This document shows, piece after piece, positions 1 to 64,000 of a DNA stretch of 64,000 bases. The translations under genes and the position numbers were made by a program. The notes beneath the pieces are model-generated. The model made no database searches. It saw only the letters and a list, made by a program, of their open reading frames with translations, and had not been told where the DNA came from. This DNA comes from Rufibacter sp. LB8 (GTDB lineage Bacteria > Bacteroidota > Bacteroidia > Cytophagales > Hymenobacteraceae): contig NZ_JADALJ010000001.1 in NCBI RefSeq assembly GCF_014876185.1, positions 3,267,501 to 3,331,500 of the forward strand, in the 5' to 3' direction. Position 1 is the stretch's first letter. Each line of letters begins with the position of its first letter.

Positions 1-195
1 GGGGCACTCGGGGCAGCGCAAATTGCAAGACGTGGTAGGCTCAAACGAAATACTGACCGGGCTTCCCCAGTGGCGGGGCTTTTTGGTGAGGCGCGCCAGG
101 GCGTAGCTGCTCACCACCTGCAGCGCGTTCCAGGCGCGCCGCGGCGTCAGTTTAGAGGCCAGATTGATTCCGTCTTGTAAAGCGCCGCGGGTCAA
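1..195 (-). CDS. Radical SAM protein, N-terminal part (runs off left edge)
   Basis: The minus strand reads an open frame that continues past base 1. Its last visible residues hold the CxxxCxxC cluster motif of radical SAM enzymes (TSCNLRCPEC), preceded by a short segment (LTPRRAWNAL, then PVSISFEPT) typical of the Bacteroidota radical SAM/SPASM group. The family binds a 4Fe-4S cluster and cleaves S-adenosylmethionine; the substrate cannot be told from this fragment. No ATG exists between the upstream stop (211-213) and the motif, so a TTG at 195 is the best start. The leader carries tandem AGCAC units and a TACCTTTG promoter element. Confidence 0.75.
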   Translation of the reverse strand, partial: MTRGALQDGINLASKLTPRRAWNALQVVSSYALARLTKKPRHWGSPVSISFEPTTSCNLRCPECP

Positions 196-204
196 GATTT
201 GTGT

Positions 205-240
205 AAGGTGCTAATGGTTAAATGTGCTGAGGTGCTACTA
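205..240 (-). repeat. AGCACATT-type tandem units in radical SAM leader
   Basis: On the minus strand three AGCAC units (one a full AGCACATT at 228-221) lie 10-45 bases upstream of the TTG start of the radical SAM gene. The same unit is repeated five times directly before the dipeptidase gene at 9867, which also starts with TTG. Confidence 0.6.
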
Positions 241-266
241 AAATACAAGCACCTGAAATCAGAAAG

Positions 267-274
267 CAAAGGTA
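267..274 (-). promoter_or_regulatory. Putative -7 promoter element (TACCTTTG)
   Basis: TACCTTTG on the minus strand matches the Bacteroidota sigma -7 consensus TAnnTTTG and lies about 70 bases upstream of the radical SAM start. No clear TTTG -33 box was found at the expected distance. Confidence 0.45.
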
Positions 275-317
275 CGCATAGCGCGGCAGAAGGAGACGCA
301 ATGTTTTAGCGGAGGGT

Positions 318-357
318 GCGTTTTCGGGCCCATTTCCAAAAATGAGCCCCAAAACAG
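318..357. repeat. 40-bp palindrome copy 1
   Basis: Copy of the palindrome family (arm like GCGTTTTCGGGCCCATTT), in the tandem minus gap between the radical SAM gene and the DUF5713 gene. Confidence 0.85.
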
Positions 358-390
358 GACAAGCGAGACGACCTTACTATAAGGAAAGCA

Positions 391-828
391 TTACCAATTT
401 CTGGGCGCAATCAGTTCTTCCACATCGGCCTCGAAACCATAGGCATTGGAAATAGCCTCAAAGTCCATGGCAATGTTTTCTCTGGCCGCTGTCTCTATTT
501 CACTGCCGTTCTCTGAAAATTCATCTTCCAAGTCATTGAATTTCTCTGTGGCGGTATGGGTCAGTGTGTAGAGTTCGTCCAGGGTCTTGGGCTCAGCTTT
601 CTCAATCTCCAGACACAACTGAATCAAAATGGCTTTCCCTTTGTCTACCAGAAAATCAGGGAAGTAGTCATCGGCGTACATGTCTTGCAGAAAGGAATGC
701 TTTCTAAGGGTTTCGTTTTTGATATTGGTTTGTACAGGTTCCTGCATGGAGTTGTTTTCTTGGGTGTTTGGAGATGGTTGACAAGCTATAATGGCGAAAG
801 TGACGAGTGTCATCAGGTACTTTTTCAT
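391..828 (-). CDS. DUF5713 family lipoprotein
   Basis: A 145-residue protein. The N-terminus is a lipoprotein signal ending at the Cys in LVTFAIIAC (residue 16). The rest matches the DUF5713 pattern as I know it: MYADDYFPDFLVDKGKA, then PKTLDELYTLTHTATEKFND and a conserved end DVEELIAPRNW. The function of DUF5713 is unknown; most family members I recall are cytoplasmic, so the lipobox version is noteworthy. It follows the thioredoxin-like gene with a gap of 24 bases and is probably the last gene of the radA run. Confidence 0.8.
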   Translation of the reverse strand: MKKYLMTLVTFAIIACQPSPNTQENNSMQEPVQTNIKNETLRKHSFLQDMYADDYFPDFLVDKGKAILIQLCLEIEKAEPKTLDELYTLTHTATEKFNDLEDEFSENGSEIETAARENIAMDFEAISNAYGFEADVEELIAPRNW

Positions 829-852
829 TTCTTATGAAAAGACATGTTCACG

Positions 853-2319
853 CTATTTCTTTTGGTCTGCGGTAAACTGGTCAATGAGGGCGGCAATCTC
901 GCGGGCACCTTCGGCGTGGCCGGGGCGGCGGGCATTGGCGCTCACAAAAGTACCGTCTGGCGAGATCAGGAAATAGCTGGGGAAATTCTTGACGTCATAG
1001 TCTTTGATGACCTTGGCGCTTTGGTCGGGTACGTGAAGTTGCAGCGCAGGCAGCGGGCGTTCGGTGGCTTTCTGCTTCCAGGCACTCAGTTCTTCGCCCA
1101 CCGAGACTTGTATAAACACCACGTCTTTGGCGGCCAGCTGCTCCACAAAGTATTTGTAGGCCTGCTGGTCCACGGTGCAGATGCCGCAGGGCGTGCGCCA
1201 GAAACCCAGGTAAATCATCTTGCCCTTCAAGCTCTTGAGCGAAACACTGTCACCGGTAGAAGAGAGCAGCGTAAACTCAGGGGCCTGGCTGCCCAACCCC
1301 ACTTTCCTGAACTGCAGGTACTGGTCTTTCACATAACTCACAAACTGCGGGTTTTTGGACTGCTTCTGGAAGTCAAGGTACATAACGTCTGTGTCGGGCA
1401 CGTAGCCGAACCTTATGCTCTGGTTGATGATGCGGGCCAGCATCATGTCGCGGCCATCGCCTTGCAGTTCCTGCTTGGCCATGGCGTACATGCTGGGGTA
1501 AAAGTCGCGTTCTGGGTTGCCGCGGCGGTCACTCAAGGCCTTGTACTGGAAATAATTGTTCAGGAAGTCAAGATACACCTGGTTGCGCACCGCCCCGGGC
1601 TGGTTGAGGTTGATCTGCTTGAGAAAGTCAAAATACGTGGGGGACAGCTGCGGCGGCAGACCACCCACGCGCTTGCGTATGTCTGGGTAGGTGAGCCGGT
1701 CATTGGCGTAGCTGAACTCAATCTGGGCCTGGGCGTAGAGTTTGAAAGACTCAGACACCGGCGAAATGGCCATGAACCGCTCCAGGAAATTGCGCTGATC
1801 TGTGCGCCGTTCCTCCAGAAATTTCAGAAACTCTTTCTCGCGCTTGTGTACATTTTCCGGCAGCACTTGGTAATCGTCTTCTTCCTCAAACTTGCGCTCA
1901 AACTGAATGAGGTAATTGTTCTCACTGGCCCCTTTGCCCTTGAACTTGGCGCTGAAGATGAAATCCTCGGCGTTGGCGCGCACGTCCAGCTGGTCGCCGG
2001 GCTGCAGGTACAGCATCACTGACTCAGAGCCGTGCACCAGTTCGCCCAGCATGGGCTCCGGCACAGAAACTGTGAATGAGAATTCGCCGGTTTTGGAAAG
2101 TGCCACAGTATTAGACTCCCCGGAGTAGGAGGCCGGCACGCGGTAGAGTTCCAGCAAGATACTGTCACTTACTGGTTTTGAGATTTTGCCGGTAATAGTG
2201 ACGGTGTTCTGCGCCAGGGCGGGCAGCAGGAGCATAAAGTACAACAGAAGCAGGCTGAGGCTGTTTTTAAGCGGTAGTCTAGAAGCTGAAACCATAAATA
2301 GGATTAGTTGGGGGTTCAT
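853..2319 (-). CDS. DUF4369 / thioredoxin-like (TlpA-type) exported protein
   Basis: An exported protein of up to 488 residues. A hydrophobic signal segment (SLSLLLLYFMLLLPALA) is followed by a beta-rich DUF4369-like domain (about 40-140), a helical middle and a C-terminal TlpA/AhpC-type thioredoxin fold with the redox pair in FWRTPCGICTVDQQ. The family acts as periplasmic thiol-disulfide reductase in Bacteroidota; partner proteins are unknown. The first ATG is at 2319; a second at 2295 would give a more normal signal peptide and is an equally good start. It lies 57 bases after radA on the same strand. Confidence 0.8.
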   Translation of the reverse strand: MNPQLILFMVSASRLPLKNSLSLLLLYFMLLLPALAQNTVTITGKISKPVSDSILLELYRVPASYSGESNTVALSKTGEFSFTVSVPEPMLGELVHGSESVMLYLQPGDQLDVRANAEDFIFSAKFKGKGASENNYLIQFERKFEEEDDYQVLPENVHKREKEFLKFLEERRTDQRNFLERFMAISPVSESFKLYAQAQIEFSYANDRLTYPDIRKRVGGLPPQLSPTYFDFLKQINLNQPGAVRNQVYLDFLNNYFQYKALSDRRGNPERDFYPSMYAMAKQELQGDGRDMMLARIINQSIRFGYVPDTDVMYLDFQKQSKNPQFVSYVKDQYLQFRKVGLGSQAPEFTLLSSTGDSVSLKSLKGKMIYLGFWRTPCGICTVDQQAYKYFVEQLAAKDVVFIQVSVGEELSAWKQKATERPLPALQLHVPDQSAKVIKDYDVKNFPSYFLISPDGTFVSANARRPGHAEGAREIAALIDQFTADQKK

Positions 2320-2376
2320 TTCCTGGTGGCAGCATAACGCGCGGCATCAAGAAAACAGTTCAATGCCTGGCCCGCA

Positions 2377-3756
2377 TTAGCCAAACAAACCCGAGAAGAC
2401 TTCTTCTAACCGGCTGGCTGCGTGAATTCTGATGTTAAACCTACCTAAATCCACGCCCTTTTTGTTGTACTTGGAAATATAAATATCCTGGAAGCCTAAT
2501 TTCTCGGCCTCAGAGATGCGCTGCTCAATTCTATGCACCGCTCTCACCTCGCCGCCCAAGCCAATTTCAGCGGCAAAACAGGTGGTATGCGGTATGGCCA
2601 CATCTTCAAACGAAGACACCAACGCAGCGCAGACAGCCAAATCCAAAGCCGGGTCTTCTACTTTCAGGCCGCCGGCAATGTTCAAAAACACGTCTTGCGT
2701 GCCCAGTTTAAAACCGCCGCGTTTCTCCAACACGGCCAGCAGCATGTTCAGGCGTTTCACGTCAAAGCCGGTGGCGGTGCGCTGCGGTGTGCCGTACGTG
2801 GCCGGTGAAACCAAACTCTGCACTTCAATGAGCAAAGGCCGGTTGCCTTCCATGGTGCCGCCAATGGTAATGCCACTAAAGGCTTCCTCACGCTGCGAAA
2901 TCAGAATCTCAGATGGGTTGCTGACTTCCCGTAAACCGGTGCCCAGCATCTCGTAAATCCCCAATTCTGCCGTTGACCCGAAGCGGTTTTTGGTGGTTCT
3001 TAAGATACGGTAGGTCATATGGCGGTCGCCTTCAAACTGCAGCACGGTGTCTACCATGTGTTCCAGGATCTTGGGCCCGGCCAGGTTTCCTTCTTTGGTG
3101 ATGTGCCCAATCAAAAACACCGGCGTGCCGCTCTCCTTCGCGAATTTCAACAACTCCGCCGTACACTCGCGCACCTGCGCCACGCTGCCCGCGCCGCTCT
3201 CAATAAAAGACGAATGCAGGGTTTGGATGGAATCTATGATTAAGACATCGGGCTGAAGTTGTTCAATCTGCTTGAAGATGTTCTGCGTGGCGGTTTCGGT
3301 GAGGATGAAACAGTTGGGGTGGCGGGCATCCAGGCGTTCGGCGCGCATTTTGATTTGCTGTTCGCTTTCCTCGCCGGAAATATAGAGCACGCGCTGGGCA
3401 TGCAGACTGAGCGCAATCTGGAGCATGAGCGTTGACTTGCCAATGCCGGGTTCGCCGCCAATGAGCACCATGGAGCCGGGCACAATGCCGCCGCCCAACA
3501 CCCGGTTGAGTTCCTGGTCAACGGTGACAATGCGGTGCTGCTCAGAATAGGTGATGTCTGAAATGGCCTTCGGTTTGCTGGCCACGGTCTGGCTGCTGGA
3601 GCCCACTTTCCAGGCGCTGGTGGGCGTGGCGTCTTCACGGGCGATCACTTCCTCCACGTAGGTGTTCCATTCACTGCAGGCCGGGCAACGCCCCACCCAT
3701 TTAGCCGACTGCGCGCCGCAGCTCTGGCAGAAATATGCTGTTTTGATTTTAGCCAT
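2377..3756 (-). CDS. radA: DNA repair protein RadA
   Basis: A 459-residue RadA/Sms, a RecA-like ATPase that helps branch migration during recombinational repair. Seen in order: N-terminal zinc finger with Cys at 10, 13, 24 and 27; Walker A GGEPGIGKST at about 100-109; Walker B region VLIIDSIQT; the RadA-specific KNRFG motif at about 257-261; and a C-terminal Lon-protease-like domain (without the protease function). An ATG at 3792 is also in frame, but the family begins with MAKIKTAYFCQSCG, so 3756 is chosen. It is the first gene of a minus-strand run. Confidence 0.97.
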   Translation of the reverse strand: MAKIKTAYFCQSCGAQSAKWVGRCPACSEWNTYVEEVIAREDATPTSAWKVGSSSQTVASKPKAISDITYSEQHRIVTVDQELNRVLGGGIVPGSMVLIGGEPGIGKSTLMLQIALSLHAQRVLYISGEESEQQIKMRAERLDARHPNCFILTETATQNIFKQIEQLQPDVLIIDSIQTLHSSFIESGAGSVAQVRECTAELLKFAKESGTPVFLIGHITKEGNLAGPKILEHMVDTVLQFEGDRHMTYRILRTTKNRFGSTAELGIYEMLGTGLREVSNPSEILISQREEAFSGITIGGTMEGNRPLLIEVQSLVSPATYGTPQRTATGFDVKRLNMLLAVLEKRGGFKLGTQDVFLNIAGGLKVEDPALDLAVCAALVSSFEDVAIPHTTCFAAEIGLGGEVRAVHRIEQRISEAEKLGFQDIYISKYNKKGVDLGRFNIRIHAASRLEEVFSGLFG

Positions 3757-3853
3757 AGATAGAAAAATTCCCGCGCCGCGGAAACGGTTCAAGTTAGGGA
3801 TTTAGCGGCAGATACCGGGGTTCTAGGCCAACAAAAAGCAGACAGAAATAACT

Positions 3854-3895
3854 CCCGTTTTCGGCTTCATTTTCAGAAATGAGCCTAAAAACGGG
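3854..3895. repeat. 40-bp palindrome copy 2 (divergent gap)
   Basis: CCCGTTTTCGG...AAAAACGGG palindrome of 42 bases between the divergent radA and the lipoprotein gene at 3953, so it cannot be a terminator of either neighbour. Confidence 0.9.
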
Positions 3896-3952
3896 TATAT
3901 CCCGCAGCCTGCTTCCGCCGTTATGGTAAAAGACAATCAACTACGTAAGCCC

Positions 3953-4375
3953 ATGACGTTCAATTCCATAAAAAACCTGATTTCTTGCTGCTTATTGGTG
4001 CTAACGCTTAGCGCCTGCTCCACGGCCAACACGCCCCAAGACGGCACCGCCCCCGAGGAAAGCGCCGCGCCCCGGTTCCGGACCCTGGCCCCGCCGCGGG
4101 TTGACATCAGGGGCACCATCACCAGCAGCCGGTATGACCAGGGCCAGGTCATGCTGGAGGTGGAAGGCTACGGCCCCACCAACCAGACCCGCTACAGCCG
4201 GGCCTTTGTACTGGTGCTGCCCACGCTCCAAATCCTCAACCCAGACGGGAAATCTGTGAGCATGAACGAGCTTCGGCCGGGGCAAGACGTGGCCATCATG
4301 CTGCGCAGCGGTGGCCAAGGCAACCTGATTGGCGTGGGCGTGGCCCGAAAGATGTGGCTGGAGGAGCGTCTGTAA
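3953..4375 (+). CDS. Small lipoprotein of unknown function
   Basis: A 140-residue protein with a clear lipobox (LVLTLSAC). The mature part is proline-rich at first and then beta-like (VDIRGTITSSRYDQGQVMLE), ending in a basic helix-like tail. I do not recognise the family. An ATG at 3923 is in frame, but the one at 3953 gives a normal signal peptide. It is followed after 57 bases by another exported protein and both may be cotranscribed. Confidence 0.75.
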   Translation: MTFNSIKNLISCCLLVLTLSACSTANTPQDGTAPEESAAPRFRTLAPPRVDIRGTITSSRYDQGQVMLEVEGYGPTNQTRYSRAFVLVLPTLQILNPDGKSVSMNELRPGQDVAIMLRSGGQGNLIGVGVARKMWLEERL

Positions 4376-4432
4376 AGTCTGGACTGGTTTTTGTAAATTG
4401 CAGCAAAACTGGATTTTACCTTCTTTCGCCCT

Positions 4433-5506
4433 ATGGCTCTTTCTTCTATACGCGGTGGCTTCTTGCTGCTGACTTTGGTTTTATTGTGTGTCTGGCAAAC
4501 GCGGGCGCAAGGCGGCAAAGCCATTAAAATTGCCGATCTGGACCTGCAGGTAGCCGGTACGGCGCAAGCACCCACGCAGTACCAGTACGCGTTTCAGGCC
4601 GGAGATGTGGTGGTGCTGGACCTGGAGAACAAAGCGAAGGTAAATTACAAAATCACCGTGACCGAATATTTCTCTAAATCTGCGCTTTACGCGGTGGAGG
4701 AAACCAAGAAACTGAGCAAGCTCAAACTCACCATTCCGCAGAAGTCTGTGTACACCATTACGCTGCAGAGCTTAGCCGGGACCAGTACCAGAAGCCATTT
4801 CACGCTTACCAGAATTCCGGCCACGGCCCAAACGCAGAACTTCAGCACGCACGTAGCCTGGCGAACCGTGCAAGACACCACCTGGACCACGGGGACCCAG
4901 AAAGTCTTGGTGAAAACCGAACTGGTGCCCGAAATTCTGCTGGATAAAACCTTCCGTTTAGCCTCGCGCACCAGCATTGGCAGCAACAACAGGTCGTTTG
5001 AGCGCTTCAAGCTGCCGGCAGGCACCAGGCACTGGGTGTATTGGGTAGGCGTAGGACAGGAATCAGTAGAAGCGCTGCAGGAATCTGGGAAACTGGTTGC
5101 TAAGGGCGCGTCAGCGTTGCTCACGGGCAGTAATCCGTTGGTGGCGTTCGGGCTGGGGCTGTTGCCCGCGTTGCCGCAGGTGAAAAGCAGCGGTTACATC
5201 AGCTATTACCTGCTCAGCCAGAAAAACGCCGCGCTCTTCAAAGCCGAACAAGACGGTTGGAAACCCTACGCCGTGTTAAAGGGCAAAGACGTGCTCAGCG
5301 ATTACGGCAAAATCCTGACCACCCAAACCCCCAAAACCGAGGACGGCTATCTGTACCTGGGCTTCGAGAACCCGAGCACTATTACCGGTCTGGATCTGAC
5401 CTTGAAAATAGTGGCCTTTGTGGAGCAGCCTACTTATCAGAACAAAACCGTGCGCAAGCCCGCCAAAATCACTACTCGCAAGGAGCCTATTCTGCCCGTT
5501 GATTAA
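4433..5506 (+). CDS. Secreted protein of unknown function
   Basis: A 357-residue protein with a signal peptide (GGFLLLTLVLLCVWQTRAQ, cut after AQ). No domain is recognised. The mature part has an early beta-rich region (20-125), a segment with strong hydrophobic stretch around LLTGSNPLVAFGLGLLPALP (about 230-250), which might be a membrane or buried hairpin, and a C-terminal part rich in charged residues. Likely envelope-located. A palindrome follows three bases after the stop codon. Confidence 0.7.
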   Translation: MALSSIRGGFLLLTLVLLCVWQTRAQGGKAIKIADLDLQVAGTAQAPTQYQYAFQAGDVVVLDLENKAKVNYKITVTEYFSKSALYAVEETKKLSKLKLTIPQKSVYTITLQSLAGTSTRSHFTLTRIPATAQTQNFSTHVAWRTVQDTTWTTGTQKVLVKTELVPEILLDKTFRLASRTSIGSNNRSFERFKLPAGTRHWVYWVGVGQESVEALQESGKLVAKGASALLTGSNPLVAFGLGLLPALPQVKSSGYISYYLLSQKNAALFKAEQDGWKPYAVLKGKDVLSDYGKILTTQTPKTEDGYLYLGFENPSTITGLDLTLKIVAFVEQPTYQNKTVRKPAKITTRKEPILPVD

Positions 5507-5509
5507 CTG

Positions 5510-5549
5510 CGTTTTCGGCCTCGTTTCTGGAAATGAAGCCAAAAACGGG
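5510..5549. repeat. 40-bp palindrome copy 3
   Basis: Begins four bases after the stop of the secreted protein gene; tandem plus-strand gap. Left arm CGTTTTCGGCCTCGTTTC, right arm the near complement. Confidence 0.85.
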
Positions 5550-5600
5550 AAGGCTGAAGTTATCTTTTTCTCTTTTGATATCTCTCTTTCCTTCTCTTTT

Positions 5601-5902
5601 GTCATCCTGAAAAGATCTTGGTGGCAAACTGTAAGGACTGACAGCTGTTCGGGATTTCAAATCCAGAACCACTCTGTCGGGGATTTCCTAATCCCCTTCT
5701 TTTGCTGAACGATTTGCACGGAGATTGATAAATCCCCGACAGCCAATTTACGGATTGATAAATCTGACACAGCATGACTAATTTGCCAATGTATCTTTGT
5801 TCCTATTTTCTTTTGTCATCCTGGAAGGATCTTGGTGGCAAGCTGTAATGACAGATATTTAAAGCTTTTCTAACTTGCCCACAGGGTCCTTTCAGGATGA
5901 CA
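5601..5902. repeat. TCATCCTGAAAGGATC family: half copy plus full inverted repeat
   Basis: A half copy (5601-5630, GTCATCCTGAAAAGATCTTG) is followed by an inner inverted repeat CTGTCGGGGATTT / AAATCCCCGACAG (about 5672-5744). A full element of about 88 bases lies at 5815-5902: GTCATCCTGGAAGGATCTTG at the left and its complement ending CCTTTCAGGATGACAG at the right. Other members are at 9729-9760 (half) and 44165-44251 (full). The 5507-6023 gap holds these repeats and two palindromes, no gene. Confidence 0.7.
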
Positions 5903-5933
5903 GTTTTTGATTGGAATTCAAAAGTTCTTTCTT

Positions 5934-5973
5934 CCGTTTTCGGCTTCATTTCCAGAACTGAGCCCGAAAACGG
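5934..5973. repeat. 40-bp palindrome copy 4
   Basis: CCGTTTTCGGCTTCATTTCC with near-complementary right arm, seven bases upstream of the -7 element of the RsmF-like gene, so it covers the -33 region of that promoter. Confidence 0.85.
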
Positions 5974-5979
5974 AATTGC

Positions 5980-5987
5980 TATCTTTA
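5980..5987 (+). promoter_or_regulatory. Putative -7 promoter element (TATCTTTA)
   Basis: TATCTTTA differs by one base from TAnnTTTG and lies 37 bases before the chosen start of the methyltransferase gene. No TTTG -33 box is present because the palindrome occupies that position. Confidence 0.35.
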
Positions 5988-6023
5988 CCGCGGCGGCTCA
6001 CAAAGTTTGCGCTTTACACTCTT

Positions 6024-7445
6024 ATGGCTTTACCACTTCCTCCTTCGTTCCAGAACCGCATGCAGGCCCAGCTGGGCGAAGAGTATACCGCTTTTACAGA
6101 GGCGCTGTCCCAAACCTCGCCCACCAGCGTGCGGGTGAACATGGCTAAAATGGGCTTGCCCACCGGCTTGCAACCCGTGCCCTGGACCGAGACCGGTTTT
6201 TACTTGCCCATTCGGCCCAGCTTTACCTTAGACCCGCAGTTTCATGGCGGCGCGTATTACGTGCAGGAAGCCAGTTCCATGTTTCTGGAGCAGGCACTTA
6301 AGCAGAGCGTGAACCTGGAAGAGCCGTTGGCGGTGCTGGATTTGTGCGGTGCGCCCGGCGGAAAATCGACCCATTTGGCTTCGCTGATTTCTGAGGAAAG
6401 CCTGTTGGTGAGCAATGAAGTGATCAGAGCCCGCGCGGGAATTCTGGCCGAGAACATTCAGAAATGGGGCAGTGGCAACGTCCTAGTCACCAACAATGAC
6501 CCCAGCCACTTCGCGAAGCTCACGGGTTTCTTTGACGTGTTGGTAGTTGACGCGCCGTGTTCGGGCGAAGGCATGTTCCGGAAAGACCCAGACGCCATGA
6601 ACGAATGGTCTGAGGCCAACGTGAAACTCTGCTCAGAGCGCCAGCGCCGCATTTTAATGGATGTCTGGGACTGCCTCAAACCCGGCGGTGTCTTGATTTA
6701 CAGTACCTGCACCTACAACGCCGAAGAGAACGAAGACAACCTGGCCTGGCTCGCCCAACAGCAAGACGTAGAAACCATTGCCTTGGAATTACAACCCGAC
6801 TGGCACATCACCGAAACCCAGGAACAAGGCATGCGTGGCTACCGTTTCTACCCGCATAAAACCCAGGGCGAAGGTTTTTTCCTGGCCGTGGTCCGGAAAA
6901 CCGGTGGCGACGAAGCTGGCAAGTTCAAGAAAAGCAAGCGACCCTATCTGGTAGCCGCCTCTAAACAAGAGAAAGCCTCTGTACAAAACTGGTTGAAATC
7001 TCCTGCTGACTGGGAACTAGTCAAGCACCAAGACACACTCAGAGCCCTGCCCACCGCCTGGATGCTGGAACTGGAGCAACTCTACGAGAACCTGCGCGTG
7101 GTTTACGGCGGCATTGAACTCGCCGAGGCCCTAAAAGGCAACGCCAAACCTTTGCCCGCCCTGGCGCTTTCGCAGCATTTGGCGCAAGACGCCTTCCCCC
7201 GCGCTGATGTAGACTTACCCACCGCCCTTAAATTCCTGCACCGTGAAGATGTGGCCTTGGAAGATGCCGCCAACGGCTGGGTTTTGGTGCAGTTCAACGG
7301 CGTACCGCTAGGCTGGGGCAAGAAACTCCAGAACCGCGTGAACAACCACTACCCCAAAGAATGGCGCATCAGAATGAGCTTAGATGATGCGCTGAAAGCG
7401 GAGAATTTAGAGAGACAGTTTGTGCTTGGAGGTAGTATCAAGTAG
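6024..7445 (+). CDS. RsmF-like rRNA cytosine-C5 methyltransferase
   Basis: A 473-residue RNA m5C methyltransferase of the RsmF/YebU type, which methylates a cytosine of 16S rRNA with S-adenosylmethionine. Seen: SAM-binding motif LDLCGAPGGKSTHLASL (about 105-121), motif IV VDAPCSGEG with Cys 179, and motif VI YSTCTYNAEEN with the nucleophile Cys 229, followed by a C-terminal RsmF-type/PUA-like region. The open frame extends upstream to 5907, but that part translates palindrome copy 4, so the ATG at 6024 is chosen. The last codons and the stop (TATCAAGTAG) coincide with a TATCAAGTAGCA repeat unit. Confidence 0.92.
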   Translation: MALPLPPSFQNRMQAQLGEEYTAFTEALSQTSPTSVRVNMAKMGLPTGLQPVPWTETGFYLPIRPSFTLDPQFHGGAYYVQEASSMFLEQALKQSVNLEEPLAVLDLCGAPGGKSTHLASLISEESLLVSNEVIRARAGILAENIQKWGSGNVLVTNNDPSHFAKLTGFFDVLVVDAPCSGEGMFRKDPDAMNEWSEANVKLCSERQRRILMDVWDCLKPGGVLIYSTCTYNAEENEDNLAWLAQQQDVETIALELQPDWHITETQEQGMRGYRFYPHKTQGEGFFLAVVRKTGGDEAGKFKKSKRPYLVAASKQEKASVQNWLKSPADWELVKHQDTLRALPTAWMLELEQLYENLRVVYGGIELAEALKGNAKPLPALALSQHLAQDAFPRADVDLPTALKFLHREDVALEDAANGWVLVQFNGVPLGWGKKLQNRVNNHYPKEWRIRMSLDDALKAENLERQFVLGGSIK

Positions 7446-7464
7446 CAGGTATCAGGCAGCAAGA
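7435..7464. repeat. TATCAAGTAGCA tandem repeat overlapping gene end
   Basis: Two near-identical units, TATCAAGTAGCAG and TATCAGGCAGCAAGA. The first provides the last codons and stop of the RsmF-like gene. Related copies lie at 22614, 22726, 53521 and 56288. Confidence 0.65.
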
Positions 7465-7474
7465 CTTTTGGATT

Positions 7475-7516
7475 CCCGTTTTCGGGCTCGTTTTGAGAAA
7501 TGAGGCTGAAAACAGG
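7475..7516. repeat. 40-bp palindrome copy 5
   Basis: CCCGTTTTCGGGCTCGTTTT with a weaker right arm (TGAGGCTGAAAACAGG), 30 bases after the RsmF-like gene. Confidence 0.8.
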
Positions 7517-7554
7517 CAATTAGTTCAAAGTAAGAAAGTTTTCGCCAAACGCTG

Positions 7555-7804
7555 ATTCCCCCTTTGAAGGGGGCGAAGGGGGATGTTTACACACGTGCAT
7601 AAACATTCTTGATAAGGTAGGGGCGTATCGCATACGCCCTTAACGGTGGCACCGGCATTTCCATTTACACCAAGGCAAAAACGCGGAATGCCGAAAAAAA
7701 TAATTAGCTGAAATGTGTGAGGGCGTATGCGATACGCCCCTACATTGATTACGTGTTGTTCAGCAGATGTAAAAACCCCTCTGCGCTCCCCTCAAGGGGA
7801 GAAT
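7555..7804. repeat. Composite nested inverted repeat A
   Basis: Concentric inverted repeats: outer ends CCCCCTTTGAAGGGGG...GGGGGATGTTTAC and GTAAAAACCCC...CCCCTCAAGGGGAG; next GTAGGGGCGTATCGCATACG (7617-7640) and its complement (7719-7744); innermost ACCGGCATTTCC / GGAATGCCG (7650-7693). Each arm is itself palindromic. No coding potential seen; 7446-7952 otherwise holds only repeats. Confidence 0.8.
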
Positions 7805-7952
7805 CTGCGCTTGATAAGCGCCTCTGAAATTTGATTTGATTACTTCTCTGTTGCTTTCAGAATTTGGTAATTTCTCACTTTGTATCCAGTTGAAGTAGAA
7901 TCTATCACGACAATTAAAATCTGCTAAAGCAATACAAATTACGGCTATATTA

Positions 7953-8348
7953 TTACCAGTTTACATTCTCTTGGTACTCCTGGCCTTGATAATCAGTAAA
8001 GTCTCTTAGTTTATTGTATTCAAAACTTCGAACGTTCAACTTCCAAATCGCGGGCTTTTCACTCAAAGGGTCAACTAGTAATCCAACTGAATCAGAATCA
8101 AGAATCCTGATAGAATGTATCCATTTTAAATCATCGTCATGAATCTGCTTGGTTTCCTTTTCAGTCCAGACTACAAGATGTTCGCCTGCAATAACTGCCC
8201 ATTGATTACTTGGATGTATGATTCCGCAAGTTGGGTCTCCATAGAAATCGTCTTCTAAAAGTACTAGGCCTGTTACTTTATCAATCAAAAAAGCTGTATC
8301 AAATTCATGTTCAATCTTAAGTCTTTCTGTTTGACAAAGTATTTTCAT
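7953..8348 (-). CDS. Orphan hypothetical protein, 131 residues
   Basis: Unrecognised cytoplasmic-looking protein without signal or membrane segment. It is acidic, tryptophan-containing (HPSNQWAVIAGEHLVVWTEK) and beta-strand-like, resembling in general style the small immunity-type proteins of Bacteroidota, but that is only an impression. The gene is visibly richer in A+T than its neighbours, sits alone between a composite repeat and the RlmI-like gene, and may be an acquired accessory gene. Confidence 0.6.
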   Translation of the reverse strand: MKILCQTERLKIEHEFDTAFLIDKVTGLVLLEDDFYGDPTCGIIHPSNQWAVIAGEHLVVWTEKETKQIHDDDLKWIHSIRILDSDSVGLLVDPLSEKPAIWKLNVRSFEYNKLRDFTDYQGQEYQENVNW

Positions 8349-8391
8349 CTGCTCCTAAAAGATAAAGTTTTAATAGCTAATGCCTAAATCT

Positions 8392-9579
8392 CTATTCCAC
8401 ATACAACACCAACCCTTTCAAATACTCACCTTCCGGGTGGAAGATGCTTACGGGGTGGTCAGCGGGTTGGGAGAGGTGGTGCATGACTTTCACGTTGCGG
8501 CCGGCCTCAATGGCGGCGGCCATCACGGTGCTCTGGAACAGGTCTTTGTCTACCACGCCGGAGCAGGAGAAGGTGAAGATGATGCCGCCCGGCTTGATTT
8601 TCTCAATGGCATCGGCGTTCAGGCGTTTGTAGCCCATTAAGGCGTTGTGGCGTACTTTCTGACTCTTCGCGAAGGCGGGCGGGTCTAGCACAATCAAATC
8701 ATAGAAGTTCTCGCGGCCTTTCAGGAAATCAAAGGTGTCTTGGGCGAAGGATTCGTGGCGGTCCTGGCCGTTGTTAAGGTCTGCGTTTTTATCTGTGAGG
8801 TCGATGGCTTTTTTGGAGACATCCACAGAATGTACGGCCTCGGCCCCGGCGTTCAAGGCGTAGATAGAGAAGCCGCCGGTGTAGCAGAAGGTGTTGAGCA
8901 CCGTCTTGCCTTTGGAATAACGCGCCAGCAAGTCGCGGTTTTCGCGCTGGTCAATGAAGAAGCCGGTTTTCTGGCCGGTGACCCAGTCTACCAGAAACTT
9001 GTTGCCGTTCTCAGTGACTACGTGCGGCACGGGCGTGTCGCCAATCAGGTAACCGTTGCCGCCTTTTTCGGTGCCTTTGCCGGGCAGGGTTTCGGCGCTC
9101 TTGTCATAGATGGCGGTGAGTTTTCCGTTGTACACTTCTATCAAAGCTTGCGCAATCTGCTGTCGCACGTGGAACATGCCCACGTTGTGCGCCTGCAAGA
9201 CCGCCGTGTTTCCATACACGTCAATGATGAGGCCGGGCAGACTGTCGCCTTCCGCAAAAACCAGTCGGTACACATCCGTATCTGGCGTATCCAGGAAGCC
9301 TTGCTCGCGGCGGTAATCCACGGCGCGCTGCACGCGGCTTTTCCAGAAGGCGTAGTCAATTTCCACGTCTGCAAAAGAGAAAATGCGCACGGCAATGGAG
9401 CCCGGCTGGTAATGGCCAATGCCCAGGAACTCGTGGCGGTTGGTGTACACGGCCACAATGTCGCCCTCCTGCACGCCTTCGTCAATTTTCTTGATGGCGC
9501 CCGAGAAAACCCACGGGTGGAAGCGTCTGAGCGAATGGTCTTTGCCGTTGTGCAGGATGATGGCCGGAAGTGAAGTCAT
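8392..9579 (-). CDS. RlmI-like rRNA methyltransferase (PUA + class I SAM)
   Basis: A 395-residue protein of the RlmI/YccW family, which makes m5C in 23S rRNA. The N-terminal PUA-like domain (HSLRRFHPWVFSGAI, to about residue 75) is followed by the EEHUD-type linker and a Rossmann methyltransferase: NTFCYTGGFSIYALNAGA (SAM motif), VDVSKKAIDL, and LIVLDPPAFAKSQ with the DPP motif. Start chosen at MTSLPAIILHNGK (9579), the usual family start; the frame stays open to 9633. Confidence 0.9.
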   Translation of the reverse strand: MTSLPAIILHNGKDHSLRRFHPWVFSGAIKKIDEGVQEGDIVAVYTNRHEFLGIGHYQPGSIAVRIFSFADVEIDYAFWKSRVQRAVDYRREQGFLDTPDTDVYRLVFAEGDSLPGLIIDVYGNTAVLQAHNVGMFHVRQQIAQALIEVYNGKLTAIYDKSAETLPGKGTEKGGNGYLIGDTPVPHVVTENGNKFLVDWVTGQKTGFFIDQRENRDLLARYSKGKTVLNTFCYTGGFSIYALNAGAEAVHSVDVSKKAIDLTDKNADLNNGQDRHESFAQDTFDFLKGRENFYDLIVLDPPAFAKSQKVRHNALMGYKRLNADAIEKIKPGGIIFTFSCSGVVDKDLFQSTVMAAAIEAGRNVKVMHHLSQPADHPVSIFHPEGEYLKGLVLYVE

Positions 9580-9728
9580 AGGAAAGAAGCCTTCGGCTGC
9601 GCCGAAATGAAATGTTTCTGCAAAATTCGGCAAAAAATATGGCTTTGTGGTACGAGATGGTTTCTAGTTTGGTGGTTAACCGTAGAAAGAAGCGCATATT
9701 GGCTTTCTGAAGGACAAAAGCGCTTTTA

Positions 9729-9760
9729 TAACTTGCCCACAAGGTCCTTTCAGGATGACA
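9729..9760. repeat. TCATCCTGAAAGGATC family half copy
   Basis: ACTTGCCCACAAGGTCCTTT followed by CAGGATGACA, the right half of the element seen complete at 5815 and 44165. Confidence 0.6.
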
Positions 9761-9802
9761 TGTGAAAATTAATTCATTTCCGTCATTCTCACATTTGAAA
9801 AT

Positions 9803-9869
9803 AGCACATCAGCACATTGAAAAATTAGCACATTGCACAAAATCAGCACATTAAATCCTTAGCACATTG
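9803..9869 (+). repeat. AGCACATT tandem units before dipeptidase gene
   Basis: Five AGCACAT(T/C) units start at 9803, 9811, 9827, 9845 and 9861, with steps of 8, 16, 18 and 16 bases. The last unit (AGCACATTGA) contains the TTG start codon of the next gene. Confidence 0.75.
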
Positions 9870-10850
9870 AAGAGCTTTCCAATCATAGATTTGCACTGCG
9901 ACCTTACCGGCTACCTGGCCTGGATTGCCAACTCCACTCCGCTGGACGTGGACCGCATTGGCTGCGCCATTCCGCATTTGCAGGCGGGGAACGTGCGGCT
10001 GCAGACCATGGCTTTCTTCACGCCCACCGAGCCCGGCAGCGCGGCTTTCACGCTCAAGCAAGCAAATCTTTTCAAAAGTGTTTTACCCCAGGCTGGTTTT
10101 GTCCCCATTTCCAAACTGGAGCCCGAAACTGGCTTTCTGCAGCAGGACCAACTCTACATGGTGGCAGCCATTGAAAACGCCTCGGGTTTGTGCGAAGAAG
10201 ACGAACCGCTGGCCAAAGCGTTTGAGCGGCTGGACGAAATCAGCAAGTTGGCCGGACCATTGCTCTACATCAGCTTCACGCACGCCGATGAAAACCGGTT
10301 CAGCGGCGGCAATTTCACGCCGGGCATCGGCCTGAAACCCGACGGCGAAGAATTGCTGCGTTCTCTCAGCGGCAAGCACATTGCCCTGGATTTGTCGCAT
10401 ACCTCAGACGCCGCGGCGTTTGACATGCTCACCTTGATTGACCGTGAGAACCTGAATATTCCGGTCATCGCCAGCCATTCTAATTTCAGAGAGATTTATG
10501 ATGACCCGCGCAATCTGCCCAATGAACTGGTACAAGAAATTGTGCGCCGCGAAGGCCTGATTGGCATCAATTTCCTGAAGAAGTTTGTCCACCCAAATCA
10601 GCCCGAGGTCTTGCTGGAACATATTCTGTACGGGCTGGAGCACGCGCCCCACGCGTTGGCCTTTGGGGCAGATTTCTTTCAGGAGTCTGGCGTGGTGGGC
10701 GATTCTTACTTCCACGCGGAGCACCGCAACGCCGCCAAATACCAGGAAATTCTGCGCAGCCTGGAAAGGCAGGTGTCTGTTGAAGATTTGCAGCAGTTGA
10801 GTCATGGCAACGCAGTCAGGTTTCTGCAGAAGCTGTGGCCAAAAATGTAG
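9867..10850 (+). CDS. Membrane dipeptidase family protein (peptidase M19)
   Basis: A 327-residue zinc dipeptidase of the renal dipeptidase family, which hydrolyses dipeptides, often with a D-residue. Seen: DLHCD metal motif at residues 8-12, LYISFTHADENRFSGG, DLSHTSDAAAFDML, VIASHSNFREIYDDPRN and LAFGADFF, in the order usual for the family. No signal peptide, so it is likely cytoplasmic. The only plausible start is a TTG at 9867 placed inside the last unit of a tandem repeat; MKSFPIIDLHCD fits the family N-terminus. Confidence 0.88.
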   Translation: MKSFPIIDLHCDLTGYLAWIANSTPLDVDRIGCAIPHLQAGNVRLQTMAFFTPTEPGSAAFTLKQANLFKSVLPQAGFVPISKLEPETGFLQQDQLYMVAAIENASGLCEEDEPLAKAFERLDEISKLAGPLLYISFTHADENRFSGGNFTPGIGLKPDGEELLRSLSGKHIALDLSHTSDAAAFDMLTLIDRENLNIPVIASHSNFREIYDDPRNLPNELVQEIVRREGLIGINFLKKFVHPNQPEVLLEHILYGLEHAPHALAFGADFFQESGVVGDSYFHAEHRNAAKYQEILRSLERQVSVEDLQQLSHGNAVRFLQKLWPKM

Positions 10851-10858
10851 AGCCAATT

Positions 10859-10899
10859 CTGTTTTCGGCTTCGTTTCCAGAAATGAGCCCGAAAACAGG
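10859..10899. repeat. 40-bp palindrome copy 6
   Basis: CTGTTTTCGGCTTCGTTTCC with right arm GAAATGAGCCCGAAAACAGG, eight bases after the dipeptidase stop. Arm mismatches are mostly G-U compatible in the plus-strand RNA. Confidence 0.85.
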
Positions 10900-11007
10900 A
10901 ACTTCGGTTTTAGAAATTCTTTACAAAGGAGAAAATACGTTCGTATACACGTTAAGAAACAGCGGTTTTTGCTTAGATTTAAGAAACGTTTCTCCTGTAT
11001 TTCTTTG

Positions 11008-13728
11008 ATGCACTTCCCCGCCAAGTTCCGCGTTCTGTGTGCCCTTGTGTTTACTGCTGTTTTTCTGGTAGCGTTCATGCCCAACGTGCGGCAGGGAAAC
11101 CCGGTGCTGGAGAAAATTCTGGCCAAGCTCAGTTTCTGGGAGAAGAATTTTCCGCAGGAAAAAGTGTACCTGCACCTGGACAAACCCTATTACGCCGCCG
11201 GCGATGATATTTGGTTCAAGGCGTACCTGGTCAACGGCCCCGACAACACGCCCAGCCAAGTGAGCAACGTGCTCTACGTGGAATTGCTCAATCCGCAGGA
11301 TTCTGTGTACCGCCGCTTGGTGGTTGATGTGCAAAACGGCCTGGGCCACGGCGATTTCGCGCTGGAAGACACTATTCCGGAGGGCCAGTACCGCCTGCGC
11401 GCCTACACCAGCTGGATGCAGAACTTTGACGAAAACTACTTCTTCCACCAAGATATCCAGATCTGGAACCCGCGCGTGCAAGACGTGGCCGTGGCCTCTG
11501 AGTTCGAGTTTAAAAAGCAACCCAAAGGAGATTCTGTGCTGGCCCAGCTGTCGCTCAAAACGCTGCAAGAGGCCCCGCTGCCCCAGACTCTCCTTACTTA
11601 CGTAATCAAAACCGGCCGTAAAACGACCAGTCGCCGCAAGACCACTACTGACCAGAACGGGCAGGTGGTAATTCCGTTTTTGGCTTCGTTTTCAGAAATG
11701 AGCCCCAAAACGCAAATCTTGGTCACGGTGCCGCAGAAAGGGAAAGTCGCTGCCCAACTCACCATTCCGGTGCCCATTAACCAAGACAAACTGGACCTGG
11801 CTTTCCTACCTGAGGGCGGACAGATGGTAGCCGATATGTGGAGTGTTCTGGGCGTAAAGGCGGTAGATTTCTACGGCTTGGGCAAGAATGTGCAAGGCGA
11901 AATTTATGACCAAACGGGCGCAAAAGTAACAGACTTCACCACCACCAGGTTGGGCATAGGCCGTTTGGGGTTTGTGCCCAAGAAAGGCAGGCAGTACCAG
12001 GCCAGGGTGAAAAATGCGACGGGCGCAGAGGTGTCTTACCCTTTGCCGGCGGTGCAGGACCGCGGCGTGGTCATGGCCGTAGACAACAGCAAAGAAGAGG
12101 CGATGAAAGTGAAACTGTATCTGGTGGGCTTCCGAGACGGCAGCACTAGGCCGAAGGCTGTGACCATCATTGGGCAGAACGCGGGGAGGGTGTATTTCAC
12201 GGGCCACGTGGCCAACGCCAAAGATCTGGTACTGGTAGATGTGCCCAAAAGTAATTTCCCTACGGGCGTGGCGCAACTCACGGCTTTCTCAAACACCGGG
12301 GAACCCCTGGCCGAACGCCTGGTTTTTATCAACCGCCAGCAGCACCTGCAACTTTCGCTTACCCCAGACAAAGCCAGCTACAAACCCCGCCAGAAGGTGA
12401 CCATGCAGGTGCAGACCCGTGACGCCCAGGGCAACCCGGTGGCGGGGAATTTCTCAGTAGCGGTCACAGATGCCCAGAAAGTGGAGCAAGAGCAACATTC
12501 GGCGTCTATTTTGACCCATTTATTGCTGACCTCAGACTTGCGCGGAAACATTGAACAGCCGGGTTATTATTTTTCGGCGCCAACGCCAGAAGTAACTTTG
12601 GCGCTGGATAACCTCATGCTCACGCAGGGCTGGCGGCGGTTTGTCTGGCGAGACCTGTGGCAAGACAAGTTTCCGGTGCTGAGTGCGCCTGTGGAGAGAG
12701 GCATGGCCATTACTGGCACCGCGCTGAGGTTTAACAAAAAGCCCGAGCCCTTCGCGCAGTTGTCTGTGTTTGGGGTGGGTCCTGAGAACTTTTTCCGGAT
12801 AGATTCAGCAGACGCGCAGGGTAGGTTTGCGGTGCCGGTCGCCAAGCTCTCAGACAGCACCCAGGTGATTGTGCAGGCGCGCACCAAAAAAGGCGGCAGC
12901 GGCTTGCTGGTAGATTTAGACAAAGGCCTGCCCCTGGCCCCTGTGACCTTGCAGGCGCCCGTTCTCTTGCCAGATGCGCTCAGAACGCAACAAGTACAGA
13001 AATTTCTGAAGACTAACCAGGAACAGTTCAGGCTAGACCAACTCACAGGCAAAAGTATCTTGCTTAATTCGGTGCTCATCAAGGGCCAGAAAGAGAAAGA
13101 CCAGCGCCGAAGCGGCATCCACACGTATTCAGATGCCACCGTTGACCCTACCGTGCTCAACCAGGACCTCAACTTTTTCTCAGCGGTCTCTGGCCGGCAG
13201 CGCATACGGTTAACGTATGATGAATGGGGAAGCGCCCAGCTGCAACTAAGCTTTGGCGGCAATTTGCTCACGCCCACCCTTTTGATCAATGGCATGCAAG
13301 TAGACCCTTTCACACTGCAACAAATTCCTGTGCCGGCCATTGAGAAAATAGAAATTTTACACCCTGAGTCGGCGGCGCTGGTGTACGGCCCCAAAGGCAC
13401 CAATGGCATAGTGGCCGTAACCTTGAAACCCGGGGGCAAGGGTTTTGCTTCGGATACAAAATTTAAAGGCGTGGCCGTCTACAAAGGTCCGCGCATGCAC
13501 GTGGCCCGTGAGTTTTACAGCCCCAACTATGAACAACCCCAGAAAGAGGAAATCGCAGACCTGAGAACCACCATTTTCTGGAGCCCCAGCGTGCAGACAG
13601 ACGTAGAAGGCAAAGCTGAATTCTCTTTTTATACAGCCGATGCCCGTACAAATTACCACGTATTGCTGCAGGGCATGACTGCCACCGGGCAGCTGGGCCT
13701 GGGCACCGCCCGCCAGCAAGTGCAGTAA
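11008..13728 (+). CDS. Large exported MG2 / TonB-plug protein
   Basis: A 906-residue exported protein. After a signal peptide (FRVLCALVFTAVFLVAF) comes an alpha-2-macroglobulin MG2-like domain (KVYLHLDKPYYAAGDDIWFK, about residues 50-140), further beta-sandwich regions, and near residues 755-815 a TonB-receptor plug-like segment (LLINGMQVDPFTLQQIPVPA then VYGPKGTNGIVAVTLK) without a following barrel. Such proteins are common in Bacteroidota envelopes; their role is not established. The frame stays open upstream to 10804 but that part translates palindrome copy 6, so 11008 is chosen. A palindrome copy sits in frame at codons 223-235. Confidence 0.8.
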   Translation: MHFPAKFRVLCALVFTAVFLVAFMPNVRQGNPVLEKILAKLSFWEKNFPQEKVYLHLDKPYYAAGDDIWFKAYLVNGPDNTPSQVSNVLYVELLNPQDSVYRRLVVDVQNGLGHGDFALEDTIPEGQYRLRAYTSWMQNFDENYFFHQDIQIWNPRVQDVAVASEFEFKKQPKGDSVLAQLSLKTLQEAPLPQTLLTYVIKTGRKTTSRRKTTTDQNGQVVIPFLASFSEMSPKTQILVTVPQKGKVAAQLTIPVPINQDKLDLAFLPEGGQMVADMWSVLGVKAVDFYGLGKNVQGEIYDQTGAKVTDFTTTRLGIGRLGFVPKKGRQYQARVKNATGAEVSYPLPAVQDRGVVMAVDNSKEEAMKVKLYLVGFRDGSTRPKAVTIIGQNAGRVYFTGHVANAKDLVLVDVPKSNFPTGVAQLTAFSNTGEPLAERLVFINRQQHLQLSLTPDKASYKPRQKVTMQVQTRDAQGNPVAGNFSVAVTDAQKVEQEQHSASILTHLLLTSDLRGNIEQPGYYFSAPTPEVTLALDNLMLTQGWRRFVWRDLWQDKFPVLSAPVERGMAITGTALRFNKKPEPFAQLSVFGVGPENFFRIDSADAQGRFAVPVAKLSDSTQVIVQARTKKGGSGLLVDLDKGLPLAPVTLQAPVLLPDALRTQQVQKFLKTNQEQFRLDQLTGKSILLNSVLIKGQKEKDQRRSGIHTYSDATVDPTVLNQDLNFFSAVSGRQRIRLTYDEWGSAQLQLSFGGNLLTPTLLINGMQVDPFTLQQIPVPAIEKIEILHPESAALVYGPKGTNGIVAVTLKPGGKGFASDTKFKGVAVYKGPRMHVAREFYSPNYEQPQKEEIADLRTTIFWSPSVQTDVEGKAEFSFYTADARTNYHVLLQGMTATGQLGLGTARQQVQ
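11674..11712. repeat. 40-bp palindrome copy 7, in frame inside a CDS
   Basis: CCGTTTTTGGCTTCGTTTTC with right arm GAAATGAGCCCCAAAACG, fully inside the MG2/TonB-plug gene and translated as PFLASFSEMSPKT without breaking the frame. The only copy of 35 in this window that lies in a coding sequence. Confidence 0.85.
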
Positions 13729-13732
13729 AATT

Positions 13733-13773
13733 CCCGTTTTTGGCCTCATTTCTGAAAACGAAGTCAAAAACGG
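13733..13773. repeat. 40-bp palindrome copy 8
   Basis: CCCGTTTTTGGCCTCATTTC and near-complementary right arm, four bases after the stop of the MG2/TonB-plug gene; tandem plus gap before prfA. Confidence 0.85.
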
Positions 13774-13901
13774 AATCCAGAATTCGCCTGAAAACGCGCG
13801 TGCCTGAACTTGTCTTGGGGCGGCGGTTGTTGTGGGGTTGTCCTTAGAAAGCGGAAGAATTATCACCCGGGGCCGCACGCGCAAATCAGACAGAAATTGC
13901 G

Positions 13902-13909
13902 TATCTTTG
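13902..13909 (+). promoter_or_regulatory. -7 promoter element of prfA (TATCTTTG)
   Basis: TATCTTTGCGG is a perfect TAnnTTTG match and lies 26 bases before the prfA start. The -33 box is weak. The expected transcript leader is short and lacks a Shine-Dalgarno site. Confidence 0.55.
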
Positions 13910-13934
13910 CGGCCTGAATTAAGTAAAGCAGAAG

Positions 13935-15008
13935 ATGTTAGATAAACTGGAAGCGATCAAGCAGCGGTTTGAAGAGGTGAACGAGCAACTCATCCAGCCA
14001 GACGTGGCCAGCGACCTCAAAAGATATAAATCCCTGAACAAAGAGTTCAAGGACCTGGAGAAGATCGTGGTGGAGTACGAGCGCTATAAACTATTGCTCA
14101 GCAACATAGAGCACACCAAAGAAGTTATTTCCACGGAGAAAGACGAAGACTTCCGGGAGATGGCCAAAGAAGAACTGGACGAACTCCTGCCGCAGCGCAA
14201 CGAGATGGAGGAACGCATCAAAGAGATGTTGATCCCCACTGACCCAGATGACAGCAAAGACATTATCATGGAGATTCGCGCCGGCGCGGGCGGTGATGAA
14301 GCCTCTCTCTTTGCCGGTGATTTGTACCGCATGTACAGTCGTTTTGCGGAGAAGCAGGGCTGGAAAATGGAGGTCATTGACGTGATGGAAGGCACCGCCG
14401 GCGGCTACAAAGAAGTGATTGTGGGCATTAAGGGCGAAGACGTGTACGGCAAGCTCAAGTTTGAGTCAGGCGTACACCGCGTACAGCGCGTTCCCGCCAC
14501 CGAGACCCAGGGCCGTATCCATACGTCGGTAGCGTCAGTGGTGGTACTCCCAGAAGTAGAGGAACTGGACATTGACCTGAACATGAATGACATTAGAAAG
14601 GATTTGTTCTGTTCCTCTGGCCCGGGCGGTCAGAGTGTGAACACCACGTATTCGGCGGTTCGCTTGACCCACATACCTACAGGCTTGGTAGCGCAGTGCC
14701 AGGACCAGAAATCGCAAATGAAGAACTTTGACAAAGCCCTGGCCGTGTTGCGTTCCCGTATCTACGAGCAGGAATTGGCCAAGAAAAACGAGATTGAAGG
14801 CGCGCAGCGCAAAAGCATGGTAGGCGGCGGCGACCGTTCAGATAAGATCAGAACCTACAACTACCCGCAAGGTCGCGTGAGCGATCACCGCATTGGTCTA
14901 ACCGTCTATAATTTACCCACCGTGATGGACGGCGGTATTGACGAATTTGTGGAGCAACTCAGAATAGCCGAGAACGCCGAACGCCTGAAAGAAGGCGCCT
15001 CCGCGTAA
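13935..15008 (+). CDS. prfA: Peptide chain release factor 1
   Basis: A 357-residue class I release factor that ends translation at UAA and UAG. Seen: [18 protein letters not shown] region, RF1 discriminator PAT in [13 protein letters not shown], and the universally conserved GGQ at residues 231-233, whose Gln is normally methylated and which enters the peptidyl transferase centre. Length and order match the family. It has its own promoter element and a hairpin terminator. Confidence 0.98.
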
Positions 15009-15023
15009 TTTCAACATAACAAC

Positions 15024-15056
15024 GAAAAGCGCAGCCTGTTTGGGTTGCGCTTTTTT
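15024..15056 (+). terminator. Rho-independent terminator of prfA
   Basis: AAAGCGCAGCC, loop TGTTT, GGGTTGCGCTTTTTT: a GC stem with G-U pairs followed by a T run, 15 bases after the prfA stop. Confidence 0.8.
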
Positions 15057-15060
15057 AATG

Positions 15061-15101
15061 CCCGTTTTCGGCCTCGTTTCTGGAAATGAGGCCAAAAACG
15101 G
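15061..15101. repeat. 40-bp palindrome copy 9
   Basis: CCCGTTTTCGGCCTCGTTTC with right arm GAAATGAGGCCAAAAACGG, directly behind the prfA terminator, so this copy is not needed for termination. Confidence 0.85.
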
Positions 15102-15187
15102 AAATTGGGCGTTGTGGATTTTTGACGGGAAGGAGAATAATCTTCTTAAATTTAGCGTACATAAAAGGCTGCCTTACATAAACGACC

Positions 15188-15412
15188 ATGGGACTTGAAG
15201 CTATAAAACTGGAATTGATTGAATGGCTGGCGCAACTAGAAGATGCTGACACCATTGAATATCTGAAAGTGGTGAAAGACTCTAAGTCAGAGGCTGACTG
15301 GTGGCAAGAATTAACGCCAGCGCAAAAACAGAGCCTAGAACGCGGATTGAAAGACGTGGAGGCCGGCCGCGTGACCCCGCATGACGAAGTTAAAGCTCGG
15401 TTTGGCTTATGA
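15188..15412 (+). CDS. Antitoxin-like protein of a ParE-type pair
   Basis: A 74-residue acidic protein (LIEWLAQLEDADTIEYLKVV, later WWQELTPAQKQSLERGLKD and VTPHDEVKARFGL). This pattern is that of the antitoxin found in front of ParE/RelE toxins in Bacteroidota. It would bind and neutralise the toxin encoded next, and probably repress the shared promoter. Its last four bases overlap the toxin start (ATGA). Confidence 0.8.
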   Translation: MGLEAIKLELIEWLAQLEDADTIEYLKVVKDSKSEADWWQELTPAQKQSLERGLKDVEAGRVTPHDEVKARFGL

Positions 15413-15702
15413 ATTACCAGGTTTTTTGGACCGAGGAAGCCCTTGCAAACGTGGAAAGCATCATCCAGTATATCTCCTCCACTTGGATGGAAAGGGAAGT
15501 TCTCAATTTCAAGCGAAAGCTTTCTGAGCAGATTAACATCATCAGCAGATTCCCAAACGTTTTCCCGGCCTCTACCTTTGCGCCTCGTCTCCGGAAAGCC
15601 GTTCTCACTAAGCAGACCACCATATTCTACGAAGTGAAAGAACAGGCTATCTACATTGTATATCTCTTTGACAGCCGCCAAAATCCGCAAAACATAAGAT
15701 AA
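15409..15702 (+). CDS. RelE/ParE-type toxin
   Basis: A 97-residue protein of the RelE/ParE superfamily. Seen: YQVFWTEEALANVESIIQYI at the start, the central basic FAPRLRKAVLTKQTTIFYEV, and the end IYIVYLFDSRQNPQNI, which match the family strands. ParE members poison gyrase and RelE members cut mRNA; the sequence does not decide. It is translationally coupled to the antitoxin gene. Confidence 0.85.
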   Translation: MNYQVFWTEEALANVESIIQYISSTWMEREVLNFKRKLSEQINIISRFPNVFPASTFAPRLRKAVLTKQTTIFYEVKEQAIYIVYLFDSRQNPQNIR

Positions 15703-15738
15703 CAGGCCTTTTCATCGTTTACTTCAAACCTCGCTCTC

Positions 15739-17160
15739 ATGCCCCACACCCATCCTCAACCTTTCTGGCGCTTCTGGCTCAAAAGCCTGGCCGTGGCGTG
15801 TCTGGCGGCGTGGTCAGTGGTTTCTTGTACACCCAAAGACGAGGAATTCACGCCAGACGCGGGCGCACTGTTAAGGTTTGAACTGGACACCGTGAAATTT
15901 GATACGGTGTTCACCGAGGTGGGCACGGTCACCAAGCGCGTGAAAGTCTACAACCCCAGCCAGAACGCGGTGCGCATTTCCCAGATAAAAGTGGCGGGGC
16001 TGGGCAGTTCAGCGTTTCAGGTGTTTGTGAACGGACAGCCGGGGCCGCAGCTGCAAAACGTGGAAGTACGCGGAGGAGATTCTGTGCTGGTGCTGGTGAA
16101 AGCCACTATCAACCCAGACAACACAGACGCGCCGTTTCTGATCAAGGATTCCATTGTGTTCACCACCAACGGCAACGTGCAGGACATCAACCTCATTGCC
16201 TACGGCCAGAACGCCATTTACCACCGCGCCGGTGAAGTCCTCTGCACCCAAACCTGGACTGCCGGCAAAGCGCACGTGATCTATGATTCTGTGACGGTGC
16301 CAGAAGGCTGCACGCTCACCATTGCCGCCGGGGCGCAAATCTATTTGCAGAACGGGGCCAAACTCAAAGTGCTGGGAAAACTCATGGTACAGGGCGAAAA
16401 GGAAAAACAGGTGCGGTTCCAACAGATACGCCAGGAAGAACGCTACCGCCAGGCGCCGGGCCAATGGATTGGGCTGGAGTTTGGGGAGAAAAGCCGGGGC
16501 AACGTCATTCGGTTCGCCGAGATCAAAAATGCGGTAATCGGCGTTTTGGTGCGGGCCCAGGACAATGATTTAGGAGAAGTCACGCTGGAACATGTCTTTC
16601 TGAAGAATATGATTCAGGCCGGCGTTTTCAGCATGGGCGGAGACGTGACTATGGTGAACAGCCTGATTGCCAACTGCGGTGAACATGCCTTTGCCGGGGT
16701 GGGCGGTGGGCGGTATACTATTCTGTACAGCACTCTGGCCAATTATAGTGACTCCTTCATTAGAACCAAGCCTTCTGTTATGTTCTTGGAAACCTTGCAG
16801 TTTGAAGGCGAGCCAACTCCCCGCAGAATAAAGCCTTATCAACTCACCATGGCGAACAGTATTGTCTGGGGAAGACAAGAAGACGAGCTGCTATTTGAAC
16901 CGTCTAGACTTGGTTCTACCATTGACATCAACCATGCTCTGCTTAAGACAAAGCAGTATCAGACAGTCTTCAACAACAACGGCAACAAGATCAACCAAGA
17001 CCCCATGTTCCGTGATGCGCCTAAGTTTGACTTCCAGATCATGAAGCTTTCGCCGGCCAATAAAATGGGCATTCCTGTGAGCGGCATCTTGGTGGATTAT
17101 GAATGGAAGGCGCGTGATGCCGCCACGCCAGATGCCGGGGCCTTGGAAGTGATTGATTAA
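15739..17160 (+). CDS. Lipoprotein with DUF1573-like start and beta-helix
   Basis: A 473-residue lipoprotein (lipobox around AAWSVVSC). The first part (45-170) resembles DUF1573-like beta-sandwich repeats (VTKRVKVYNPSQNAVRISQI), followed by a right-handed beta-helix region (about 190-440) with strand-turn pattern such as LTIAAGAQIYLQNGAKLKVL. It has a common Bacteroidota architecture, probably on the cell surface; no function is established. The YjbQ gene follows nine bases downstream, so the two are probably cotranscribed. Confidence 0.75.
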   Translation: MPHTHPQPFWRFWLKSLAVACLAAWSVVSCTPKDEEFTPDAGALLRFELDTVKFDTVFTEVGTVTKRVKVYNPSQNAVRISQIKVAGLGSSAFQVFVNGQPGPQLQNVEVRGGDSVLVLVKATINPDNTDAPFLIKDSIVFTTNGNVQDINLIAYGQNAIYHRAGEVLCTQTWTAGKAHVIYDSVTVPEGCTLTIAAGAQIYLQNGAKLKVLGKLMVQGEKEKQVRFQQIRQEERYRQAPGQWIGLEFGEKSRGNVIRFAEIKNAVIGVLVRAQDNDLGEVTLEHVFLKNMIQAGVFSMGGDVTMVNSLIANCGEHAFAGVGGGRYTILYSTLANYSDSFIRTKPSVMFLETLQFEGEPTPRRIKPYQLTMANSIVWGRQEDELLFEPSRLGSTIDINHALLKTKQYQTVFNNNGNKINQDPMFRDAPKFDFQIMKLSPANKMGIPVSGILVDYEWKARDAATPDAGALEVID

Positions 17161-17169
17161 GCGCAGCCT

Positions 17170-17592
17170 ATGAAGTGGTTTCAGAAGTCCATCAGGTTAC
17201 CCGCCGTGAAACGGGGTTTTCACTTAATCACAGATTTGGTGGAAGCACAGTTGCCGGAACTGGAAGAGATAAAGATAGGCGTGGCGCATATTTTCATTCA
17301 GCACACCTCGGCCAGCCTGAGCGTGAACGAGAACGCTGATCCCACCGTGCGGCATGACTTTGAGCAGCATTTCAACCGCGCCGTGCCCGAGAACGCGCCT
17401 TATTACCGCCACACCCTGGAAGGCCCCGATGACATGCCCGCCCACATCAAGGCATCTTTGCTAGGCGCATCTGTCACCCTGCCCATCACCAAAGGCCGGT
17501 TTAACTTGGGCACCTGGCAGGGCCTCTACCTCTGCGAACACCGCGACCATGGGGGCAAGCGTACGCTGCTGATCACACTTCAAGGCCAGTAA
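17170..17592 (+). CDS. YjbQ family (UPF0047) protein
   Basis: A 140-residue protein of the YjbQ/UPF0047 family, for which weak thiamine phosphate synthase activity has been reported. The conserved pattern is complete: HIFIQHTSASLSVNENADP, FEQHFNRAVPE, YYRHTLEGPDDMPAHIKASL and GTWQGLYLCEHRDHGGKRT. It lies nine bases after the lipoprotein gene. Confidence 0.9.
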   Translation: MKWFQKSIRLPAVKRGFHLITDLVEAQLPELEEIKIGVAHIFIQHTSASLSVNENADPTVRHDFEQHFNRAVPENAPYYRHTLEGPDDMPAHIKASLLGASVTLPITKGRFNLGTWQGLYLCEHRDHGGKRTLLITLQGQ

Positions 17593-17607
17593 TCTCAAGC
17601 AGGAATT

Positions 17608-17648
17608 CCCGTTTTCGGCTCCGTTTCTGGAAATGAGCCCGAAAACGG
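17608..17648. repeat. 40-bp palindrome copy 10 (convergent gap)
   Basis: CCCGTTTTCGGCTCCGTTTC with right arm GAAATGAGCCCGAAAACGG, between the convergent yjbQ and the beta-barrel gene. Confidence 0.85.
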
Positions 17649-17682
17649 AAGAACTGACTTCCCGACCGGCGGCAAAGGAATT

Positions 17683-18567
17683 CTACTTGGTGAACCTGAG
17701 CCCTATGGTAAGGTCAATCCTATTCAAATCTTCTTTTTCTTCCAGGTAATCTTTGTATTTGCGGGTAGGTGTGGTGACTTCTACTTCAGTGAAAGAGCCT
17801 ATGACTGATGACAGTTGGAAACCCACTGCCCAATGGTCAGAGATAGGCAAGTCATAGGCTAGTTCCAAAGTGAACCCCAGGGTCTTGCCCTCAAGAGTAA
17901 TTTCACCGCCATTTTTAAGATAGTTTCGGTAGCCCATATGCCCAACTCCAAAGGAGCCTTGGAAAGAGTTCATACTGCTTGCGTTTGCAAAGCGAGTTGT
18001 AACAGTGGGTCCAGTGAAATGCATGTAGGTGTCTTCACTAACATTTAAAACAAAGGTATTGCCATTACTAGTGGTTACTGGTTGGTCTTTTATTTGACTA
18101 GCCGCAAAAAAAGAAGAATGGGTGAACCCGAAGCCTAAGAATGGACGCAGAAAATAGGTACCAGTGGCATTGAACGTGGTTCCCAACTTTAAACCATTCA
18201 AGTATTCTTCAATAATTGGGGGAACATCTCCCGTAGAGGCAGTACGATAGCCCAAGCCTCCGCCAATCCCAAACCGCCACCTAGGTAGTTCTTGCTGAGA
18301 AACATTAGGCTTTTTGGTTACGCTGCTTGTGTTAATGACGTCATAATCTGACGGATAGTAATTGTACTGGAACAGCTTGACTTGGTCTCTGGGCAGGGTG
18401 CGCTGCTGCAGTTTACCGTCCTGCACCTGCGCAAACGAAATACTGGCGGGGAGCACCTTCTTAATTTTGCAGTTAATGGAATCGCCGGCCTGGGTAAGCA
18501 CCAAATCCTGTGCAATGGCGCTATGCCCTACCCATAAAAACAGTAAAACGAAGAGTGCTTTTTTCAT
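17683..18567 (-). CDS. Predicted outer-membrane beta-barrel protein
   Basis: A 294-residue protein with signal peptide (KKALFVLLFLWVGHSAIA). After a short N-terminal domain (DLVLTQAGDSINCKIKKVLP) come alternating hydrophobic strands and a C-terminal LTIGLRFTK ending in an aromatic strand, typical of a small porin-like barrel. Function unknown. The frame stays open upstream to 18762 but that part overlaps the next gene, so MKKALF at 18567 is chosen. Confidence 0.75.
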   Translation of the reverse strand: MKKALFVLLFLWVGHSAIAQDLVLTQAGDSINCKIKKVLPASISFAQVQDGKLQQRTLPRDQVKLFQYNYYPSDYDVINTSSVTKKPNVSQQELPRWRFGIGGGLGYRTASTGDVPPIIEEYLNGLKLGTTFNATGTYFLRPFLGFGFTHSSFFAASQIKDQPVTTSNGNTFVLNVSEDTYMHFTGPTVTTRFANASSMNSFQGSFGVGHMGYRNYLKNGGEITLEGKTLGFTLELAYDLPISDHWAVGFQLSSVIGSFTEVEVTTPTRKYKDYLEEKEDLNRIDLTIGLRFTK

Positions 18568-18601
18568 GCAGAAGACAAAATAGAGATCGGCGGGAGGAAA
18601 T

Positions 18602-19201
18602 TTACAGTTGCACGATGCCTTCCACGCCGTAGGCATCTTCAGACATAAAGAGCAGCTTTTGGGTTTCCTGCAGACGGTAGCGTTGCAGACGCGGCGTTTT
18701 CTCTGGCTGGGCCACCAGCTGCATAACTTTCTTGGTTTCAAACAGCATGTTCTCCTGCACAATGGTGGCGTCTACCTGCACCAGTTGGTTCTGGCTGTTG
18801 AAGGTGTAGATTACTTCCTGCACGTTGGTGGAAGCGTCTGGTTTGGCCGTGAATCTATGCTGCGTTTGCCCGGCGGCGTTGGTGCTTTTTTCTTCGTTGA
18901 AAAGGCCCATCAAAGCCGGTTTGTTGATGTCTGTGTCTGAAAAAGGAGCCAGTTCCTGCGCCCAGTCTAACCCAGAAATGGTTTTGGTCTCCGCTTTTTG
19001 GTCAGCTTGCGTGACGGTCTTGGAGACAGGCGCCTTGGCTTGGTTCAGCGCTTCTGCTTCCTGCGCCAGGAACGCGTTCACGTCAAACGCCTGCGTGTTC
19101 TGCGGGCTGAGACCGGCAGGGTTGGGTGCGTCATTGCAGCTTTGCACACCAATTATAGCGGCGACACAGGCAAAGAAGAAAAGCTTTTTCAAGTTGGTCA
19201 T
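18602..19201 (-). CDS. Lipoprotein of unknown function
   Basis: A 199-residue lipoprotein (FFFACVAAIIGVQSC, Cys at about residue 22). The mature part starts with a Pro/Gln/Ala-rich linker and ends with a beta-rich domain (VQEVIYTFNSQNQLVQVDATI). Family not recognised. It precedes the beta-barrel gene by 34 bases on the same strand, so the two may form an envelope pair. The frame is open upstream to 19306 through a palindrome; 19201 is chosen because of the lipobox. Confidence 0.72.
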   Translation of the reverse strand: MTNLKKLFFFACVAAIIGVQSCNDAPNPAGLSPQNTQAFDVNAFLAQEAEALNQAKAPVSKTVTQADQKAETKTISGLDWAQELAPFSDTDINKPALMGLFNEEKSTNAAGQTQHRFTAKPDASTNVQEVIYTFNSQNQLVQVDATIVQENMLFETKKVMQLVAQPEKTPRLQRYRLQETQKLLFMSEDAYGVEGIVQL

Positions 19202-19240
19202 GCAAAGTTGTAATTCAAGGTGAAGAAAAAGCGGCAGTCT

Positions 19241-19280
19241 GCGTTTTTGGCTCCATTTCCAGAAACGAGCCCCAAAACGC
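19241..19280. repeat. 40-bp palindrome copy 11
   Basis: GCGTTTTTGGCTCCATTTCC with right arm GAAACGAGCCCCAAAACGC, upstream of the lipoprotein gene on the minus strand. Confidence 0.85.
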
Positions 19281-19500
19281 ATGTCAGAAAAGAAGCGTCG
19301 TGACACTGACAGGACATGTCTCTATGCAACGAGGAAGTTTCTTTGGAAGAAGACCTTACTTCAAAGCGATGCCTGTTGCAAATGTAGGCGATTATTAAAT
19401 TGAACCAGGCTTGCTGCGTAGAACCTCGTCGTGTCAGTGCTACGGCGCTACATGACGCCATGCCGTTCGCTCAAGCGCCTCGTAACGCTTGGGCCAAATT
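19281..19500. other. Gap with degenerate repeats
   Basis: No gene seen. Short related motifs (GTCGTGACACTGAC, CTCGTCGTGTCAGTGCTAC and CTCAAGCGCCTCGTAACG) resemble pieces found again in the gap at 25.7-26.4 kb and look like decayed repeats. Confidence 0.4.
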
Positions 19501-19541
19501 CCTGTTTTCGGGCTCATTTCTGAAAACGAGCCCGAAAACAG
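19501..19541. repeat. 40-bp palindrome copy 12
   Basis: CCTGTTTTCGGGCTCATTTC with right arm GAAAACGAGCCCGAAAACAG, four bases beyond the stop of gpmI (minus strand). Confidence 0.88.
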
Positions 19542-19544
19542 AAA

Positions 19545-21089
19545 TTAAACCAGTTGTCCTTCCGTGGGAATCAGCAAAGACGTACCAGTCATGTCTGCCG
19601 GGGCCTGCAAGCCGAGTAATGCCAATACCGTAGGCGCAATGTCTCCCAGTTTGCCATCCATGATTTCGCCTTTGTAGGTGGCGTCTGCCAGAATGATGGG
19701 CACCAGGTTGGTGGTGTGGGCGGTGTTGGGCGTGCCGTCTGGGTTGCGCATCACGTCTGCGTTGCCGTGGTCTGCGATCACAATGCTGGCGTAGCCGTGC
19801 TCCAGGGCCGCGGTCACCACGGCCTGGGCGCATTGGTCCACGGTTTCCACGGCTTTGATGGCGGCCTCAAACACGCCGGTGTGTCCCACCATGTCGGGAT
19901 TCGCGAAGTTCAGGCAGATGAAATCAGCGCTTTCGGCAGTAATCTCCGGCACAATGGCGTCTCTGATCTCAAAGGCGCTCATCTCAGGCTGCAAGTCATA
20001 GGTAGCCACCTTCGGCGAAGCACACATAATGCGTTTCTCGCCCTCAAACGGATTTTCACGCCCCCCCGAAAAGAAGAAGGTCACGTGCGGGTATTTCTCG
20101 GTTTCGGCTATTCTGATTTGGGTCTTGCCGAAGCTTTCCAGGACTTCGCCCAGCGTATTGGCCAGGTTATCTTTATCAAAAATAGGTTGCACGCCCACAA
20201 ACGTGTCATCATAATTGGTGAGCGTGTAGTAGCGCAGGCTCAGCGGGAACATGTCGTGCTCCGGGAATTCGCGTTGGGTGAGGGCTTGGGTGATTTCGCG
20301 GCCGCGGTCTGTGCGGTAATTGAAACAGATGACCACATCACCTTCCTTGATATGGGCTAGCGGCGCGCCGTCTTGGTTCAGGCAGACAATGGGCTGAATG
20401 AATTCATCGGTCACGCCTTCGTCATAGGACTCCTGCAGAGCTTCGCGCCAGTTTATAGAATTTCGGCCTTGGCCTTTCACCAGCAAGTCATAGGCCAGTT
20501 TCACGCGTTCCCAGCGGTTGTCGCGGTCCATGGCGTAGTAGCGGCCAATGATGGAGGCGATTTTTCCGGTAGAAGTATCTAAGTGGTTCTGTAAATCTGT
20601 GAGGTAGTCCAGGCCGCCTTTGGGGTCTGTGTCGCGGCCGTCTGTGAAGGCATGCACAAACACGTTCTCCAAGCCTTGTTCATGGGCCAAAGAGCAAAGC
20701 GCTTTTAAATGTTCAATGTGAGAGTGTACGCCGCCGTCAGAGACCAAACCCATGAAGTGCACCGGCTTGCCGTTTTCCCGGGCGAACTGGAACGCATCTA
20801 CCAGCGCCGACGTGAGGCCCAGGGTTTTCTCTCTTATGGCAACATTGATTCGCACCAGGTCCTGGTACACCACGCGGCCGGCGCCCAGGTTCATGTGGCC
20901 CACCTCAGAGTTGCCCATCTGGCCTTCGGGCAGGCCCACGGCCTCGCCAGACGCCTCCAGCCGTGCGTGCGGGAACCGCTGGAACAGAGAATCTATGAAC
21001 GGCGTCTGGGCGTGCTCAATGGCAGAAACAGACGGGTCGGTGCCCAGGCCCCATCCGTCTAAAATCATTAGAAGTACCTTCTTGCTCAT
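19545..21089 (-). CDS. gpmI: 2,3-bisphosphoglycerate-independent phosphoglycerate mutase
   Basis: A 514-residue glycolytic enzyme converting 3- to 2-phosphoglycerate with two manganese ions. Seen: N-terminal MILDGWG with Asp 11, the phosphoserine region GQMGNSEVGHMNLGAGR with Ser 61, TDGRDTDP, and the C-terminal metal region VIADHGNADVM followed by NTAHTTNLVP. Full length. It is transcribed away from the DUF4783 gene. Confidence 0.97.
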   Translation of the reverse strand: MSKKVLLMILDGWGLGTDPSVSAIEHAQTPFIDSLFQRFPHARLEASGEAVGLPEGQMGNSEVGHMNLGAGRVVYQDLVRINVAIREKTLGLTSALVDAFQFARENGKPVHFMGLVSDGGVHSHIEHLKALCSLAHEQGLENVFVHAFTDGRDTDPKGGLDYLTDLQNHLDTSTGKIASIIGRYYAMDRDNRWERVKLAYDLLVKGQGRNSINWREALQESYDEGVTDEFIQPIVCLNQDGAPLAHIKEGDVVICFNYRTDRGREITQALTQREFPEHDMFPLSLRYYTLTNYDDTFVGVQPIFDKDNLANTLGEVLESFGKTQIRIAETEKYPHVTFFFSGGRENPFEGEKRIMCASPKVATYDLQPEMSAFEIRDAIVPEITAESADFICLNFANPDMVGHTGVFEAAIKAVETVDQCAQAVVTAALEHGYASIVIADHGNADVMRNPDGTPNTAHTTNLVPIILADATYKGEIMDGKLGDIAPTVLALLGLQAPADMTGTSLLIPTEGQLV

Positions 21090-21231
21090 GGGCGTAAAGA
21101 TACAAGCCTGCCTGTAAAAAGCATGGAAAGCCCTTTGAATCTACAGATTTCCCGTATATTTAAGCGGCTAATACCCTACGTCTTTGGCATAGTTTTGGCT
21201 TACTTGAGTAGAACTTGATTTATAGAAAGCG

Positions 21232-21633
21232 ATGAAAAACATAAAGAGATTGGTAGCGATGACGGTGGTGCTGTTGGGCATGTGGATGGGAGCCGGTGCG
21301 GTAGCTGCACAATCTGATGTGATGGGCGGCATACAGTCGGCGCTCAAGTCTGGATCTTCCAAAGACCTGGCCCGCTATTTCAACAGCCGCGTAGAGGTTA
21401 GTATTGACGGCGACAATGCCAGCTACAGCCAAAGCCAGGCCGAAATGGTCTTACGCAACTTCTTCAGCAAGAACCCGTCCGCCGGTTTCAGCTTTGACCA
21501 TGAAGGCGGCTCAGAGAACGGACAACGCTACGCCATCGGTAAATACAACCACAAAGGCGGCCGCTACAGCGTGGTGGTGAAGATTAAGAAATACGGCGAC
21601 GCCTACCGCATTGACACCATTGAATTCAAGTAA
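21232..21633 (+). CDS. DUF4783 domain protein
   Basis: A 133-residue exported protein. Signal peptide to AGAVAAQ, then a single compact domain (LKSGSSKDLARYFNSRVEVS, LRNFFSKNPSAGFSFDHEGG, YKIDTIEFK-like end) matching DUF4783, an NTF2-like fold found in Bacteroidota and often next to nadC. Its role is unknown. Followed by a hairpin terminator. Confidence 0.9.
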   Translation: MKNIKRLVAMTVVLLGMWMGAGAVAAQSDVMGGIQSALKSGSSKDLARYFNSRVEVSIDGDNASYSQSQAEMVLRNFFSKNPSAGFSFDHEGGSENGQRYAIGKYNHKGGRYSVVVKIKKYGDAYRIDTIEFK

Positions 21634-21715
21634 TTGAGACATAAGATATCAGACGCAAGCCGTAAGATTCTTAGATAAAGTAAAAATATACCTGCTGTTT
21701 ACAGCTATAGTTTGA

Positions 21716-21745
21716 AAAGGCACCGATTGTTCGGTGCCTTTTTTT
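21716..21745 (+). terminator. Rho-independent terminator after DUF4783 gene
   Basis: AAAAGGCACCGA, short loop, TCGGTGCCTTTTTTT: a strong stem with a T run. The T run ends 12 bases before the GTG start of nadC. Confidence 0.88.
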
Positions 21746-21756
21746 ATTTTTGCACC

Positions 21757-22614
21757 GTGAAAGCTCCGTACCTTACCCCAGAAGCAATCAAAGCGTTTAT
21801 CCGGCAGGCCCTGCAGGAAGACGTTGCCGACGGCGACCATTCAAGTTTGGCAGCCATTCCCGCAACTGCCACCAACCAAGCCAAGCTCCTGGTGAAAGAC
21901 CAGGGCATTCTGGCAGGGGTTGAACTGGCCTGGAAAATCTTTCATGAAGTAGACCCCACGCTGCGTATGGAAGTGCTGTTGCAAGACGGCGCTGAAATCA
22001 GGCACGGCGATGTGGCATTCACGGTGCACGGAAAGGCGCAGTCCATCTTAACGGCTGAGCGGCTGGTCTTGAACTGCATGCAGCGCATGAGCGGCATTGC
22101 CACCTACACCAAGAGCATCGCGCAGCTGATTGAAGGCACCGGCGCTAAACTACTGGACACCCGCAAAACCACGCCCAACTTCCGGTTAATGGAGAAATGG
22201 GCGGTTTTGATTGGCGGCGGCACCAACCACCGGTTCGGGCTGTATGACATGATTATGCTCAAAGACAACCACGTGGACTACGCCGGCGGCATTAAACAAG
22301 CCATTGACGCCACGCACGCGTATCTGAAAAACTTGGGCAAACCACTCAAGATTGAAGTAGAAACCAGAAACTTAGACGAAGTACGGCAAGTGCTGGCCAT
22401 TGGCGGCATTGACCGCATCATGCTGGACAACTTTAACATAGAACTGCTCCGCGAAGCCGTGCAATTGATTGACAATAAGTTTGAAACCGAAGCCAGCGGC
22501 GGCATTACCGAGCAAACCATCAGAGAAGTAGCCGAGACGGGTGTGAACTTCATCTCCGTAGGCGCTTTAACGCATTCTAACCGCAGTTTAGATTTGAGCC
22601 TAAAAGCTTATTAG
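21757..22614 (+). CDS. nadC: Nicotinate-nucleotide pyrophosphorylase (carboxylating)
   Basis: A 285-residue quinolinate phosphoribosyltransferase of NAD synthesis. Seen: QEDVADGDHSS near the start, LNCMQRMSGIATYT, LLDTRKTTPNFR, and MLKDNHVDYAGG, then the phosphate site around EASGGITEQT. The frame is open up to an ATG at 21712, but that stretch encodes the terminator hairpin of the preceding gene; the GTG at 21757 gives the family N-terminus (KAPYLTPEAIKAFI). The stop codon touches a TATCAAGTAG repeat. Confidence 0.95.
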   Translation: MKAPYLTPEAIKAFIRQALQEDVADGDHSSLAAIPATATNQAKLLVKDQGILAGVELAWKIFHEVDPTLRMEVLLQDGAEIRHGDVAFTVHGKAQSILTAERLVLNCMQRMSGIATYTKSIAQLIEGTGAKLLDTRKTTPNFRLMEKWAVLIGGGTNHRFGLYDMIMLKDNHVDYAGGIKQAIDATHAYLKNLGKPLKIEVETRNLDEVRQVLAIGGIDRIMLDNFNIELLREAVQLIDNKFETEASGGITEQTIREVAETGVNFISVGALTHSNRSLDLSLKAY

Positions 22615-22755
22615 TATCAAGTAGTGCGTATCAAGTAGCAAGATTTTTAACGAGTACTTAGAATAATTAAATTAATAAAGGTAGAAGCGTAGGAAGCAGC
22701 AAGTTGGCAAGTGAACATCATGTACATGATACCTGATACTTGCTACGTGATACCA
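22614..22755. repeat. TATCAAGTAGCA repeat pair in inverted arrangement
   Basis: Left end GTATCAAGTAGTGCGTATCA (from 22614) and right end ATGATACCTGATACTTGCTA (22726-22755) face each other. The element fills the gap between nadC and the YcxB-like gene; its right end stops nine bases before that gene. Confidence 0.65.
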
Positions 22756-22763
22756 CAAGCGTT

Positions 22764-23363
22764 ATGATGCAACCAAACCAACGAGGAGGACAACGGGTAC
22801 AGCAGCAACAGGCATCAAATCCGTTGGCCATCAAGACCAAGAAGAATCAGTTAGACAAGAACGCGTACGCGAAGTTGGCTCTGCTGCAAGTGTGGAAGAA
22901 AGAATGGTGGCGGGCTTTGATTCCGTTGGTGGTCTTGTCATTGCCGGTGGTGTTTGACTTCTCCTGGTGGTGGATTGCCGGTGCGGTGGTAGTGACTATC
23001 TTGTACGCCTTGGTGCGGTCTGCGCAGGTGATGGGCGTTACCCAGATGGAGCAGAGCAGCGTGCTGTTTGAGCGCGTGATGTTTGAGATTGACCAACGCC
23101 AGATTTTGATGAAACGCAATGACCGCGAAGGCATGGCCCTGCAGTGGGACATGATTGAGCGCGTGACCCAGAGCAAGGATTCGTACTTCTTTTACCTGAA
23201 AGGCCCCAGCGCAGACCAATTGCCCACCGGTTTCAAAGGCTGGCTGGCCAAGACGTTCAACGTGCCTATTTTCCTGCAGCTGCCGTTCAGAATTTTCAAC
23301 AGCCCCAATGACATCAAGTTGATGGAATCCCTGTTGCGCCGTAAAAACTTTATTGCCGCCTAA
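22764..23363 (+). CDS. YcxB-like membrane protein
   Basis: A 199-residue protein with a Gln-rich cytoplasmic start (QRGGQRVQQQQASN), two adjacent membrane segments (about 50-92: ALIPLVVLSLPVVFDFSWWW and IAGAVVVTILYALV) and a C-terminal YcxB-like domain (QILMKRNDREGMALQWDMIE, then SYFFYLKG). YcxB proteins are small membrane proteins of unknown role. Two ATG codons at 22764 and 22767 are both possible. Confidence 0.75.
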   Translation: MMQPNQRGGQRVQQQQASNPLAIKTKKNQLDKNAYAKLALLQVWKKEWWRALIPLVVLSLPVVFDFSWWWIAGAVVVTILYALVRSAQVMGVTQMEQSSVLFERVMFEIDQRQILMKRNDREGMALQWDMIERVTQSKDSYFFYLKGPSADQLPTGFKGWLAKTFNVPIFLQLPFRIFNSPNDIKLMESLLRRKNFIAA

Positions 23364-23407
23364 GCGTCTAACCTAGAAACCCGTTTTTGACTTAAACATC
23401 CTGAGAA

Positions 23408-23701
23408 ATGATAAAAAAGACCCTATCTGTTTTTGCTGTGACTGGTGCATTGGCGTTGGCTTCTTGCAGCAGCGAGCCTTCTGACCTTAGACCAGAAACC
23501 AAAGTGTCCATGGACTCTGTGCCTCCGGGAGAGCGCAACAACACATCTAACATTGACAACGGTCGTTCTGATGAAGTAACCCGTGACAATGTGTATATCA
23601 ACCATGACGAGCACGAGAAGAAAACAGCGCCTGGCACTTCTAAAGAAGTAGCGCCTGCCCAGCAGACCAACCAGAAAGAAGCCGTAGAAAACCACAACTA
23701 G
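23408..23701 (+). CDS. Small charged lipoprotein
   Basis: A 97-residue lipoprotein (VTGALALASC, Cys 20). The mature part is low-complexity and highly charged, with no fold signature. Unknown function; 44 bases after the YcxB-like gene. Confidence 0.7.
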   Translation: MIKKTLSVFAVTGALALASCSSEPSDLRPETKVSMDSVPPGERNNTSNIDNGRSDEVTRDNVYINHDEHEKKTAPGTSKEVAPAQQTNQKEAVENHN

Positions 23702-23718
23702 TCTTCTTACCGGCCAAT

Positions 23719-23760
23719 CCCGTTTTGGGGCTCGTTTCTGAAAATGAGCCCCAAAACGGG
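23719..23760. repeat. 40-bp palindrome copy 13
   Basis: CCCGTTTTGGGGCTCGTTTC with right arm GAAAATGAGCCCCAAAACGG, one of the most regular copies: both arms changed together to the GGGGC / GCCCC version. Confidence 0.9.
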
Positions 23761-23783
23761 ATTTGTGTCTATTCTAAAAAGCT

Positions 23784-24059
23784 ATGAAAAAAATCCTTTC
23801 TATCTCTCTGTCGGTGATGATGGCGTTGGCGCTGGGTTCCTGTGCCCAAGACACCAAAACTGTTCAGCAAGAAGGCCAACCGGCCACAGCTGAGGCTACC
23901 GCAGATTCCACGGCTACCAGCACCAAGCAAATGGCGTATGTCTGCCCCATGGAGTGCGCCAACAGTGCCAGCATGAACCCCGGCAAGTGCCCGGTGTGCG
24001 GCATGGACCTGGTGAAAAACCCAGATTACGTGGCGCCAGACAGCACGCTGCAAAACTAG
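23784..24059 (+). CDS. Heavy-metal-binding-domain lipoprotein
   Basis: A 91-residue lipoprotein (MALALGSC) with an Ala/Thr-rich linker and the heavy metal binding domain seen in copper/silver efflux adaptors: YVCPMECANSASMNPGKC then PVCGMDLV. Cys and Met residues likely bind a soft metal ion in the periplasm. It precedes a methyltransferase gene and a ZIP transporter gene on the same strand. Confidence 0.88.
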   Translation: MKKILSISLSVMMALALGSCAQDTKTVQQEGQPATAEATADSTATSTKQMAYVCPMECANSASMNPGKCPVCGMDLVKNPDYVAPDSTLQN

Positions 24060-24116
24060 TTTTCCTGTATAGGTTCGCGCGGGTTTGTACGTGCGGCCAT
24101 TTTTCCTGCGGAACGC

Positions 24117-24851
24117 ATGGCACAGCCCCCAGATTGGTTTAGCACTTGGTTTGACTCACCGTATTACCACATTCTGTACAAGAACCGTGACGCCCAGGAG
24201 GCCCAGCGGTTCATGGATGCCTTGGTGACCTACCTCCAGCCCAAGCCCACCTACAAGCTGATGGATCTGGCCTGCGGAAAGGGCCGCCATGCCATTTACC
24301 TCAACCAGAAAGGCTTTGACGTGACCGGCATTGACCTTTCCGCCAAAAGTATTGCCTTTGCCAAGCAGTTTGAGAACGAGCGGTTGCATTTCTTTGAGCA
24401 TGACATGCGCAACGTGTTTAGGCCCGGCGGGTTTGACCTGATTCTGAACTTGTTCACCAGCTTCGGGTATTTTGCGGCAGACTGTGAGAACGTGGTGGCC
24501 TTGCAGTCCACGGCGGCCTCGCTCCGGCCCGGCGGCGAGTTGGTCATTGACTTCATGAACTCGCGGCGGGTGATTGACCGGCTGGTGGCCCGTGAAACTA
24601 AGACCGAGGGCGGCATAGATTTCCATATCACCCGGCGGGTGGAGCTCGGGTTCATCCTCAAGACCATCAAATTCCAGGACCAGGGGCAGGACTATGCCTT
24701 TGTGGAACGGGTACGCGCCCTGCAGTATGATGAATTTATGGAGTATTTCCTGATGGCGAAGCTGCGGGTCAGAAACGTGTTCGGGGATTATGCCCTGGGC
24801 CCTTTTGACCCAGAAAAGAGTGAACGCATGATTTTCGTGCTGAAAAAATAA
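24117..24851 (+). CDS. Class I SAM-dependent methyltransferase
   Basis: A 244-residue methyltransferase. Motif I is LMDLACGKGRHAIYL (about 48-62), followed by VTGIDLSAKSI and motif IV region FDLILNLFTSFGYF; LRPGGELVIDFMN is the post-strand loop. The substrate is not apparent; the N-terminus WFDSPYYHILYKNRD is shared by a small-molecule methyltransferase group in Bacteroidota. The ZIP gene begins eight bases after its stop. Confidence 0.88.
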   Translation: MAQPPDWFSTWFDSPYYHILYKNRDAQEAQRFMDALVTYLQPKPTYKLMDLACGKGRHAIYLNQKGFDVTGIDLSAKSIAFAKQFENERLHFFEHDMRNVFRPGGFDLILNLFTSFGYFAADCENVVALQSTAASLRPGGELVIDFMNSRRVIDRLVARETKTEGGIDFHITRRVELGFILKTIKFQDQGQDYAFVERVRALQYDEFMEYFLMAKLRVRNVFGDYALGPFDPEKSERMIFVLKK

Positions 24852-24859
24852 TCACCTGT

Positions 24860-25654
24860 ATGTTTTTAGCGGTTTCCCTTCTTTTCTTCACGGTGTTGTT
24901 GTCTGGTTGGCTGGTGAAATTCCTGCCGCAGAACAACCAACTTTGGCTGAAATTGCTTTTGGCGTTCAGCGGTGCCTATCTTTTCTCGCTCACCATTCTG
25001 CATATTCTGCCAGACGTGCTGCTCAGCACGCAAGACCCGCACCGCGTGGGGTTCTACATTCTGGCCGGTTTTTTCCTGCAACTAGTGCTGGAGGTTTTCT
25101 CGCACGGCGTGGAGCACGGCCACATTCATGCGCATGGCAACCACCAAGGGCACGCCCACAAGCAGTCCCATTCGCACGCGGTGCCCGTGCTGTTGCTGGT
25201 GTCGTTGATCATCCATTCTCTGTTAGAGGGAAGTGTGTTAATCCCCAGCCGAATGGCGGCCCAGCAGGCCCATGAACACCTGCACGCGCACACCCACGTC
25301 GGCGACAATTTCTACCACATTCTGGCGGGCATTGCGCTGCACCACATTCCGGCGGCTATTGCCTTAATGTCTGTGTTGGTGGCGCGGTTGCACAGCTTTA
25401 AGAAGGCCTTTTTCTATCTGTTGCTGTTTGCGGCGGCTGCTCCGGCGGGTCTGTTGTTCAGTAATTACGTGGCCTTGGAGCGGTTACTCTCTAGTGAAGC
25501 CTATACCATTCTGAGCGGGTTGCTGGTGGGTAATTTTCTGCACATCTCCACCACCATTCTTTTTGAAACCAGCCCAGAGCACCGGTTTAACCGCGGCAAG
25601 CTGATTGCCACTATTCTGGGTGCGTCCGTGGCTATTGGGGCGGGTATGCTGTAA
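24860..25654 (+). CDS. ZIP family metal transporter
   Basis: A 264-residue inner-membrane permease of the ZIP family, which moves zinc or other divalent metals into the cytoplasm. Several membrane segments, a His-rich loop (HGVEHGHIHAHGNHQGHAHK, about 88-107), and the two metal-site motifs HSLLEG (helix IV) and HHIPAA (helix V). It is coupled to the methyltransferase gene. Confidence 0.9.
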   Translation: MFLAVSLLFFTVLLSGWLVKFLPQNNQLWLKLLLAFSGAYLFSLTILHILPDVLLSTQDPHRVGFYILAGFFLQLVLEVFSHGVEHGHIHAHGNHQGHAHKQSHSHAVPVLLLVSLIIHSLLEGSVLIPSRMAAQQAHEHLHAHTHVGDNFYHILAGIALHHIPAAIALMSVLVARLHSFKKAFFYLLLFAAAAPAGLLFSNYVALERLLSSEAYTILSGLLVGNFLHISTTILFETSPEHRFNRGKLIATILGASVAIGAGML

Positions 25655-25664
25655 AAGTAGGTTT

Positions 25665-25704
25665 CCGTTTTTGGCTTCATTTCCAGAATTGAACCTGAAA
25701 ACAG
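25665..25704. repeat. 40-bp palindrome copy 14
   Basis: CCGTTTTTGGCTTCATTTCC with a diverged right arm (GAATTGAACCTGAAAACAG), eleven bases after the ZIP gene. Confidence 0.78.
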
Positions 25705-26167
25705 AATCTTACTTTTAATGGTCATCCTGAGCATTCCTGAGGCGGGAGCCGAAAGGAGCGAACGAAGCGAAGCTCTCGTAGATAGAAATTGAACGTCATT
25801 CTGAGCCTGCCGAAGGTTCTAATGAAGATTCTTTCTTGCTAATTCAAGCAATTCCCTGCGCCGTTGTTGGTGTTCTCACCAACAACTTGAACTGCGGTTC
25901 TAGCAGCTTTTGTGCACGCTATTTGCTTTCCTTCCAAAATCCCGTTGCATCCCTTGCCTCACAAGACGGCTCTTTCCATATTATGGCTCCGAGCGCTCAC
26001 GGCCGCGAGGCCCCGCCTTCCCCTCTCACGCTGTACCAGCTTCCTAGTGCCTTCGGCACCCGCCTGCCGGCGACGGAACCTGCTTAGGCGCTCGATGGAA
26101 AGCCTGGAAATGGTACAGTTTGAAAGGCAGTCTGCGTTTTGGGCATCAGCAGTGCCACCTGCTCAAA

Positions 26168-26200
26168 AGACCTCACAGGTTTTGGAAACCTGTGAGGTCT
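26168..26200. repeat. 33-base palindrome AGACCTCACAGG type
   Basis: AGACCTCACAGGTTT, TGG centre, AAACCTGTGAGGTCT: a perfect 15-base inverted repeat. A related but diverged copy with CCTCGTAG arms lies at about 26325-26355. Confidence 0.75.
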
Positions 26201-26370
26201 GCGCCATTTGCGTTTTTAGGCTCTGGATTGGAAATGGGGACGAAACTGGGCAATGCGTGTGCCGGTTGTAGAGACCAGGCACCGCCTTGTCTCAACGGTT
26301 GAGGTCCCGACAAACGCTTGCTCAAAGGACCTCGTAGTGTGCGAAGCTCCTACGAGTGTCTGCGCCAATT

Positions 26371-26411
26371 CCGTTTTTGGCCTCGTTTTCAGAAATGAGC
26401 CCGAAAACAGG
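26371..26411. repeat. 40-bp palindrome copy 15
   Basis: CCGTTTTTGGCCTCGTTTTC with right arm GAAATGAGCCCGAAAACAGG. A worn copy of the same type is visible at 26211-26250. Confidence 0.83.
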
Positions 26412-26476
26412 AAATCGGGTTGGAAATTCTGGAGGACAACTTGGGCGCACCCGCAGAAATTCTCCAGAAAAGCCCG

Positions 26477-26484
26477 TATCTTTC
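26477..26484 (+). promoter_or_regulatory. Putative -7 promoter element (TATCTTTC)
   Basis: One mismatch to TAnnTTTG, 12 bases before the start of the DUF2939 gene, implying a very short leader. Confidence 0.35.
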
Positions 26485-26495
26485 TATAGAAACAG

Positions 26496-27176
26496 ATGTC
26501 TATGAACAAGAAAGTGATTTGGCTGGTGGTGCTGGTGCTCTTGGGCGCGGGCGGTTATTGGCTGTGCAAACGCTATGGGCAGGGGCCTGAATATTCCTTG
26601 TACCAAATCAAGCGGGCCGTAGACAACCAAGACATGGCCGCGCTGGAGAAATATATTGACGTGGAACGGACTTCGGCGAATCTGCTGGACCAGACCCTGC
26701 AGGCGGGCATGGCCGACCTCCCCGAGCAGGAACGGGCCATGGCGGCTATCTTTCTGGGCATGGCCATGGCGTCACAGAAAGAGAAAATGCTCAGCGCCCT
26801 GCGCGAACAGATAGAACACTACGTAGCCAAAAGCAACGCCGGTCAGACACCGCCCAGCGGCATGAGCGCCCAAGAATGGGAACAGATACAGGCGGTGTTG
26901 CCGCTGCAGAAACTACTAGAAGAAAGTCAGTTGGCCCAAAGCAAGCTGGAAGGCATTTCCTATGTGAACAAGCAAGACACGCTGGCGGTGGTGGGCCTGG
27001 AACTTAGCATTCCGGCGCAGTCCAAACCCGTGGTGGTAGATGTGCAGATGCGTGACCGCGGCGGCTACTGGCAAGTAATAGGTTTGCCTAACGCTGGCGA
27101 GGTTCTGAAGCAATTGGGCTTGATTGAACTGTGGCAGAAGCACCAGAATTTCCCCAAACTGCAACTCAGAATGTAA
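26496..27176 (+). CDS. DUF2939 family membrane-anchored protein
   Basis: A 226-residue protein with one N-terminal membrane anchor (VIWLVVLVLLGAGGYWL) and a DUF2939-like body (YSLYQIKRAVDNQDMAALEK at about 35-54, C-terminal VVDVQMRDRGGYWQVIGL). Function unknown; probably faces the periplasm. A second in-frame ATG at 26502 is also possible. Confidence 0.8.
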   Translation: MSMNKKVIWLVVLVLLGAGGYWLCKRYGQGPEYSLYQIKRAVDNQDMAALEKYIDVERTSANLLDQTLQAGMADLPEQERAMAAIFLGMAMASQKEKMLSALREQIEHYVAKSNAGQTPPSGMSAQEWEQIQAVLPLQKLLEESQLAQSKLEGISYVNKQDTLAVVGLELSIPAQSKPVVVDVQMRDRGGYWQVIGLPNAGEVLKQLGLIELWQKHQNFPKLQLRM

Positions 27177-27223
27177 GGAACGGTGGCGTTTTTCGTTCGT
27201 CTTTTATCTGTAAATTCTTTTGT

Positions 27224-27817
27224 ATGAACGTGTCTTTCCTGCTGACTCTCTTCTTCTTGTGCTTCGGTTTGACGGGGCAAGCTCCTTCCGGGAAAAACGC
27301 CAGGAAGCCTGCCGCAAATCCCGAGACGGAGTACCTGCGGCGGCAGATGATTCTGGAGAAAGCACCTTATTTCACGGCGGTGGACCTCAACGGCAGGATT
27401 GTGACACTTGCTTCGTTGAAAGGCAAAACGGTGGTGCTGGATTTTTGGGCTACCTGGTGCGGGCCGTGTTTGGAGTCTTTGCCGGGCATGCAGCACGCGG
27501 CCAACAAATACAAGAATGACCCCAGCGTGGTGTTCCTGTTTGTGAATTCCTGGGAGCACGGCGATGACAAGAAGAAGAAAATTTCGGCATTTCTGGCCAA
27601 GAACAAATACACGTTCAACGTCTTGATGGACACGCAAAACAAAGTGATTGAGGCGTTCCAGGTATCGGGCATTCCCACCAAATTCATCCTGGACGGCAAC
27701 GGCAACATACGGTTCAAACTGGAAGGCTACGGCGGCGGCGATGCGCTCAACGTGACCAAAAGCCTGAGCAAGAAGATTGAACTGGTGAAGTCTGAAGCTC
27801 TTGCGGCCAAGGAATAA
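27224..27817 (+). CDS. TlpA-type thioredoxin-like protein
   Basis: A 197-residue exported thiol-disulfide oxidoreductase. Signal peptide (SFLLTLFFLCFGLTGQA), then a TlpA/ResA fold with the active site FWATWCGPCLES and the cis-Pro loop VSGIPTKFILDG. Likely keeps periplasmic thiols reduced. The frame is open back to 27131 inside the DUF2939 gene; 27224 is chosen because the signal peptide begins there. Confidence 0.92.
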   Translation: MNVSFLLTLFFLCFGLTGQAPSGKNARKPAANPETEYLRRQMILEKAPYFTAVDLNGRIVTLASLKGKTVVLDFWATWCGPCLESLPGMQHAANKYKNDPSVVFLFVNSWEHGDDKKKKISAFLAKNKYTFNVLMDTQNKVIEAFQVSGIPTKFILDGNGNIRFKLEGYGGGDALNVTKSLSKKIELVKSEALAAKE

Positions 27818-27819
27818 TT

Positions 27820-27861
27820 CCTGTTTTCGGGCCCATTTCTGAAAACGAAGCCGAAAACGGG
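27820..27861. repeat. 40-bp palindrome copy 16 (convergent gap)
   Basis: CCTGTTTTCGGGCCCATTTC with right arm GAAAACGAAGCCGAAAACGG, three bases after the TlpA stop and facing the dGTPase end. Confidence 0.85.
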
Positions 27862-27904
27862 AATTAGGTTTTTTCTCCAAGTCTATTATTCAACCTCTAC
27901 CCAA

Positions 27905-29266
27905 TCAATACATTTTAGGCAGTTCAATTCCTTTGATTTTCCGGAAAAGGCTGATGGCGGAGCTGTCTGTAAGGCCGGAGATGAAGTCTGTGATGTTCAG
28001 GATTCTTTCGTAGTTATCTTCTGAAAGGTGGCGGTTGGGGCCCAGGAATTGGTCGGGGACCAGGTCCAGGTATTTGCGGTGGCGGCTTTCCTTTTCGTTG
28101 AAAGCGGCCGTGAGGAACGTGTCTAACAGGCCGCCCAGCACCTCAAAGCCCGCGGCTTCAATCTCCAGCACGGGCCGGTTGCGGTAGATGCGGTCAATGG
28201 ACACTTTCTTGATTTGGTCCAGCGCGGCTTTGTTCTGCACCAGGTTGATCAACGACTGGTCAAATTCCCCGGCCAGAATAGCAGCCTCGTGCTCCAGGAA
28301 AATCTCAGCGCATTCATAGATAAGGTTATTGATGATCACGGCGCGCCAGACGCCCAGTTGCTCGCGCCAGTCATGGAACGTGGTGCTGTGGGTTTTGCCG
28401 GGCTTCTCGTTCAGCAGCGGCCTGAGCAGTTCGCGCGCTTCCTCAAACGGGATCAAGCCCAGGCGGCAGCCGTCTTCAAAGTCAATGATGCGGTAACAGA
28501 TATCATCGGCGGCTTCTACCAGAAACGCCAGCGGGTGACGGTGATAGGCGCGCTGGCCCTGGCAAGGCAAAAGACCAAGTTCGTCGGCAATCTTGGTGAA
28601 ATGTGCTTCTTCGGGCTGAAAGAACCCGTACTTTTTCTCAGAGGCGCGGCGGGTGCCTTTGATGACCTGGTCAGACGGCCTTGGGTATTTGGTGAACGTG
28701 GCCAGCGTGCTGTAGGTGAGGCGCATGCCACAGGTGCCGGTGCTTTGGCCGGGATACGTGTGCGTGAGAATCCGGAACCCGGCAGCGTTGCCCTCAAAAT
28801 TCTGTAAATCTAAAATCTGTGACGAAGTCAAATTTTCCACGAACGGCTGGGCGTCTTTGCTTCGGAAGAAAGAGGAAATAGCGTCTTCGCCAGAATGCCC
28901 GAACGGCGGGTTGCCAATGTCATGCGCCAGGCAGGCGGCGGCCACCACATCTCCAAAATCTGCTTCCTGAATGCCGGGGTGCGCCTGTACAATCTTTGGG
29001 TGACGTTCCAGTAAGGTTTTGCCCACTCTTCGGCCCAGAGACCGGCCCACGCAGGAAGTTTCAAGGCTATGCGTTAAGCGGTTGTGTACAAAGTCGCTCT
29101 CGGGCATGGGCATGACCTGGGTTTTGTTCTGCAGCCGCCGGAACGGGGTGGAGAAAACCAGGCGGTCATAGTCGCGCTGGAACTCACCGCGCACAGATTC
29201 ATCAGTGGCGTGTACCTGGGTTTGGGCGTCAAAGCGCTTTTTGGAAAGGAGGCGCTCCCATTTCAT
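27905..29266 (-). CDS. dgt: dGTP triphosphohydrolase
   Basis: A 453-residue HD-domain enzyme that splits dGTP into deoxyguanosine and triphosphate. Seen: FSTPFRRLQNKTQVMP, HNRLTHSLETS, the HD pair in ACLAHDIGNPPFGHSGEDA, and the DDICYRIIDFEDG region. The start MKWERLL (29266) fits the family; an ATG at 29275 is an alternative and the frame extends to 29320. Confidence 0.93.
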   Translation of the reverse strand: MKWERLLSKKRFDAQTQVHATDESVRGEFQRDYDRLVFSTPFRRLQNKTQVMPMPESDFVHNRLTHSLETSCVGRSLGRRVGKTLLERHPKIVQAHPGIQEADFGDVVAAACLAHDIGNPPFGHSGEDAISSFFRSKDAQPFVENLTSSQILDLQNFEGNAAGFRILTHTYPGQSTGTCGMRLTYSTLATFTKYPRPSDQVIKGTRRASEKKYGFFQPEEAHFTKIADELGLLPCQGQRAYHRHPLAFLVEAADDICYRIIDFEDGCRLGLIPFEEARELLRPLLNEKPGKTHSTTFHDWREQLGVWRAVIINNLIYECAEIFLEHEAAILAGEFDQSLINLVQNKAALDQIKKVSIDRIYRNRPVLEIEAAGFEVLGGLLDTFLTAAFNEKESRHRKYLDLVPDQFLGPNRHLSEDNYERILNITDFISGLTDSSAISLFRKIKGIELPKMY

Positions 29267-29350
29267 CTTCGGCATAAAAACGTCTGTAAACCCCGAAGCT
29301 ACGGCCACGCCGGTTCTCATGCAAGGGGTTTGCCGCGGGTAACTGGGTTT

Positions 29351-29391
29351 CCGTTTTTGGCTCCGTTTCCAGAAATGAGCCCGAAAACGGG
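29351..29391. repeat. 40-bp palindrome copy 17
   Basis: CCGTTTTTGGCTCCGTTTCC with right arm GAAATGAGCCCGAAAACGGG, eight bases beyond the stop of the metalloprotease gene (minus). Confidence 0.85.
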
Positions 29392-29398
29392 TGGGTTT

Positions 29399-31537
29399 CT
29401 ACTCGGCTTTGAAATACTTGAGCACGCCTTCGCCGTTTTTGCCCTGGTACCTAATCAGGTACAACCCTTTGCCGGCCAAACCGGGCAGGTTGAGTTCATA
29501 GCGGCTCACCTGCGGCTCCACCAATAGCGTGAAACGTGCGTACCGCTTGCCAGACAAGTCATAGATTTCCATCTGAAGCTCATCTGAGACCGGGCTGTTG
29601 TAGAAAAACGCGGTTCTGTTGCCGCCGGGGTTGGGGGCCAGCAAGACTTCAAAGCCAGGCCCCGCCACTTCTGCCACTTCTGAGAACACCAGGGTGCCGT
29701 CTGCCATGCGCAACTGCAGGCGGTAATAGGCAAAAAGCAGCGGTTCTGGGTCCACAAACTGGTAAGACCGCGGGGTGGCGGAGGTGCCGGTGGCCGGAAC
29801 GGTGCCAATCTCTGTGTAGTTTTTTCCGTCTTTGCTTCGTTCCACCACAAAGTCTGTGAGGTTGTTCTCAGAGGGCGTGGTCCAGGTGAGGAGCACGGTG
29901 TTGGTGGTGGGTTGGAACGTGCCCGTCAGGTTCAATGACTCTACCAGAATGGCGCATTGGTTGGTGGGTTTGCGTTCCATGGCCTCTACATCACAGAAGT
30001 CTGAGCCCGTGCTGAGGTTCATGACGTAGTTTCCGCCGGCAATGTCATTCTCTGCGTTGAGCGTGCGCGAATCTTGCGCCCTGGCCACGGCGTAGTGCAT
30101 GACAGCGCGCGGCAAAATTAAATGGCTGAGTTGGTGCCCATGGCCTAATTCATGCAACACCACTGACTCAAAGTCAAACTGCTGGCTGGTGGCCCTGGCC
30201 GGGCCGTACTGCCAGTCTGCGCGCTGCGCGAATTCCAGATCTATCTCATCTACCCAGAATGTGAGCACCGTGCCTGAAATGCAGCCTTTGTACCTACTGA
30301 TGCAGCGCCCCAGCACATTGCCGGGCAACTCCCCCGTGTTGGCGAACCGCACCGAGTTGACGCCATCATCTGCGGTGGTGTTCACCCTGCGCTTTGAGTC
30401 GGCGTCCCAGTTAATGTAGGTGTTGCAGGACCACTCATTCATGGAGCGTTTAAAGGCGTACAGCGCGGGCTGGTTGGCCACAAATGATGTCCCGAACTGA
30501 AAGGTATAACCGCCCATGCCGTTCTGGTCAATCAGGCGGGGTTGGTAGCTCTGCTCCACCAGGCCGCGTTTGTCATCTTTGTAGCCCACGTTAGACACCG
30601 CAAACACAATGGTGAGCGGCAAAGGGGCCGTGGCCGTGTTGGGATCATTGTTCACCACCCGGAACGCCCCTGTGCCGGCCGTGCCGCCCTCAATGCCGCT
30701 GGTGGGTACTTTTACTTTAATCTGGTTGTCAGTCCAGGAGACATAGTCAGTGGGTAGCGGTTTAATGAACGTTTTGCCGCCGTCATCTGCGTTGGGGAAC
30801 TCCACAAAGCCGTTGCCGCGCGTCAGTCCGAAATTGGTGCCGTTGATAGTGAGCACATCGCCGGTGCCGGCCCGCAAACTCAGCGGCGTAAAGTTGATGA
30901 TAGCCGGAATGGCGCGCCGCAGTGCTGCGTTCTGGGTTTTGGGTTTGGAAAGTGCTTCTATGTCTGGGTTGGTTCTGAGGGTTCTGTACGTGGCGCCGGT
31001 CAAACGCTGTAGGGCGGGGTACACATGGCCGGTGATAGTGGGGTAGGCAGTGAACGGGTCACGGGCCGAGCCTTGGGGCAAGCGGTACTCAATAAACCCC
31101 TGCAAACTGGCAAACACCGCGTAACTTCTCTGGTTCTTTCTATGGGGTTGCAGAAAAAAGACGCCGTGCTGTTGGTCTTTGAGCATGAGCGTGGCCGAAT
31201 ACACGTGCAGGTCCAGGTCCACTTGTCCGCCTTCCGTGATGATTTCCACATTCTGCGGCACGTTGGCGCCTTTAAAGACTTTGTAGACGGTGACCTGGCT
31301 GGCAGTGTAGATGTTTTCATGGCGGCTGTCCCAGAAAGAACGCTGGCTGGTTACTTTTCCTTCCACAATGGCGGTGGCGGCCTGGGCGCGGTCTTCTAAA
31401 GACAGGGGCAGCAGCGAGCAGGTTTCCTGGGCCAGGGCCGCGCCGTTGGCCCACAGCAGGCACAGCGCCAGCAGCAGACAGAAAGAAACACGGGTGGCGG
31501 GCAGGCCCGGATAAGTACACCGAAGGGTCATATGCAA
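29399..31537 (-). CDS. Secreted matrixin-like metalloprotease with type IX tail
   Basis: A 712-residue exported protein. Order: signal peptide (FCLLLALCLLWANGAALA), an N-terminal region of about 170 residues, an IPT/TIG-like domain (PAIINFTPLSLRAGTGDVLT), a zinc-protease domain with HELGHGHQLSH near residue 460 and a Met-turn-like AVMHYA, a fibronectin III-like domain, and a C-terminal type IX sorting domain (LAPNPGGNRTAFFY through GLYLIRYQGKNGEGVLKYF). In the metzincin motif HExxHxxGxxH the Gly is Gln here. Probably secreted through the type IX system or anchored at the surface. Confidence 0.85.
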   Translation of the reverse strand: MHMTLRCTYPGLPATRVSFCLLLALCLLWANGAALAQETCSLLPLSLEDRAQAATAIVEGKVTSQRSFWDSRHENIYTASQVTVYKVFKGANVPQNVEIITEGGQVDLDLHVYSATLMLKDQQHGVFFLQPHRKNQRSYAVFASLQGFIEYRLPQGSARDPFTAYPTITGHVYPALQRLTGATYRTLRTNPDIEALSKPKTQNAALRRAIPAIINFTPLSLRAGTGDVLTINGTNFGLTRGNGFVEFPNADDGGKTFIKPLPTDYVSWTDNQIKVKVPTSGIEGGTAGTGAFRVVNNDPNTATAPLPLTIVFAVSNVGYKDDKRGLVEQSYQPRLIDQNGMGGYTFQFGTSFVANQPALYAFKRSMNEWSCNTYINWDADSKRRVNTTADDGVNSVRFANTGELPGNVLGRCISRYKGCISGTVLTFWVDEIDLEFAQRADWQYGPARATSQQFDFESVVLHELGHGHQLSHLILPRAVMHYAVARAQDSRTLNAENDIAGGNYVMNLSTGSDFCDVEAMERKPTNQCAILVESLNLTGTFQPTTNTVLLTWTTPSENNLTDFVVERSKDGKNYTEIGTVPATGTSATPRSYQFVDPEPLLFAYYRLQLRMADGTLVFSEVAEVAGPGFEVLLAPNPGGNRTAFFYNSPVSDELQMEIYDLSGKRYARFTLLVEPQVSRYELNLPGLAGKGLYLIRYQGKNGEGVLKYFKAE

Positions 31538-31689
31538 GAAACTTGAAGCTTCAAAAAGACAGTTGTATGGCCACTACTCTTGACAGGGAAGGTACTACTT
31601 GGCAGGCAGGTTTCCAATTGCCGTATCTACGGGAAACGGCGCTGCGTAGATGTAGCAAAGAATTGGGGCTAGAGATGGAGGGCAAGCGT

Positions 31690-31729
31690 GCGTTTTCGGC
31701 TCCGTTTCCAGAAATGAGCCCGAAAACGC
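31690..31729. repeat. 40-bp palindrome copy 18
   Basis: GCGTTTTCGGCTCCGTTTCC with right arm GAAATGAGCCCGAAAACGC, in the 324-base tandem minus gap that holds no gene (31538-31861). Confidence 0.85.
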
Positions 31730-31747
31730 CAGCCGCGCCAGCTACAA

Positions 31748-31786
31748 AAAAAGGTACCTGCCTTTTCAGACAAGTACCTTCAAACA
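31748..31786 (-). terminator. Putative terminator of the 31.9 kb barrel gene
   Basis: On the minus strand AAGGTAC, a loop of about 16 bases, GTACCTT and a run of seven T. It lies about 75 bases after the stop of the beta-barrel gene. Confidence 0.5.
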
Positions 31787-31861
31787 ACTAAACAGGAACT
31801 ACTGGCTTAAGAACGAGCTCGGCCCGCATCTATTGCAAAACCGCTATATCTTCTCTGCTCC

Positions 31862-33100
31862 TTAATTCCCCGATGTTGAAAACCAGAAGCCCACGCCCAG
31901 TCTCACAAAATGGCTGTAATATTCACCGCGGTTTGTAAAATTATAGCTGACCCGCGCCCCCTCATAGCGTAAGGAAAACTGCAGGCCACTGTTAGAAAGC
32001 ACCGGCAGCAGAAAACCTGTCTCGGCGGCCAGGCCGTATTCGGTCTTGCTGTCAAACGGGTCAAGGTAAATGTTGCCTTGCTTAAAGGTTTTGCCATTGT
32101 TAATGATGTAGCCTACCATGGGGCCAGCGCCAATAAATGGCCTAATAGGCCCTATTTTGGTATTGAACTTCAGCAAAACAGAGAAATCAAGGCACTCCAG
32201 CCTGATGGAATTGCCTGCCGTATTTTCTACACCACTGTTTCTGTAGCTATACAGGGCATTCGCGCCTTTTTTACTATAGTCTGCCCCTATCTGTAGCGAG
32301 AATTTCTTGCTCACGTTGGCATTGAAGATGTTGACCGCCACGCCTCCGCTGAAGCTATTGGTGCCCTTGGGGTCGGTAAAAAATTGCTCGCCTTCTTCTG
32401 AGACATTTACGGTGCTTTTGCCATAGCCTACCGTCACAGAAGGCACCACCACTGTTTTTTTACTCACAATCTCAGAGACAAAAGTCTGGTTGGAGGGGTG
32501 CGCACAGGCGTTGTAGGCTATAAATGCCTTAGACATGTTTTTGACCGTGTACTGCACTTTGTTGGCTTTGGCCGCCAGGTCTGGGCACCCCGCGAAGAGA
32601 GTCTTAAGGCTGTCTTGGTAGAGGTTGTAAGTCTTGCTGTAGAGGGCGTTGCCTTGCTTTATCTTCAGGCGGCGTTTTTCAATCTCGGTGAACTGGCCTT
32701 CCTGGCGCATGAGAAAAAAGCGGTCATGCGCCGAAGCGGTTTTAAGGTAATACAGAGAGACGGGCCCTTTCACCAATTCCTGCAGAAACACCACCTGGTA
32801 GGTAGAGTCTACCTTGCCTTCGGGCAGCTGGGCCACGTGCACCACCTTCTGGGCCAGGTATTTTTTTTGCCCGGTCACTCCAAAGCCTTTCAGTTCCTCG
32901 GCTTTATATTCTTTAAAGTTGGCGGTGTTGGTTGCCTGAAAAGAGACGGCCAGGCTGTTGCGCGCGTCTGTGAAGTCCAGCACCTGGCCCCGCAGCGTGT
33001 CTTGCTCTAAGGTGATGATGTAGCCGGGGCGGGCATTTTTCTGGGCCATGGTCAGAAAGCTGAAACAGACCAGAACAGCGCTCAGTACAAATTTTTGCAT
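31862..33100 (-). CDS. Predicted outer-membrane beta-barrel protein
   Basis: A 412-residue exported protein. Signal peptide (SAVLVCFSFLTMAQ), an N-terminal part beginning ARPGYIITLEQDTLRGQVLD (a start pattern frequent in Bacteroidota envelope proteins), and a C-terminal barrel of about 200 residues rich in alternating strands (RPFIGAGPMVGYIINNG, FVRLGVGFWF). Function not recognised. The first domain resembles the start of the barrel protein at 17683. Confidence 0.75.
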   Translation of the reverse strand: MQKFVLSAVLVCFSFLTMAQKNARPGYIITLEQDTLRGQVLDFTDARNSLAVSFQATNTANFKEYKAEELKGFGVTGQKKYLAQKVVHVAQLPEGKVDSTYQVVFLQELVKGPVSLYYLKTASAHDRFFLMRQEGQFTEIEKRRLKIKQGNALYSKTYNLYQDSLKTLFAGCPDLAAKANKVQYTVKNMSKAFIAYNACAHPSNQTFVSEIVSKKTVVVPSVTVGYGKSTVNVSEEGEQFFTDPKGTNSFSGGVAVNIFNANVSKKFSLQIGADYSKKGANALYSYRNSGVENTAGNSIRLECLDFSVLLKFNTKIGPIRPFIGAGPMVGYIINNGKTFKQGNIYLDPFDSKTEYGLAAETGFLLPVLSNSGLQFSLRYEGARVSYNFTNRGEYYSHFVRLGVGFWFSTSGN

Positions 33101-33259
33101 AGGAGGAAAGAATGTAATAACAGAATTGGGTTGATGTGATAGAAGTAAAATCTAGGATAGATCCTCCAAATATAGAGATAGAAAGGAATTTTTCTGCCAG
33201 ATTTCAGCGGCCTCAGCCATCTTTTAGAAAGTGCCCATTTGGTTTTTAAGTACGAATTT

Positions 33260-33300
33260 CCTGTTTTCGGCCCCGTTTCTGGAAATGAGCCCGAAAACGG
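33260..33300. repeat. 40-bp palindrome copy 19 (divergent gap)
   Basis: CCTGTTTTCGGCCCCGTTTC with right arm GAAATGAGCCCGAAAACGG, between the divergent barrel gene and the acetyltransferase gene, covering the -33 region of the latter's promoter. Confidence 0.87.
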
Positions 33301-33318
33301 AAAGCCCGGCCTTCTGTG

Positions 33319-33326
33319 TATCTTTG
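33319..33326 (+). promoter_or_regulatory. -7 promoter element (TATCTTTG)
   Basis: Perfect TAnnTTTG match followed by CG, 21 bases before the acetyltransferase start. No -33 TTTG; that position is occupied by the palindrome end. Confidence 0.5.
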
Positions 33327-33346
33327 CGCACCACCAACCCGAAGCC

Positions 33347-33829
33347 ATGAACAACGCCATCATCGTCAGAAAAGGAACTTCCGCAGATTTGCCGCAGGTG
33401 CACGCCCTTATTGTGGAACTGGCCATCTATGAGAAAGCGCCCAATGAAGTCACCAACACCGTAGAAGACATGCAGCAAGACGGCTTCGGGGAACGGCCCA
33501 TCTTTGAATTCCACGTGGCAGAATCTGCCCAAGATGGCATTGTGGGCATTGCCCTGTACTACACGGCCTACTCCACCTGGAAAGGCAAAATGCTGTTCCT
33601 GGAAGACATTGTGGTCACCGAGCGGTTGCGCCGCCAAGGCATTGGCCGGCTGCTGTTCAGAGAAGTGGTGGCCGCCGCCAGAGCCGGTCACTACAAGCGC
33701 ATGAAATGGCAGGTGCTGGACTGGAACGAGCCCGCCATCAATTTCTACCGCAGCATTGGCGCCAACCTGGACGGCGAGTGGATCAATTGCAACTTCTCTG
33801 AGCAGGAACTGGCGCAGCTGGCGCTTTAA
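33347..33829 (+). CDS. GNAT N-acetyltransferase (SSAT/thialysine type)
   Basis: A 160-residue acetyltransferase. The pattern (VRKGTSADLPQVHALIVELA, YEKAPNEV, LEDIVVTERLRRQGIGRLLF, WQVLDWNEPAINFYRSIGA) matches the diamine/thialysine N-acetyltransferase group, which acetylates polyamines or thialysine with acetyl-CoA. The acetyl-CoA loop RRQGIG is intact. The frame is open upstream through a palindrome to 33239; 33347 fits the family start. Confidence 0.9.
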   Translation: MNNAIIVRKGTSADLPQVHALIVELAIYEKAPNEVTNTVEDMQQDGFGERPIFEFHVAESAQDGIVGIALYYTAYSTWKGKMLFLEDIVVTERLRRQGIGRLLFREVVAAARAGHYKRMKWQVLDWNEPAINFYRSIGANLDGEWINCNFSEQELAQLAL

Positions 33830-33911
33830 TTTTTCTATGGTTCTGCTTACCTTTTGCTCAAAACAGATTTGCGCACCAGCATCGGGTTCTACCTGAGACC
33901 AATTGAAAGCA

Positions 33912-34367
33912 ATGAAGACAATTTTTGACGAAGCGGTACGGGCAGAACTCATAGCGCGCATTCAGCTACTCAGCCCCAGCCACCAACCTGTTTGGGGCAA
34001 GATGAACGTGTCCCAGATGCTCCAGCACAACACCTACTGGAACTGCTGGATTCTGGGCCAGGGAACCCACACCTACAAACAGGCCTTTTTGGGGAAAGTG
34101 TTCGGGAAGATAGCCCTCCGGAAGATGATTAAAGATGAGCAGCCGTTTGATAAAAACATTCCCACCTCGGCCCAATTCAAAGTAACAAATACAACGGCCA
34201 CTAACCTGGAACCCGAAAAAGCCAGCTGGGTCGCCTTGCTGAAAGCCTACCAGCAGTACAGCAACCCCCGCTTCATCCATGACTTCTTCGGCAAAATGAC
34301 CAAGGAAGAGATTGGTGTATTGGTTTACAAACACACAGACCACCATTTACGGCAGTTCGGCGTCTGA
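33912..34367 (+). CDS. DUF1569 (DinB-like) protein
   Basis: A 151-residue protein of the DUF1569/DinB-like four-helix type. Seen: WGKMNVSQMLQHN (first metal-type His), HPRFIHDFFGKM-like segment and the final YKHTDHHLRQFGV, which keeps the family's His pattern. Possibly a metal-dependent small-thiol enzyme; no substrate known. A TTG at 33903 is the upstream alternative; the ATG at 33912 is chosen. Confidence 0.82.
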   Translation: MKTIFDEAVRAELIARIQLLSPSHQPVWGKMNVSQMLQHNTYWNCWILGQGTHTYKQAFLGKVFGKIALRKMIKDEQPFDKNIPTSAQFKVTNTTATNLEPEKASWVALLKAYQQYSNPRFIHDFFGKMTKEEIGVLVYKHTDHHLRQFGV

Positions 34368-34477
34368 GAAAACCTGTGAGAGTTGAGGCTTTCCTCGCGC
34401 TGACTTTCTTGCAGCTACTTTTTTGAAGCAATAAATGACCTAAGCTTCTTTCAATTCAAGCCGCCAACCCCATAAAA

Positions 34478-34537
34478 CCAAGCCCGAAAACGGACTGGCG
34501 TTTTCGGGCTTGGTTTGGGAAATGAGGGCAAAAACGG
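34478..34537. repeat. Palindrome copy 20 with an extra third arm
   Basis: Right-type arm CCAAGCCCGAAAACGG (34478-34493), then left-type arm CGTTTTCGGGCTTGG, then the usual right arm GAAATGAGGGCAAAAACGG. Two mutually exclusive hairpins can form. Lies between the convergent DUF1569 and DUF4286 genes and may serve both as terminator. Confidence 0.8.
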
Positions 34538-34580
34538 AAATAACCGCCACTGCCGGTCACTAAAAACTTCTAACCAACAA

Positions 34581-34889
34581 CTAGTCCCCAATCACTTCCA
34601 GCACGGTTCTGAAGGCGGCGTATTGACCGGCGTAGCGGGCCTGCATCTTGCCTTGCATTTCCTGGTCGTGGTTTTGGTGGTACTCCAGCAAGTCTTGCAT
34701 ATGGCGGGCGTAGTACTGCACGGCGTAGGTGGTGCCGCCGGTGTCTTCGTCTTCCATCACTTTGGCCAGCTGGAATTTGGTGAAATAGGTGGTGGCCATC
34801 ACCTCTGGTATATGGGTTACCTGCATCCACTGCAGCCAATCGGCGGCCACGGCGTTTTCTATGCTCACGGTTTCGTTGAAAAGAATCAT
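34581..34889 (-). CDS. DUF4286 family protein
   Basis: A 102-residue cytoplasmic protein. The start MILFNETVSIENAVAADWLQ, WMQVTHIPEVMAT and YAVQYYARHMQDLLEYHQNH match DUF4286, a ferredoxin-like small family of Bacteroidota with unknown role. Alone on its strand. Confidence 0.88.
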   Translation of the reverse strand: MILFNETVSIENAVAADWLQWMQVTHIPEVMATTYFTKFQLAKVMEDEDTGGTTYAVQYYARHMQDLLEYHQNHDQEMQGKMQARYAGQYAAFRTVLEVIGD

Positions 34890-34990
34890 GTGTCAAAAAT
34901 ACGGTTTATCTTTCAATAACTGCTTTCGCAGGAAAATGGGCCGGTAGGTTCATCTACAAGCTCAATGCTTTCACTAGAAACCAAATTCTC

Positions 34991-34998
34991 TATCTTTA
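34991..34998 (+). promoter_or_regulatory. Putative -7 promoter element (TATCTTTA)
   Basis: One mismatch to TAnnTTTG, 20 bases before the lipoprotein gene at 35019. Confidence 0.35.
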
Positions 34999-35018
34999 CT
35001 GCTCCTCAATTTATTTGA

Positions 35019-35768
35019 ATGAAAAGATTACTCCTTGTTCTGGCTACGCTTTTTCTTTTTTCCTGTGAAGATGAAAAAGAAGATTTCCCGGTGCCATACC
35101 CATCAATCTATACCAGCGTTGCGGTGGAAAGTACCGGTCAGATAAGAATGTTCACCAAACAGGGAGAGGTGACAAACCGGCAGGTAGTCCATGCGTTTGT
35201 GCAGCAGCATGGAGATGGATATTTATATTTGAATGGTTACAGGCGGCAAACTAACGGTAACAGCAGTTCCGATTCTCTTAAAATAACGTCTACTTCTGCG
35301 GCTCATGTGAAGTATTCCTCCCAAAACAGGTGGATTAACTATACACTTAAGGCCAATGGCCCTTTGTTGGAGTTCATTGGGCAAGATACCGTGCTAGGCA
35401 TTGGCCGTGGAGGGCAAGAATTCCAGGATAGATATTTATATGTTTTAGCGAAGGCCTTCCGTAAATATTGGTATGCATACTTTGAAACGCCCACGTTCCC
35501 ATTTCCTGGTTATGCCGTAAAGGTTGTGGAAAGAATAGGGGTGCAGACCACGCCGGCTCAGCTCCTTTTTCCTAGAATGAACTATGTGCTGAAGCAACAC
35601 AAAGAAATTTTCTTCCCTAATCATTATTCAACTCCACCGCTTCCTTATAGTTTGTATAAGGTTTCTGGCATTTCTAACCACCAAAAGGAAAACCCAGATT
35701 ACGCCCAGCTTGCGGTTGGTGATACCTTGGTTATGCAGGACTTCAATTTTAGTTGGGAAAGAAAATAA
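35019..35768 (+). CDS. Lipoprotein of unknown function
   Basis: A 249-residue lipoprotein (LLLVLATLFLFSC, Cys 16) followed by an acidic linker (EDEKEDFPVPYPS). The mature part is beta-strand-like with many Tyr residues; no domain recognised. The gene is A+T-richer than its neighbours and lies alone between two minus-strand genes, suggesting an accessory gene. Confidence 0.7.
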   Translation: MKRLLLVLATLFLFSCEDEKEDFPVPYPSIYTSVAVESTGQIRMFTKQGEVTNRQVVHAFVQQHGDGYLYLNGYRRQTNGNSSSDSLKITSTSAAHVKYSSQNRWINYTLKANGPLLEFIGQDTVLGIGRGGQEFQDRYLYVLAKAFRKYWYAYFETPTFPFPGYAVKVVERIGVQTTPAQLLFPRMNYVLKQHKEIFFPNHYSTPPLPYSLYKVSGISNHQKENPDYAQLAVGDTLVMQDFNFSWERK

Positions 35769-35802
35769 CAGGACACCCAGGCGAATCTTAAAAGGAGGAA
35801 AT

Positions 35803-35843
35803 CCCGTTTTCGGCCTCATTTCCCAAAATGAGCCCGAAAACGG
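35803..35843. repeat. 40-bp palindrome copy 21 (convergent gap)
   Basis: CCCGTTTTCGGCCTCATTTC with right arm AAAATGAGCCCGAAAACGG, between the lipoprotein and MFS genes, eight bases from the MFS stop. Confidence 0.87.
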
Positions 35844-35850
35844 AAACTGC

Positions 35851-37092
35851 TTACGCTTCCTCCAGGTAGTCCAACTCCTTCCCAAAGCTCTCGGGCAGCG
35901 TTAAGATGGCCACCAGTGCAATAGCCAAGGCCACCGCACCCAGCACGCCCGCCGTGGGCAGCAGCCCAAACTCGCCCTTGAACGCACTAAACGAAAGCGT
36001 TAACGGAATCACCGCGCCCCGCACAAAATTGGGTACCGTGGTGGTAACCGTGGCGCGTATGTTGGTACCAAACTGCTCGGCGGCAATGGTCACAAACACC
36101 GCCCAGTACCCGCTGCAAAAGCCCAGGGCCACGCACAACGCATAAAAATACGTGGCAGAAGCACCATGGGCCAGCAGATAGAGCGCAATCACGCAGCCCA
36201 GCAGAAACAGCGAGACGAGCACCGCGCGCTTCCGGCTTTTCAGTTTCTGGCTCAGCAAACCACTGGCCACGTCGCCCAGGCTCAGGCCGAAGTAGGAGAA
36301 CCCAATGGCCTTGGCCACTGAGATGGCAACGGGCACGCCCAATGCCTGCGCAAACTCCGGCGAAAACGTAATCAACACGCCCACCACAAACCAGATGGGC
36401 ACGCCAATCAAGATACATTTGAGGTATTTGAGAAACCGCGGACCGTTGGTGAAAAGACTCAGGAAGTTGCCGCGGGTCACCTGCGCGTGCTGCGTGCGCG
36501 CGAACATGCCAGATTCATACACGCCAATGCGCAGGAGCAGCAACAGCAGCCCCAAGCCGCCGCCTACAAAATAAGCCGTCCGCCAATGGAAGTACTCGCC
36601 AATGACACCGGCCAGAATAGCCCCCGAGATGCCCACCGACGCCACAATGGTGGTGCCGTAGCCGCGTTTTTCCTTGGGTAACACCTCAGAGACCAGCGTG
36701 ATGCCCGCGCCCAGTTCCCCGGCCAGGCCCACGCCCGCAATAAACCGCAGCCAGGCGTACATCTCAATATCTGTGACAAAGCCGTTGGCAATGTTAGCGG
36801 CAGAATACAAAAAAATGGAGCCAAACAGCACCGAGATGCGCCCTTTTTTATCGCCTAAAACGCCCCAGAAAATACCGCCCAGCAGCATTCCCAGCATTTG
36901 CATATTTATAAGCCTGACCCCGTCTTCCAGAAGTCGGGCGGGGTCTGTGATGCCCAACTCTTTTAGGCTGGCAATGCGCACAATACTAAAGAGCACCAGG
37001 TCATAAATGTCTACAAAGTAACCCAAAGCCGCTACAATAACGGCCGTGTTCAGAATCTTGGTGGAGCTACCGGTTAGTGATGAGGATGCCAT
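35851..37092 (-). CDS. MFS transporter
   Basis: A 413-residue major facilitator with about twelve membrane segments. Seen: first helix NTAVIVAALGYFVDIYDLVL with Asp in helix I, the loop GVLGDKKGRISVL (motif A), and GVGLAGELGAGITLVSEVLP in helix IV. This fits the sugar/organic-acid porter group (metabolite:H+ symporter); substrate not decided by sequence. Divergent from the TraB/GumN gene. Confidence 0.9.
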   Translation of the reverse strand: MASSSLTGSSTKILNTAVIVAALGYFVDIYDLVLFSIVRIASLKELGITDPARLLEDGVRLINMQMLGMLLGGIFWGVLGDKKGRISVLFGSIFLYSAANIANGFVTDIEMYAWLRFIAGVGLAGELGAGITLVSEVLPKEKRGYGTTIVASVGISGAILAGVIGEYFHWRTAYFVGGGLGLLLLLLRIGVYESGMFARTQHAQVTRGNFLSLFTNGPRFLKYLKCILIGVPIWFVVGVLITFSPEFAQALGVPVAISVAKAIGFSYFGLSLGDVASGLLSQKLKSRKRAVLVSLFLLGCVIALYLLAHGASATYFYALCVALGFCSGYWAVFVTIAAEQFGTNIRATVTTTVPNFVRGAVIPLTLSFSAFKGEFGLLPTAGVLGAVALAIALVAILTLPESFGKELDYLEEA

Positions 37093-37267
37093 GCAAGTCT
37101 GTCTTATGAATTTACGTTTTGTACTATGCCAATAAAACGCTGGTATCTAATAAATATAGCGAAAACAGTATAAGAACTTTGTTAACAGATATTTATATTA
37201 TTTTACTATATTTCAAAAAAAGACACTGGAAAAAGAAGCATTCTATGGCGGCCCGAAAAAAAACTTA

Positions 37268-37275
37268 TATTTTTG
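37268..37275 (+). promoter_or_regulatory. -7 promoter element (TATTTTTG)
   Basis: Perfect TAnnTTTG match in the A+T-rich 208-base divergent gap, 25 bases before the TraB/GumN gene. No clear TTTG -33 box was seen at the usual distance upstream. Confidence 0.45.
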
Positions 37276-37300
37276 TAATGTTCTTGAAACCCTAGAGATT

Positions 37301-38188
37301 ATGATAACGTATAAGGGCGCTTTTTTCTGGATTCTCCTTCTGATCCTGGTTTCAGGAACCATGCTGGCTCCTGAGGCTTCGGCAGGCGGCGCGCCCAATA
37401 CAGAACAGAAATCAGTGCTCTGGAAAGTGAGCGGCAAGGGAATCAAGACCTCTTATCTCTACGGTACGTTTCACCTGGTGCCCAAAGACCAGTTTGCCTT
37501 GCCTGTGAAGGTAAAGCAAAAGATGATAAAATCCGAAACGGTGGTGCTGGAGGTGGATCTGGACAGCCCAGAGCTGACCCGCGGCCTCAACAAGGCCATG
37601 CGCATGGCCAAACCCCTTGAAACGCTCATGACCGCCCAGGATTACAATTACCTCAGCCGTTTTGTGCAAGATTCTCTGGAGCGCAGCATGATGCAGTTCA
37701 GGTTCATAAAACCAGGTTTCTTAGGTCAGTTGCTTCTTTATCCTAAATTATTGGGTTATAGCCCAGAGTCGTATGACCTGGCGTTGCTCAACCTGGCCAA
37801 GAAATGGCACAAGTCTATCTACACACTGGAAACCCCGCAGGAGCAGCTGGCCTTGTTTGACCAGTCTACCCTGGAGATCCAGACCTCGCAATTATTGAAC
37901 AGCGTGAAACAGTTTGACAAGCAGCGCAAACTGATGAAAAACATGCTTGCCCTGTACCAGCAGGAAGACCTGGAAGGCCTGTACGCCTTGATCACTGCCC
38001 AGAACTCAGACGAATCACAGAATCTGCTCTTAGACGAGCGCAATGAGAAATGGCTGACGCCGCTGGTGGCCATGATGAAAAAAAGCCCTTCGTTCATTGG
38101 CGTAGGCGCCGCCCACCTGCCCGGCGAGAACGGCCTGATTCAACTGCTCAGAGCCCAAGGCTACAAAGTAGAACCAGTTCTGAAGTAG
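37301..38188 (+). CDS. TraB/GumN family protein
   Basis: A 295-residue exported protein. Signal peptide (FFWILLLILVSGTMLAPEASA), then the TraB/GumN pattern: LWKVSGKGIKTSYLYGTFHL near the start, VVLEVDLDSPE, and the end FIGVGAAHLPGENGLIQLLR. The eukaryotic relative TIKI is a metalloprotease, with the GTFH and GAAH elements as metal sites; both are kept here. The bacterial role is not known. Confidence 0.9.
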   Translation: MITYKGAFFWILLLILVSGTMLAPEASAGGAPNTEQKSVLWKVSGKGIKTSYLYGTFHLVPKDQFALPVKVKQKMIKSETVVLEVDLDSPELTRGLNKAMRMAKPLETLMTAQDYNYLSRFVQDSLERSMMQFRFIKPGFLGQLLLYPKLLGYSPESYDLALLNLAKKWHKSIYTLETPQEQLALFDQSTLEIQTSQLLNSVKQFDKQRKLMKNMLALYQQEDLEGLYALITAQNSDESQNLLLDERNEKWLTPLVAMMKKSPSFIGVGAAHLPGENGLIQLLRAQGYKVEPVLK

Positions 38189-38235
38189 AATCTAAGGCAA
38201 GTCTTTTCTAAGCGAATATCCTAACTAATTCAAAT

Positions 38236-38276
38236 CCCGTTTTTGGCTTCGTTTTCAGAAATGGGCCCGAAAACAG
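38236..38276. repeat. 40-bp palindrome copy 22 (convergent gap)
   Basis: CCCGTTTTTGGCTTCGTTTT with right arm GAAATGGGCCCGAAAACAG, directly touching a normal terminator hairpin. Confidence 0.83.
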
Positions 38277-38308
38277 AAAAGCCCCTGGCAACGCCAGGGG
38301 CTTTTCTG
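38276..38308. terminator. Bidirectional rho-independent terminator
   Basis: AAAAGCCCCTGGC, loop AAC, GCCAGGGGCTTTT: a perfect GC stem flanked by A and T runs, serving the convergent TraB/GumN and lipoprotein genes. Confidence 0.88.
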
Positions 38309-38326
38309 TTTCAAGAGACTTCACGG

Positions 38327-38887
38327 TTACTGAATAGTGATTGGGAAGCTAACTTCCACATCTGTATCGCCGGTGTTAATGCTACCGTTCTTGGTACCGG
38401 GTTGGTGTTTCAGGACTACACGTAATGTACTGCCAGCGGGAGAAGGGCCTGTTGTAGTAGTAACACTAGAAGTAATGCCAATAGGTAGGTTCTTGCTGTC
38501 TTTGTCAGTGGCTACCACGGTCAGGTTCAGGCCGGCAGATGGCACGAAGAAAAGTTGGTGCTCGTCGCCTTCTTCCTCTACTTCTGCGGTAATGTTGGCC
38601 GCCGGTGATTTAGACTCGTCCAGCAGTTCCACTTCCAGATTATAGACTTTATTGGCTGCCAATGTAGCGCCAATAATAGTAGGCGCTTGTCCGCCGTCGC
38701 CGTCCAGGTCTTTGTAGGTGGCCATAATCATGCTGCCGCCGCCCTGGGGCATGAAGTGCAGCCGAACAGTGGTGATCAGTTCCTCTTCGTTTTCTGGGGT
38801 TGGGTCTTCGTCATCACTGCAAGAGGTAGACATAAACACAGTGGCAGCTAACAAAATAGCGAGGGATGGTTTCAAGAATAATTTCAT
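38327..38887 (-). CDS. TonB-receptor-associated lipoprotein
   Basis: A 186-residue lipoprotein (TVFMSTSC, Cys about 23) with an acidic linker (SDDEDPTPENEEELITTVRL). Pattern TVRLHFMPQGG, DLDGDGGQAPTI, LAANKVYNLEVELLDES and the DTDVEVSFPITI end belong to a Bacteroidota lipoprotein family I know next to TonB-dependent receptors. Likely the surface partner of the receptor encoded 33 bases upstream in the same run. Confidence 0.8.
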   Translation of the reverse strand: MKLFLKPSLAILLAATVFMSTSCSDDEDPTPENEEELITTVRLHFMPQGGGSMIMATYKDLDGDGGQAPTIIGATLAANKVYNLEVELLDESKSPAANITAEVEEEGDEHQLFFVPSAGLNLTVVATDKDSKNLPIGITSSVTTTTGPSPAGSTLRVVLKHQPGTKNGSINTGDTDVEVSFPITIQ

Positions 38888-38919
38888 GGTGTTTTCTTTT
38901 TATGGGGATGAAAAAAAGG

Positions 38920-41376
38920 TTAAAAGTTAAGCGGGATGCTCACCCGCAGAGTAATGGACCTGCCAATTTCATCGGCGTAATACCGGAAACGGTTCAGGTA
39001 ATCTCGGTACGCTGTATCTAAGAGATTTCGGCCTATGAGCCCGATTTCAATGGATTGCTTACCAAATTGCAGCGTGGTGCCGGCCTCAAGGTTCAGCAGG
39101 AAATACCCCGCCGGTGGCAGCGCGTAGTCACGCGCCAGATAATTATCCGGTACGTTCCGTTGCTTGCTCACCGCCTGTCCGCTCAGTTGCAGGTAATTTT
39201 CTTTAAACCTCTGCTGCGTGGCAAAGGCTTCTACTGAATACCTGAGGCTGGCTTCATAGCGGTCCGTGGGAATCCAAATCAAGTATTCATCCGCGGAGCG
39301 ATTAAAAGCCCGAACCAACGATGCCTTGCCTGCCGCCAACAGATGTTCCGTTAACTGGTAAGTCACCGTGGCGTCAACCCCGGTAAAGGTGGCGTTGGCT
39401 TGGTTCTGGCGCGCCGTGAGAAACGCGCCGCGAATAGTGAGCGTGGGCACCGTGTCTGGTTGCTGGTAAATGTAGTTCTGGATGTAGTTGCGGTACACGC
39501 TCACTTCGCCGTTCAGGCGTTGGTTCTGCCGGTAGGTGAGCGTTGCCATGAAATTATAGGCCCGTTCTACGTTCAAATCTGCATTTCCATATTCATAGGT
39601 GCCCGTGCCGTGGTGAATGCCGTTGCTGTACAGTTCACTGGTGGTTGGCGACCGCCACGCCGAGGCCGCGTTCAAGCTCAAATCCAAATGCGGGTTCACA
39701 TGATACGTAGCCCCCAGCGTACCTGACAAATTCTGAAAGGTATGCGTGGGCGTGAGCAGTTCATTGTCCAGGGCAGCGTTGCCCGTTTTCTGAGGCGTGT
39801 CTTTCCGGAACAACTTGGCCTGCAGATGGCGGTAATCATAGCGCAGGCCGCCTTCTACGTGCCAGTTGCCTTTTTCCCAGTGCTCAATCCAGAACAGTCC
39901 GCCGGTGTGGCTCTGGTAGAACGGCACAAAGAACCGACCTTCAAACCGATTGAATTGGTACATATAAGTAGCACCTAAACTGCCCGACCAATTCCCCACC
40001 GGTTTGTGTTCCCAGACAAGCTCTGAGTTATGCGTCTCAATCTCAAACCGTAGACCCGGTGTAGTGCCGCCGCCGTGCGTGTCATATTCTTCGCGCTGGT
40101 TAAACTGCCGGGAATACATCAGACTCACGCGGCCCAGGTTTTCGGTTCTGTAAAATGTTCTCAGTTTGAGCAAATCATGGGTCACGTTCTGGTAGGGCGG
40201 CGCGATGGCGTACGTAAAATCTGCCTCAGGCTCTGGGCGTTCGCGTTTAATGGCGTTCCGGATGTCGGTGAGATTGCCCACGTGCGACCCTGAGAACACG
40301 CCCAGCTTGGTGTCAAACCTGCTGAAGAACGCTTCCACACCAAATTTTTCCTTCGTCCAACCCACGGCCGCCGAGAAGTTCTGTTCCTGGTAACCAGTGT
40401 TGGCTAAGTAGTAATCCGGGGTTTTGCTGTTGCCGGCTTTCTTGAGCGTGCCTTGCAGTCGCCAGCTCAAACTGGGCAGCGTGGCCGGGTTGCTTTCCAC
40501 CATGCCAGACACAACGCCTTGCCGGTTATGGCTCACACCCACCAGGTTCAGCACCGCGCTGGTGCCGGCAGAATCACGCAAGGGCCTTGGCTCCACCAGA
40601 ATCACACCGCCAATGGCATCGGCGCCGTAGCGTACGCCAGCCGCACCTTTGATCACGGTCAGTTCAGAGGCTACAAACGGATCAATCTCAGGTGCGTGCT
40701 CAGAACCCCACTGCTGGGCCTCGTGGCGAACGCCGTTGTTCATAACCAGTACGCGGTTGCTGTGCAGCCCGTGAATAACTGGTTTGGCAATGCTAGGCCC
40801 GGTCTGGATACTGCTCAAGCCGGTCATGCGTTCCAGCGCCTGCGCCAAGGATTGGCCCTGGGTTTGCGCCAGTTCTTTGCCAGACAATTTACTACTGGCC
40901 TGCGTGATTTGCTCTTTCTGCTTGGCCCCGCGTATTTCCACGGAGTGCAAGAGCAACACATCTGGGTGCAATCTGAAATTCACTACCTCCGGGGCCCGAA
41001 GGCTTTTGTCCAGCTTTTCAGTGGTGTAGCCCAAATAAGACACTACCAATTTGTAGTTGCCGGGGCAGAGGTCATGGAAATGGTAATGGCCGTTGGCATC
41101 GGTCACGCTGGTGCGCTGGGTGCCTTCCAAAAGGACGGTGGCGCCAATCAAGGGACTTCGGTCTTCATGGTCGGTCACGGAACCGGAGAGCGTGATGCCG
41201 CAGTCTTTGTCAAAGGGGGCATCTGTGGGCGCGGCTATGGGTAAGATTTGGCCCACGGCCAACCCAGAAAAACAGCAACCGCCCAGTAGCCACAGCAGAC
41301 GAAGGTAAACGAGTTTGCGCAACTTGGTAAGGAAAATAGAATGGAAAGACAGGAGAACGGGTTCTCCGGAAAACAT
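38920..41376 (-). CDS. TonB-dependent receptor (ZnuD-like candidate)
   Basis: About 818 residues. Order: signal (LRLLWLLGGCCFSGLAVG), carboxypeptidase-regulatory-like domain (LSGSVTDHEDRSPLIGATVL), plug (LAQALERMTGLSSIQTGPS, GVRYGADAIGGVILVEPRPL) and a 22-strand-type barrel ending RSITLRVSIPLNF. The plug style and the His-rich and lipoprotein neighbours suggest uptake of a metal such as zinc, but this is inferred. The first ATG at 41376 gives a long signal; a TTG near LRKLVYLRLLW could be the real start. Confidence 0.88.
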   Translation of the reverse strand: MFSGEPVLLSFHSIFLTKLRKLVYLRLLWLLGGCCFSGLAVGQILPIAAPTDAPFDKDCGITLSGSVTDHEDRSPLIGATVLLEGTQRTSVTDANGHYHFHDLCPGNYKLVVSYLGYTTEKLDKSLRAPEVVNFRLHPDVLLLHSVEIRGAKQKEQITQASSKLSGKELAQTQGQSLAQALERMTGLSSIQTGPSIAKPVIHGLHSNRVLVMNNGVRHEAQQWGSEHAPEIDPFVASELTVIKGAAGVRYGADAIGGVILVEPRPLRDSAGTSAVLNLVGVSHNRQGVVSGMVESNPATLPSLSWRLQGTLKKAGNSKTPDYYLANTGYQEQNFSAAVGWTKEKFGVEAFFSRFDTKLGVFSGSHVGNLTDIRNAIKRERPEPEADFTYAIAPPYQNVTHDLLKLRTFYRTENLGRVSLMYSRQFNQREEYDTHGGGTTPGLRFEIETHNSELVWEHKPVGNWSGSLGATYMYQFNRFEGRFFVPFYQSHTGGLFWIEHWEKGNWHVEGGLRYDYRHLQAKLFRKDTPQKTGNAALDNELLTPTHTFQNLSGTLGATYHVNPHLDLSLNAASAWRSPTTSELYSNGIHHGTGTYEYGNADLNVERAYNFMATLTYRQNQRLNGEVSVYRNYIQNYIYQQPDTVPTLTIRGAFLTARQNQANATFTGVDATVTYQLTEHLLAAGKASLVRAFNRSADEYLIWIPTDRYEASLRYSVEAFATQQRFKENYLQLSGQAVSKQRNVPDNYLARDYALPPAGYFLLNLEAGTTLQFGKQSIEIGLIGRNLLDTAYRDYLNRFRYYADEIGRSITLRVSIPLNF

Positions 41377-41387
41377 CGGGAACGGCA

Positions 41388-41428
41388 GCTGTTTTGGGGC
41401 TCATTTCTGAAAACGAGGCCAAAAACGC
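41388..41428. repeat. 40-bp palindrome copy 23, inside an operon
   Basis: GCTGTTTTGGGGCTCATTTC with right arm GAAAACGAGGCCAAAAACGC, in the 95-base gap between the His-rich gene and the TonB receptor gene, both minus, close to the receptor start. Confidence 0.8.
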
Positions 41429-41471
41429 CGAAAGCGCGGTCACACCAAGGCAATCTCCCGAAGAAAGTTAT

Positions 41472-41807
41472 TTAGGAAAGCAGGTGCGCGGGCGGCCCCC
41501 GCAGGAATTGATTGGCAAACGAAATAGCATACCCCGGCTGAGGCGCTTGCGCACCCAACAGAGATTTGTGAAGTACAGGTGAAGGAAGAACTACGGCCTC
41601 GCTCGGTTGGAAAGGCGCATGGAAAAGGTTGTCTGTGTGGCAATGGGTGTGCTTTTTGCCGATGTGGGTCTTGGACTCATCATGGGGAATTTCTACCGTG
41701 TGTTCGTGCGCGTGCAGTTGCAGCAGCAGTTCGTTGGGGGTCATGACCCGCGCGAACAGCAGCAGCAAAAACAGGGCGCTATATCTGGTGAAGTTTCTCA
41801 CAAACAC
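41472..41807 (-). CDS. Small His-rich exported protein
   Basis: A 111-residue protein with a hydrophobic start (YSALFLLLLFARVMTPNELL) and two His clusters: QLHAHEHTVEIPHDE and KKHTHCHTDNLFHAPF. It belongs to the type of short His-rich proteins found before metal-linked TonB receptors in Bacteroidota. It may bind zinc or copper in the periplasm. It is the first gene of the receptor run. Confidence 0.7.
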   Translation of the reverse strand: MFVRNFTRYSALFLLLLFARVMTPNELLLQLHAHEHTVEIPHDESKTHIGKKHTHCHTDNLFHAPFQPSEAVVLPSPVLHKSLLGAQAPQPGYAISFANQFLRGPPAHLLS

Positions 41808-41979
41808 ATTGCAAAGACAAACAAATATACGAATTGTTTGCCGTTGTGACTACTTCCCTGTCTGCTTTCCCGCACTTCGGCTGACAACCTGTCATTTTTT
41901 GTACACTGGAACAGCTTTTGCCAACCAGAGAATTGTTGATTGTTCTTTGTTAATTGTTTTTTCTTTGCTGATGTAACCT

Positions 41980-42130
41980 ACACGCATTTCGTCCCCCTTT
42001 GAAGGGGGTAGGGGGATGACAAAGCCGGTGGAAGAACTATAAACAATTGCAATGAAACGAATGGGAATGATTTTCGGAAATGCGAAAATCAGTTAATGTA
42101 AATCATCCCGGGCCTTCAAAGGGGGACGAG
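41980..42130. repeat. Composite inverted repeat D
   Basis: Ends ACACGCATTTCGTCCCCCTT...GGGGGATGAC and TCATCCCGGG...CTTCAAAGGGGGACG are inverted copies of the outer arms of element C at 51.3 kb, but the inner part is different (ATGATTTTCGG / TGCGAAAATCA at 42067-42090). Lies in the 438-base divergent gap between the His-rich gene and htpG. Confidence 0.7.
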
Positions 42131-42137
42131 GAAGAGG

Positions 42138-42177
42138 CCGTTTTCGGGCTCATTTCCAGAAACGAAGGCAAAAACAG
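42138..42177. repeat. 40-bp palindrome copy 24 (divergent gap)
   Basis: CCGTTTTCGGGCTCATTTCC with right arm GAAACGAAGGCAAAAACAG, about 70 bases upstream of htpG. Confidence 0.83.
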
Positions 42178-42245
42178 AACATCGGCGCAGCCGAAAGTGA
42201 GAGAAGAAAATAACGTAATTCACAAACATCGATATAAAAGTAGAA

Positions 42246-44072
42246 ATGGAAGAAAAAGGCACGATTTCGATTCACACCGAGAACATTTTCCCCATCATCA
42301 AGAAGTTCTTGTACTCAGACCATGAGATTTTCCTGCGCGAACTGGTTTCCAATGCCGTTGACGCCACGCAAAAAGCCAAAAGCCTCTCCAGCATTGGTGA
42401 GTTGAAAGGCGATTTGGGTGAGCTGAAAGTCACGGTAAAAGTTGACAAAGAGAAGAAGCAGATCATCATCTCTGACAACGGGATAGGGATGACCGCCGAG
42501 GAAATCAAGAAATACATCAATCAGATTGCCTTCTCGGGTGCCACTGAATTTGTGGAGCGCTATAAAGACTCTAACGCAGACAAGAGCCAGATTATCGGTC
42601 AGTTTGGTCTTGGGTTTTACTCGGCGTTTATGGTGGCCAGCACCGTGGAGATTGACACCTTGTCACACGCAGACGGCGCTGAACCTGCACATTGGATTTG
42701 CGACGGTTCTACCGAGTTCACTATCACCAACGGTACCCGCACTGAGCGCGGAACCGATGTGATCTTGAACATTGCCGAAGATTCTGAGGAGTTCCTGGAA
42801 GAGGCGCGTCTGCAAACCATCCTGAATAAATATTGCAAATTCTTGCCAATTCCGGTGGAGTTCAACGGCGAAATCCTGAACAACCCCAACCCTATCTGGA
42901 CAAAATCTCCTTCTGATTTAACCGACGAGGACTACAAGAACTTCTACAAAGAACTGTACCCATTCTCTGAGGACCCGTTGTTCTGGATTCATCTAAACGT
43001 AGATTATCCATTCAACCTGACCGGTATTCTGTACTTCCCGAAGGTGAAGAACGACTTCGACTTCCAGAAAAACAAAATCCAACTCTACAGCCGCCAGGTG
43101 TTCATTACTGACGAGGTGAAAGACGTGGTGCCGGAGTTCCTGATGCTGCTGCACGGTGTAATTGACTCGCCGGACATTCCGTTGAACGTGAGCCGCTCGT
43201 TCTTGCAGGCCGATGCCAACGTGAAGAAAATCAATACCTACATTACCCGTAAGGTGGCTGATAAACTGAACGAGATTTACAAGAAAGACCGCACCGCCTA
43301 CGAAGAAAAGTGGAACGACATTGCGGTATTCGTGAAGTACGGCATGCTCTCAGATGACAAGTTCTACGAGAAAGCCAAAGACTTTACGCTCTTGCAAAAC
43401 ACCGCCGGCGCCTATTCTACTTTAGAGGAATACCGCGCCCTGGTGCAAGCCAACCAAACCGACAAAGACGGCAACTTGGTGATCTTGTACACTACTGACC
43501 CAGAGAAGCAACACGCCTTCATTGAGACCGCCAACAACCGCAACTATGACGTGGTGAAACTGGACACCATGATTGACCCACACTTCATTGGCCAACTAGA
43601 GCAGAAGCTGGAGAAAACCACCCTGAAGCGTGTAGATGCTGATACCATTGACAAACTGATTCAGACCGATGCCAAGCCAGAGAGCGTGCTGTCTGAAGAC
43701 GAAACCACTCGTCTGAAAGAACTTTTTGAAGCGGCCATTGCTGATAAGAACATGACGGTAGGCGTAGAGGCCTTGAGCGTAGACGACCAACCGGTAATTA
43801 TCACTTTGCCTGAGTTCATGCGCCGCATGAAAGACATGAGCCGCACCGGTGGCGGAGGAATGATGATGATGGGCAACATGCCCGACATGTACAACGTGAC
43901 CATCAACGCCAACCACCCCATCAACCACCGCATCTTGAAAGCCAAAGATGACCGCGGCGAGAAAATCGCCAAACAAGCTTATGACCTCGCGCTGCTGTCG
44001 CAGAATATGCTGTCAGGTGCTGCCTTAACGGCCTTCGTGAAGCGCAGTGTGGAGTTGATTGACAAAGAATAG
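42246..44072 (+). CDS. htpG: Molecular chaperone HtpG (Hsp90)
   Basis: A 608-residue Hsp90. The GHKL ATPase domain shows LRELVSNAVDATQKAK (catalytic Glu and Asn), ISDNGIGMTAEEI and GQFGLGFYSAFMVA; the middle domain has GVIDSPDIPLNVSRS with the catalytic Arg loop; the dimerisation domain is complete. It is an ATP-driven chaperone acting in the cytoplasm under stress. Followed by a strong terminator. Confidence 0.98.
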   Translation: MEEKGTISIHTENIFPIIKKFLYSDHEIFLRELVSNAVDATQKAKSLSSIGELKGDLGELKVTVKVDKEKKQIIISDNGIGMTAEEIKKYINQIAFSGATEFVERYKDSNADKSQIIGQFGLGFYSAFMVASTVEIDTLSHADGAEPAHWICDGSTEFTITNGTRTERGTDVILNIAEDSEEFLEEARLQTILNKYCKFLPIPVEFNGEILNNPNPIWTKSPSDLTDEDYKNFYKELYPFSEDPLFWIHLNVDYPFNLTGILYFPKVKNDFDFQKNKIQLYSRQVFITDEVKDVVPEFLMLLHGVIDSPDIPLNVSRSFLQADANVKKINTYITRKVADKLNEIYKKDRTAYEEKWNDIAVFVKYGMLSDDKFYEKAKDFTLLQNTAGAYSTLEEYRALVQANQTDKDGNLVILYTTDPEKQHAFIETANNRNYDVVKLDTMIDPHFIGQLEQKLEKTTLKRVDADTIDKLIQTDAKPESVLSEDETTRLKELFEAAIADKNMTVGVEALSVDDQPVIITLPEFMRRMKDMSRTGGGGMMMMGNMPDMYNVTINANHPINHRILKAKDDRGEKIAKQAYDLALLSQNMLSGAALTAFVKRSVELIDKE

Positions 44073-44086
44073 TCTGCCGCTAGTTT

Positions 44087-44142
44087 AGCCTTCATTTTAA
44101 AAACAGAGCCCGAAAACGTACGTTTCCGGGCTCTGTTTTTTT
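44087..44142 (+). terminator. htpG terminator built from palindrome arms
   Basis: The hairpin ACAGAGCCCGAAAACG / CGTTTCCGGGCTCTGT followed by seven T (44099-44142) uses the palindrome arms in inside-out order. Upstream GCCTTCATTTTAAAAA is a worn left arm, so the locus is an old palindrome plus a third arm. Confidence 0.85.
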
Positions 44143-44164
44143 GTGGGGATTTCTTCTCCTTCTT

Positions 44165-44251
44165 GTCATCCTGAAAGGATCTTGGGGGCGAACGACAAGG
44201 CCATTATTCAACGCTTTTTTAGCTTGCCACCGAGATCTTTCCAAGATGACA
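44165..44251. repeat. TCATCCTGAAAGGATC family full inverted repeat
   Basis: TTGTCATCCTGAAAGGATCT at the left and GAGATCTTTCCAAGATGACA at the right, 87 bases, matching the element at 5815-5902. Lies between htpG and the convergent lipoprotein gene. Confidence 0.75.
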
Positions 44252-44257
44252 AAAGGG

Positions 44258-45187
44258 TTAGTAGCCAATAACCTTGTCTAATTTGTAGCGCGTTAATAAA
44301 GTATATGCTTTAGCTGTATCTCCTTTCTGAAGTGCTTCATAATAAGGTTTAAGTACTTCATTCGTCTTGGAAGTTGGTGCTTTCTTGTTCAAATATTGAT
44401 ACGCTTCGGCATAATAAGGATCAAGTTTATTGTCATCGAAACTAAGAATGGGAGAATTATCCATACCGGTCAACAAAGTAGATAAATATGCCTTCCTTTC
44501 AGCTTCTGCATGTTTCAGGAGAATAAAATCAGGGTGCTTTTGAACAAAGTTTTCCCACCAAATCACTCTATCAACCAATTGCGTAGGGCCAATAGTTAAA
44601 CCTGCATCTTCCTGGAAGCCTTCTTTGTTTTCCTTGTTAAGCTGAACCAGAAACTGCTTTAACGTTGGGCTTACAAATGGATAAAAATGCTTGGCTATAA
44701 AATCTCGTTCTTGTAACAGGTAAGTGAAACCCTCAGTCATGGCGACTTGAAATCCATTAGCCTCCATTGCTTGTCTATAAGTATTTAACTTTTTTGAAAG
44801 CTTTACTGGCGGTGCTCCTGCATAAGGCAACACTACTAACGGCGTATAATCTGTAGTATCTTTATAATGTACATCATTAATTGTATTGCTGGTTCTGAGA
44901 TAAAACTTTTCAAACAAGACATATCCAGAATCAGCTAATGAGTTTGACTGCCCTTTGAAAAGCGTTTTATACTTTTCTGCAGCCGCCGACATATTCTCTA
45001 CTTTTCCGCTATCTAGCTGTGCTAAGAACTGACGATACTCTTTTAATAATGTGTTTTCAGTTACTGCTTCTCTCGCAACTACTTGTTTGGGTGCAGTTTT
45101 TTCATGTGCTTCTGGCGCATTTTTCTGTTTACATGAAAATGCAAGGAAAAACGCAGCAATGGCATAAAAGAAGATTTGCTTCATCAC
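44258..45187 (-). CDS. Lipoprotein of unknown function
   Basis: A 309-residue lipoprotein (AAFFLAFSC, Cys 19) with a Lys/Ala-rich linker and a largely helical body (NKENKEGFQEDAGL, VIWWENFVQKHPDFILLKHA). Family not recognised. A+T-richer than its neighbours. The start may be the first or second Met (MMKQ). Confidence 0.7.
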   Translation of the reverse strand: MMKQIFFYAIAAFFLAFSCKQKNAPEAHEKTAPKQVVAREAVTENTLLKEYRQFLAQLDSGKVENMSAAAEKYKTLFKGQSNSLADSGYVLFEKFYLRTSNTINDVHYKDTTDYTPLVVLPYAGAPPVKLSKKLNTYRQAMEANGFQVAMTEGFTYLLQERDFIAKHFYPFVSPTLKQFLVQLNKENKEGFQEDAGLTIGPTQLVDRVIWWENFVQKHPDFILLKHAEAERKAYLSTLLTGMDNSPILSFDDNKLDPYYAEAYQYLNKKAPTSKTNEVLKPYYEALQKGDTAKAYTLLTRYKLDKVIGY

Positions 45188-45343
45188 AGTTTATAAAAGG
45201 TGAACCTTACAGGCAATGGAAGTAACCATTTACCAGCGGTATTTACAAAAATTCTCTTTCTAATATTTTTTAAAAACACTTCGCACCCACTTCATTCTTT
45301 GCTACATTAGCATCCAATCTACTCCCATCCAAAACTTGTCACA

Positions 45344-46612
45344 ATGACCAAATCCCTCTTATCATACCTGTACCTCGGGGCGCTCACCTTATCGCTGGGG
45401 TGCTCTTCGTGCTCCAAGGAAACGTCCACCAATATCAGCGGTACCTCTGCTAGCAAACCTGCTTCGTCAAATAAAACAAAACCAGGCCTAATCACCGGCG
45501 CTGACCAAACCGAAAAGTACGTGCCCTACCTCAAAGGCAAGCGCGTGGCCTTGGTGGTGAATCAAACCTCCATCATCGGGCAGAAATCAAGCGTTGACAG
45601 CTTGCAGACGTTGGGTGTGCAGATAGTGAAAGTGTTTGGGCCGGAGCACGGGTTCAGAGGCAATGCGAGCAACGGCACACACGTAGGCGATGAAGTAGAC
45701 GAGAAAACCGGCATTCCTATCATCTCTTTGTACGGCAAGAAACGGAAGCCCAGCAAAGAAGACCTGGCCAACGTAGACGTGCTGATCTATGACATTCAAG
45801 ACGTGGGCGTGCGCTTCTATACCAACATTAACACGCTGCGCGATGTGATGGAAGCCGCCGCGGAGCACAACGTGGAATTCATGGTGCTGGACCGCCCCAA
45901 CCCGCACGGCTACATGATTGACGGACCCATTCTGGACAAACAGTATTACTCCGGCATCGGGCAGTTTCCTATTCCTATTGCGCACGGCGTTACAGTAGGC
46001 GAGTTCGCCCAAATGGTGAACGGCGAAGGCTGGATGGAGAAAGGCTTGAAACTGAAGAACCTCAAGATCATCAAGATTGCCAATTACCACCATGACATGC
46101 CGTACGTGCTACCGGTCAATCCGTCGCCTAACCTGAACACGGCGCAGAGCATCATGCTTTACCCCAGCACCTGTCTGTTTGAAGGCACTATTTTGAACCA
46201 CGGCCGCGGCACCTATACGCCATTCACTATCTTGGGCGCGCCCGCGCTCAAAGGCAAGTACGAATTCAGCTACACGCCCGTGGGCATCAAAGGCATGAGC
46301 GAGACGCCACTGCACATGAACGAGGTCTGCTATGGCTTGGATTTGAGGAATTATGATGTGGAGCAGCTTCGCCAGAAACGCCAGATTAACCTGGGCTGGA
46401 TGATTGAACTCTACAACGCCTATCCGCAGAAAGAGAAGTTCTTTGACTCTTCTTACAGCCGCCAGATGGGCGTGATTGAGCGCCTCTACGGCACCGCCGA
46501 TTTACGGAAATACCTGGCCGAAGGCTGGTCTGAAGAGAAAATCAGGGAAACCTGGCAACCCGGCCTGGCCGCCTACAAAGAAATGCGGAAGAAGTACTTG
46601 CTCTACCCGTGA
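45344..46612 (+). CDS. NamZ-like exo-beta-N-acetylmuramidase (DUF1343)
   Basis: A 422-residue lipoprotein (LGALTLSLGC) with a DUF1343 domain. The family member NamZ removes terminal MurNAc from peptidoglycan fragments. Seen: LVVNQTSIIG, VKVFGPEHGFRG (catalytic-region Glu), VLIYDIQDVGVRFYT, DRPNPHGY and LYPSTCLFEG. It would recycle cell-wall sugars in the periplasm. Ends near a palindrome-derived terminator. Confidence 0.92.
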   Translation: MTKSLLSYLYLGALTLSLGCSSCSKETSTNISGTSASKPASSNKTKPGLITGADQTEKYVPYLKGKRVALVVNQTSIIGQKSSVDSLQTLGVQIVKVFGPEHGFRGNASNGTHVGDEVDEKTGIPIISLYGKKRKPSKEDLANVDVLIYDIQDVGVRFYTNINTLRDVMEAAAEHNVEFMVLDRPNPHGYMIDGPILDKQYYSGIGQFPIPIAHGVTVGEFAQMVNGEGWMEKGLKLKNLKIIKIANYHHDMPYVLPVNPSPNLNTAQSIMLYPSTCLFEGTILNHGRGTYTPFTILGAPALKGKYEFSYTPVGIKGMSETPLHMNEVCYGLDLRNYDVEQLRQKRQINLGWMIELYNAYPQKEKFFDSSYSRQMGVIERLYGTADLRKYLAEGWSEEKIRETWQPGLAAYKEMRKKYLLYP

Positions 46613-46630
46613 GTTAACTGAAACGACAGC

Positions 46631-46692
46631 GCCTGGTTTGGCGTCCATTTACAGAACAGAGCCCGGAAACGCATTTTCGGGCTCTGTTCTGT
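46631..46692 (+). terminator. NamZ-gene terminator built from palindrome arms
   Basis: ACAGAACAGAGCCCGGAAAC, loop GCA, then TTTTCGGGCTCTGTTCTGT (46651-46692): a long stem with arms in inside-out order. A worn left arm (GTTTGGCGTCCATTT) lies just upstream, as at htpG. Confidence 0.75.
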
Positions 46693-46770
46693 GTAAGTGG
46701 TTTTACGAAGTGAAGTTTCAACCAGAAGTTTCTGAGGCTTACCCACGCTTGCTACCAGTAAAATAATTTT

Positions 46771-46810
46771 CCGTTTTGGGGCTCATTTCTGAAAACGAAG
46801 CTCAAAACGG
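46771..46810. repeat. 40-bp palindrome copy 25
   Basis: CCGTTTTGGGGCTCATTTCT with right arm GAAAACGAAGCTCAAAACGG, six bases from the stop of the DoxX-like gene. Confidence 0.85.
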
Positions 46811-46815
46811 AAATT

Positions 46816-47613
46816 CTAACCAAGCACCATCGCTTTGTTTCTGCGGGTTTGCAGCCAAAAATTAGCCAGAAGCAACAACAGCAAAACTCCACTGACTGCC
46901 ACCACCATTTTTGGGGCGACGTCAGATTTCATGCCCAAGGTCACCAGCACCATATTCACCACGGCCAAGGATATCATTACTTTTTCCAGCCCGCGCAGCA
47001 CCTTAGAGTTCAGCAACAGCGCCGCCGTGAGCGTAAAGGTGAGCATGCCCAAGACCTGCGTAGCCAACAGATGGAACGGCGCAACCGCCATGGTCAACAG
47101 CCCAGCAACCAGCACCAGCCACGGCAGCACACCGGTCTTTAGCGGGTCTAACCGCGGGGCAGAAACGGGTTGGGGCGGCGCGGTGGAAAACAGAAACGTG
47201 AACTTCTGGTGTTCATAGGCCAGCAACAGCAGGTTGAGCAGCAGAAAAACCGCGTTCACATACGGCGTGCCGGTCCAGTTCTGCGAGATGGTCACGGCCA
47301 GAATGGAGAGGTTCATGGGCACCAGCATGACCGCGCCCAGCGTACTTAACCGCTGCGTGAACAGCAGCAAGCCGCACACCACCTGGCTGCCGGCCACCAC
47401 CTGCGCAAAGAAGCCCAACTGGTGCTTGGCCAGGGCTTCAATCAACCAAGGCGGACCAATCAACTGACCAAAATTCCCGCCCGTAAGCTTGCAGACGCCC
47501 GCCGAAAAAAAGATATACCCCAGAAACAACCTGATGAGCAACACCAGAAAATCTTTGTTCTGTAGCAGTTGGTGTTCAGTGGGGAGAAACGAGGGAGTAC
47601 GTGGCGTTTTCAT
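46816..47613 (-). CDS. DoxX-like membrane protein
   Basis: A 265-residue polytopic membrane protein of about seven segments. The start LIRLFLGYIFFSAGVCKLTG and the following LIGPPWLIEALAKHQLG are those of the DoxX/MauE-like superfamily, which includes partners of thiol or respiratory redox enzymes. No redox Cys pair is visible, so a specific role is not assigned. Confidence 0.75.
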   Translation of the reverse strand: MKTPRTPSFLPTEHQLLQNKDFLVLLIRLFLGYIFFSAGVCKLTGGNFGQLIGPPWLIEALAKHQLGFFAQVVAGSQVVCGLLLFTQRLSTLGAVMLVPMNLSILAVTISQNWTGTPYVNAVFLLLNLLLLAYEHQKFTFLFSTAPPQPVSAPRLDPLKTGVLPWLVLVAGLLTMAVAPFHLLATQVLGMLTFTLTAALLLNSKVLRGLEKVMISLAVVNMVLVTLGMKSDVAPKMVVAVSGVLLLLLLANFWLQTRRNKAMVLG

Positions 47614-47710
47614 ATCTCAAAGAAAAGCAGAGGATTGCGCCGTTTCAACTCTTTTAGACCAACCACCGCATCATCTAGACCAAGCCCCAAATTTTCCTGC
47701 CGCGGATTTT

Positions 47711-47750
47711 CCGTTTTAGGGCTCATTTCCAGAAATGAGCCCTAAAACGG
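47711..47750. repeat. 40-bp palindrome copy 26 (divergent gap)
   Basis: CCGTTTTAGGGCTCATTTCC with right arm GAAATGAGCCCTAAAACGG, a perfect inverted repeat whose arms share a compensated G to A / C to T change. Confidence 0.9.
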
Positions 47751-47908
47751 GGAAGGCTGTTACATTCGTTTAAAAACAGATTTAAACTATATAAAGTCCT
47801 TGCTTTATTTAATAAGGCTTGATTGCTTGCACTTTTTCTATAAATTGAAGACTCCATTTGTTTCAGGTTAAGCAGGTGGCCGCCACCTCAAACACAACCC
47901 TTTATTAC

Positions 47909-49429
47909 ATGAAAAAACGTTACGCATTTTTGCTCGCCTTCCTGGGCATGGGACAATTGGGCCTTGCCCAGCGGTCAGAATTAGAAGTAAAGACCAATTA
48001 CAAAAAAAATGGCATTCCGCGGGTAAGTGCCCGCATGTCAGACAAGGTCAATGACAACCTGTTTCTTATGTTCAAGGAAATTGACAAGAAGAAATCGGCT
48101 ATTGTGGCCTATGATGCCAACCTTACAGAAAAATTCAACATACCGCTCACTTACGGCGAAGATGCCAGCCCCCTGTTTAAATACAGCCCTACCGCTGAAA
48201 AGATCTTTGTGGTGGAAAGCTACGGCAAAACCAATCCTTACAGCAAAAAAGGGCATGGCTTTATAGCGTCTGTGTATGACGCGCAGGGCAAACAGCTCAA
48301 GCAGAAAACAGTGGAGTTGGACATACCAAGGATTTCGCCCACCCTGGAGGCCTCGCATGAAGCGCAGTTTTCTGAAAACGGGCAGTATTTCTACACCCTT
48401 GAAAAAGAAGGCAGAAAAGGCGAAGGCCCGGTGCTAACGGTGTATGACCTCCAGCTGGAGACGCTGTTCAAAAAAGAGATAAAATTAGGAGCCAAAGAAA
48501 AGATAGAGGCCTCGGCCATTGGCAATGACGGGGGCGTGGTGGCCGTGCTCTCTGATGCCAAGACCACCGCTAAATTTATCAAGCTAGACACCAAAGGCAA
48601 AGAAGTGGCCCGCCTGGCGGTAAAGCACAGCCTGCAGAACCGCGAGGCAATAGACCATTACACCCTTAAACTGGTAGGTGACCGAGCCCTTATTGCCGCG
48701 GAGAAAGTCTTCAACAAAAGCGAACTCATGGCCATCCATTTGTTTGACGCCGATTTTTCGGCCAAGACCACCAAGCTCTACAAAACCAAGGAGTTTAACA
48801 CTGAGTATGTGGCCCAGGTTTATGGCAAGGTACATGACAAAGATGTGCTGAACGGTGGCAAGACCTTCAGTAAAAAGTTTGACCGGCCCAAAAACATTAC
48901 GTTTATGGCAGTGCAGGAAATCATTATAGATGGCGCTAACATCTACCTGGTTTCTGAGGGAATCAAGCATAAAACTTCTGTTTCAACCTCTACCACACCA
49001 GTGGCAGGCGTCAGTGGCCAAATGAAGACCACTACCAAGTATACTCCTTTGCAATATGCAGAAGACATTCTCATCACTTCCTTTGAGAACGGCGAGAACA
49101 AATGGAACAGCCTTATAGGTCGTACTATGCTGCTCAGAGACCTGGGCGGCGCTGACATGCTCAAGGCCATGGTGAACCACAACTCCCAAGCCCTTCATAT
49201 TATCACGTCAGAATCGCCTAAAGGCGAACAGAAAGACATTTCCTTGTATGCCAGGTCTGTGAACAAAGCCACTGGTGAGATCAGCAGCCCCAAGCGCATT
49301 AAAGAAGGCAGTTTTATCACCTACACCAATTTTGCGTGCTGGTTAGATTCTAATAAAGTAGTCTTGTTCAGAAGCAACCAGGTGGCTTTTGGCAAAGGGT
49401 ACACCCTTGAGAAAGTAGCGTTGCAATAA
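47909..49429 (+). CDS. Secreted protein of unknown function
   Basis: A 506-residue protein with signal peptide (YAFLLAFLGMGQLGLAQ). The mature part alternates beta strands (VYDAQGKQLKQKTVELDIP, VAVLSDAKTTAKFIKLDTKG) in a manner suggesting a propeller-like or WD-like fold, but no family is recognised. ATG at 47858 is in frame upstream; 47909 gives the signal peptide. The next gene follows after 124 bases. Confidence 0.72.
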   Translation: MKKRYAFLLAFLGMGQLGLAQRSELEVKTNYKKNGIPRVSARMSDKVNDNLFLMFKEIDKKKSAIVAYDANLTEKFNIPLTYGEDASPLFKYSPTAEKIFVVESYGKTNPYSKKGHGFIASVYDAQGKQLKQKTVELDIPRISPTLEASHEAQFSENGQYFYTLEKEGRKGEGPVLTVYDLQLETLFKKEIKLGAKEKIEASAIGNDGGVVAVLSDAKTTAKFIKLDTKGKEVARLAVKHSLQNREAIDHYTLKLVGDRALIAAEKVFNKSELMAIHLFDADFSAKTTKLYKTKEFNTEYVAQVYGKVHDKDVLNGGKTFSKKFDRPKNITFMAVQEIIIDGANIYLVSEGIKHKTSVSTSTTPVAGVSGQMKTTTKYTPLQYAEDILITSFENGENKWNSLIGRTMLLRDLGGADMLKAMVNHNSQALHIITSESPKGEQKDISLYARSVNKATGEISSPKRIKEGSFITYTNFACWLDSNKVVLFRSNQVAFGKGYTLEKVALQ

Positions 49430-49553
49430 TCTGCTGTCTTTGCTGGTGGCGCCACCCGCGCCTGGCCTGGCCGCATGCCGGAGAAACCGGGTGCAGGTGG
49501 CGCTACCTAGACCGCTTTTCTACAGAGGATTGGTCTCCTTTAAATCAGAAGAA

Positions 49554-50162
49554 ATGAAAAAGATGGTTTGGCTAGCAGCCTTGCTGGTAATGTCTGTGAC
49601 GGGAAATGCCCTGGCGCAGAAGAAAAAAAACAATTGGCAGGTTGACAAAGTGCGGTTTGGGATAGGCAGTACGGTGGCGTTTATGCCGTTCAGAATGCAG
49701 AATTACTATGAGAACGAAGATGGGGAATATGAGGTGGAGGAAAAACCAAGCAAAGTAGTGACCGCCTTAGTCCGCGGTGAGCTATCCGTTCCGGTTTACC
49801 GCGCAGACACTTGGAGCGTAGGAGTTAAAACTGGCGTTGGGGTTGGCCTGCAAGGTGTTCCGCAGCCTGAGGGAGACTCAGAATCTGTTTTGGTGTATGA
49901 TTTTCCGCAATTTGCCTACTACCGGAACTACGCTACGCCGGTAGATTTTTCTTTGCTGCTGGGGTACAAGTATTCGCACTCCCATTTTTCAACCCATTTC
50001 GGCTTGGCCGGGGTAGAAGTAAAAGTAATAGAAAATGTTTGGTTACGGCTGTATGGCGCCCTAAACACCCAAGACTACCAACAACTAACACGGCAAGAAG
50101 CCATTCCTGCGCCTACCCACCAGCTCCGGGAGTTTGGTTTAACCGTTCTTACTTCGTTCTAA
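49554..50162 (+). CDS. Secreted protein of unknown function
   Basis: A 202-residue protein with signal peptide (VWLAALLVMSVTGNALAQ). Strand-rich and Tyr-rich (FYLPQFAYYRNYAT-like region VYDFPQFAYYRNYATPVD), with a C-terminal EFGLTVLTSF that looks like a barrel-closing strand, so a small outer-membrane barrel is possible. The upstream open frame to 49440 is GC-rich and non-coding in style. Confidence 0.68.
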   Translation: MKKMVWLAALLVMSVTGNALAQKKKNNWQVDKVRFGIGSTVAFMPFRMQNYYENEDGEYEVEEKPSKVVTALVRGELSVPVYRADTWSVGVKTGVGVGLQGVPQPEGDSESVLVYDFPQFAYYRNYATPVDFSLLLGYKYSHSHFSTHFGLAGVEVKVIENVWLRLYGALNTQDYQQLTRQEAIPAPTHQLREFGLTVLTSF

Positions 50163-50230
50163 GGAGGAACTACCTCTTTTGCAGGAGTACTTGATAAATT
50201 AGGAGTAATTTGGTAGTCAAACCAGAAATT

Positions 50231-50270
50231 CTGTTTTGGGGCTCATTTCCAGAAATGAGCCCCAAAACGG
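50231..50270. repeat. 40-bp palindrome copy 27 (convergent gap)
   Basis: CTGTTTTGGGGCTCATTTCC with right arm GAAATGAGCCCCAAAACGG, ten bases from the stop of the dioxygenase gene. Confidence 0.88.
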
Positions 50271-50279
50271 AATTTTTAT

Positions 50280-51203
50280 TTACACTCCAATCTTCACGGA
50301 GGTCATGGTCAAGGAGCCGCCCACCATCTTGTCATTGAAAAACGACGTCTGTTCGTCTTTGCCTTGCAAGCCTAGCGTGTATAAAAGCGGTAGGTAATGC
50401 TCTACCGTCGGGATGGCCAGTTGCGCCTCACGGCCCAGCGTCTGGTAATTGATCAACGGCTGGTGGTCACGGTTTAGAATAAGGTCCTTGAATTTTTCAT
50501 TGATAGTGTGGGTCCAGTCAAAGCCGCCGCCGTTAATCAGGTTCCAGTCCATCATGCGCAGGTTGTGCACCATGTTGCCGCTGCCCATAATCAAGACGCC
50601 TTTCTTGCGCAGCGCCTGCAGTTCTTGGGCTAGGTCATAGTGGTACTGCGGACGTTTGGTATAATCAATGCTCAACTGCAAGACTGGCACATTCGCCTCT
50701 GGAAACATATGCCGAACGATGGTCCAGGTGCCGTGGTCCAGGCCCCAGTCATGGTCTAGTTCCACTTCCGTAGATTTAATCAAGGCCGCTGTTTCTTTCG
50801 CCAATGCCGCATCTCCGGGCGCCGGGTACTGCACGTCAAACAAGGCCTTCGGGAAGCCGCCGAAGTCATGGATGGTCTGCGGGAAATCCATGGCCGTGAT
50901 TTTAGTACCCTTCGTGAACCAGTGCGCCGAAATCACCAAAACCGCGGTGGGCACTGGTATTTCCTGCGCCATTCTGCTCCAATGCTGGCTGAATTCATTG
51001 TCTTCAATACCGTTCATGGGTGAGCCGTGGCCCACAAACAGAATCGGCATGGTATAGTCTTGCGGTGATAAAGTATCTGTAAATTTCTTGAATGCTGATA
51101 ACGTAGTCATAGCCATAGCCCCTCCAGCGGCCAGTTTTATAAATTTCCTTCTTTCCACGGTAGTCAAAAAACTAAGTGAAGCGTGAACGGAGGTGCGGTC
51201 CAT
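50280..51203 (-). CDS. DODA-type extradiol dioxygenase with Tat-like signal
   Basis: A 307-residue protein of the LigB-like 4,5-DOPA dioxygenase (YgiD) family. Seen: ILFVGHGSPMNGIEDNEFS, VISAHWFTKG, LDHDWGLDHGTWTIVRHMFP (metal-binding His/Asp) and LIMGSGNMVHNLR. The N-terminus has a twin-arginine motif ERRKFIKLAAGGAMAMTTL, pointing to Tat export, unlike the cytoplasmic E. coli protein. ATG at 51203 is chosen; the frame extends to 51299 into a repeat. Confidence 0.88.
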   Translation of the reverse strand: MDRTSVHASLSFLTTVERRKFIKLAAGGAMAMTTLSAFKKFTDTLSPQDYTMPILFVGHGSPMNGIEDNEFSQHWSRMAQEIPVPTAVLVISAHWFTKGTKITAMDFPQTIHDFGGFPKALFDVQYPAPGDAALAKETAALIKSTEVELDHDWGLDHGTWTIVRHMFPEANVPVLQLSIDYTKRPQYHYDLAQELQALRKKGVLIMGSGNMVHNLRMMDWNLINGGGFDWTHTINEKFKDLILNRDHQPLINYQTLGREAQLAIPTVEHYLPLLYTLGLQGKDEQTSFFNDKMVGGSLTMTSVKIGV

Positions 51204-51294
51204 TTTAAAACAGGATTGGCGCAACTTCCCATTCACCATACAAAGGTCGGGCACCCGCCGCCGGAAAAGAATAAGGTAGTTTAAGAAATGGATT

Positions 51295-51553
51295 TGCACG
51301 CATTTCGTCCCCTTTGAAGGGGGGTGGAATGATGACTTCTGCTAGTAGCTGACCTTCCACATTTAGGCTAGCGCTAGACTTGCGGCAGAAGGAAGAGTTT
51401 CTGTTAAAAGATATATGGCGCGGAAGTTACTTCCGTGCCTTGCATTTCTAAAAGGCACGGAAGTAACTTCCGCGCCATAGAGTTGGGAATGGGAAATCAG
51501 CAAAAGTAAATCATCCCCCTACCCCATTCAAAGGGGGGACGGAATGCGTGCCA
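51295..51553. repeat. Composite inverted repeat C with GGAAGTTACTTCC core
   Basis: Outer arms TTGCACGCATTTCGTCCCCT...GGGGGG and CCATTCAAAGGGGGGACGGA...GCGTGCC; core TATGGCGCGGAAGTTACTTC (51414 on) facing GAAGTAACTTCCGCGCCATA (51459-51478), a nearly perfect 26-base inverted repeat. No gene between 51204 and 51587. Confidence 0.8.
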
Positions 51554-51587
51554 ATGCAGATAAATTTTACTTCGAGGAGAATTAAAG

Positions 51588-52178
51588 CTACGAAATGGAT
51601 TGCTGGTACAAATCCAGACCATCAGACTTGATAGTGCTGAAAAACTCTGGCGTGATGCCCAAGTAAGAGGCGATGTGGTACTGCGGAATGCGCTGGCTCA
51701 AACTGGGGAATTTAAGAAGGAAGTCTCTGTAATTTTGGGCGGCGGTCTGGGTCATGCCACTCAGCATTCGTTTCTTGAACGCGAAGTACCCGTTCTGCAG
51801 CAATTTTCTAAAGAACAGATTGAATACTGGGAATTCCTGCGTGAGCGCTTCAAAGGCCTGAATGTTAATCTGCACAAACTGCGTGGATTCAAGTGCTTGA
51901 ATAGATAGCAGCGCCGGTTTGTTGAACGCCACATCACTAATCCAGTAACTTTCCACGGCAAATTCCAAGTTTACTTCCTTGCCACTTTGGTCTACAATAA
52001 AAGACCGAAGGCAGCCGCTGTTCACAAAATATAAAGCATGGTTTAACTCGCCGGTACGCAGCAGAAATTCTTTCTTCTTCGCCTCTTTGGTCTCACAAAT
52101 AGCCAGAAACGCCGCTTCCTCTTCTGGGGAAAGTGCGGCATGTTGGGCAAGGGCAGTGATGATGGCGGTGGGTGGCAA
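51588..52178 (-). CDS. Crp/Fnr family transcription regulator
   Basis: A 196-residue regulator: cyclic-nucleotide-binding-like barrel (LLRTGELNHALYFVNSGCLR, about 40-60, and FAVESYWISDVAF) and a winged helix-turn-helix (IPQYHIASYLGITPEFFSTI). No cyclic nucleotide Arg-Ser motif is obvious, so the ligand is unknown. It precedes the dioxygenase gene on the same strand but a large repeat separates them. Confidence 0.88.
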   Translation of the reverse strand: MPPTAIITALAQHAALSPEEEAAFLAICETKEAKKKEFLLRTGELNHALYFVNSGCLRSFIVDQSGKEVNLEFAVESYWISDVAFNKPALLSIQALESTQFVQINIQAFEALTQEFPVFNLFFRKLLQNGYFAFKKRMLSGMTQTAAQNYRDFLLKFPSLSQRIPQYHIASYLGITPEFFSTIKSDGLDLYQQSIS

Positions 52179-52255
52179 GGTGGTGTGAGTGTTAAGTTGT
52201 TGGTAATAAAGTATTAATAACTATTGAGTTGTTCATGAACGCAAGCAAGTCGCAA

Positions 52256-52492
52256 ATTCTCCCCTTGAGGGGAGATAAGAGGGGTGTTTACATCAGGTGG
52301 TCTAAGGTTGTTGATATTGTAGGGGCGTATTGCATACGCCCTACACATGCCAGATAAATGCATTCGGCCATTTCATTGTAGGAAAAGGTTTGCCAGGGCC
52401 ACCGCATAGGGCGTATGCAATACGCCCCTACAAATCAGGAATGTACCATCAGCAGGTGTAAACATCCCCCTGCCCCCTTCAAAGGGGGAATC
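52256..52492. repeat. Composite nested inverted repeat B
   Basis: Outer TTCTCCCCTTGAGGGGAG...GGGGTGTTTACA and TGTAAACATCCCCCTGCCCC...AAGGGGGAA; inner GTAGGGGCGTATTGCATACG (52319-52343) facing CGTATGCAATACGCCCCTAC (52409-52432). Same design as element A. The 52179-52567 gap has no gene. Confidence 0.82.
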
Positions 52493-52524
52493 CGATCTTG
52501 GCGAAGGTTTTAGGGATTCGGTTT

Positions 52525-52564
52525 CCGTTTTTGGGCTTTGTTTCTGAAATGAAGCCTAAAACAG
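52525..52564. repeat. 40-bp palindrome copy 28
   Basis: CCGTTTTTGGGCTTTGTTTC with right arm GAAATGAAGCCTAAAACAG, four bases from the stop of the nitronate monooxygenase gene. Confidence 0.82.
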
Positions 52565-52567
52565 ATT

Positions 52568-53515
52568 TTATTGCCACTCTCCACAGAACTTCTGCTTAGC
52601 GTCTAGGAACTCCTGCCACATCTCCTGCACAATCTCCCCGGCGGGTTTGATGTCTTTCACCAGGGCGGCAATCTGGCCAATTTCCAGTTCACCTTCTTCC
52701 AGGTCACCTTCATACATGCCGCGTTTGGAGCGCCGGGAGCCGAGGAGTTCTGCTAATTCTAAGGTAGACGCTCCGCGCAGTTCAGCGGCTTTCACGTCTT
52801 GGTAGAATTTGTTTTTGAGCAGGCGCACGGGCGTGAGTTGTTTTAGGGAAAGTTCGGTGTCGCCTTCCTGGGCAGAGACTACAAGGTCTTTGAAGGCTTG
52901 GTGCGCGCTGCTTTCCAGACTGGCCACAAACCTACTGCCTACTTGCACGCCCTCGGCCCCCAAGGCCAACGCCCCGAAGATACCGGCTCCGTTCGCAATT
53001 CCGCCCGCCGCAATTAAGGGTAGGTTTACGGCTTGGCGCACCATGGGAATTAAGCAGAAGGTGGTGGTTTCTTCGCGGCCATTGTGGCCACCGGCTTCAA
53101 ACCCTTCCGCCACGATGGCGTCTACCCCGGCTTCCTCGCATTTGCGCGCGAACTTGACGTTGCTCACCACATGGATGACTTTGGCACCGTTGTCTTGGAG
53201 TAGCTTCGTCCAGGTCTTCGGGTTGCCTGCCGAGGTGACGACCACAGGTACTTTCTCTTCCATGATAATCTTGAAATGCTCTTCCAGGTTGGGGTACAGC
53301 AAGGGCACGTTCACACCGAAGGGTTTGTCAGTGGCTTTTTTGCACTTCTGGATGTGTTCGCGCAGCGTGTCTGGGTACATGGAGCCCGCGCCAATCAGGC
53401 CCAGTCCGCCCGCGTTGCTCACCGCCGACGCCAGTTTCCAGCCGCTGCACCAAATCATGCCGGCTTGTATGATGGGGTATTGGATGTTGAAAAGTTGTGT
53501 GATTCTGTTGGTCAT
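52568..53515 (-). CDS. Nitronate monooxygenase / NPD-type flavoprotein
   Basis: A 315-residue FMN-dependent TIM barrel of the 2-nitropropane dioxygenase/FabK family. Seen: YPIIQAGMIWCSG, VSNAGGLGLIGAG, VPVVVTSAGNPKTW, AIVAEGFEAGGHNGREETT (flavin-site region) and PLIAAGGIANGAGIFGALAL. It oxidises nitroalkanes or acts on enoyl compounds; the true substrate is not clear. A TATCAGGTAGCA repeat precedes its start. Confidence 0.9.
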   Translation of the reverse strand: MTNRITQLFNIQYPIIQAGMIWCSGWKLASAVSNAGGLGLIGAGSMYPDTLREHIQKCKKATDKPFGVNVPLLYPNLEEHFKIIMEEKVPVVVTSAGNPKTWTKLLQDNGAKVIHVVSNVKFARKCEEAGVDAIVAEGFEAGGHNGREETTTFCLIPMVRQAVNLPLIAAGGIANGAGIFGALALGAEGVQVGSRFVASLESSAHQAFKDLVVSAQEGDTELSLKQLTPVRLLKNKFYQDVKAAELRGASTLELAELLGSRRSKRGMYEGDLEEGELEIGQIAALVKDIKPAGEIVQEMWQEFLDAKQKFCGEWQ

Positions 53516-53520
53516 TGGTT

Positions 53521-53552
53521 GGTGTCAAGTATCGCGTATCAGGTAGCAAGAT
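53521..53552. repeat. TATCAAGTAGCA repeat before NPD gene
   Basis: GTCAAGTATCGCGTATCAGG followed by TAGCAAGATAAC, five bases upstream of the nitronate monooxygenase start codon. Confidence 0.55.
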
Positions 53553-53616
53553 AACAGCTGCCCTTTTGGGTGAGAGCACCAAAAAGGGCAGAAAAGCGTT
53601 ATTAGAAAGGCATTTT

Positions 53617-53799
53617 TCAGAGACCAGAAGTTGGCCGAATAGATTGTTTTACTCCTGATACTTTTTTAGTGTTTCTAGCTTTCTTAGTTGAAAGTTTTTT
53701 GCTTTTAAAAAAATCGCTAAGTGCTTTTTCTTCCTCGGTAGTCAATGGAGTTTGACCGCCAATAAAATCTACATCTAATTCCTGTTTCTTCGCTTTCAT
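53617..53799 (-). CDS. Small basic protein, partner of GNAT-like gene (module 1)
   Basis: A 60-residue protein: acidic-polar start with VDFIGGQTPLTTEEEKALSD then a Lys-rich tail (FFKSKKLSTKKARNTKK). It starts two bases after the GNAT-like gene and must be cotranscribed. The short pattern DFI..x..PxTxxE...F is shared with the 60-residue protein at 61899, which follows the paralogous gene. A role as regulator or antitoxin of its partner is a guess. Confidence 0.75.
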   Translation of the reverse strand: MKAKKQELDVDFIGGQTPLTTEEEKALSDFFKSKKLSTKKARNTKKVSGVKQSIRPTSGL

Positions 53800-53801
53800 A
53801 T

Positions 53802-54332
53802 CTATGAATTTTGAAAGTACTTATTAATAAGTTTAAGGGCAGCTGTGGTTTCTATAATCATCAAACGGCCGCCAAAATGAAAAGCACCAAGCGTCTTTTC
53901 ATAATGCTCTATCAACTGGGTTTTAGAAATAAAAGAAACGTTGCCATCATGCCCTCGCTGAAAGGAAAGTTTGCACGCAAATGCTACCAAGTTCCCGGGA
54001 ACACCAGCATACATTTTAGAGGCGCCTTTGTTGAACGGAGCACTCTCCACTAAGTGCATGTACACATGATCTGCCTTTACTTCAAGGCAAATAAGCCCTT
54101 GAATAATAGTAGGATTATTTACTATCGTTAACTTGTAAACATCCCGGGCGGGTTCCTTGAATTCGTTTCGCCAATTGAAAATCCAGCTATTCTTCTTGCT
54201 TACGGTTTTTAAATCTGACGTTGTGAGAACCGAAATATCAGTAGCAAAACTGTCACCAGTGACTACATTCTCAATGCTGTTGGTCAGCTTGTCTATGGTA
54301 AAATCAAGGCCGGTTTCTTTTCTCTTTCCCAC
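53802..54332 (-). CDS. GNAT-like protein of two-gene module 1
   Basis: A 176-residue protein, about half identical by eye to the product of 61370-61894. Conserved blocks: DKLTNSIENVVTG at the start, VYKLTIVNNPTIIQGLI, MHLVESAPFNKG, GVPGNLVAFACKLSF and SKTQLIEHYEKTLGAFHF, followed by IETTAALKLINKYF. The last three resemble GNAT acyl-CoA-binding and C-terminal elements, so an acetyltransferase fold is likely. It starts with GTG, as does the paralogue. Confidence 0.78.
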   Translation of the reverse strand: MGKRKETGLDFTIDKLTNSIENVVTGDSFATDISVLTTSDLKTVSKKNSWIFNWRNEFKEPARDVYKLTIVNNPTIIQGLICLEVKADHVYMHLVESAPFNKGASKMYAGVPGNLVAFACKLSFQRGHDGNVSFISKTQLIEHYEKTLGAFHFGGRLMIIETTAALKLINKYFQNS

Positions 54333-54403
54333 ATCTCTAATTTACGGAGATTCTAAGCAGGTGACTAATCTGCAAAGCCTATTTTATCTTCTTTGATTTC
54401 CCC

Positions 54404-55402
54404 TCAATTACTAAAATCAATCTCCGTGCTATCGCCAATATTCAAGCGCTGACTAAGTCCTTTCAAAGAAGAATCTGAACCAACCAGTGAGTCTTCCAGC
54501 ACGGCGTAGCCCAGTTCGGCGTAGCCGCCAATGATGGAGTTGCGGACAATGGTGTAGTTGAGAATGGCGCTCTCGCCAATGGCCACGTTGGGGCCCACTA
54601 TGGAGTTGGAAATCTGTACGCCTTTGCCAAAGCTCACCGGCGGAATGATGATGGTGTTGGGGAACTCGGGGTACTGGGCGCGTTTGAACTCGGGGCGGTT
54701 GAGGAGCGTGGCGTTGGCCTGCAGGAGCGTGTCTTTGCGGCCGCAGTCAAACCAGTGGTCCACAGTGAGCGACACCATTTTCTCGCCTTCCTGAAGCATG
54801 TGCATGAGCGCATCGGTGAGGTGGTACTCGTTCTGGGTTCTTATGTCATTGGTGATGATGTGCTCCAGCGAATGCACCAGTTTGGCGGGGTTGGCAATCT
54901 TGTAAAGGCCTACCAGCGCGAAATTGCTCTTCGGGATTTTAGGTTTTTCCACCACCTTCGTGATAAAACCCTGGTTATCCATTTCAGCTATGCCGAAGAG
55001 GCTGGGCGTTTTCACGGGCTTGACGGCCAGCAGGGTTTGGTCACCGGTGAGCACTTTCTGCATGTCCACGTCCACAATGGTGTCGCCTAGCTGAATCAAG
55101 ACGCTTTCTTCGTGCTGAAACGTGTCGCGGGCGGCCCAGAGCGCGTGGCCCAGGCCTTCGCGGGGTTGCTGCACCACAAATTCCACCTGTAGGTCTGGGT
55201 ATTTGCGCTGCACGTAATGCATGATTTTTTCGCCCAGGTAACCCACCACCAGCACAAACTGCGTAATGCCCGCGGCCTGCAGGTTTTCAATGATGTGGCC
55301 CAGAATGGCTTTGCCCGCAATGGGCACCAAGGCTTTGGGTTGGGTGTGCGTGTGCGGTCTCAGGCGGGCGCCCATGCCCGCCACCGGTATAATTGCTTTC
55401 AT
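54404..55402 (-). CDS. Sugar-phosphate nucleotidyltransferase
   Basis: A 332-residue enzyme with an N-terminal nucleotidyltransferase domain (AIIPVAGMGARLRPHTHTQP and KALVPIAGKAILGHII; VLIQLGDTIVDVDM) and a C-terminal left-handed beta-helix of hexapeptide repeats (VQISNSIVGPNVAIGESAIL). It makes a nucleotide sugar such as dTDP-glucose for surface polysaccharides; it resembles the glucose-1-phosphate thymidylyltransferase group. Start taken at MKAIIPVAG (55402). Confidence 0.88.
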   Translation of the reverse strand: MKAIIPVAGMGARLRPHTHTQPKALVPIAGKAILGHIIENLQAAGITQFVLVVGYLGEKIMHYVQRKYPDLQVEFVVQQPREGLGHALWAARDTFQHEESVLIQLGDTIVDVDMQKVLTGDQTLLAVKPVKTPSLFGIAEMDNQGFITKVVEKPKIPKSNFALVGLYKIANPAKLVHSLEHIITNDIRTQNEYHLTDALMHMLQEGEKMVSLTVDHWFDCGRKDTLLQANATLLNRPEFKRAQYPEFPNTIIIPPVSFGKGVQISNSIVGPNVAIGESAILNYTIVRNSIIGGYAELGYAVLEDSLVGSDSSLKGLSQRLNIGDSTEIDFSN

Positions 55403-55579
55403 AAATCTCAAAGGAGCTTTGCCAACCCAAGCTACGCAATCTTGCTGATTTTACCTGCACTCCAGCGTGCACTTAACCGGGCACCGGGCCCACAAGACAA
55501 AATATTCTATTAGCATTTTTGAATATATCTGCGCAACCTTGCTACCTTTAGAAAGCACAGACAGCGGCGCTGCCCACGT

Positions 55580-55619
55580 GCGTTTTTGGCCTCGTTTCTA
55601 GAAATGAGCCCCAAAACGC
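55580..55619. repeat. 40-bp palindrome copy 29 (divergent gap)
   Basis: GCGTTTTTGGCCTCGTTTCT with right arm GAAATGAGCCCCAAAACGC, between the nucleotidyltransferase and lemA genes. Confidence 0.86.
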
Positions 55620-55704
55620 ATATTTTCTGCGGATAGTACGTATAGAAGGTGCTTTCACTCACAAACCAAAAATGACAACGCAATTCCTTAAACCAACCCA
55701 CGCT

Positions 55705-56283
55705 ATGAAAAAATTCTTGCTTTACTTCTTCGGTCTGGTGATTCTGGCCTCACAGAGTTCCTGCGGTTACAATGACATGGTGGCCAAAGACGAAGCCGTG
55801 TCCAGCCAATGGGCGCAGGTGCAGAACGTGTACCAACGCCGCGCCGACCTGGTGCCCAACCTGGTGAACACCGTGAAAGGCGCCGCCGCCAACGAAAGAG
55901 AGACCCTTACCGCCGTGATGGAAGCCCGCGCCAAAGCCACCAGCATTAACCTCAGCGCCGATGATTTGACCCCCGAGAACATGCAGAAGTTCCAGGCCGC
56001 GCAAAGCCAGCTGAGCGGTTCACTGTCAAGGTTAATGGCCACCGTAGAAGCCTATCCAGACCTTAAATCCAACCAAAACTTCCTGGAACTGCAGGCCGAA
56101 CTTTCTGGTACCGAGAACCGGATTACCGTGGAGCGCCAGAAGTTCAACACCGCGGTGCAAGACTACAACGGCTACATCAGGGCTTTCCCGCGCAACCTCT
56201 TTGCTGGCATGTTTGACTTTGAGAAGAAAGGCTACTTTGAAGCCGAAGCCGGTGCCAACAAGGCGCCTACCGTTCAGTTTTAG
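55705..56283 (+). CDS. LemA family lipoprotein
   Basis: A 192-residue LemA protein. N-terminal anchor ending in a possible lipobox (LASQSSC), then the LemA pattern VSSQWAQVQNVYQRRADLVP followed by NLVNTVKGAA, later LSGTENRITVERQKFNTAVQ and YNGYIRAFPRNLFAG. LemA proteins are helical bundle envelope proteins usually encoded with TPM-domain genes, as here. ATG at 55705 gives the anchor; 55672 is an upstream alternative. Confidence 0.92.
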   Translation: MKKFLLYFFGLVILASQSSCGYNDMVAKDEAVSSQWAQVQNVYQRRADLVPNLVNTVKGAAANERETLTAVMEARAKATSINLSADDLTPENMQKFQAAQSQLSGSLSRLMATVEAYPDLKSNQNFLELQAELSGTENRITVERQKFNTAVQDYNGYIRAFPRNLFAGMFDFEKKGYFEAEAGANKAPTVQF

Positions 56284-56287
56284 GTTA

Positions 56288-56317
56288 GTATCAAGTAGCA
56301 GGTATCAGGTAGCAAGA
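56288..56317. repeat. TATCAAGTAGCA tandem repeat after lemA
   Basis: GTATCAAGTAGCAG and GTATCAGGTAGCAAGA start five bases after the lemA stop. Confidence 0.65.
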
Positions 56318-56357
56318 CTTGTGAAAGTTTGCGCCTATTTACCTCAAGGCTAGATTT

Positions 56358-56397
56358 CCGTTTTCGGGCTCGTTTTCAGAAATGAGCCCGAAAACGC
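56358..56397. repeat. 40-bp palindrome copy 30
   Basis: CCGTTTTCGGGCTCGTTTTC with right arm GAAATGAGCCCGAAAACGC, between lemA and the first TPM gene. Confidence 0.87.
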
Positions 56398-56448
56398 ATT
56401 TTCTGCCAATTCTTAATTCCCCATTCCTAATTCTTAATTAACCCAAGA

Positions 56449-56913
56449 ATGGCACGCGATATCATCACTGAGGCCGACGAGGCCGTCATCACCAAGGCCA
56501 TTGAGGAAGCCGAGCGCAACACCTCCGGCGAGATACGGGTGCACATAGAAGACACCTGTGACGGCGAAGTGCTGGACCGCGCCACGCAAGTCTTCGCGTA
56601 TCTGCATATGCACCAGACCAAACTAAGGAACGGCGTGCTGTTCTACGTGGCGCTCAAAAGCCACAAGTTTGCCGTGCTGGGCGATGGCGGAATCAACGCC
56701 GTGGTGCCCAAGAATTTCTGGGAGGAGATCAACCAGGTGGTTATTGCAGATTTCAAGCTGGGCCATTACGCCGACGGCCTGAAAAAAGGCATTACCATGG
56801 CCGGCGACCAGCTCAAGGCGTATTTCCCGTACGCCGGCGACCACAAAGACATCAATGAGTTGCCTAATGATATTTCCTTCGGCTCCAATCTGAACAAAGA
56901 CCAGCAGACATGA
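56449..56913 (+). CDS. TPM-domain protein 1
   Basis: A 154-residue soluble TPM-domain protein without signal (ITKAIEEAERNTSGEIRVHI, FYVALKSHKFAVLGDGGIN, VVIADFKLGHYADGLKKGIT). TPM domains are linked to photosystem repair in plants and to phosphatase-like folds; in Bacteroidota they come after lemA. Its stop overlaps the start of the next gene by four bases. Confidence 0.9.
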   Translation: MARDIITEADEAVITKAIEEAERNTSGEIRVHIEDTCDGEVLDRATQVFAYLHMHQTKLRNGVLFYVALKSHKFAVLGDGGINAVVPKNFWEEINQVVIADFKLGHYADGLKKGITMAGDQLKAYFPYAGDHKDINELPNDISFGSNLNKDQQT

Positions 56914-57692
56914 GAAAACACTTTTGGCTTTTATGTTCGCTGTTGCTTTTTGCGCTGTCTTTGCAGGCGCAGGATTTTCCGCCCAGGCCCAGTCCGCCGC
57001 GGCTGGTCAATGACCTGGCCAACATTCTGAGCCCCGAGCAGGAGCAGGCGCTGGAGCAGAAACTGGTCAACTACAATGACAGCACCTCTACCCAGATTGC
57101 CGTGGTCAATATCACCTCCATTGGCGGCTATGACATCTCAGACTACGCGGTGAAACTGGCCGAGGCGTGGGGCGTGGGGGAGAAAGGCAAGAACAACGGC
57201 ATCTTGATTTTGACCGCCGTAAAGGAGAGAAAAGTCTTTATTGCGGTAGGCTACGGCTTGGAAGGCGCGGTGCCAGACGGCATTGCCAAGCGCATCACGG
57301 AGTACACCATCAAACCCGAATACCAGAAAGGCGATTATTATACTGGCCTTGACAAAGGCACTAGTTTTATCATTGACGTAGCCTCTGGCGAATACAAAGC
57401 CGACCCCAAAGCCCAACGCAGTGAGGGCGAAGGTGGCATTCCCATTCTCTGGATCATCATTGGCGTCATGATTCTGGTCTTCATTATCAGCCGAAGAGGC
57501 GGTGGCGGCAAAGGCGGCCGTCGTAGCCGTACCCTGGGCGGACCGTTCTTCCCACCCGTTATCTTCGGGGATTTCTCTGGCGGCCGCGGCATGTTTGGGG
57601 GCGGCGGCGGCGACTTTGGAGGAGGAGGCGGTGGTTTCGGCGGCTTTGGCGGCGGAAGCTTCGGTGGCGGCGGCGCCGGGTCTAGTTGGTAA
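56910..57692 (+). CDS. TPM-domain protein 2, membrane-anchored with Gly-rich tail
   Basis: A 260-residue protein: signal peptide (FWLLCSLLLFALSLQAQ), periplasmic TPM domain (PRLVNDLANILSPEQEQALE, GVGEKGKNNGILIL, KVFIAVGYGLEGAVPDGIAK), a membrane segment (PILWIIIGVMILVFIISRR) and a Gly-rich tail (GGGGGDFGGGGGGFGGFG). This is the typical companion of LemA. Translationally coupled with the preceding TPM gene. Confidence 0.92.
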   Translation: MRKHFWLLCSLLLFALSLQAQDFPPRPSPPRLVNDLANILSPEQEQALEQKLVNYNDSTSTQIAVVNITSIGGYDISDYAVKLAEAWGVGEKGKNNGILILTAVKERKVFIAVGYGLEGAVPDGIAKRITEYTIKPEYQKGDYYTGLDKGTSFIIDVASGEYKADPKAQRSEGEGGIPILWIIIGVMILVFIISRRGGGGKGGRRSRTLGGPFFPPVIFGDFSGGRGMFGGGGGDFGGGGGGFGGFGGGSFGGGGAGSSW

Positions 57693-57730
57693 GATTTTGC
57701 CTTGTTTCCGCTCTGCGGAAGGTTGAATTG

Positions 57731-57780
57731 AAAAAGCGTTTTCGGCTTCATTTCCAGAAATGAGCCCGAAAACGCTTTTT
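57731..57780. terminator. Palindrome copy 31 with T tails (likely terminator)
   Basis: AAAAAGCGTTTTCGGCTTCA, centre, TGAGCCCGAAAACGCTTTTT. The core palindrome 57736-57775 is extended by A and T runs, so this copy would work as a bidirectional terminator between the convergent TPM and membrane-protein genes. Confidence 0.75.
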
Positions 57781-57827
57781 GGTTTAAGGTACATCTGCTC
57801 TGACCCAGACACTCTTCTCCCTATTTT

Positions 57828-59258
57828 TTACCGTGTCCGCTTATAAAACGGACCGTTCTCCTGCCGTTCATACCGCCCAAAAACCGCTGGCAATTTGTAC
57901 TGAAGCTCAGGCATCAAGCCTTTCTGGTCAATGATATAAGCAGGCGGACGGTGGCGCAAATCAGTGAAAATGGTAAACAGCGCGTCATAATGATTTCGTC
58001 GTCCAAAAAAAGGTTTCGCTAAATCCCAGCGCAAATATGGGGAGCCGAGGCGGTTGTGCTGGTAGTAATTTAAGTCGGGGCCCAGGACTAAGATTTCTTC
58101 GTTTTGGATGTTGCGGTAACGCGGGGCTTCGCGCACTTGTACCAGTTCTGGGTCAATGCCCAGCGGCAAGTACACCAGGCCCAGCGGGTTGTAGCGCATG
58201 GCCACCACGCTGGCCACAATCACCAGAAACAGAATATCAGCAATCCAGAATTTCTTGCCGCTCCAGGTGAACAGGAACACGCCAAAATACGCCAGCAAGG
58301 GCAACACCATGATCAGGCCTTTGGCCGAACCGTCGTGCCCGCTGACCAACACTAGCGCCACCACAATGAGCCAGATGAGCATGAACTGCAGGAAACGGGC
58401 TTGGTAATTGGCGCCTAAATTCACCAAGGGCAAACTCAGGAAAGACAGCACCAGCACCAGCATCGGCACGGCCGCCACTTTTACCACTTGCCAGAAGGGC
58501 AGCACAAATGTGAACTTGAACTGCCAGCTCCAGGCCAGGCCCAACTCCAGAAACGGCCCCAGCGCGTCTTGGTACAGAAAGAACGTGAACACCACACTGA
58601 AGGGGAACGCAAAGCCGGTGAGCATCAACAACGTGCTCCTGAACGCGCCCGACGCAAAGTAGATAATCGCAAAAAAGCCCAGCACCAGAAACCACACCAG
58701 CGGCAAATAACAGAGCGCGGCCAGCCCTAACATGAACCCGGCCTTAAATAGACGGCCCGCGTTGGCGGCATCTTTGGAAATAGAGGTAAGGCTGGAAACG
58801 GCCAGCAGTACAAACGTATGCCCCAGTAAGAGCGGCGAAAGTACATCCAGTTCAAAGAATATACTCCCGAACAACATGTAGAACAGCGCCGGCACGTAAG
58901 ATTTCTGCGGATGTACCTGGTTGCGGTTGAAGATGTAGTTGAGCAGAAACGCTTGGTAGCCTATCAGCAACGTGGCCAATAATCTATGCACCAGATAAGA
59001 ACGGCCCGCCACCAGATCCAGGAGCCAGTAGACGGCGGCGCTCAGCGGGGCGGTGGTGTCATAAACGTCCTGGTAATGCATGAAGCCGGCCGCCAGGCGT
59101 TCGCCCAGGAGCATGTGGTGGAGTTCAGACAAAGTGGCGGGCATGCCCACCAGCACCAGTGGGAGCCTAATCAGGAGAAAAAGCAGCACCAACACCACCC
59201 ACCTAGACGGGAACAAACTTCTAAAGAATCGTATCAAGGGTAGACGCGGCTGAGCCAC
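57828..59258 (-). CDS. Polytopic membrane protein (glycosyltransferase-like or DUF6427-like)
   Basis: About 476 residues with some ten to twelve hydrophobic helices (WVVLVLLFLLIRLPLVLVG, FKAGFMLGLAALCYLPLVWF, and so on) and a C-terminal soluble part (EEILVLGPDLNYYQHNRLGS). The loop MHYQDVYDTTAPLSAAVYW recalls the first loop of membrane glycosyltransferases, but no catalytic motif is certain. The frame extends to an ATG at 59402 inside rbfA, which is unlikely; GTG 59258 or TTG 59237 are better starts. Confidence 0.7.
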   Translation of the reverse strand: MAQPRLPLIRFFRSLFPSRWVVLVLLFLLIRLPLVLVGMPATLSELHHMLLGERLAAGFMHYQDVYDTTAPLSAAVYWLLDLVAGRSYLVHRLLATLLIGYQAFLLNYIFNRNQVHPQKSYVPALFYMLFGSIFFELDVLSPLLLGHTFVLLAVSSLTSISKDAANAGRLFKAGFMLGLAALCYLPLVWFLVLGFFAIIYFASGAFRSTLLMLTGFAFPFSVVFTFFLYQDALGPFLELGLAWSWQFKFTFVLPFWQVVKVAAVPMLVLVLSFLSLPLVNLGANYQARFLQFMLIWLIVVALVLVSGHDGSAKGLIMVLPLLAYFGVFLFTWSGKKFWIADILFLVIVASVVAMRYNPLGLVYLPLGIDPELVQVREAPRYRNIQNEEILVLGPDLNYYQHNRLGSPYLRWDLAKPFFGRRNHYDALFTIFTDLRHRPPAYIIDQKGLMPELQYKLPAVFGRYERQENGPFYKRTR

Positions 59259-59306
59259 TCCAGAAAGAGAGCGGCGGTTTGTGGGGTAAAAATGTGAAAT
59301 TAATAC

Positions 59307-59314
59307 GATATTTG
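59307..59314 (+). promoter_or_regulatory. Putative -7 element of rbfA (GATATTTG)
   Basis: GATATTTGCGG resembles TAnnTTTG and lies seven bases before the rbfA ATG, with a TTTG -33 candidate at 59278-59281 (spacing slightly long). It implies a nearly leaderless transcript. Confidence 0.35.
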
Positions 59315-59321
59315 CGGAACC

Positions 59322-59816
59322 ATGGAAAGTAAACGCCAACAAAAATTTGCCCGCCTGATCCAGAAAGAGCTCGCTGAAATCTTCCAGCGTGAGTGCTCGC
59401 ACCTGTTTCCGGGGGCGTATATATCAGTGAGCGGCGTGCGCGTGTCGCCAGATTTGGGCGTGGCCAAAGTGCATTTGAGCCTGCTGCTCAACCCCAACGG
59501 CCGCGATTTGCTCAATGAAATCAAAGTAAACAGTAAGACCATCCGGCACGAGATGGCCAAGCGCATCAGAAACCAGGTGCGCGTGATCCCAGAGCTGATT
59601 TTTTATCTGGATGACACCGCCGAGTACGCCGCCAAAATGGACAAAATCATCAACGAGCTCCACATTCCGTCTGAGTCAAAAGAAGACCCTACCAACCCGT
59701 TCACTAACCCAGACGACGAAGAGGAAGATGACCTTTATGACGAGGAAGGCCTGGAAGAAGATGACGACGATGTGGATGACCAGGAAGACGAAGAATCTGA
59801 AGACGACAAGCGCTAA
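59322..59816 (+). CDS. rbfA: Ribosome-binding factor A with acidic tail
   Basis: A 164-residue RbfA, a KH-fold factor for 16S rRNA maturation and cold adaptation. The family part (ESKRQQKFARLIQKELAEIF, SVSGVRVSPDLGVAKVHLSL, RHEMAKRIRNQVRVIPELIF, YLDDTAEYAAKMDKII) ends near residue 118. It is followed by about 40 residues of almost only Asp, Glu and a few polar residues, an unusual extension. Confidence 0.95.
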   Translation: MESKRQQKFARLIQKELAEIFQRECSHLFPGAYISVSGVRVSPDLGVAKVHLSLLLNPNGRDLLNEIKVNSKTIRHEMAKRIRNQVRVIPELIFYLDDTAEYAAKMDKIINELHIPSESKEDPTNPFTNPDDEEEDDLYDEEGLEEDDDDVDDQEDEESEDDKR

Positions 59817-59841
59817 GCCAACCCGCTACTAAACCCACCCA

Positions 59842-60651
59842 ATGCAGTACGATCCCATTAAACGCGTCCTGGGCGAAGCGTTCAACCAAACGCCTTTCCT
59901 GCGCAAAGTATTCTACAACCTGCTGGACTTGCTGCTGCTGCGCACCTGGCACATTCACAAAGAATTGCGCGCCTGGGCGAAAGGCAAGCGCCAGCAGCCC
60001 GTGCAGATTCTGGACGCCGGTTCCGGCTTCGGGCAATACAGTTATTATCTCTCTGGCATGAGCGAGAACTGGCGCGTGCTGGCCGTAGACGTAAAAGACG
60101 AGCAGGTGGCAGACTGCAATAACTTTTTCCAGCAGATCAAGCGCCGCAACGTGCTGTTCAGGGTAGAGGATCTGGTCACGTTCCAAGACCCGGAGGCTTT
60201 TGATCTGGTGTTGAGCGTTGACGTGATGGAGCACATTCTGGAAGACGTGGAGGTGTTCAAGAACTTCCATGCGTCCATGAAGAAAGGCGGCATGCTGCTG
60301 ATTTCCACACCCTCAGACCAGGGCGGCTCAGACGTGCACGGCGATGATGAAAGCTCGTTCATTGAAGAACACGTGCGCGATGGCTACAACATCCAGGAGA
60401 TTCAGGAGAAATTGCGCAGCGCCGGTTTCAGTCGTACCGAAGCCCATTATTCGTACGGCGCACCGGGCAAAATCTCGTGGCGCCTGAGCATGAAATACCC
60501 TATTCTGATGTTGGGTTTTTCAAAGCTGTTCTTTCTGGTGCTGCCGTTTTATTATTTGTTGGTGTATCCGTTCTGCCTCTTGCTGAATTACTTAGACACC
60601 CACGGCAAGCACGCCACCGGCACCGGCCTTATTGTGAAAGCCTGGAAATAA
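59842..60651 (+). CDS. Class I SAM-dependent methyltransferase
   Basis: A 269-residue methyltransferase. Motif I LDAGSGFGQYSYYL (about 55-68), VLAVDVKDEQVADC, FDLVLSVDVMEHILEDVEVF and MKKGGMLLISTPS fit the UbiE/Methyltransf_11 type; the C-terminus carries a hydrophobic segment (LFFLVLPFYYLLVYPFCLLL) that may dip into the membrane, so a lipid or glycolipid substrate is possible. 25 bases after rbfA. Confidence 0.88.
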   Translation: MQYDPIKRVLGEAFNQTPFLRKVFYNLLDLLLLRTWHIHKELRAWAKGKRQQPVQILDAGSGFGQYSYYLSGMSENWRVLAVDVKDEQVADCNNFFQQIKRRNVLFRVEDLVTFQDPEAFDLVLSVDVMEHILEDVEVFKNFHASMKKGGMLLISTPSDQGGSDVHGDDESSFIEEHVRDGYNIQEIQEKLRSAGFSRTEAHYSYGAPGKISWRLSMKYPILMLGFSKLFFLVLPFYYLLVYPFCLLLNYLDTHGKHATGTGLIVKAWK

Positions 60652-60672
60652 ACAGGCAAGAAAATAGCATTT

Positions 60673-60712
60673 CCGTTTTAGGGCTCGTTTTCAGAAATGA
60701 AGCCAAAAACGG
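60673..60712. repeat. 40-bp palindrome copy 32
   Basis: CCGTTTTAGGGCTCGTTTTC with right arm GAAATGAAGCCAAAAACGG, between the methyltransferase and acetyltransferase genes. Confidence 0.83.
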
Positions 60713-60753
60713 AAACCCTTGGAAGTGCCTAGTTTAACCGAAACTGTTACCAC

Positions 60754-61233
60754 ATGACAGAATTCCTCAGAACCAACGCCACGCACCCAGATTTCACAGA
60801 ACTGGTGATGCTCCTGGACGCTGACCTGCACGTGCGCGACGGCGACGACCACTCGTTCTACGCGCAGTTCAACAAACTCCACGCCATTAGGCACGTGGTG
60901 CTGGCCTACGTGAAAGGCCAACCGGTGGGCTGCGGCGCCATTAAAGAATTTACTGACGACAGCGTGGTGGAAGTGAAGCGCATGTTTGTCTTGCCCGAAT
61001 TTAGAAACCGCGGCGTGGCCCATAAACTATTGATTGAACTGGAACGCTGGGCCGCTGAACTGGGCTACAAAGAACTGGTGCTGGAGACCGGCAAAGCCCA
61101 ACCCGAAGCCATCAGGCTCTACACCAAAAGCGGTTTCCACATTATTCCCAACTACGGCCAGTACCAGAACATTGACAACAGCGTCTGCATGAAAAAGAAG
61201 CTGAACAAGCTGCCGGAAAACGTGGAAGCCTAG
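60754..61233 (+). CDS. GNAT N-acetyltransferase
   Basis: A 159-residue acetyltransferase: VEVKRMFVLPEFRNRGVAHK then LLIELERWAAELGYKELVLE (acetyl-CoA motif A) and AIRLYTKSGFHIIPNYGQY (motif B). Small-molecule substrate unknown. Confidence 0.88.
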   Translation: MTEFLRTNATHPDFTELVMLLDADLHVRDGDDHSFYAQFNKLHAIRHVVLAYVKGQPVGCGAIKEFTDDSVVEVKRMFVLPEFRNRGVAHKLLIELERWAAELGYKELVLETGKAQPEAIRLYTKSGFHIIPNYGQYQNIDNSVCMKKKLNKLPENVEA

Positions 61234-61244
61234 GGCAAGAATTT

Positions 61245-61285
61245 CCGTTTTCGGGCTCAATTCTGGAAATGAGCCCGAAAACGGG
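61245..61285. repeat. 40-bp palindrome copy 33
   Basis: CCGTTTTCGGGCTCAATTCT with right arm GAAATGAGCCCGAAAACGGG, between the acetyltransferase gene and module 2. Confidence 0.87.
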
Positions 61286-61369
61286 AGTAGAGGGCACAGA
61301 ATTGTTCTACTTCATAACCAGAGAAGCCTGGCTCTTTTTAATGCACTAAGTGAATTTATTGTACAACGC

Positions 61370-61894
61370 GTGGGTAAGGTAAAAGTAACGGGTCTTGAAT
61401 TTGATGTTGACAAACTGACTAATTCTATTGAGAATGCAGTAACTGGAGAGGTTTTTGACACAGAAATAACGCGGCTTTCAGCGAAAGACAACAGGAGTAT
61501 TAAGAAAGCAGAGTGGCTGTTTGATTGGAAGAAAGAATTGAAAGATTCCACAAAAGAGGTTTATAAACTGACTTCTGCCAATAACCCAGCCATTATACAA
61601 GGGCTGCTAAGCATTGAAGACAAGCAAGACCACATTTTCATGCACCTTATTGAAAGCTCTAATTTTAACAAGGGCCAAAATAAGGTTTATCTGGGCGTGC
61701 CGGGCAACTTGGTAGCGTATGCCTGCAAAGTGGCCTTTGAACGAAGTTACCAAGGATTTGTAGCTTTTGATTCAAAAACAGCGTTAATAGAACATTACCA
61801 GCGTACCTTGGGGGCAACACATTTCAGAGGGCAAAGAATGTTCCTTGAAACAACTGCCGCCACAAAACTGGTGAACCAATACTTTAGAGACTAA
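61370..61894 (+). CDS. GNAT-like protein of two-gene module 2
   Basis: A 174-residue paralogue of the product of 53802-54332. Shared blocks: DKLTNSIENAVTG, VYKLTSANNPAIIQGLL, DHIFMHLIESSNFNKG, GVPGNLVAYACKVAF, SKTALIEHYQRTLGATHF, ETTAATKLVNQYF. The C-terminal half looks like a GNAT fold. Starts with GTG, like its paralogue, and is followed after four bases by a 60-residue partner gene. Confidence 0.8.
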   Translation: MGKVKVTGLEFDVDKLTNSIENAVTGEVFDTEITRLSAKDNRSIKKAEWLFDWKKELKDSTKEVYKLTSANNPAIIQGLLSIEDKQDHIFMHLIESSNFNKGQNKVYLGVPGNLVAYACKVAFERSYQGFVAFDSKTALIEHYQRTLGATHFRGQRMFLETTAATKLVNQYFRD

Positions 61895-61898
61895 GCTT

Positions 61899-62081
61899 AT
61901 GGGACTTATAAGGGAACCGAAGAATATAGATTTCATCATTAAATCTGAACCTTGGACAGAGCAAGAATTGACCGATTTCAGGAAGGAGATGAATAAAATT
62001 AAAGCCAAGAATGCGAAAAACAAGGCTATAGTTAATCCACGGCCAGTAACTTTAAAAAGCCAAATCGCACCTCAGAAGTAG
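61899..62081 (+). CDS. Small basic protein, partner of GNAT-like gene (module 2)
   Basis: A 60-residue protein with IDFIIKSEPWTEQELTDFRK followed by a basic tail (EMNKIKAKNAKNKAIVNPRP). It shares the short pattern DFI, Pro, Thr, Glu and an aromatic helix with the 53617 protein, though overall similarity is low. Its fixed position behind the GNAT-like gene at both loci supports a functional link. Confidence 0.75.
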   Translation: MGLIREPKNIDFIIKSEPWTEQELTDFRKEMNKIKAKNAKNKAIVNPRPVTLKSQIAPQK

Positions 62082-62141
62082 TAAAAACACTTTTAAACGG
62101 CTTGCCGTTAACCTCACAACCAACCCCACCAAACCCCAAAG

Positions 62142-63365
62142 ATGAACGTTGCCCTTCTGATCGCCCGGCGGTACTTCTTCTCCAAGAAGAAGCGCAACAT
62201 CATCAACATCATCTCCATCATTGCCATGATTGGCGTGGGCGTGGGTACCATGGCGCTCATTGTGGTGCTGTCGGTGTTCAACGGGCTGGAAGATTTGATC
62301 AAGTCCCTCTACGGCAAGTTTGACCCCGAAATAAAAATCACCGCGCTACAGGGCAAATCGTTTGAGGCGAACGCCGATTTTCTGGCCAAGATCAAGAACA
62401 CGCCGGGCGTGGCGCTCTACACCGAAGTCATAGAAGATAACTGCCTGCTGCGCTACAATGACCGCCAGATGGTAGTTAAAATCAAAGGCGTGAGCGACAA
62501 TTTCTTTCAGCAGAACCAGATTGACTCTGCCATTGTAGACGGCCATTACCGCCTCAAACGCGACAACCAGCAATACGCGCTCATTGGCCGTGGCGTGCAA
62601 TACCAATTGTCCATCAGGCCAGAGAACCCATTCTCACCGTTGCAGTTTCTGTACCCCAAGGCTGGCAAGAAAACGGTAATCAACCCAGAGAACGCGTTTA
62701 GGCAATTGGGCATTCAGGCGGGCGGCGTGTTCGCCATTGAGCGGCAGTATGACGACCAATACGTGTTTGTGCCCCTGACCTTCGCGCAGGAATTGCTGGG
62801 CTATGAAAACAAGCGCACTTCCATTGAAGTCAAAACCAAAAACCCAGACCAAATTGACAAAGTAAAAGCCTCCCTGCAGAAAAGCCTGGGCCCCGACTTT
62901 CAGGTGCTCAACAGCGAGGAACAGCACGTGAGTTTGCTGCGCGCCGTGAAAGTGGAGAAACTGTTTGTGTTTGTGACGTTTACCTTTGTCTTGCTCATCG
63001 CCTCTATCAACATTTTCTTCAGCCTCTCTATGCTGGTGCTGGATAAGCAGAAAGACATCGCCATTCTGGCCTCATTGGGTGCCGATGCCGGAACAATTAG
63101 GCGTATATTCCTCTTGGAGGGCGCCATTGTAGCCTTTACCGGTGCAATAGTGGGCTTGGTGGTGGGCGGAGCCATCTGCTGGGCGCAACAGACATTTGGC
63201 ATTGTGTCTATGGGCATGACCACCTCAGTGGTAGAAGCGTACCCGGTGCTTATGCGCCCTTCTGACTTTCTGCTCACGGCCACGGCTATTATTGTGATTA
63301 CGCTGCTGGTGTCCATCAGGCCCGCCCGCAAGGCCGCCGCACTTTCCATCAGAGACAATCTGTAA
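62142..63365 (+). CDS. FtsX/LolC-type ABC permease
   Basis: A 407-residue inner-membrane permease of the LolC/LolE (FtsX-like) family. N-terminal segment (RRYFFSKKKRNIINIISIIA, MIGVGVGTMALIVVLSVFNG), a periplasmic MacB-like domain (about 50-270) and three C-terminal membrane helices (LFVFVTFTFVLLIASINIFF onward) with the FtsX core LASLGADAGTIRRIFLLEGA. It would take part in lipoprotein release. In Bacteroidota this gene often stands directly after rbfA; here four genes lie between. Confidence 0.92.
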   Translation: MNVALLIARRYFFSKKKRNIINIISIIAMIGVGVGTMALIVVLSVFNGLEDLIKSLYGKFDPEIKITALQGKSFEANADFLAKIKNTPGVALYTEVIEDNCLLRYNDRQMVVKIKGVSDNFFQQNQIDSAIVDGHYRLKRDNQQYALIGRGVQYQLSIRPENPFSPLQFLYPKAGKKTVINPENAFRQLGIQAGGVFAIERQYDDQYVFVPLTFAQELLGYENKRTSIEVKTKNPDQIDKVKASLQKSLGPDFQVLNSEEQHVSLLRAVKVEKLFVFVTFTFVLLIASINIFFSLSMLVLDKQKDIAILASLGADAGTIRRIFLLEGAIVAFTGAIVGLVVGGAICWAQQTFGIVSMGMTTSVVEAYPVLMRPSDFLLTATAIIVITLLVSIRPARKAAALSIRDNL

Positions 63366-63368
63366 AAG

Positions 63369-63409
63369 CCGTTTTGGGGCTCATTTTCAGAAATGAAGCC
63401 GAAAACGGG
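63369..63409. repeat. 40-bp palindrome copy 34
   Basis: CCGTTTTGGGGCTCATTTTC with right arm GAAATGAAGCCGAAAACGG, three bases after the permease stop. Confidence 0.85.
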
Positions 63410-63465
63410 AATTTTATATTCCAACCAATCTTCAAAGCCATTCCATTTCAAACCAGAATAGCGCA

Positions 63466-63757
63466 GTCCCTTCTCCCTCTGGGAGAAGGTTAGGATGAGG
63501 GCGAATTCATATTATAACACGCGCATTCCTGGTTTGTAGGGGCGTATTGCATACGCCCTACACATATCTGATTATATTCCATTTCCCATTGCTGGCCAAA
63601 GAAATCTGTGCACTCAATTTCAGGTGTTAATGCTTTCGCTTTAAGCTGACAGTATTACGGTGGCTAGCGCATTGGGCGTATGCAATACGCCCCTACAATT
63701 CAGGAATGCGTGAATAATTCATCCTCACCCAAGCCCTCTCCCAGAGGGAGAGGGAAT
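63466..63757. repeat. Composite nested inverted repeat E
   Basis: Inner GTAGGGGCGTATTGCATACG (63536-63561) and CGTATGCAATACGCCCCTAC (63677-63696) are the same as in element B, but the outer arms are different: TCCCTTCTCCCTCTGGGAGA...GGATGAGG and CATCCTCACC...CCTCTCCCAGAGGGAGAGG. No gene in 63366-63909. Confidence 0.82.
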
Positions 63758-63767
63758 TTTTTGCATT

Positions 63768-63808
63768 CCCGTTTTCGGGCTCATTTTCGGAAACGGGGCC
63801 GAAAACGA
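63768..63808. repeat. 40-bp palindrome copy 35
   Basis: CCCGTTTTCGGGCTCATTTT with right arm GAAACGGGGCCGAAAACG, about 100 bases upstream of the last gene. Confidence 0.83.
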
Positions 63809-63909
63809 GTATTGCTAACTTGAACAGAATCGGCTAAAATTTTTACTATTCTTTGTGGGCGTGCAAAGATTTTGTTGTACTTTCAAGATTGGGATAGTCA
63901 GACTCTACC

Positions 63910-64000
63910 ATGAAAGTATTCACCACGCAGCCTTTTCAAGTAGTTTATTCGCTCTTTGAGCATGAATACCTGGGCTATCTGTTTGAGTCTTTTGTGGTGC
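63910..64000 (+). CDS. Start of a probable DEAD/SNF2-type helicase (cut by right edge)
   Basis: Thirty codons are visible: MKVFTTQPFQVVYSLFEHEY then LGYLFESFVV. This N-terminus is one I associate with a long Bacteroidota SNF2/DEAD-type helicase, but no helicase motif lies inside the window, so the call is by recall only. Confidence 0.5.
   Translation, partial: MKVFTTQPFQVVYSLFEHEYLGYLFESFVV

What the first reader, a model, noticed from the sequence alone, without database searches (positions are those of the whole stretch)
53617..62081. Duplicated two-gene module: GNAT-like protein plus 60-residue basic partner
The loci 54332-53617 (minus) and 61370-62081 (plus) encode paralogous GNAT-like proteins, each starting with GTG and each followed within two to four bases by a 60-residue protein with a DFI...P.T..E...F motif and a Lys-rich tail. 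The large proteins are similar over their whole length while the small ones have diverged. Both modules sit in accessory-looking spots, the second splitting rbfA from its usual permease neighbour. GNAT toxins with small antitoxins are known (TacT type), but there the antitoxin is a ribbon-helix-helix protein and comes first. This could be a new toxin-antitoxin or modifier-substrate pair.
Basis: partly seen in the sequence, partly recalled or inferred. Interest (0 to 1): 0.72.

Follow-up and report, generated by a model that had tools for sequence, protein, structure and literature searches.

The report
Mobile GNAT toxin-like gene with mini-partner
Two separately acquired copies of a mobile two-gene cassette, an acetyltransferase-fold protein that looks like a toxin plus a tiny positively charged partner that looks like its antidote, sit in this genome; relatives occur on plasmids and in phages, once fused to a phage head protein.

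Summary
In detail: two GNAT-like genes (58% identical) are each followed by a 60-aa basic protein; neither gene has a Pfam or NCBIfam family. An AlphaFold2 model (pLDDT 90.6) has a GNAT fold, with the tRNA-acetylating toxins TacT3, AtaTR, AtaT and KacT among the best PDB matches. All 40 main-clade loci judged intact carry a 50-78 aa partner at -17..+15 nt (control 4 of 44). In 15 loci the large gene is broken and the partner intact; the reverse was not seen, unless one C-terminally shortened copy without partner (L023) is called intact. The copies are not a local duplication: they fall in different subclades, and 0 of 15 congeners has the module at either site. Relatives lie on Firmicutes and Treponema plasmids, in a Mu-like phage contig, and as the C-terminus of a Fusobacterium phage MuF head protein, again followed by a small ORF. 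A divergent clade (12 of 12) is followed by 156-184 aa proteins, some weakly HTH-like. Best reading: a toxin-first GNAT toxin-antitoxin family with a minimal antitoxin without recognisable DNA-binding domain; a new variant of a known kind. Toxicity, neutralisation and target are untested.

The parts
61370..61894 (+). module 2, GNAT-fold large protein (putative toxin), 174 aa, GTG start
   Evidence: ORF; AF2 pLDDT 90.6, pTM 0.86; best PDB fold matches are GNATs; no Pfam/NCBIfam family
61899..62081 (+). module 2, 60-aa basic partner (putative antitoxin); AF2 gives one helix (residues 21-45) and flexible ends
   Evidence: ORF; conserved partner in relatives; AF2 mean pLDDT 73
53802..54332 (-). 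module 1, GNAT-fold large protein (putative toxin), 176 aa, GTG start; 85% identical to the copy in a Mu-like phage contig (L067)
53617..53799 (-). module 1, 60-aa basic partner (putative antitoxin)
61234..61369 (.). left flank of module 2 (end of ordinary GNAT gene to module), includes a palindromic repeat at 61246-61283
62082..62141 (.). right flank of module 2, up to the FtsX-like permease (62142-63365)
54333..54403 (.). flank of module 1 on the side of the nucleotidyltransferase-like gene (54404-55411, name not tested)
53516..53616 (.). flank of module 1 on the side of the nitronate monooxygenase gene (52568-53515)

Best explanation
Each module is a horizontally mobile toxin-antitoxin cassette in toxin-first order. 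The large gene encodes a GNAT-fold acetyltransferase, most likely a growth-inhibiting enzyme that acetylates an essential component; aminoacyl-tRNA is the first guess, by analogy with TacT/AtaT/KacT. The 60-aa gene directly after it encodes a minimal antitoxin: an N-terminal strap with the motif (I/V)KEPKxVDF or KKxELDVDFIGG, a helix (..PxTxEE..xFxxxK) and a basic tail, which would bind and block the toxin much as the C-terminal peptides of TacA/AtaR do, but without a recognisable DNA-binding domain. Shown here: the fold, the strict pairing, purifying selection on the partner, one-sided decay, insertion at two sites that are empty in congeners, carriage on plasmids and phages. Inferred: toxicity, neutralisation by binding, the tRNA target.
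For: Fold: AF2 pLDDT 90.6, pTM 0.86; the best PDB rows are GNATs, with TacT3 (Z 13.0, rmsd 2.5, 139 aligned; and 12.8), AtaTR (12.2), AtaT (11.9) and KacT (11.5) near the top. Pairing: 40 of 40 loci judged intact have a partner ORF of 50-78 aa, all ATG, at -17..+15 nt; control 4 of 44; 10 of 10 plasmid/phage loci fetched have a 53-88 aa ORF next. Decay: 15 loci with broken large gene and open partner, none the other way round, 4 with both broken or lost (L023 is the judgement call, see full report); 5 further loci keep a partner with no large gene detected within about 1.5 kb. Selection: dN/dS of the partner is 0.04-0.16 in 17 of 24 pairs computed, among them three pairs of loci whose large genes are both broken. 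Mobility: no module at either site in 15 congeners; GC 39-40% against 51%; Mu-like phage copy; MuF fusion. A divergent clade of the same GNAT is followed by 156-184 aa proteins in 12 of 12 loci, several weakly HTH-like, which looks like TA partner exchange.
Against: No toxicity or binding data; no complex modelled. The acetyl-CoA loop is degenerate (KxYxGVPGN in place of Q/RxxGxG/A; canonical form recalled), so an inactive enzyme is possible. The large gene is about three times longer than the partner, so by length alone it would be the broken one in all 15 discordant loci with probability about 0.01 (my arithmetic), related loci are not independent, and some breaks may be assembly errors. L023 has a large gene shortened at the C-terminus and no partner; if called intact it is an exception. 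Orphan partners look relaxed rather than maintained: dN/dS 0.25, 0.31 and 1.05 among L108, L110 and L113. Nearness to TacT3 is within 1 Z of GNATs not described as toxins (Listeria 2oh1, Z 12.2). The Mantel correlation does not separate coevolution from shared descent.
Confidence: 0.72

Rival explanations
1. Modifier-substrate pair: the GNAT acetylates the Lys-rich tail of its 60-aa partner, which is then an acetylation-controlled effector (for example a nucleic-acid-binding peptide).
For: Partner net charge is positive in 38 of 40 and the tail is rich in Lys; strict adjacency.
Against: The best conserved partner positions (D 34, T 32, E 34, K 36 of 40) lie in the N-terminal strap and helix, not the tail; the divergent clade carries a quite different 156-184 aa partner with the same enzyme; partners stay open where the enzyme is broken.
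Confidence: 0.12
2. Resistance or metabolic acetyltransferase with a small helper protein: the GNAT detoxifies a small molecule and the partner is a subunit or regulator. Makarova et al. 2009 preferred this kind of reading for GNAT-RHH and GNAT-Xre pairs (PMC2701414, passages).
For: GNAT fold is mostly metabolic (recalled); accessory, patchy distribution.
Against: Decay hits the enzyme and spares the partner, the opposite of what is expected if the enzyme gives the benefit; fusion of the domain to a phage head protein; a small ORF follows in each plasmid and phage locus fetched.
Confidence: 0.09
3. Phage-conflict effector and immunity pair: the domain is primarily a weapon or defence effector moved by phages (MuF-type injected toxin, or a prophage-borne anti-phage module), and the chromosomal pairs act in abortive infection or are domesticated immunity cassettes. 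The molecular parts would be the same as in the best explanation; the role differs, so the two odds overlap.
For: C-terminal domain of a MuF head protein with a 58-aa ORF directly after it (95-100% identical domains in five viral contigs); module about 0.8 kb beyond the repressor-like gene of a Mu-like phage contig; orphan partners.
Against: No credible PADLOC match; most copies seen are stand-alone two-gene cassettes; only one MuF lineage found; orphan partners show relaxed dN/dS; no defence phenotype tested.
Confidence: 0.3

Closest known systems
TacAT / AtaRT / KacAT / ItaRT family (GNAT toxin with DUF1778 RHH antitoxin)
   Same: GNAT fold with TacT3, AtaT and KacT among the best structural matches; two-gene operon; antitoxin C-terminal peptides bind the toxin (titles of 7ak9, 9ils, 6gtq)
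   Different: Partner is second, 50-78 aa, no RHH or DUF1778 by Pfam; large protein 8-17% identical to the TacT/AtaT/KacT-type chains and without a Pfam family
GNAT toxin with DUF4065 antitoxin
   Same: GNAT toxin that exchanged its antitoxin (PMC9177977, passages)
   Different: No DUF4065 match in the partner
GNAT-Xre gene pairs predicted by Makarova et al. 2009
   Same: The divergent clade has the same GNAT followed by an HTH-like protein
   Different: Window clade has a tiny partner without HTH; whether their GNATs are this family was not tested; they favoured a resistance role (PMC2701414, passages)
MuF polymorphic toxins of temperate phages
   Same: phiPaco minor head protein: Phage_Mu_F domain, C-terminal GNAT-like domain, small ORF directly downstream
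   Different: The main text of the MuF survey holds neither 'GNAT' nor 'acetyltransferase' (PMC5576092, term search and passages); the window copies are stand-alone
GNAT domains of polyvalent proteins (Iyer et al. 2017)
   Same: GNATs on phages and conjugative elements (PMC5512222, passages)
   Different: Those are in large multidomain proteins of RimI-like clades; a MuF-GNAT fusion was not mentioned in the 12 of 19 passages shown

Membership tests
GNAT superfamily | GNAT fold | tested here: met
   AF2 pLDDT 90.6; Foldseek 38 matches at E<=1e-3, the 50 rows shown nearly all acetyltransferases; VIA Z up to 13.0
GNAT superfamily | Match of the window proteins to a Pfam GNAT model | tested here: not met
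   0 families at E<=1 for both window proteins and no GNAT model among the 10 weak families for 20 members; only the distant Streptococcus relative L093 passes Acetyltransf_1 (5.9e-8)
GNAT superfamily | Acetyl-CoA binding motif and catalytic residues | tested here: inconclusive
   Loop KxYxGVPGN is degenerate; Tyr143, at the place usual for the GNAT-toxin tyrosine (assignment recalled), is conserved in at least 90% of 20 rows; Lys136 is invariant in the 16-row cross-phylum alignment
TacT/AtaT-type type II TA (GNAT with RHH) | DUF1778/RHH antitoxin encoded upstream | tested here: not met
   Partner is downstream and matches no RHH model
Type II toxin-antitoxin system | Conserved two-gene operon with small partner | tested here: met
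   40 of 40 loci judged intact
Type II toxin-antitoxin system | Large protein toxic alone, neutralised by bound partner | not testable with these tools
   Needs expression and binding assays
Type II toxin-antitoxin system | Antitoxin with DNA-binding domain for autoregulation (usual, not universal) | tested here: not met
   No HTH/RHH Pfam match in 9 small partners; in the divergent clade 4 of 5 partners scanned give only sub-threshold HTH matches
GNAT-DUF4065 TA | DUF4065 partner | tested here: not met
MuF polymorphic toxin (for the phage relative only) | MuF domain, C-terminal effector-like domain, small downstream ORF | tested here: met
   L094: PF04233 E 3.9e-11 at 201-307; family profile E 2e-33 over the C-terminus; 58-aa ORF with 4-nt overlap
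MuF polymorphic toxin | Window copies fused to MuF | tested here: not met
   Stand-alone ORFs

The most novel reading that the evidence does not exclude
One effector family bridges toxin-antitoxin modules and phage-injected effectors: the same GNAT-fold toxin domain with a bare, roughly 60-aa neutralising peptide circulates as stand-alone addiction cassettes on chromosomes, plasmids and Mu-like phages, and is packaged as the C-terminus of a MuF head protein for delivery into the next host, with lysogens and cassette carriers immune through the tiny partner.
Probability: 0.35. Interest if true: 0.75.

Novelty: new variant of a known kind. Interest (0 to 1): 0.55.

Why it matters
If right, GNAT toxins form at least one more clade beyond the DUF1778 and DUF4065 types, with a very small antitoxin and toxin-first order, in 31 of 395 genomes sampled from the window's phylum and on plasmids of other phyla, yet without a Pfam, NCBIfam, PADLOC or PHROGs family for the window proteins. 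It gives a compact, easily tested pair, a natural case of antitoxin exchange (tiny peptide against a larger HTH-like protein) on one toxin, and a candidate acetyltransferase cargo for MuF head proteins, which the text of the main MuF survey does not name.

Tried and rejected
DUF7277 (PF23942) as the partner family: one small protein matches at E 0.0022, below the cut-off, 1 of 9 members; the model finds nothing in 395 genomes, nor in the 14 controls, so that search alone shows little; set aside as chance. AbiEii match of a small protein in PADLOC (E 0.0046) and phrog_21418 (E 0.0074): weak, each in one of the two window small proteins only; set aside. PDB sequence profile: no credible relative (best E 0.32). 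Bacteroides fragilis cfiA-element 'GNAT-XAT' with a lysine-rich peptide (PMC9138018, passages): a superficially similar proposal, whose GNAT is described as Elp3- or AtaT-like; not compared by sequence. Local tandem duplication: rejected by the tree and by empty sites. Complex modelling by reading both ORFs as one chain: given up (below). Viral scans with L093, L085, L091 and a divergent-clade member found no relative. Papers: listings of searches showed no title or abstract start that describes this family or a MuF-GNAT fusion; passages were looked at in PMC9138018, PMC5576092, PMC9177977, PMC2701414, PMC5512222 and PMC7824862, and PMC3482391 gave no hit for GNAT or acetyltransferase in the part held. 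Only open-licence papers are held, so this is weak evidence of absence. One search failed because I guessed coordinates wrongly; because alignment A3 has no stretch conserved enough.

Loci dropped or judged before counts: L054 and L129 (contig edge), L010 (start of the large gene unclear; it has a partner), L081/L063 (broken) and L082/L065 (fragment) from the divergent-clade count, L120 and L125 as partner hits (chance match inside a long ORF; degenerate). L023 (profile 5-155 of 169, no partner) was classed as broken. L046 was kept as intact although no ATG/GTG/TTG start was found in its frame. Of 15 plasmid records hit, 9 were fetched: of six Streptococcus hits one, of two Paenibacillus polymyxa hits one.
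Full report
What is there. Searches confirm both pairs at the stated coordinates: a GTG-started ORF of 176 aa at 53802-54332 (minus) followed after 2 nt by a 60-aa ATG ORF, and a GTG-started ORF of 174 aa at 61370-61894 (plus) followed after 4 nt by a 60-aa ATG ORF. The large proteins are 58% identical; the small ones are barely alignable. Neither gene has a Pfam or NCBIfam family (best weak hit DUF7277 at E 0.0022, below cut-off, set aside), nor a PADLOC or PHROGs family that stands up. The genome holds only these two copies at E <= 0.001.

Distribution. A single-sequence search finds the large protein in 15 of 200 genomes of the family, the window's own included. A 20-row profile finds it in 31 of 395 genomes drawn from the phylum, 22 of 171 genera, and in 14 of 92 genomes of another family. 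Outside it, tblastn found 15 plasmid records (Paenibacillus, Streptococcus, Treponema, Aneurinibacillus, Niallia) and one phage record. The spread is patchy, as for mobile accessory genes.

Pairing. In each of the 40 main-clade loci whose large gene I judged intact (39 of the phylum, one viral contig) an ATG-started ORF of 50-78 aa begins between -17 and +15 nt of its end; the same test on 44 ORFs of 200 aa or more in the window, non-genes included, gives 4. In the 10 plasmid and phage loci fetched, 10 of 10 have a 53-88 aa ORF next (in L088 and L089 it is not annotated). The main-clade partners share two signature forms, (I/V)KEPKxVDF and KKxELDVDFIGG, followed by PxTxEE..xFxxxK. Mean pairwise identity is 54% for the large protein and 26% for the partner; their distance matrices correlate (r 0.68, 0 of 2000 permutations as high), which shared descent alone could also give. 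The partner's dN/dS is 0.04-0.16 in 17 of 24 pairs computed, saturated in 3, and higher in 4: 0.34 for L067/L042 and 0.25, 0.31 and 1.05 among the orphan partners L108, L110 and L113. So it is a real, selected protein in the pairs, and perhaps relaxed where the large gene is gone.

One-sided decay. Main-clade loci classified: 40 have both genes intact; 15 have a broken or truncated large gene and an open partner (L011, L012, L013, L014, L015, L016, L021, L030, L036, L049, L055, L066, L116, L127, L131); 4 have both broken or lost (L017, L023, L050, L057); none has an intact large gene without partner. The one arguable case is L023, whose large gene ends about 12 profile positions early and which has no partner; called intact it would make 40 of 41. 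Five further loci (L108, L110, L111, L113, L115), found only through the partner profile, keep the partner with no large gene recognisable within about 1.5 kb. This is what a toxin and its antidote would leave behind. Two cautions: the large gene is about three times as long, so length alone gives 15 of 15 with probability about 0.01 (my arithmetic), and several loci are close relatives or draft assemblies.

Fold. AlphaFold2 with 15 rows gives mean pLDDT 90.6, pTM 0.86. Foldseek against the PDB gives 38 matches at E<=1e-3, the TacT3-TacA3 peptide complex second and AtaTR third. In the second look TacT3 leads (Z 13.0, rmsd 2.5, 139 residues aligned), with AtaTR 12.2, AtaT 11.9 and KacT 11.5 near the top, but GNATs not described as toxins lie within 1 Z (2oh1, 12.2). 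So the fold is shown and nearness to tRNA-acetylating toxins is suggestive only. The acetyl-CoA loop is degenerate; Tyr143, at the place usual for the GNAT-toxin tyrosine (recalled), is conserved, and Lys136 is invariant across the cross-phylum alignment. The partner model has a single helix, residues 21-45, and flexible ends (mean pLDDT 73), the look of a peptide that folds on its target. No complex was modelled.

Divergent clade. A supported set (98/96) of 12 loci, into which the long-branched Streptococcus member L093 also falls, has the same GNAT domain; in 12 of 12 of the former the next ORF is a 156-184 aa protein. Five of these were scanned: four give sub-threshold HTH matches (E 1.7e-4 to 0.05), one none. 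They look like Xre-type antitoxins, but that is a weak call. L093 passes Acetyltransf_1 (5.9e-8) and ties the family to GNATs by sequence.

Mobility and origin of the two copies. In the tree the module 1 protein groups (99/87) with L041, L042 and a Mu-like phage copy, 79-85% identical, inside a 14-row group (94/84); the module 2 protein lies in a 21-row group (93/93), nearest (82/62, weak) to Flavobacterium and Chitinophagaceae sequences, 69-73% identical. In 15 congeners no module was detected at either site within the 1.5-kb flanks: the ordinary GNAT gene neighbours the permease in 14 (in the fifteenth it was not in the flank), and the nucleotidyltransferase-like gene neighbours the nitronate monooxygenase gene in 15, four of these with an unrelated ORF in between. 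Module GC is 39-40% against 51% for the window. So these are most simply two independent insertions 7 kb apart, not a duplication. The viral contig L067 carries a MuB-like protein, a MuA-like transposase and a repressor-like protein, with the module about 0.8 kb beyond the last.

Phage head fusion. In Fusobacterium phage phiPaco the minor head protein (524 aa) has a Phage_Mu_F domain at 201-307 (E 3.9e-11) and this family's domain at its C-terminus (profile E 2e-33), and a 58-aa ORF overlaps its end by 4 nt. Five IMG/VR contigs carry 95-100% identical copies of the domain, so this is one lineage; their head genes were not read. That architecture is the one defined for MuF polymorphic toxins (PMC5576092, passages); that paper's main text has neither 'GNAT' nor 'acetyltransferase'.

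Reading. The best explanation is a toxin-first GNAT toxin-antitoxin family with a minimal antitoxin. Steps shown: fold, pairing, selection, decay pattern, mobility. Steps inferred: toxicity, neutralisation by direct binding, tRNA as target. Known GNAT toxin clades pair with DUF1778 or DUF4065 (PMC9177977, passages), and GNAT-Xre pairs were predicted, with a resistance role preferred (PMC2701414, passages). This family fails the DUF1778 and DUF4065 membership tests, so it is not filed under TacT/AtaT though it may work like them.

Noticed in passing
window 319-63807, many places, e.g. 56359-56396, 57737-57774, 61246-61283: Dispersed palindromic repeat: 55 half-site matches (18 bases, up to 3 mismatches) in 64 kb against 0.03 expected; 38 of the 55 form 19 inverted pairs about 20 bases apart (my count); REP-like. 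One copy lies just upstream of module 2 and was not seen, by eye, in the 14 congener stretches printed for that site.
   Followed up: partly
L156, L157, L158, L166 (congeners, site of module 1): At the site where the window carries module 1, four of 15 congeners carry other, unrelated ORFs (202, 428, 153, 128 aa as stop-to-stop frames), so the place looks like an insertion hotspot.
   Followed up: partly
L152-L155, L159-L165, between nucleotidyltransferase-like and nitronate monooxygenase genes: The intergenic stretch of many congeners holds another imperfect palindrome (TAGCAAGTATC...-type, or a GTCTTGTGTC... type), by eye; similar letters occur at about 53520-53545 and 56288-56312 of the window.
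   Followed up: no
L106 (G463), 700-2520: Beside an orphan-like partner and a remnant of the large gene lie ORFs that look like two HigB/HigA-type toxin-antitoxin pairs (by eye).
   Followed up: no
L093 (Streptococcus salivarius plasmid) and hit H18 (satellite phage Javan296): A distant family member sits in a gene block with ERF-family and Paratox genes, and a partial relative lies near the end of a Streptococcus satellite phage record.
   Followed up: no
L086 (Treponema succinifaciens plasmid): Family member directly next to type IV secretion genes.
   Followed up: no
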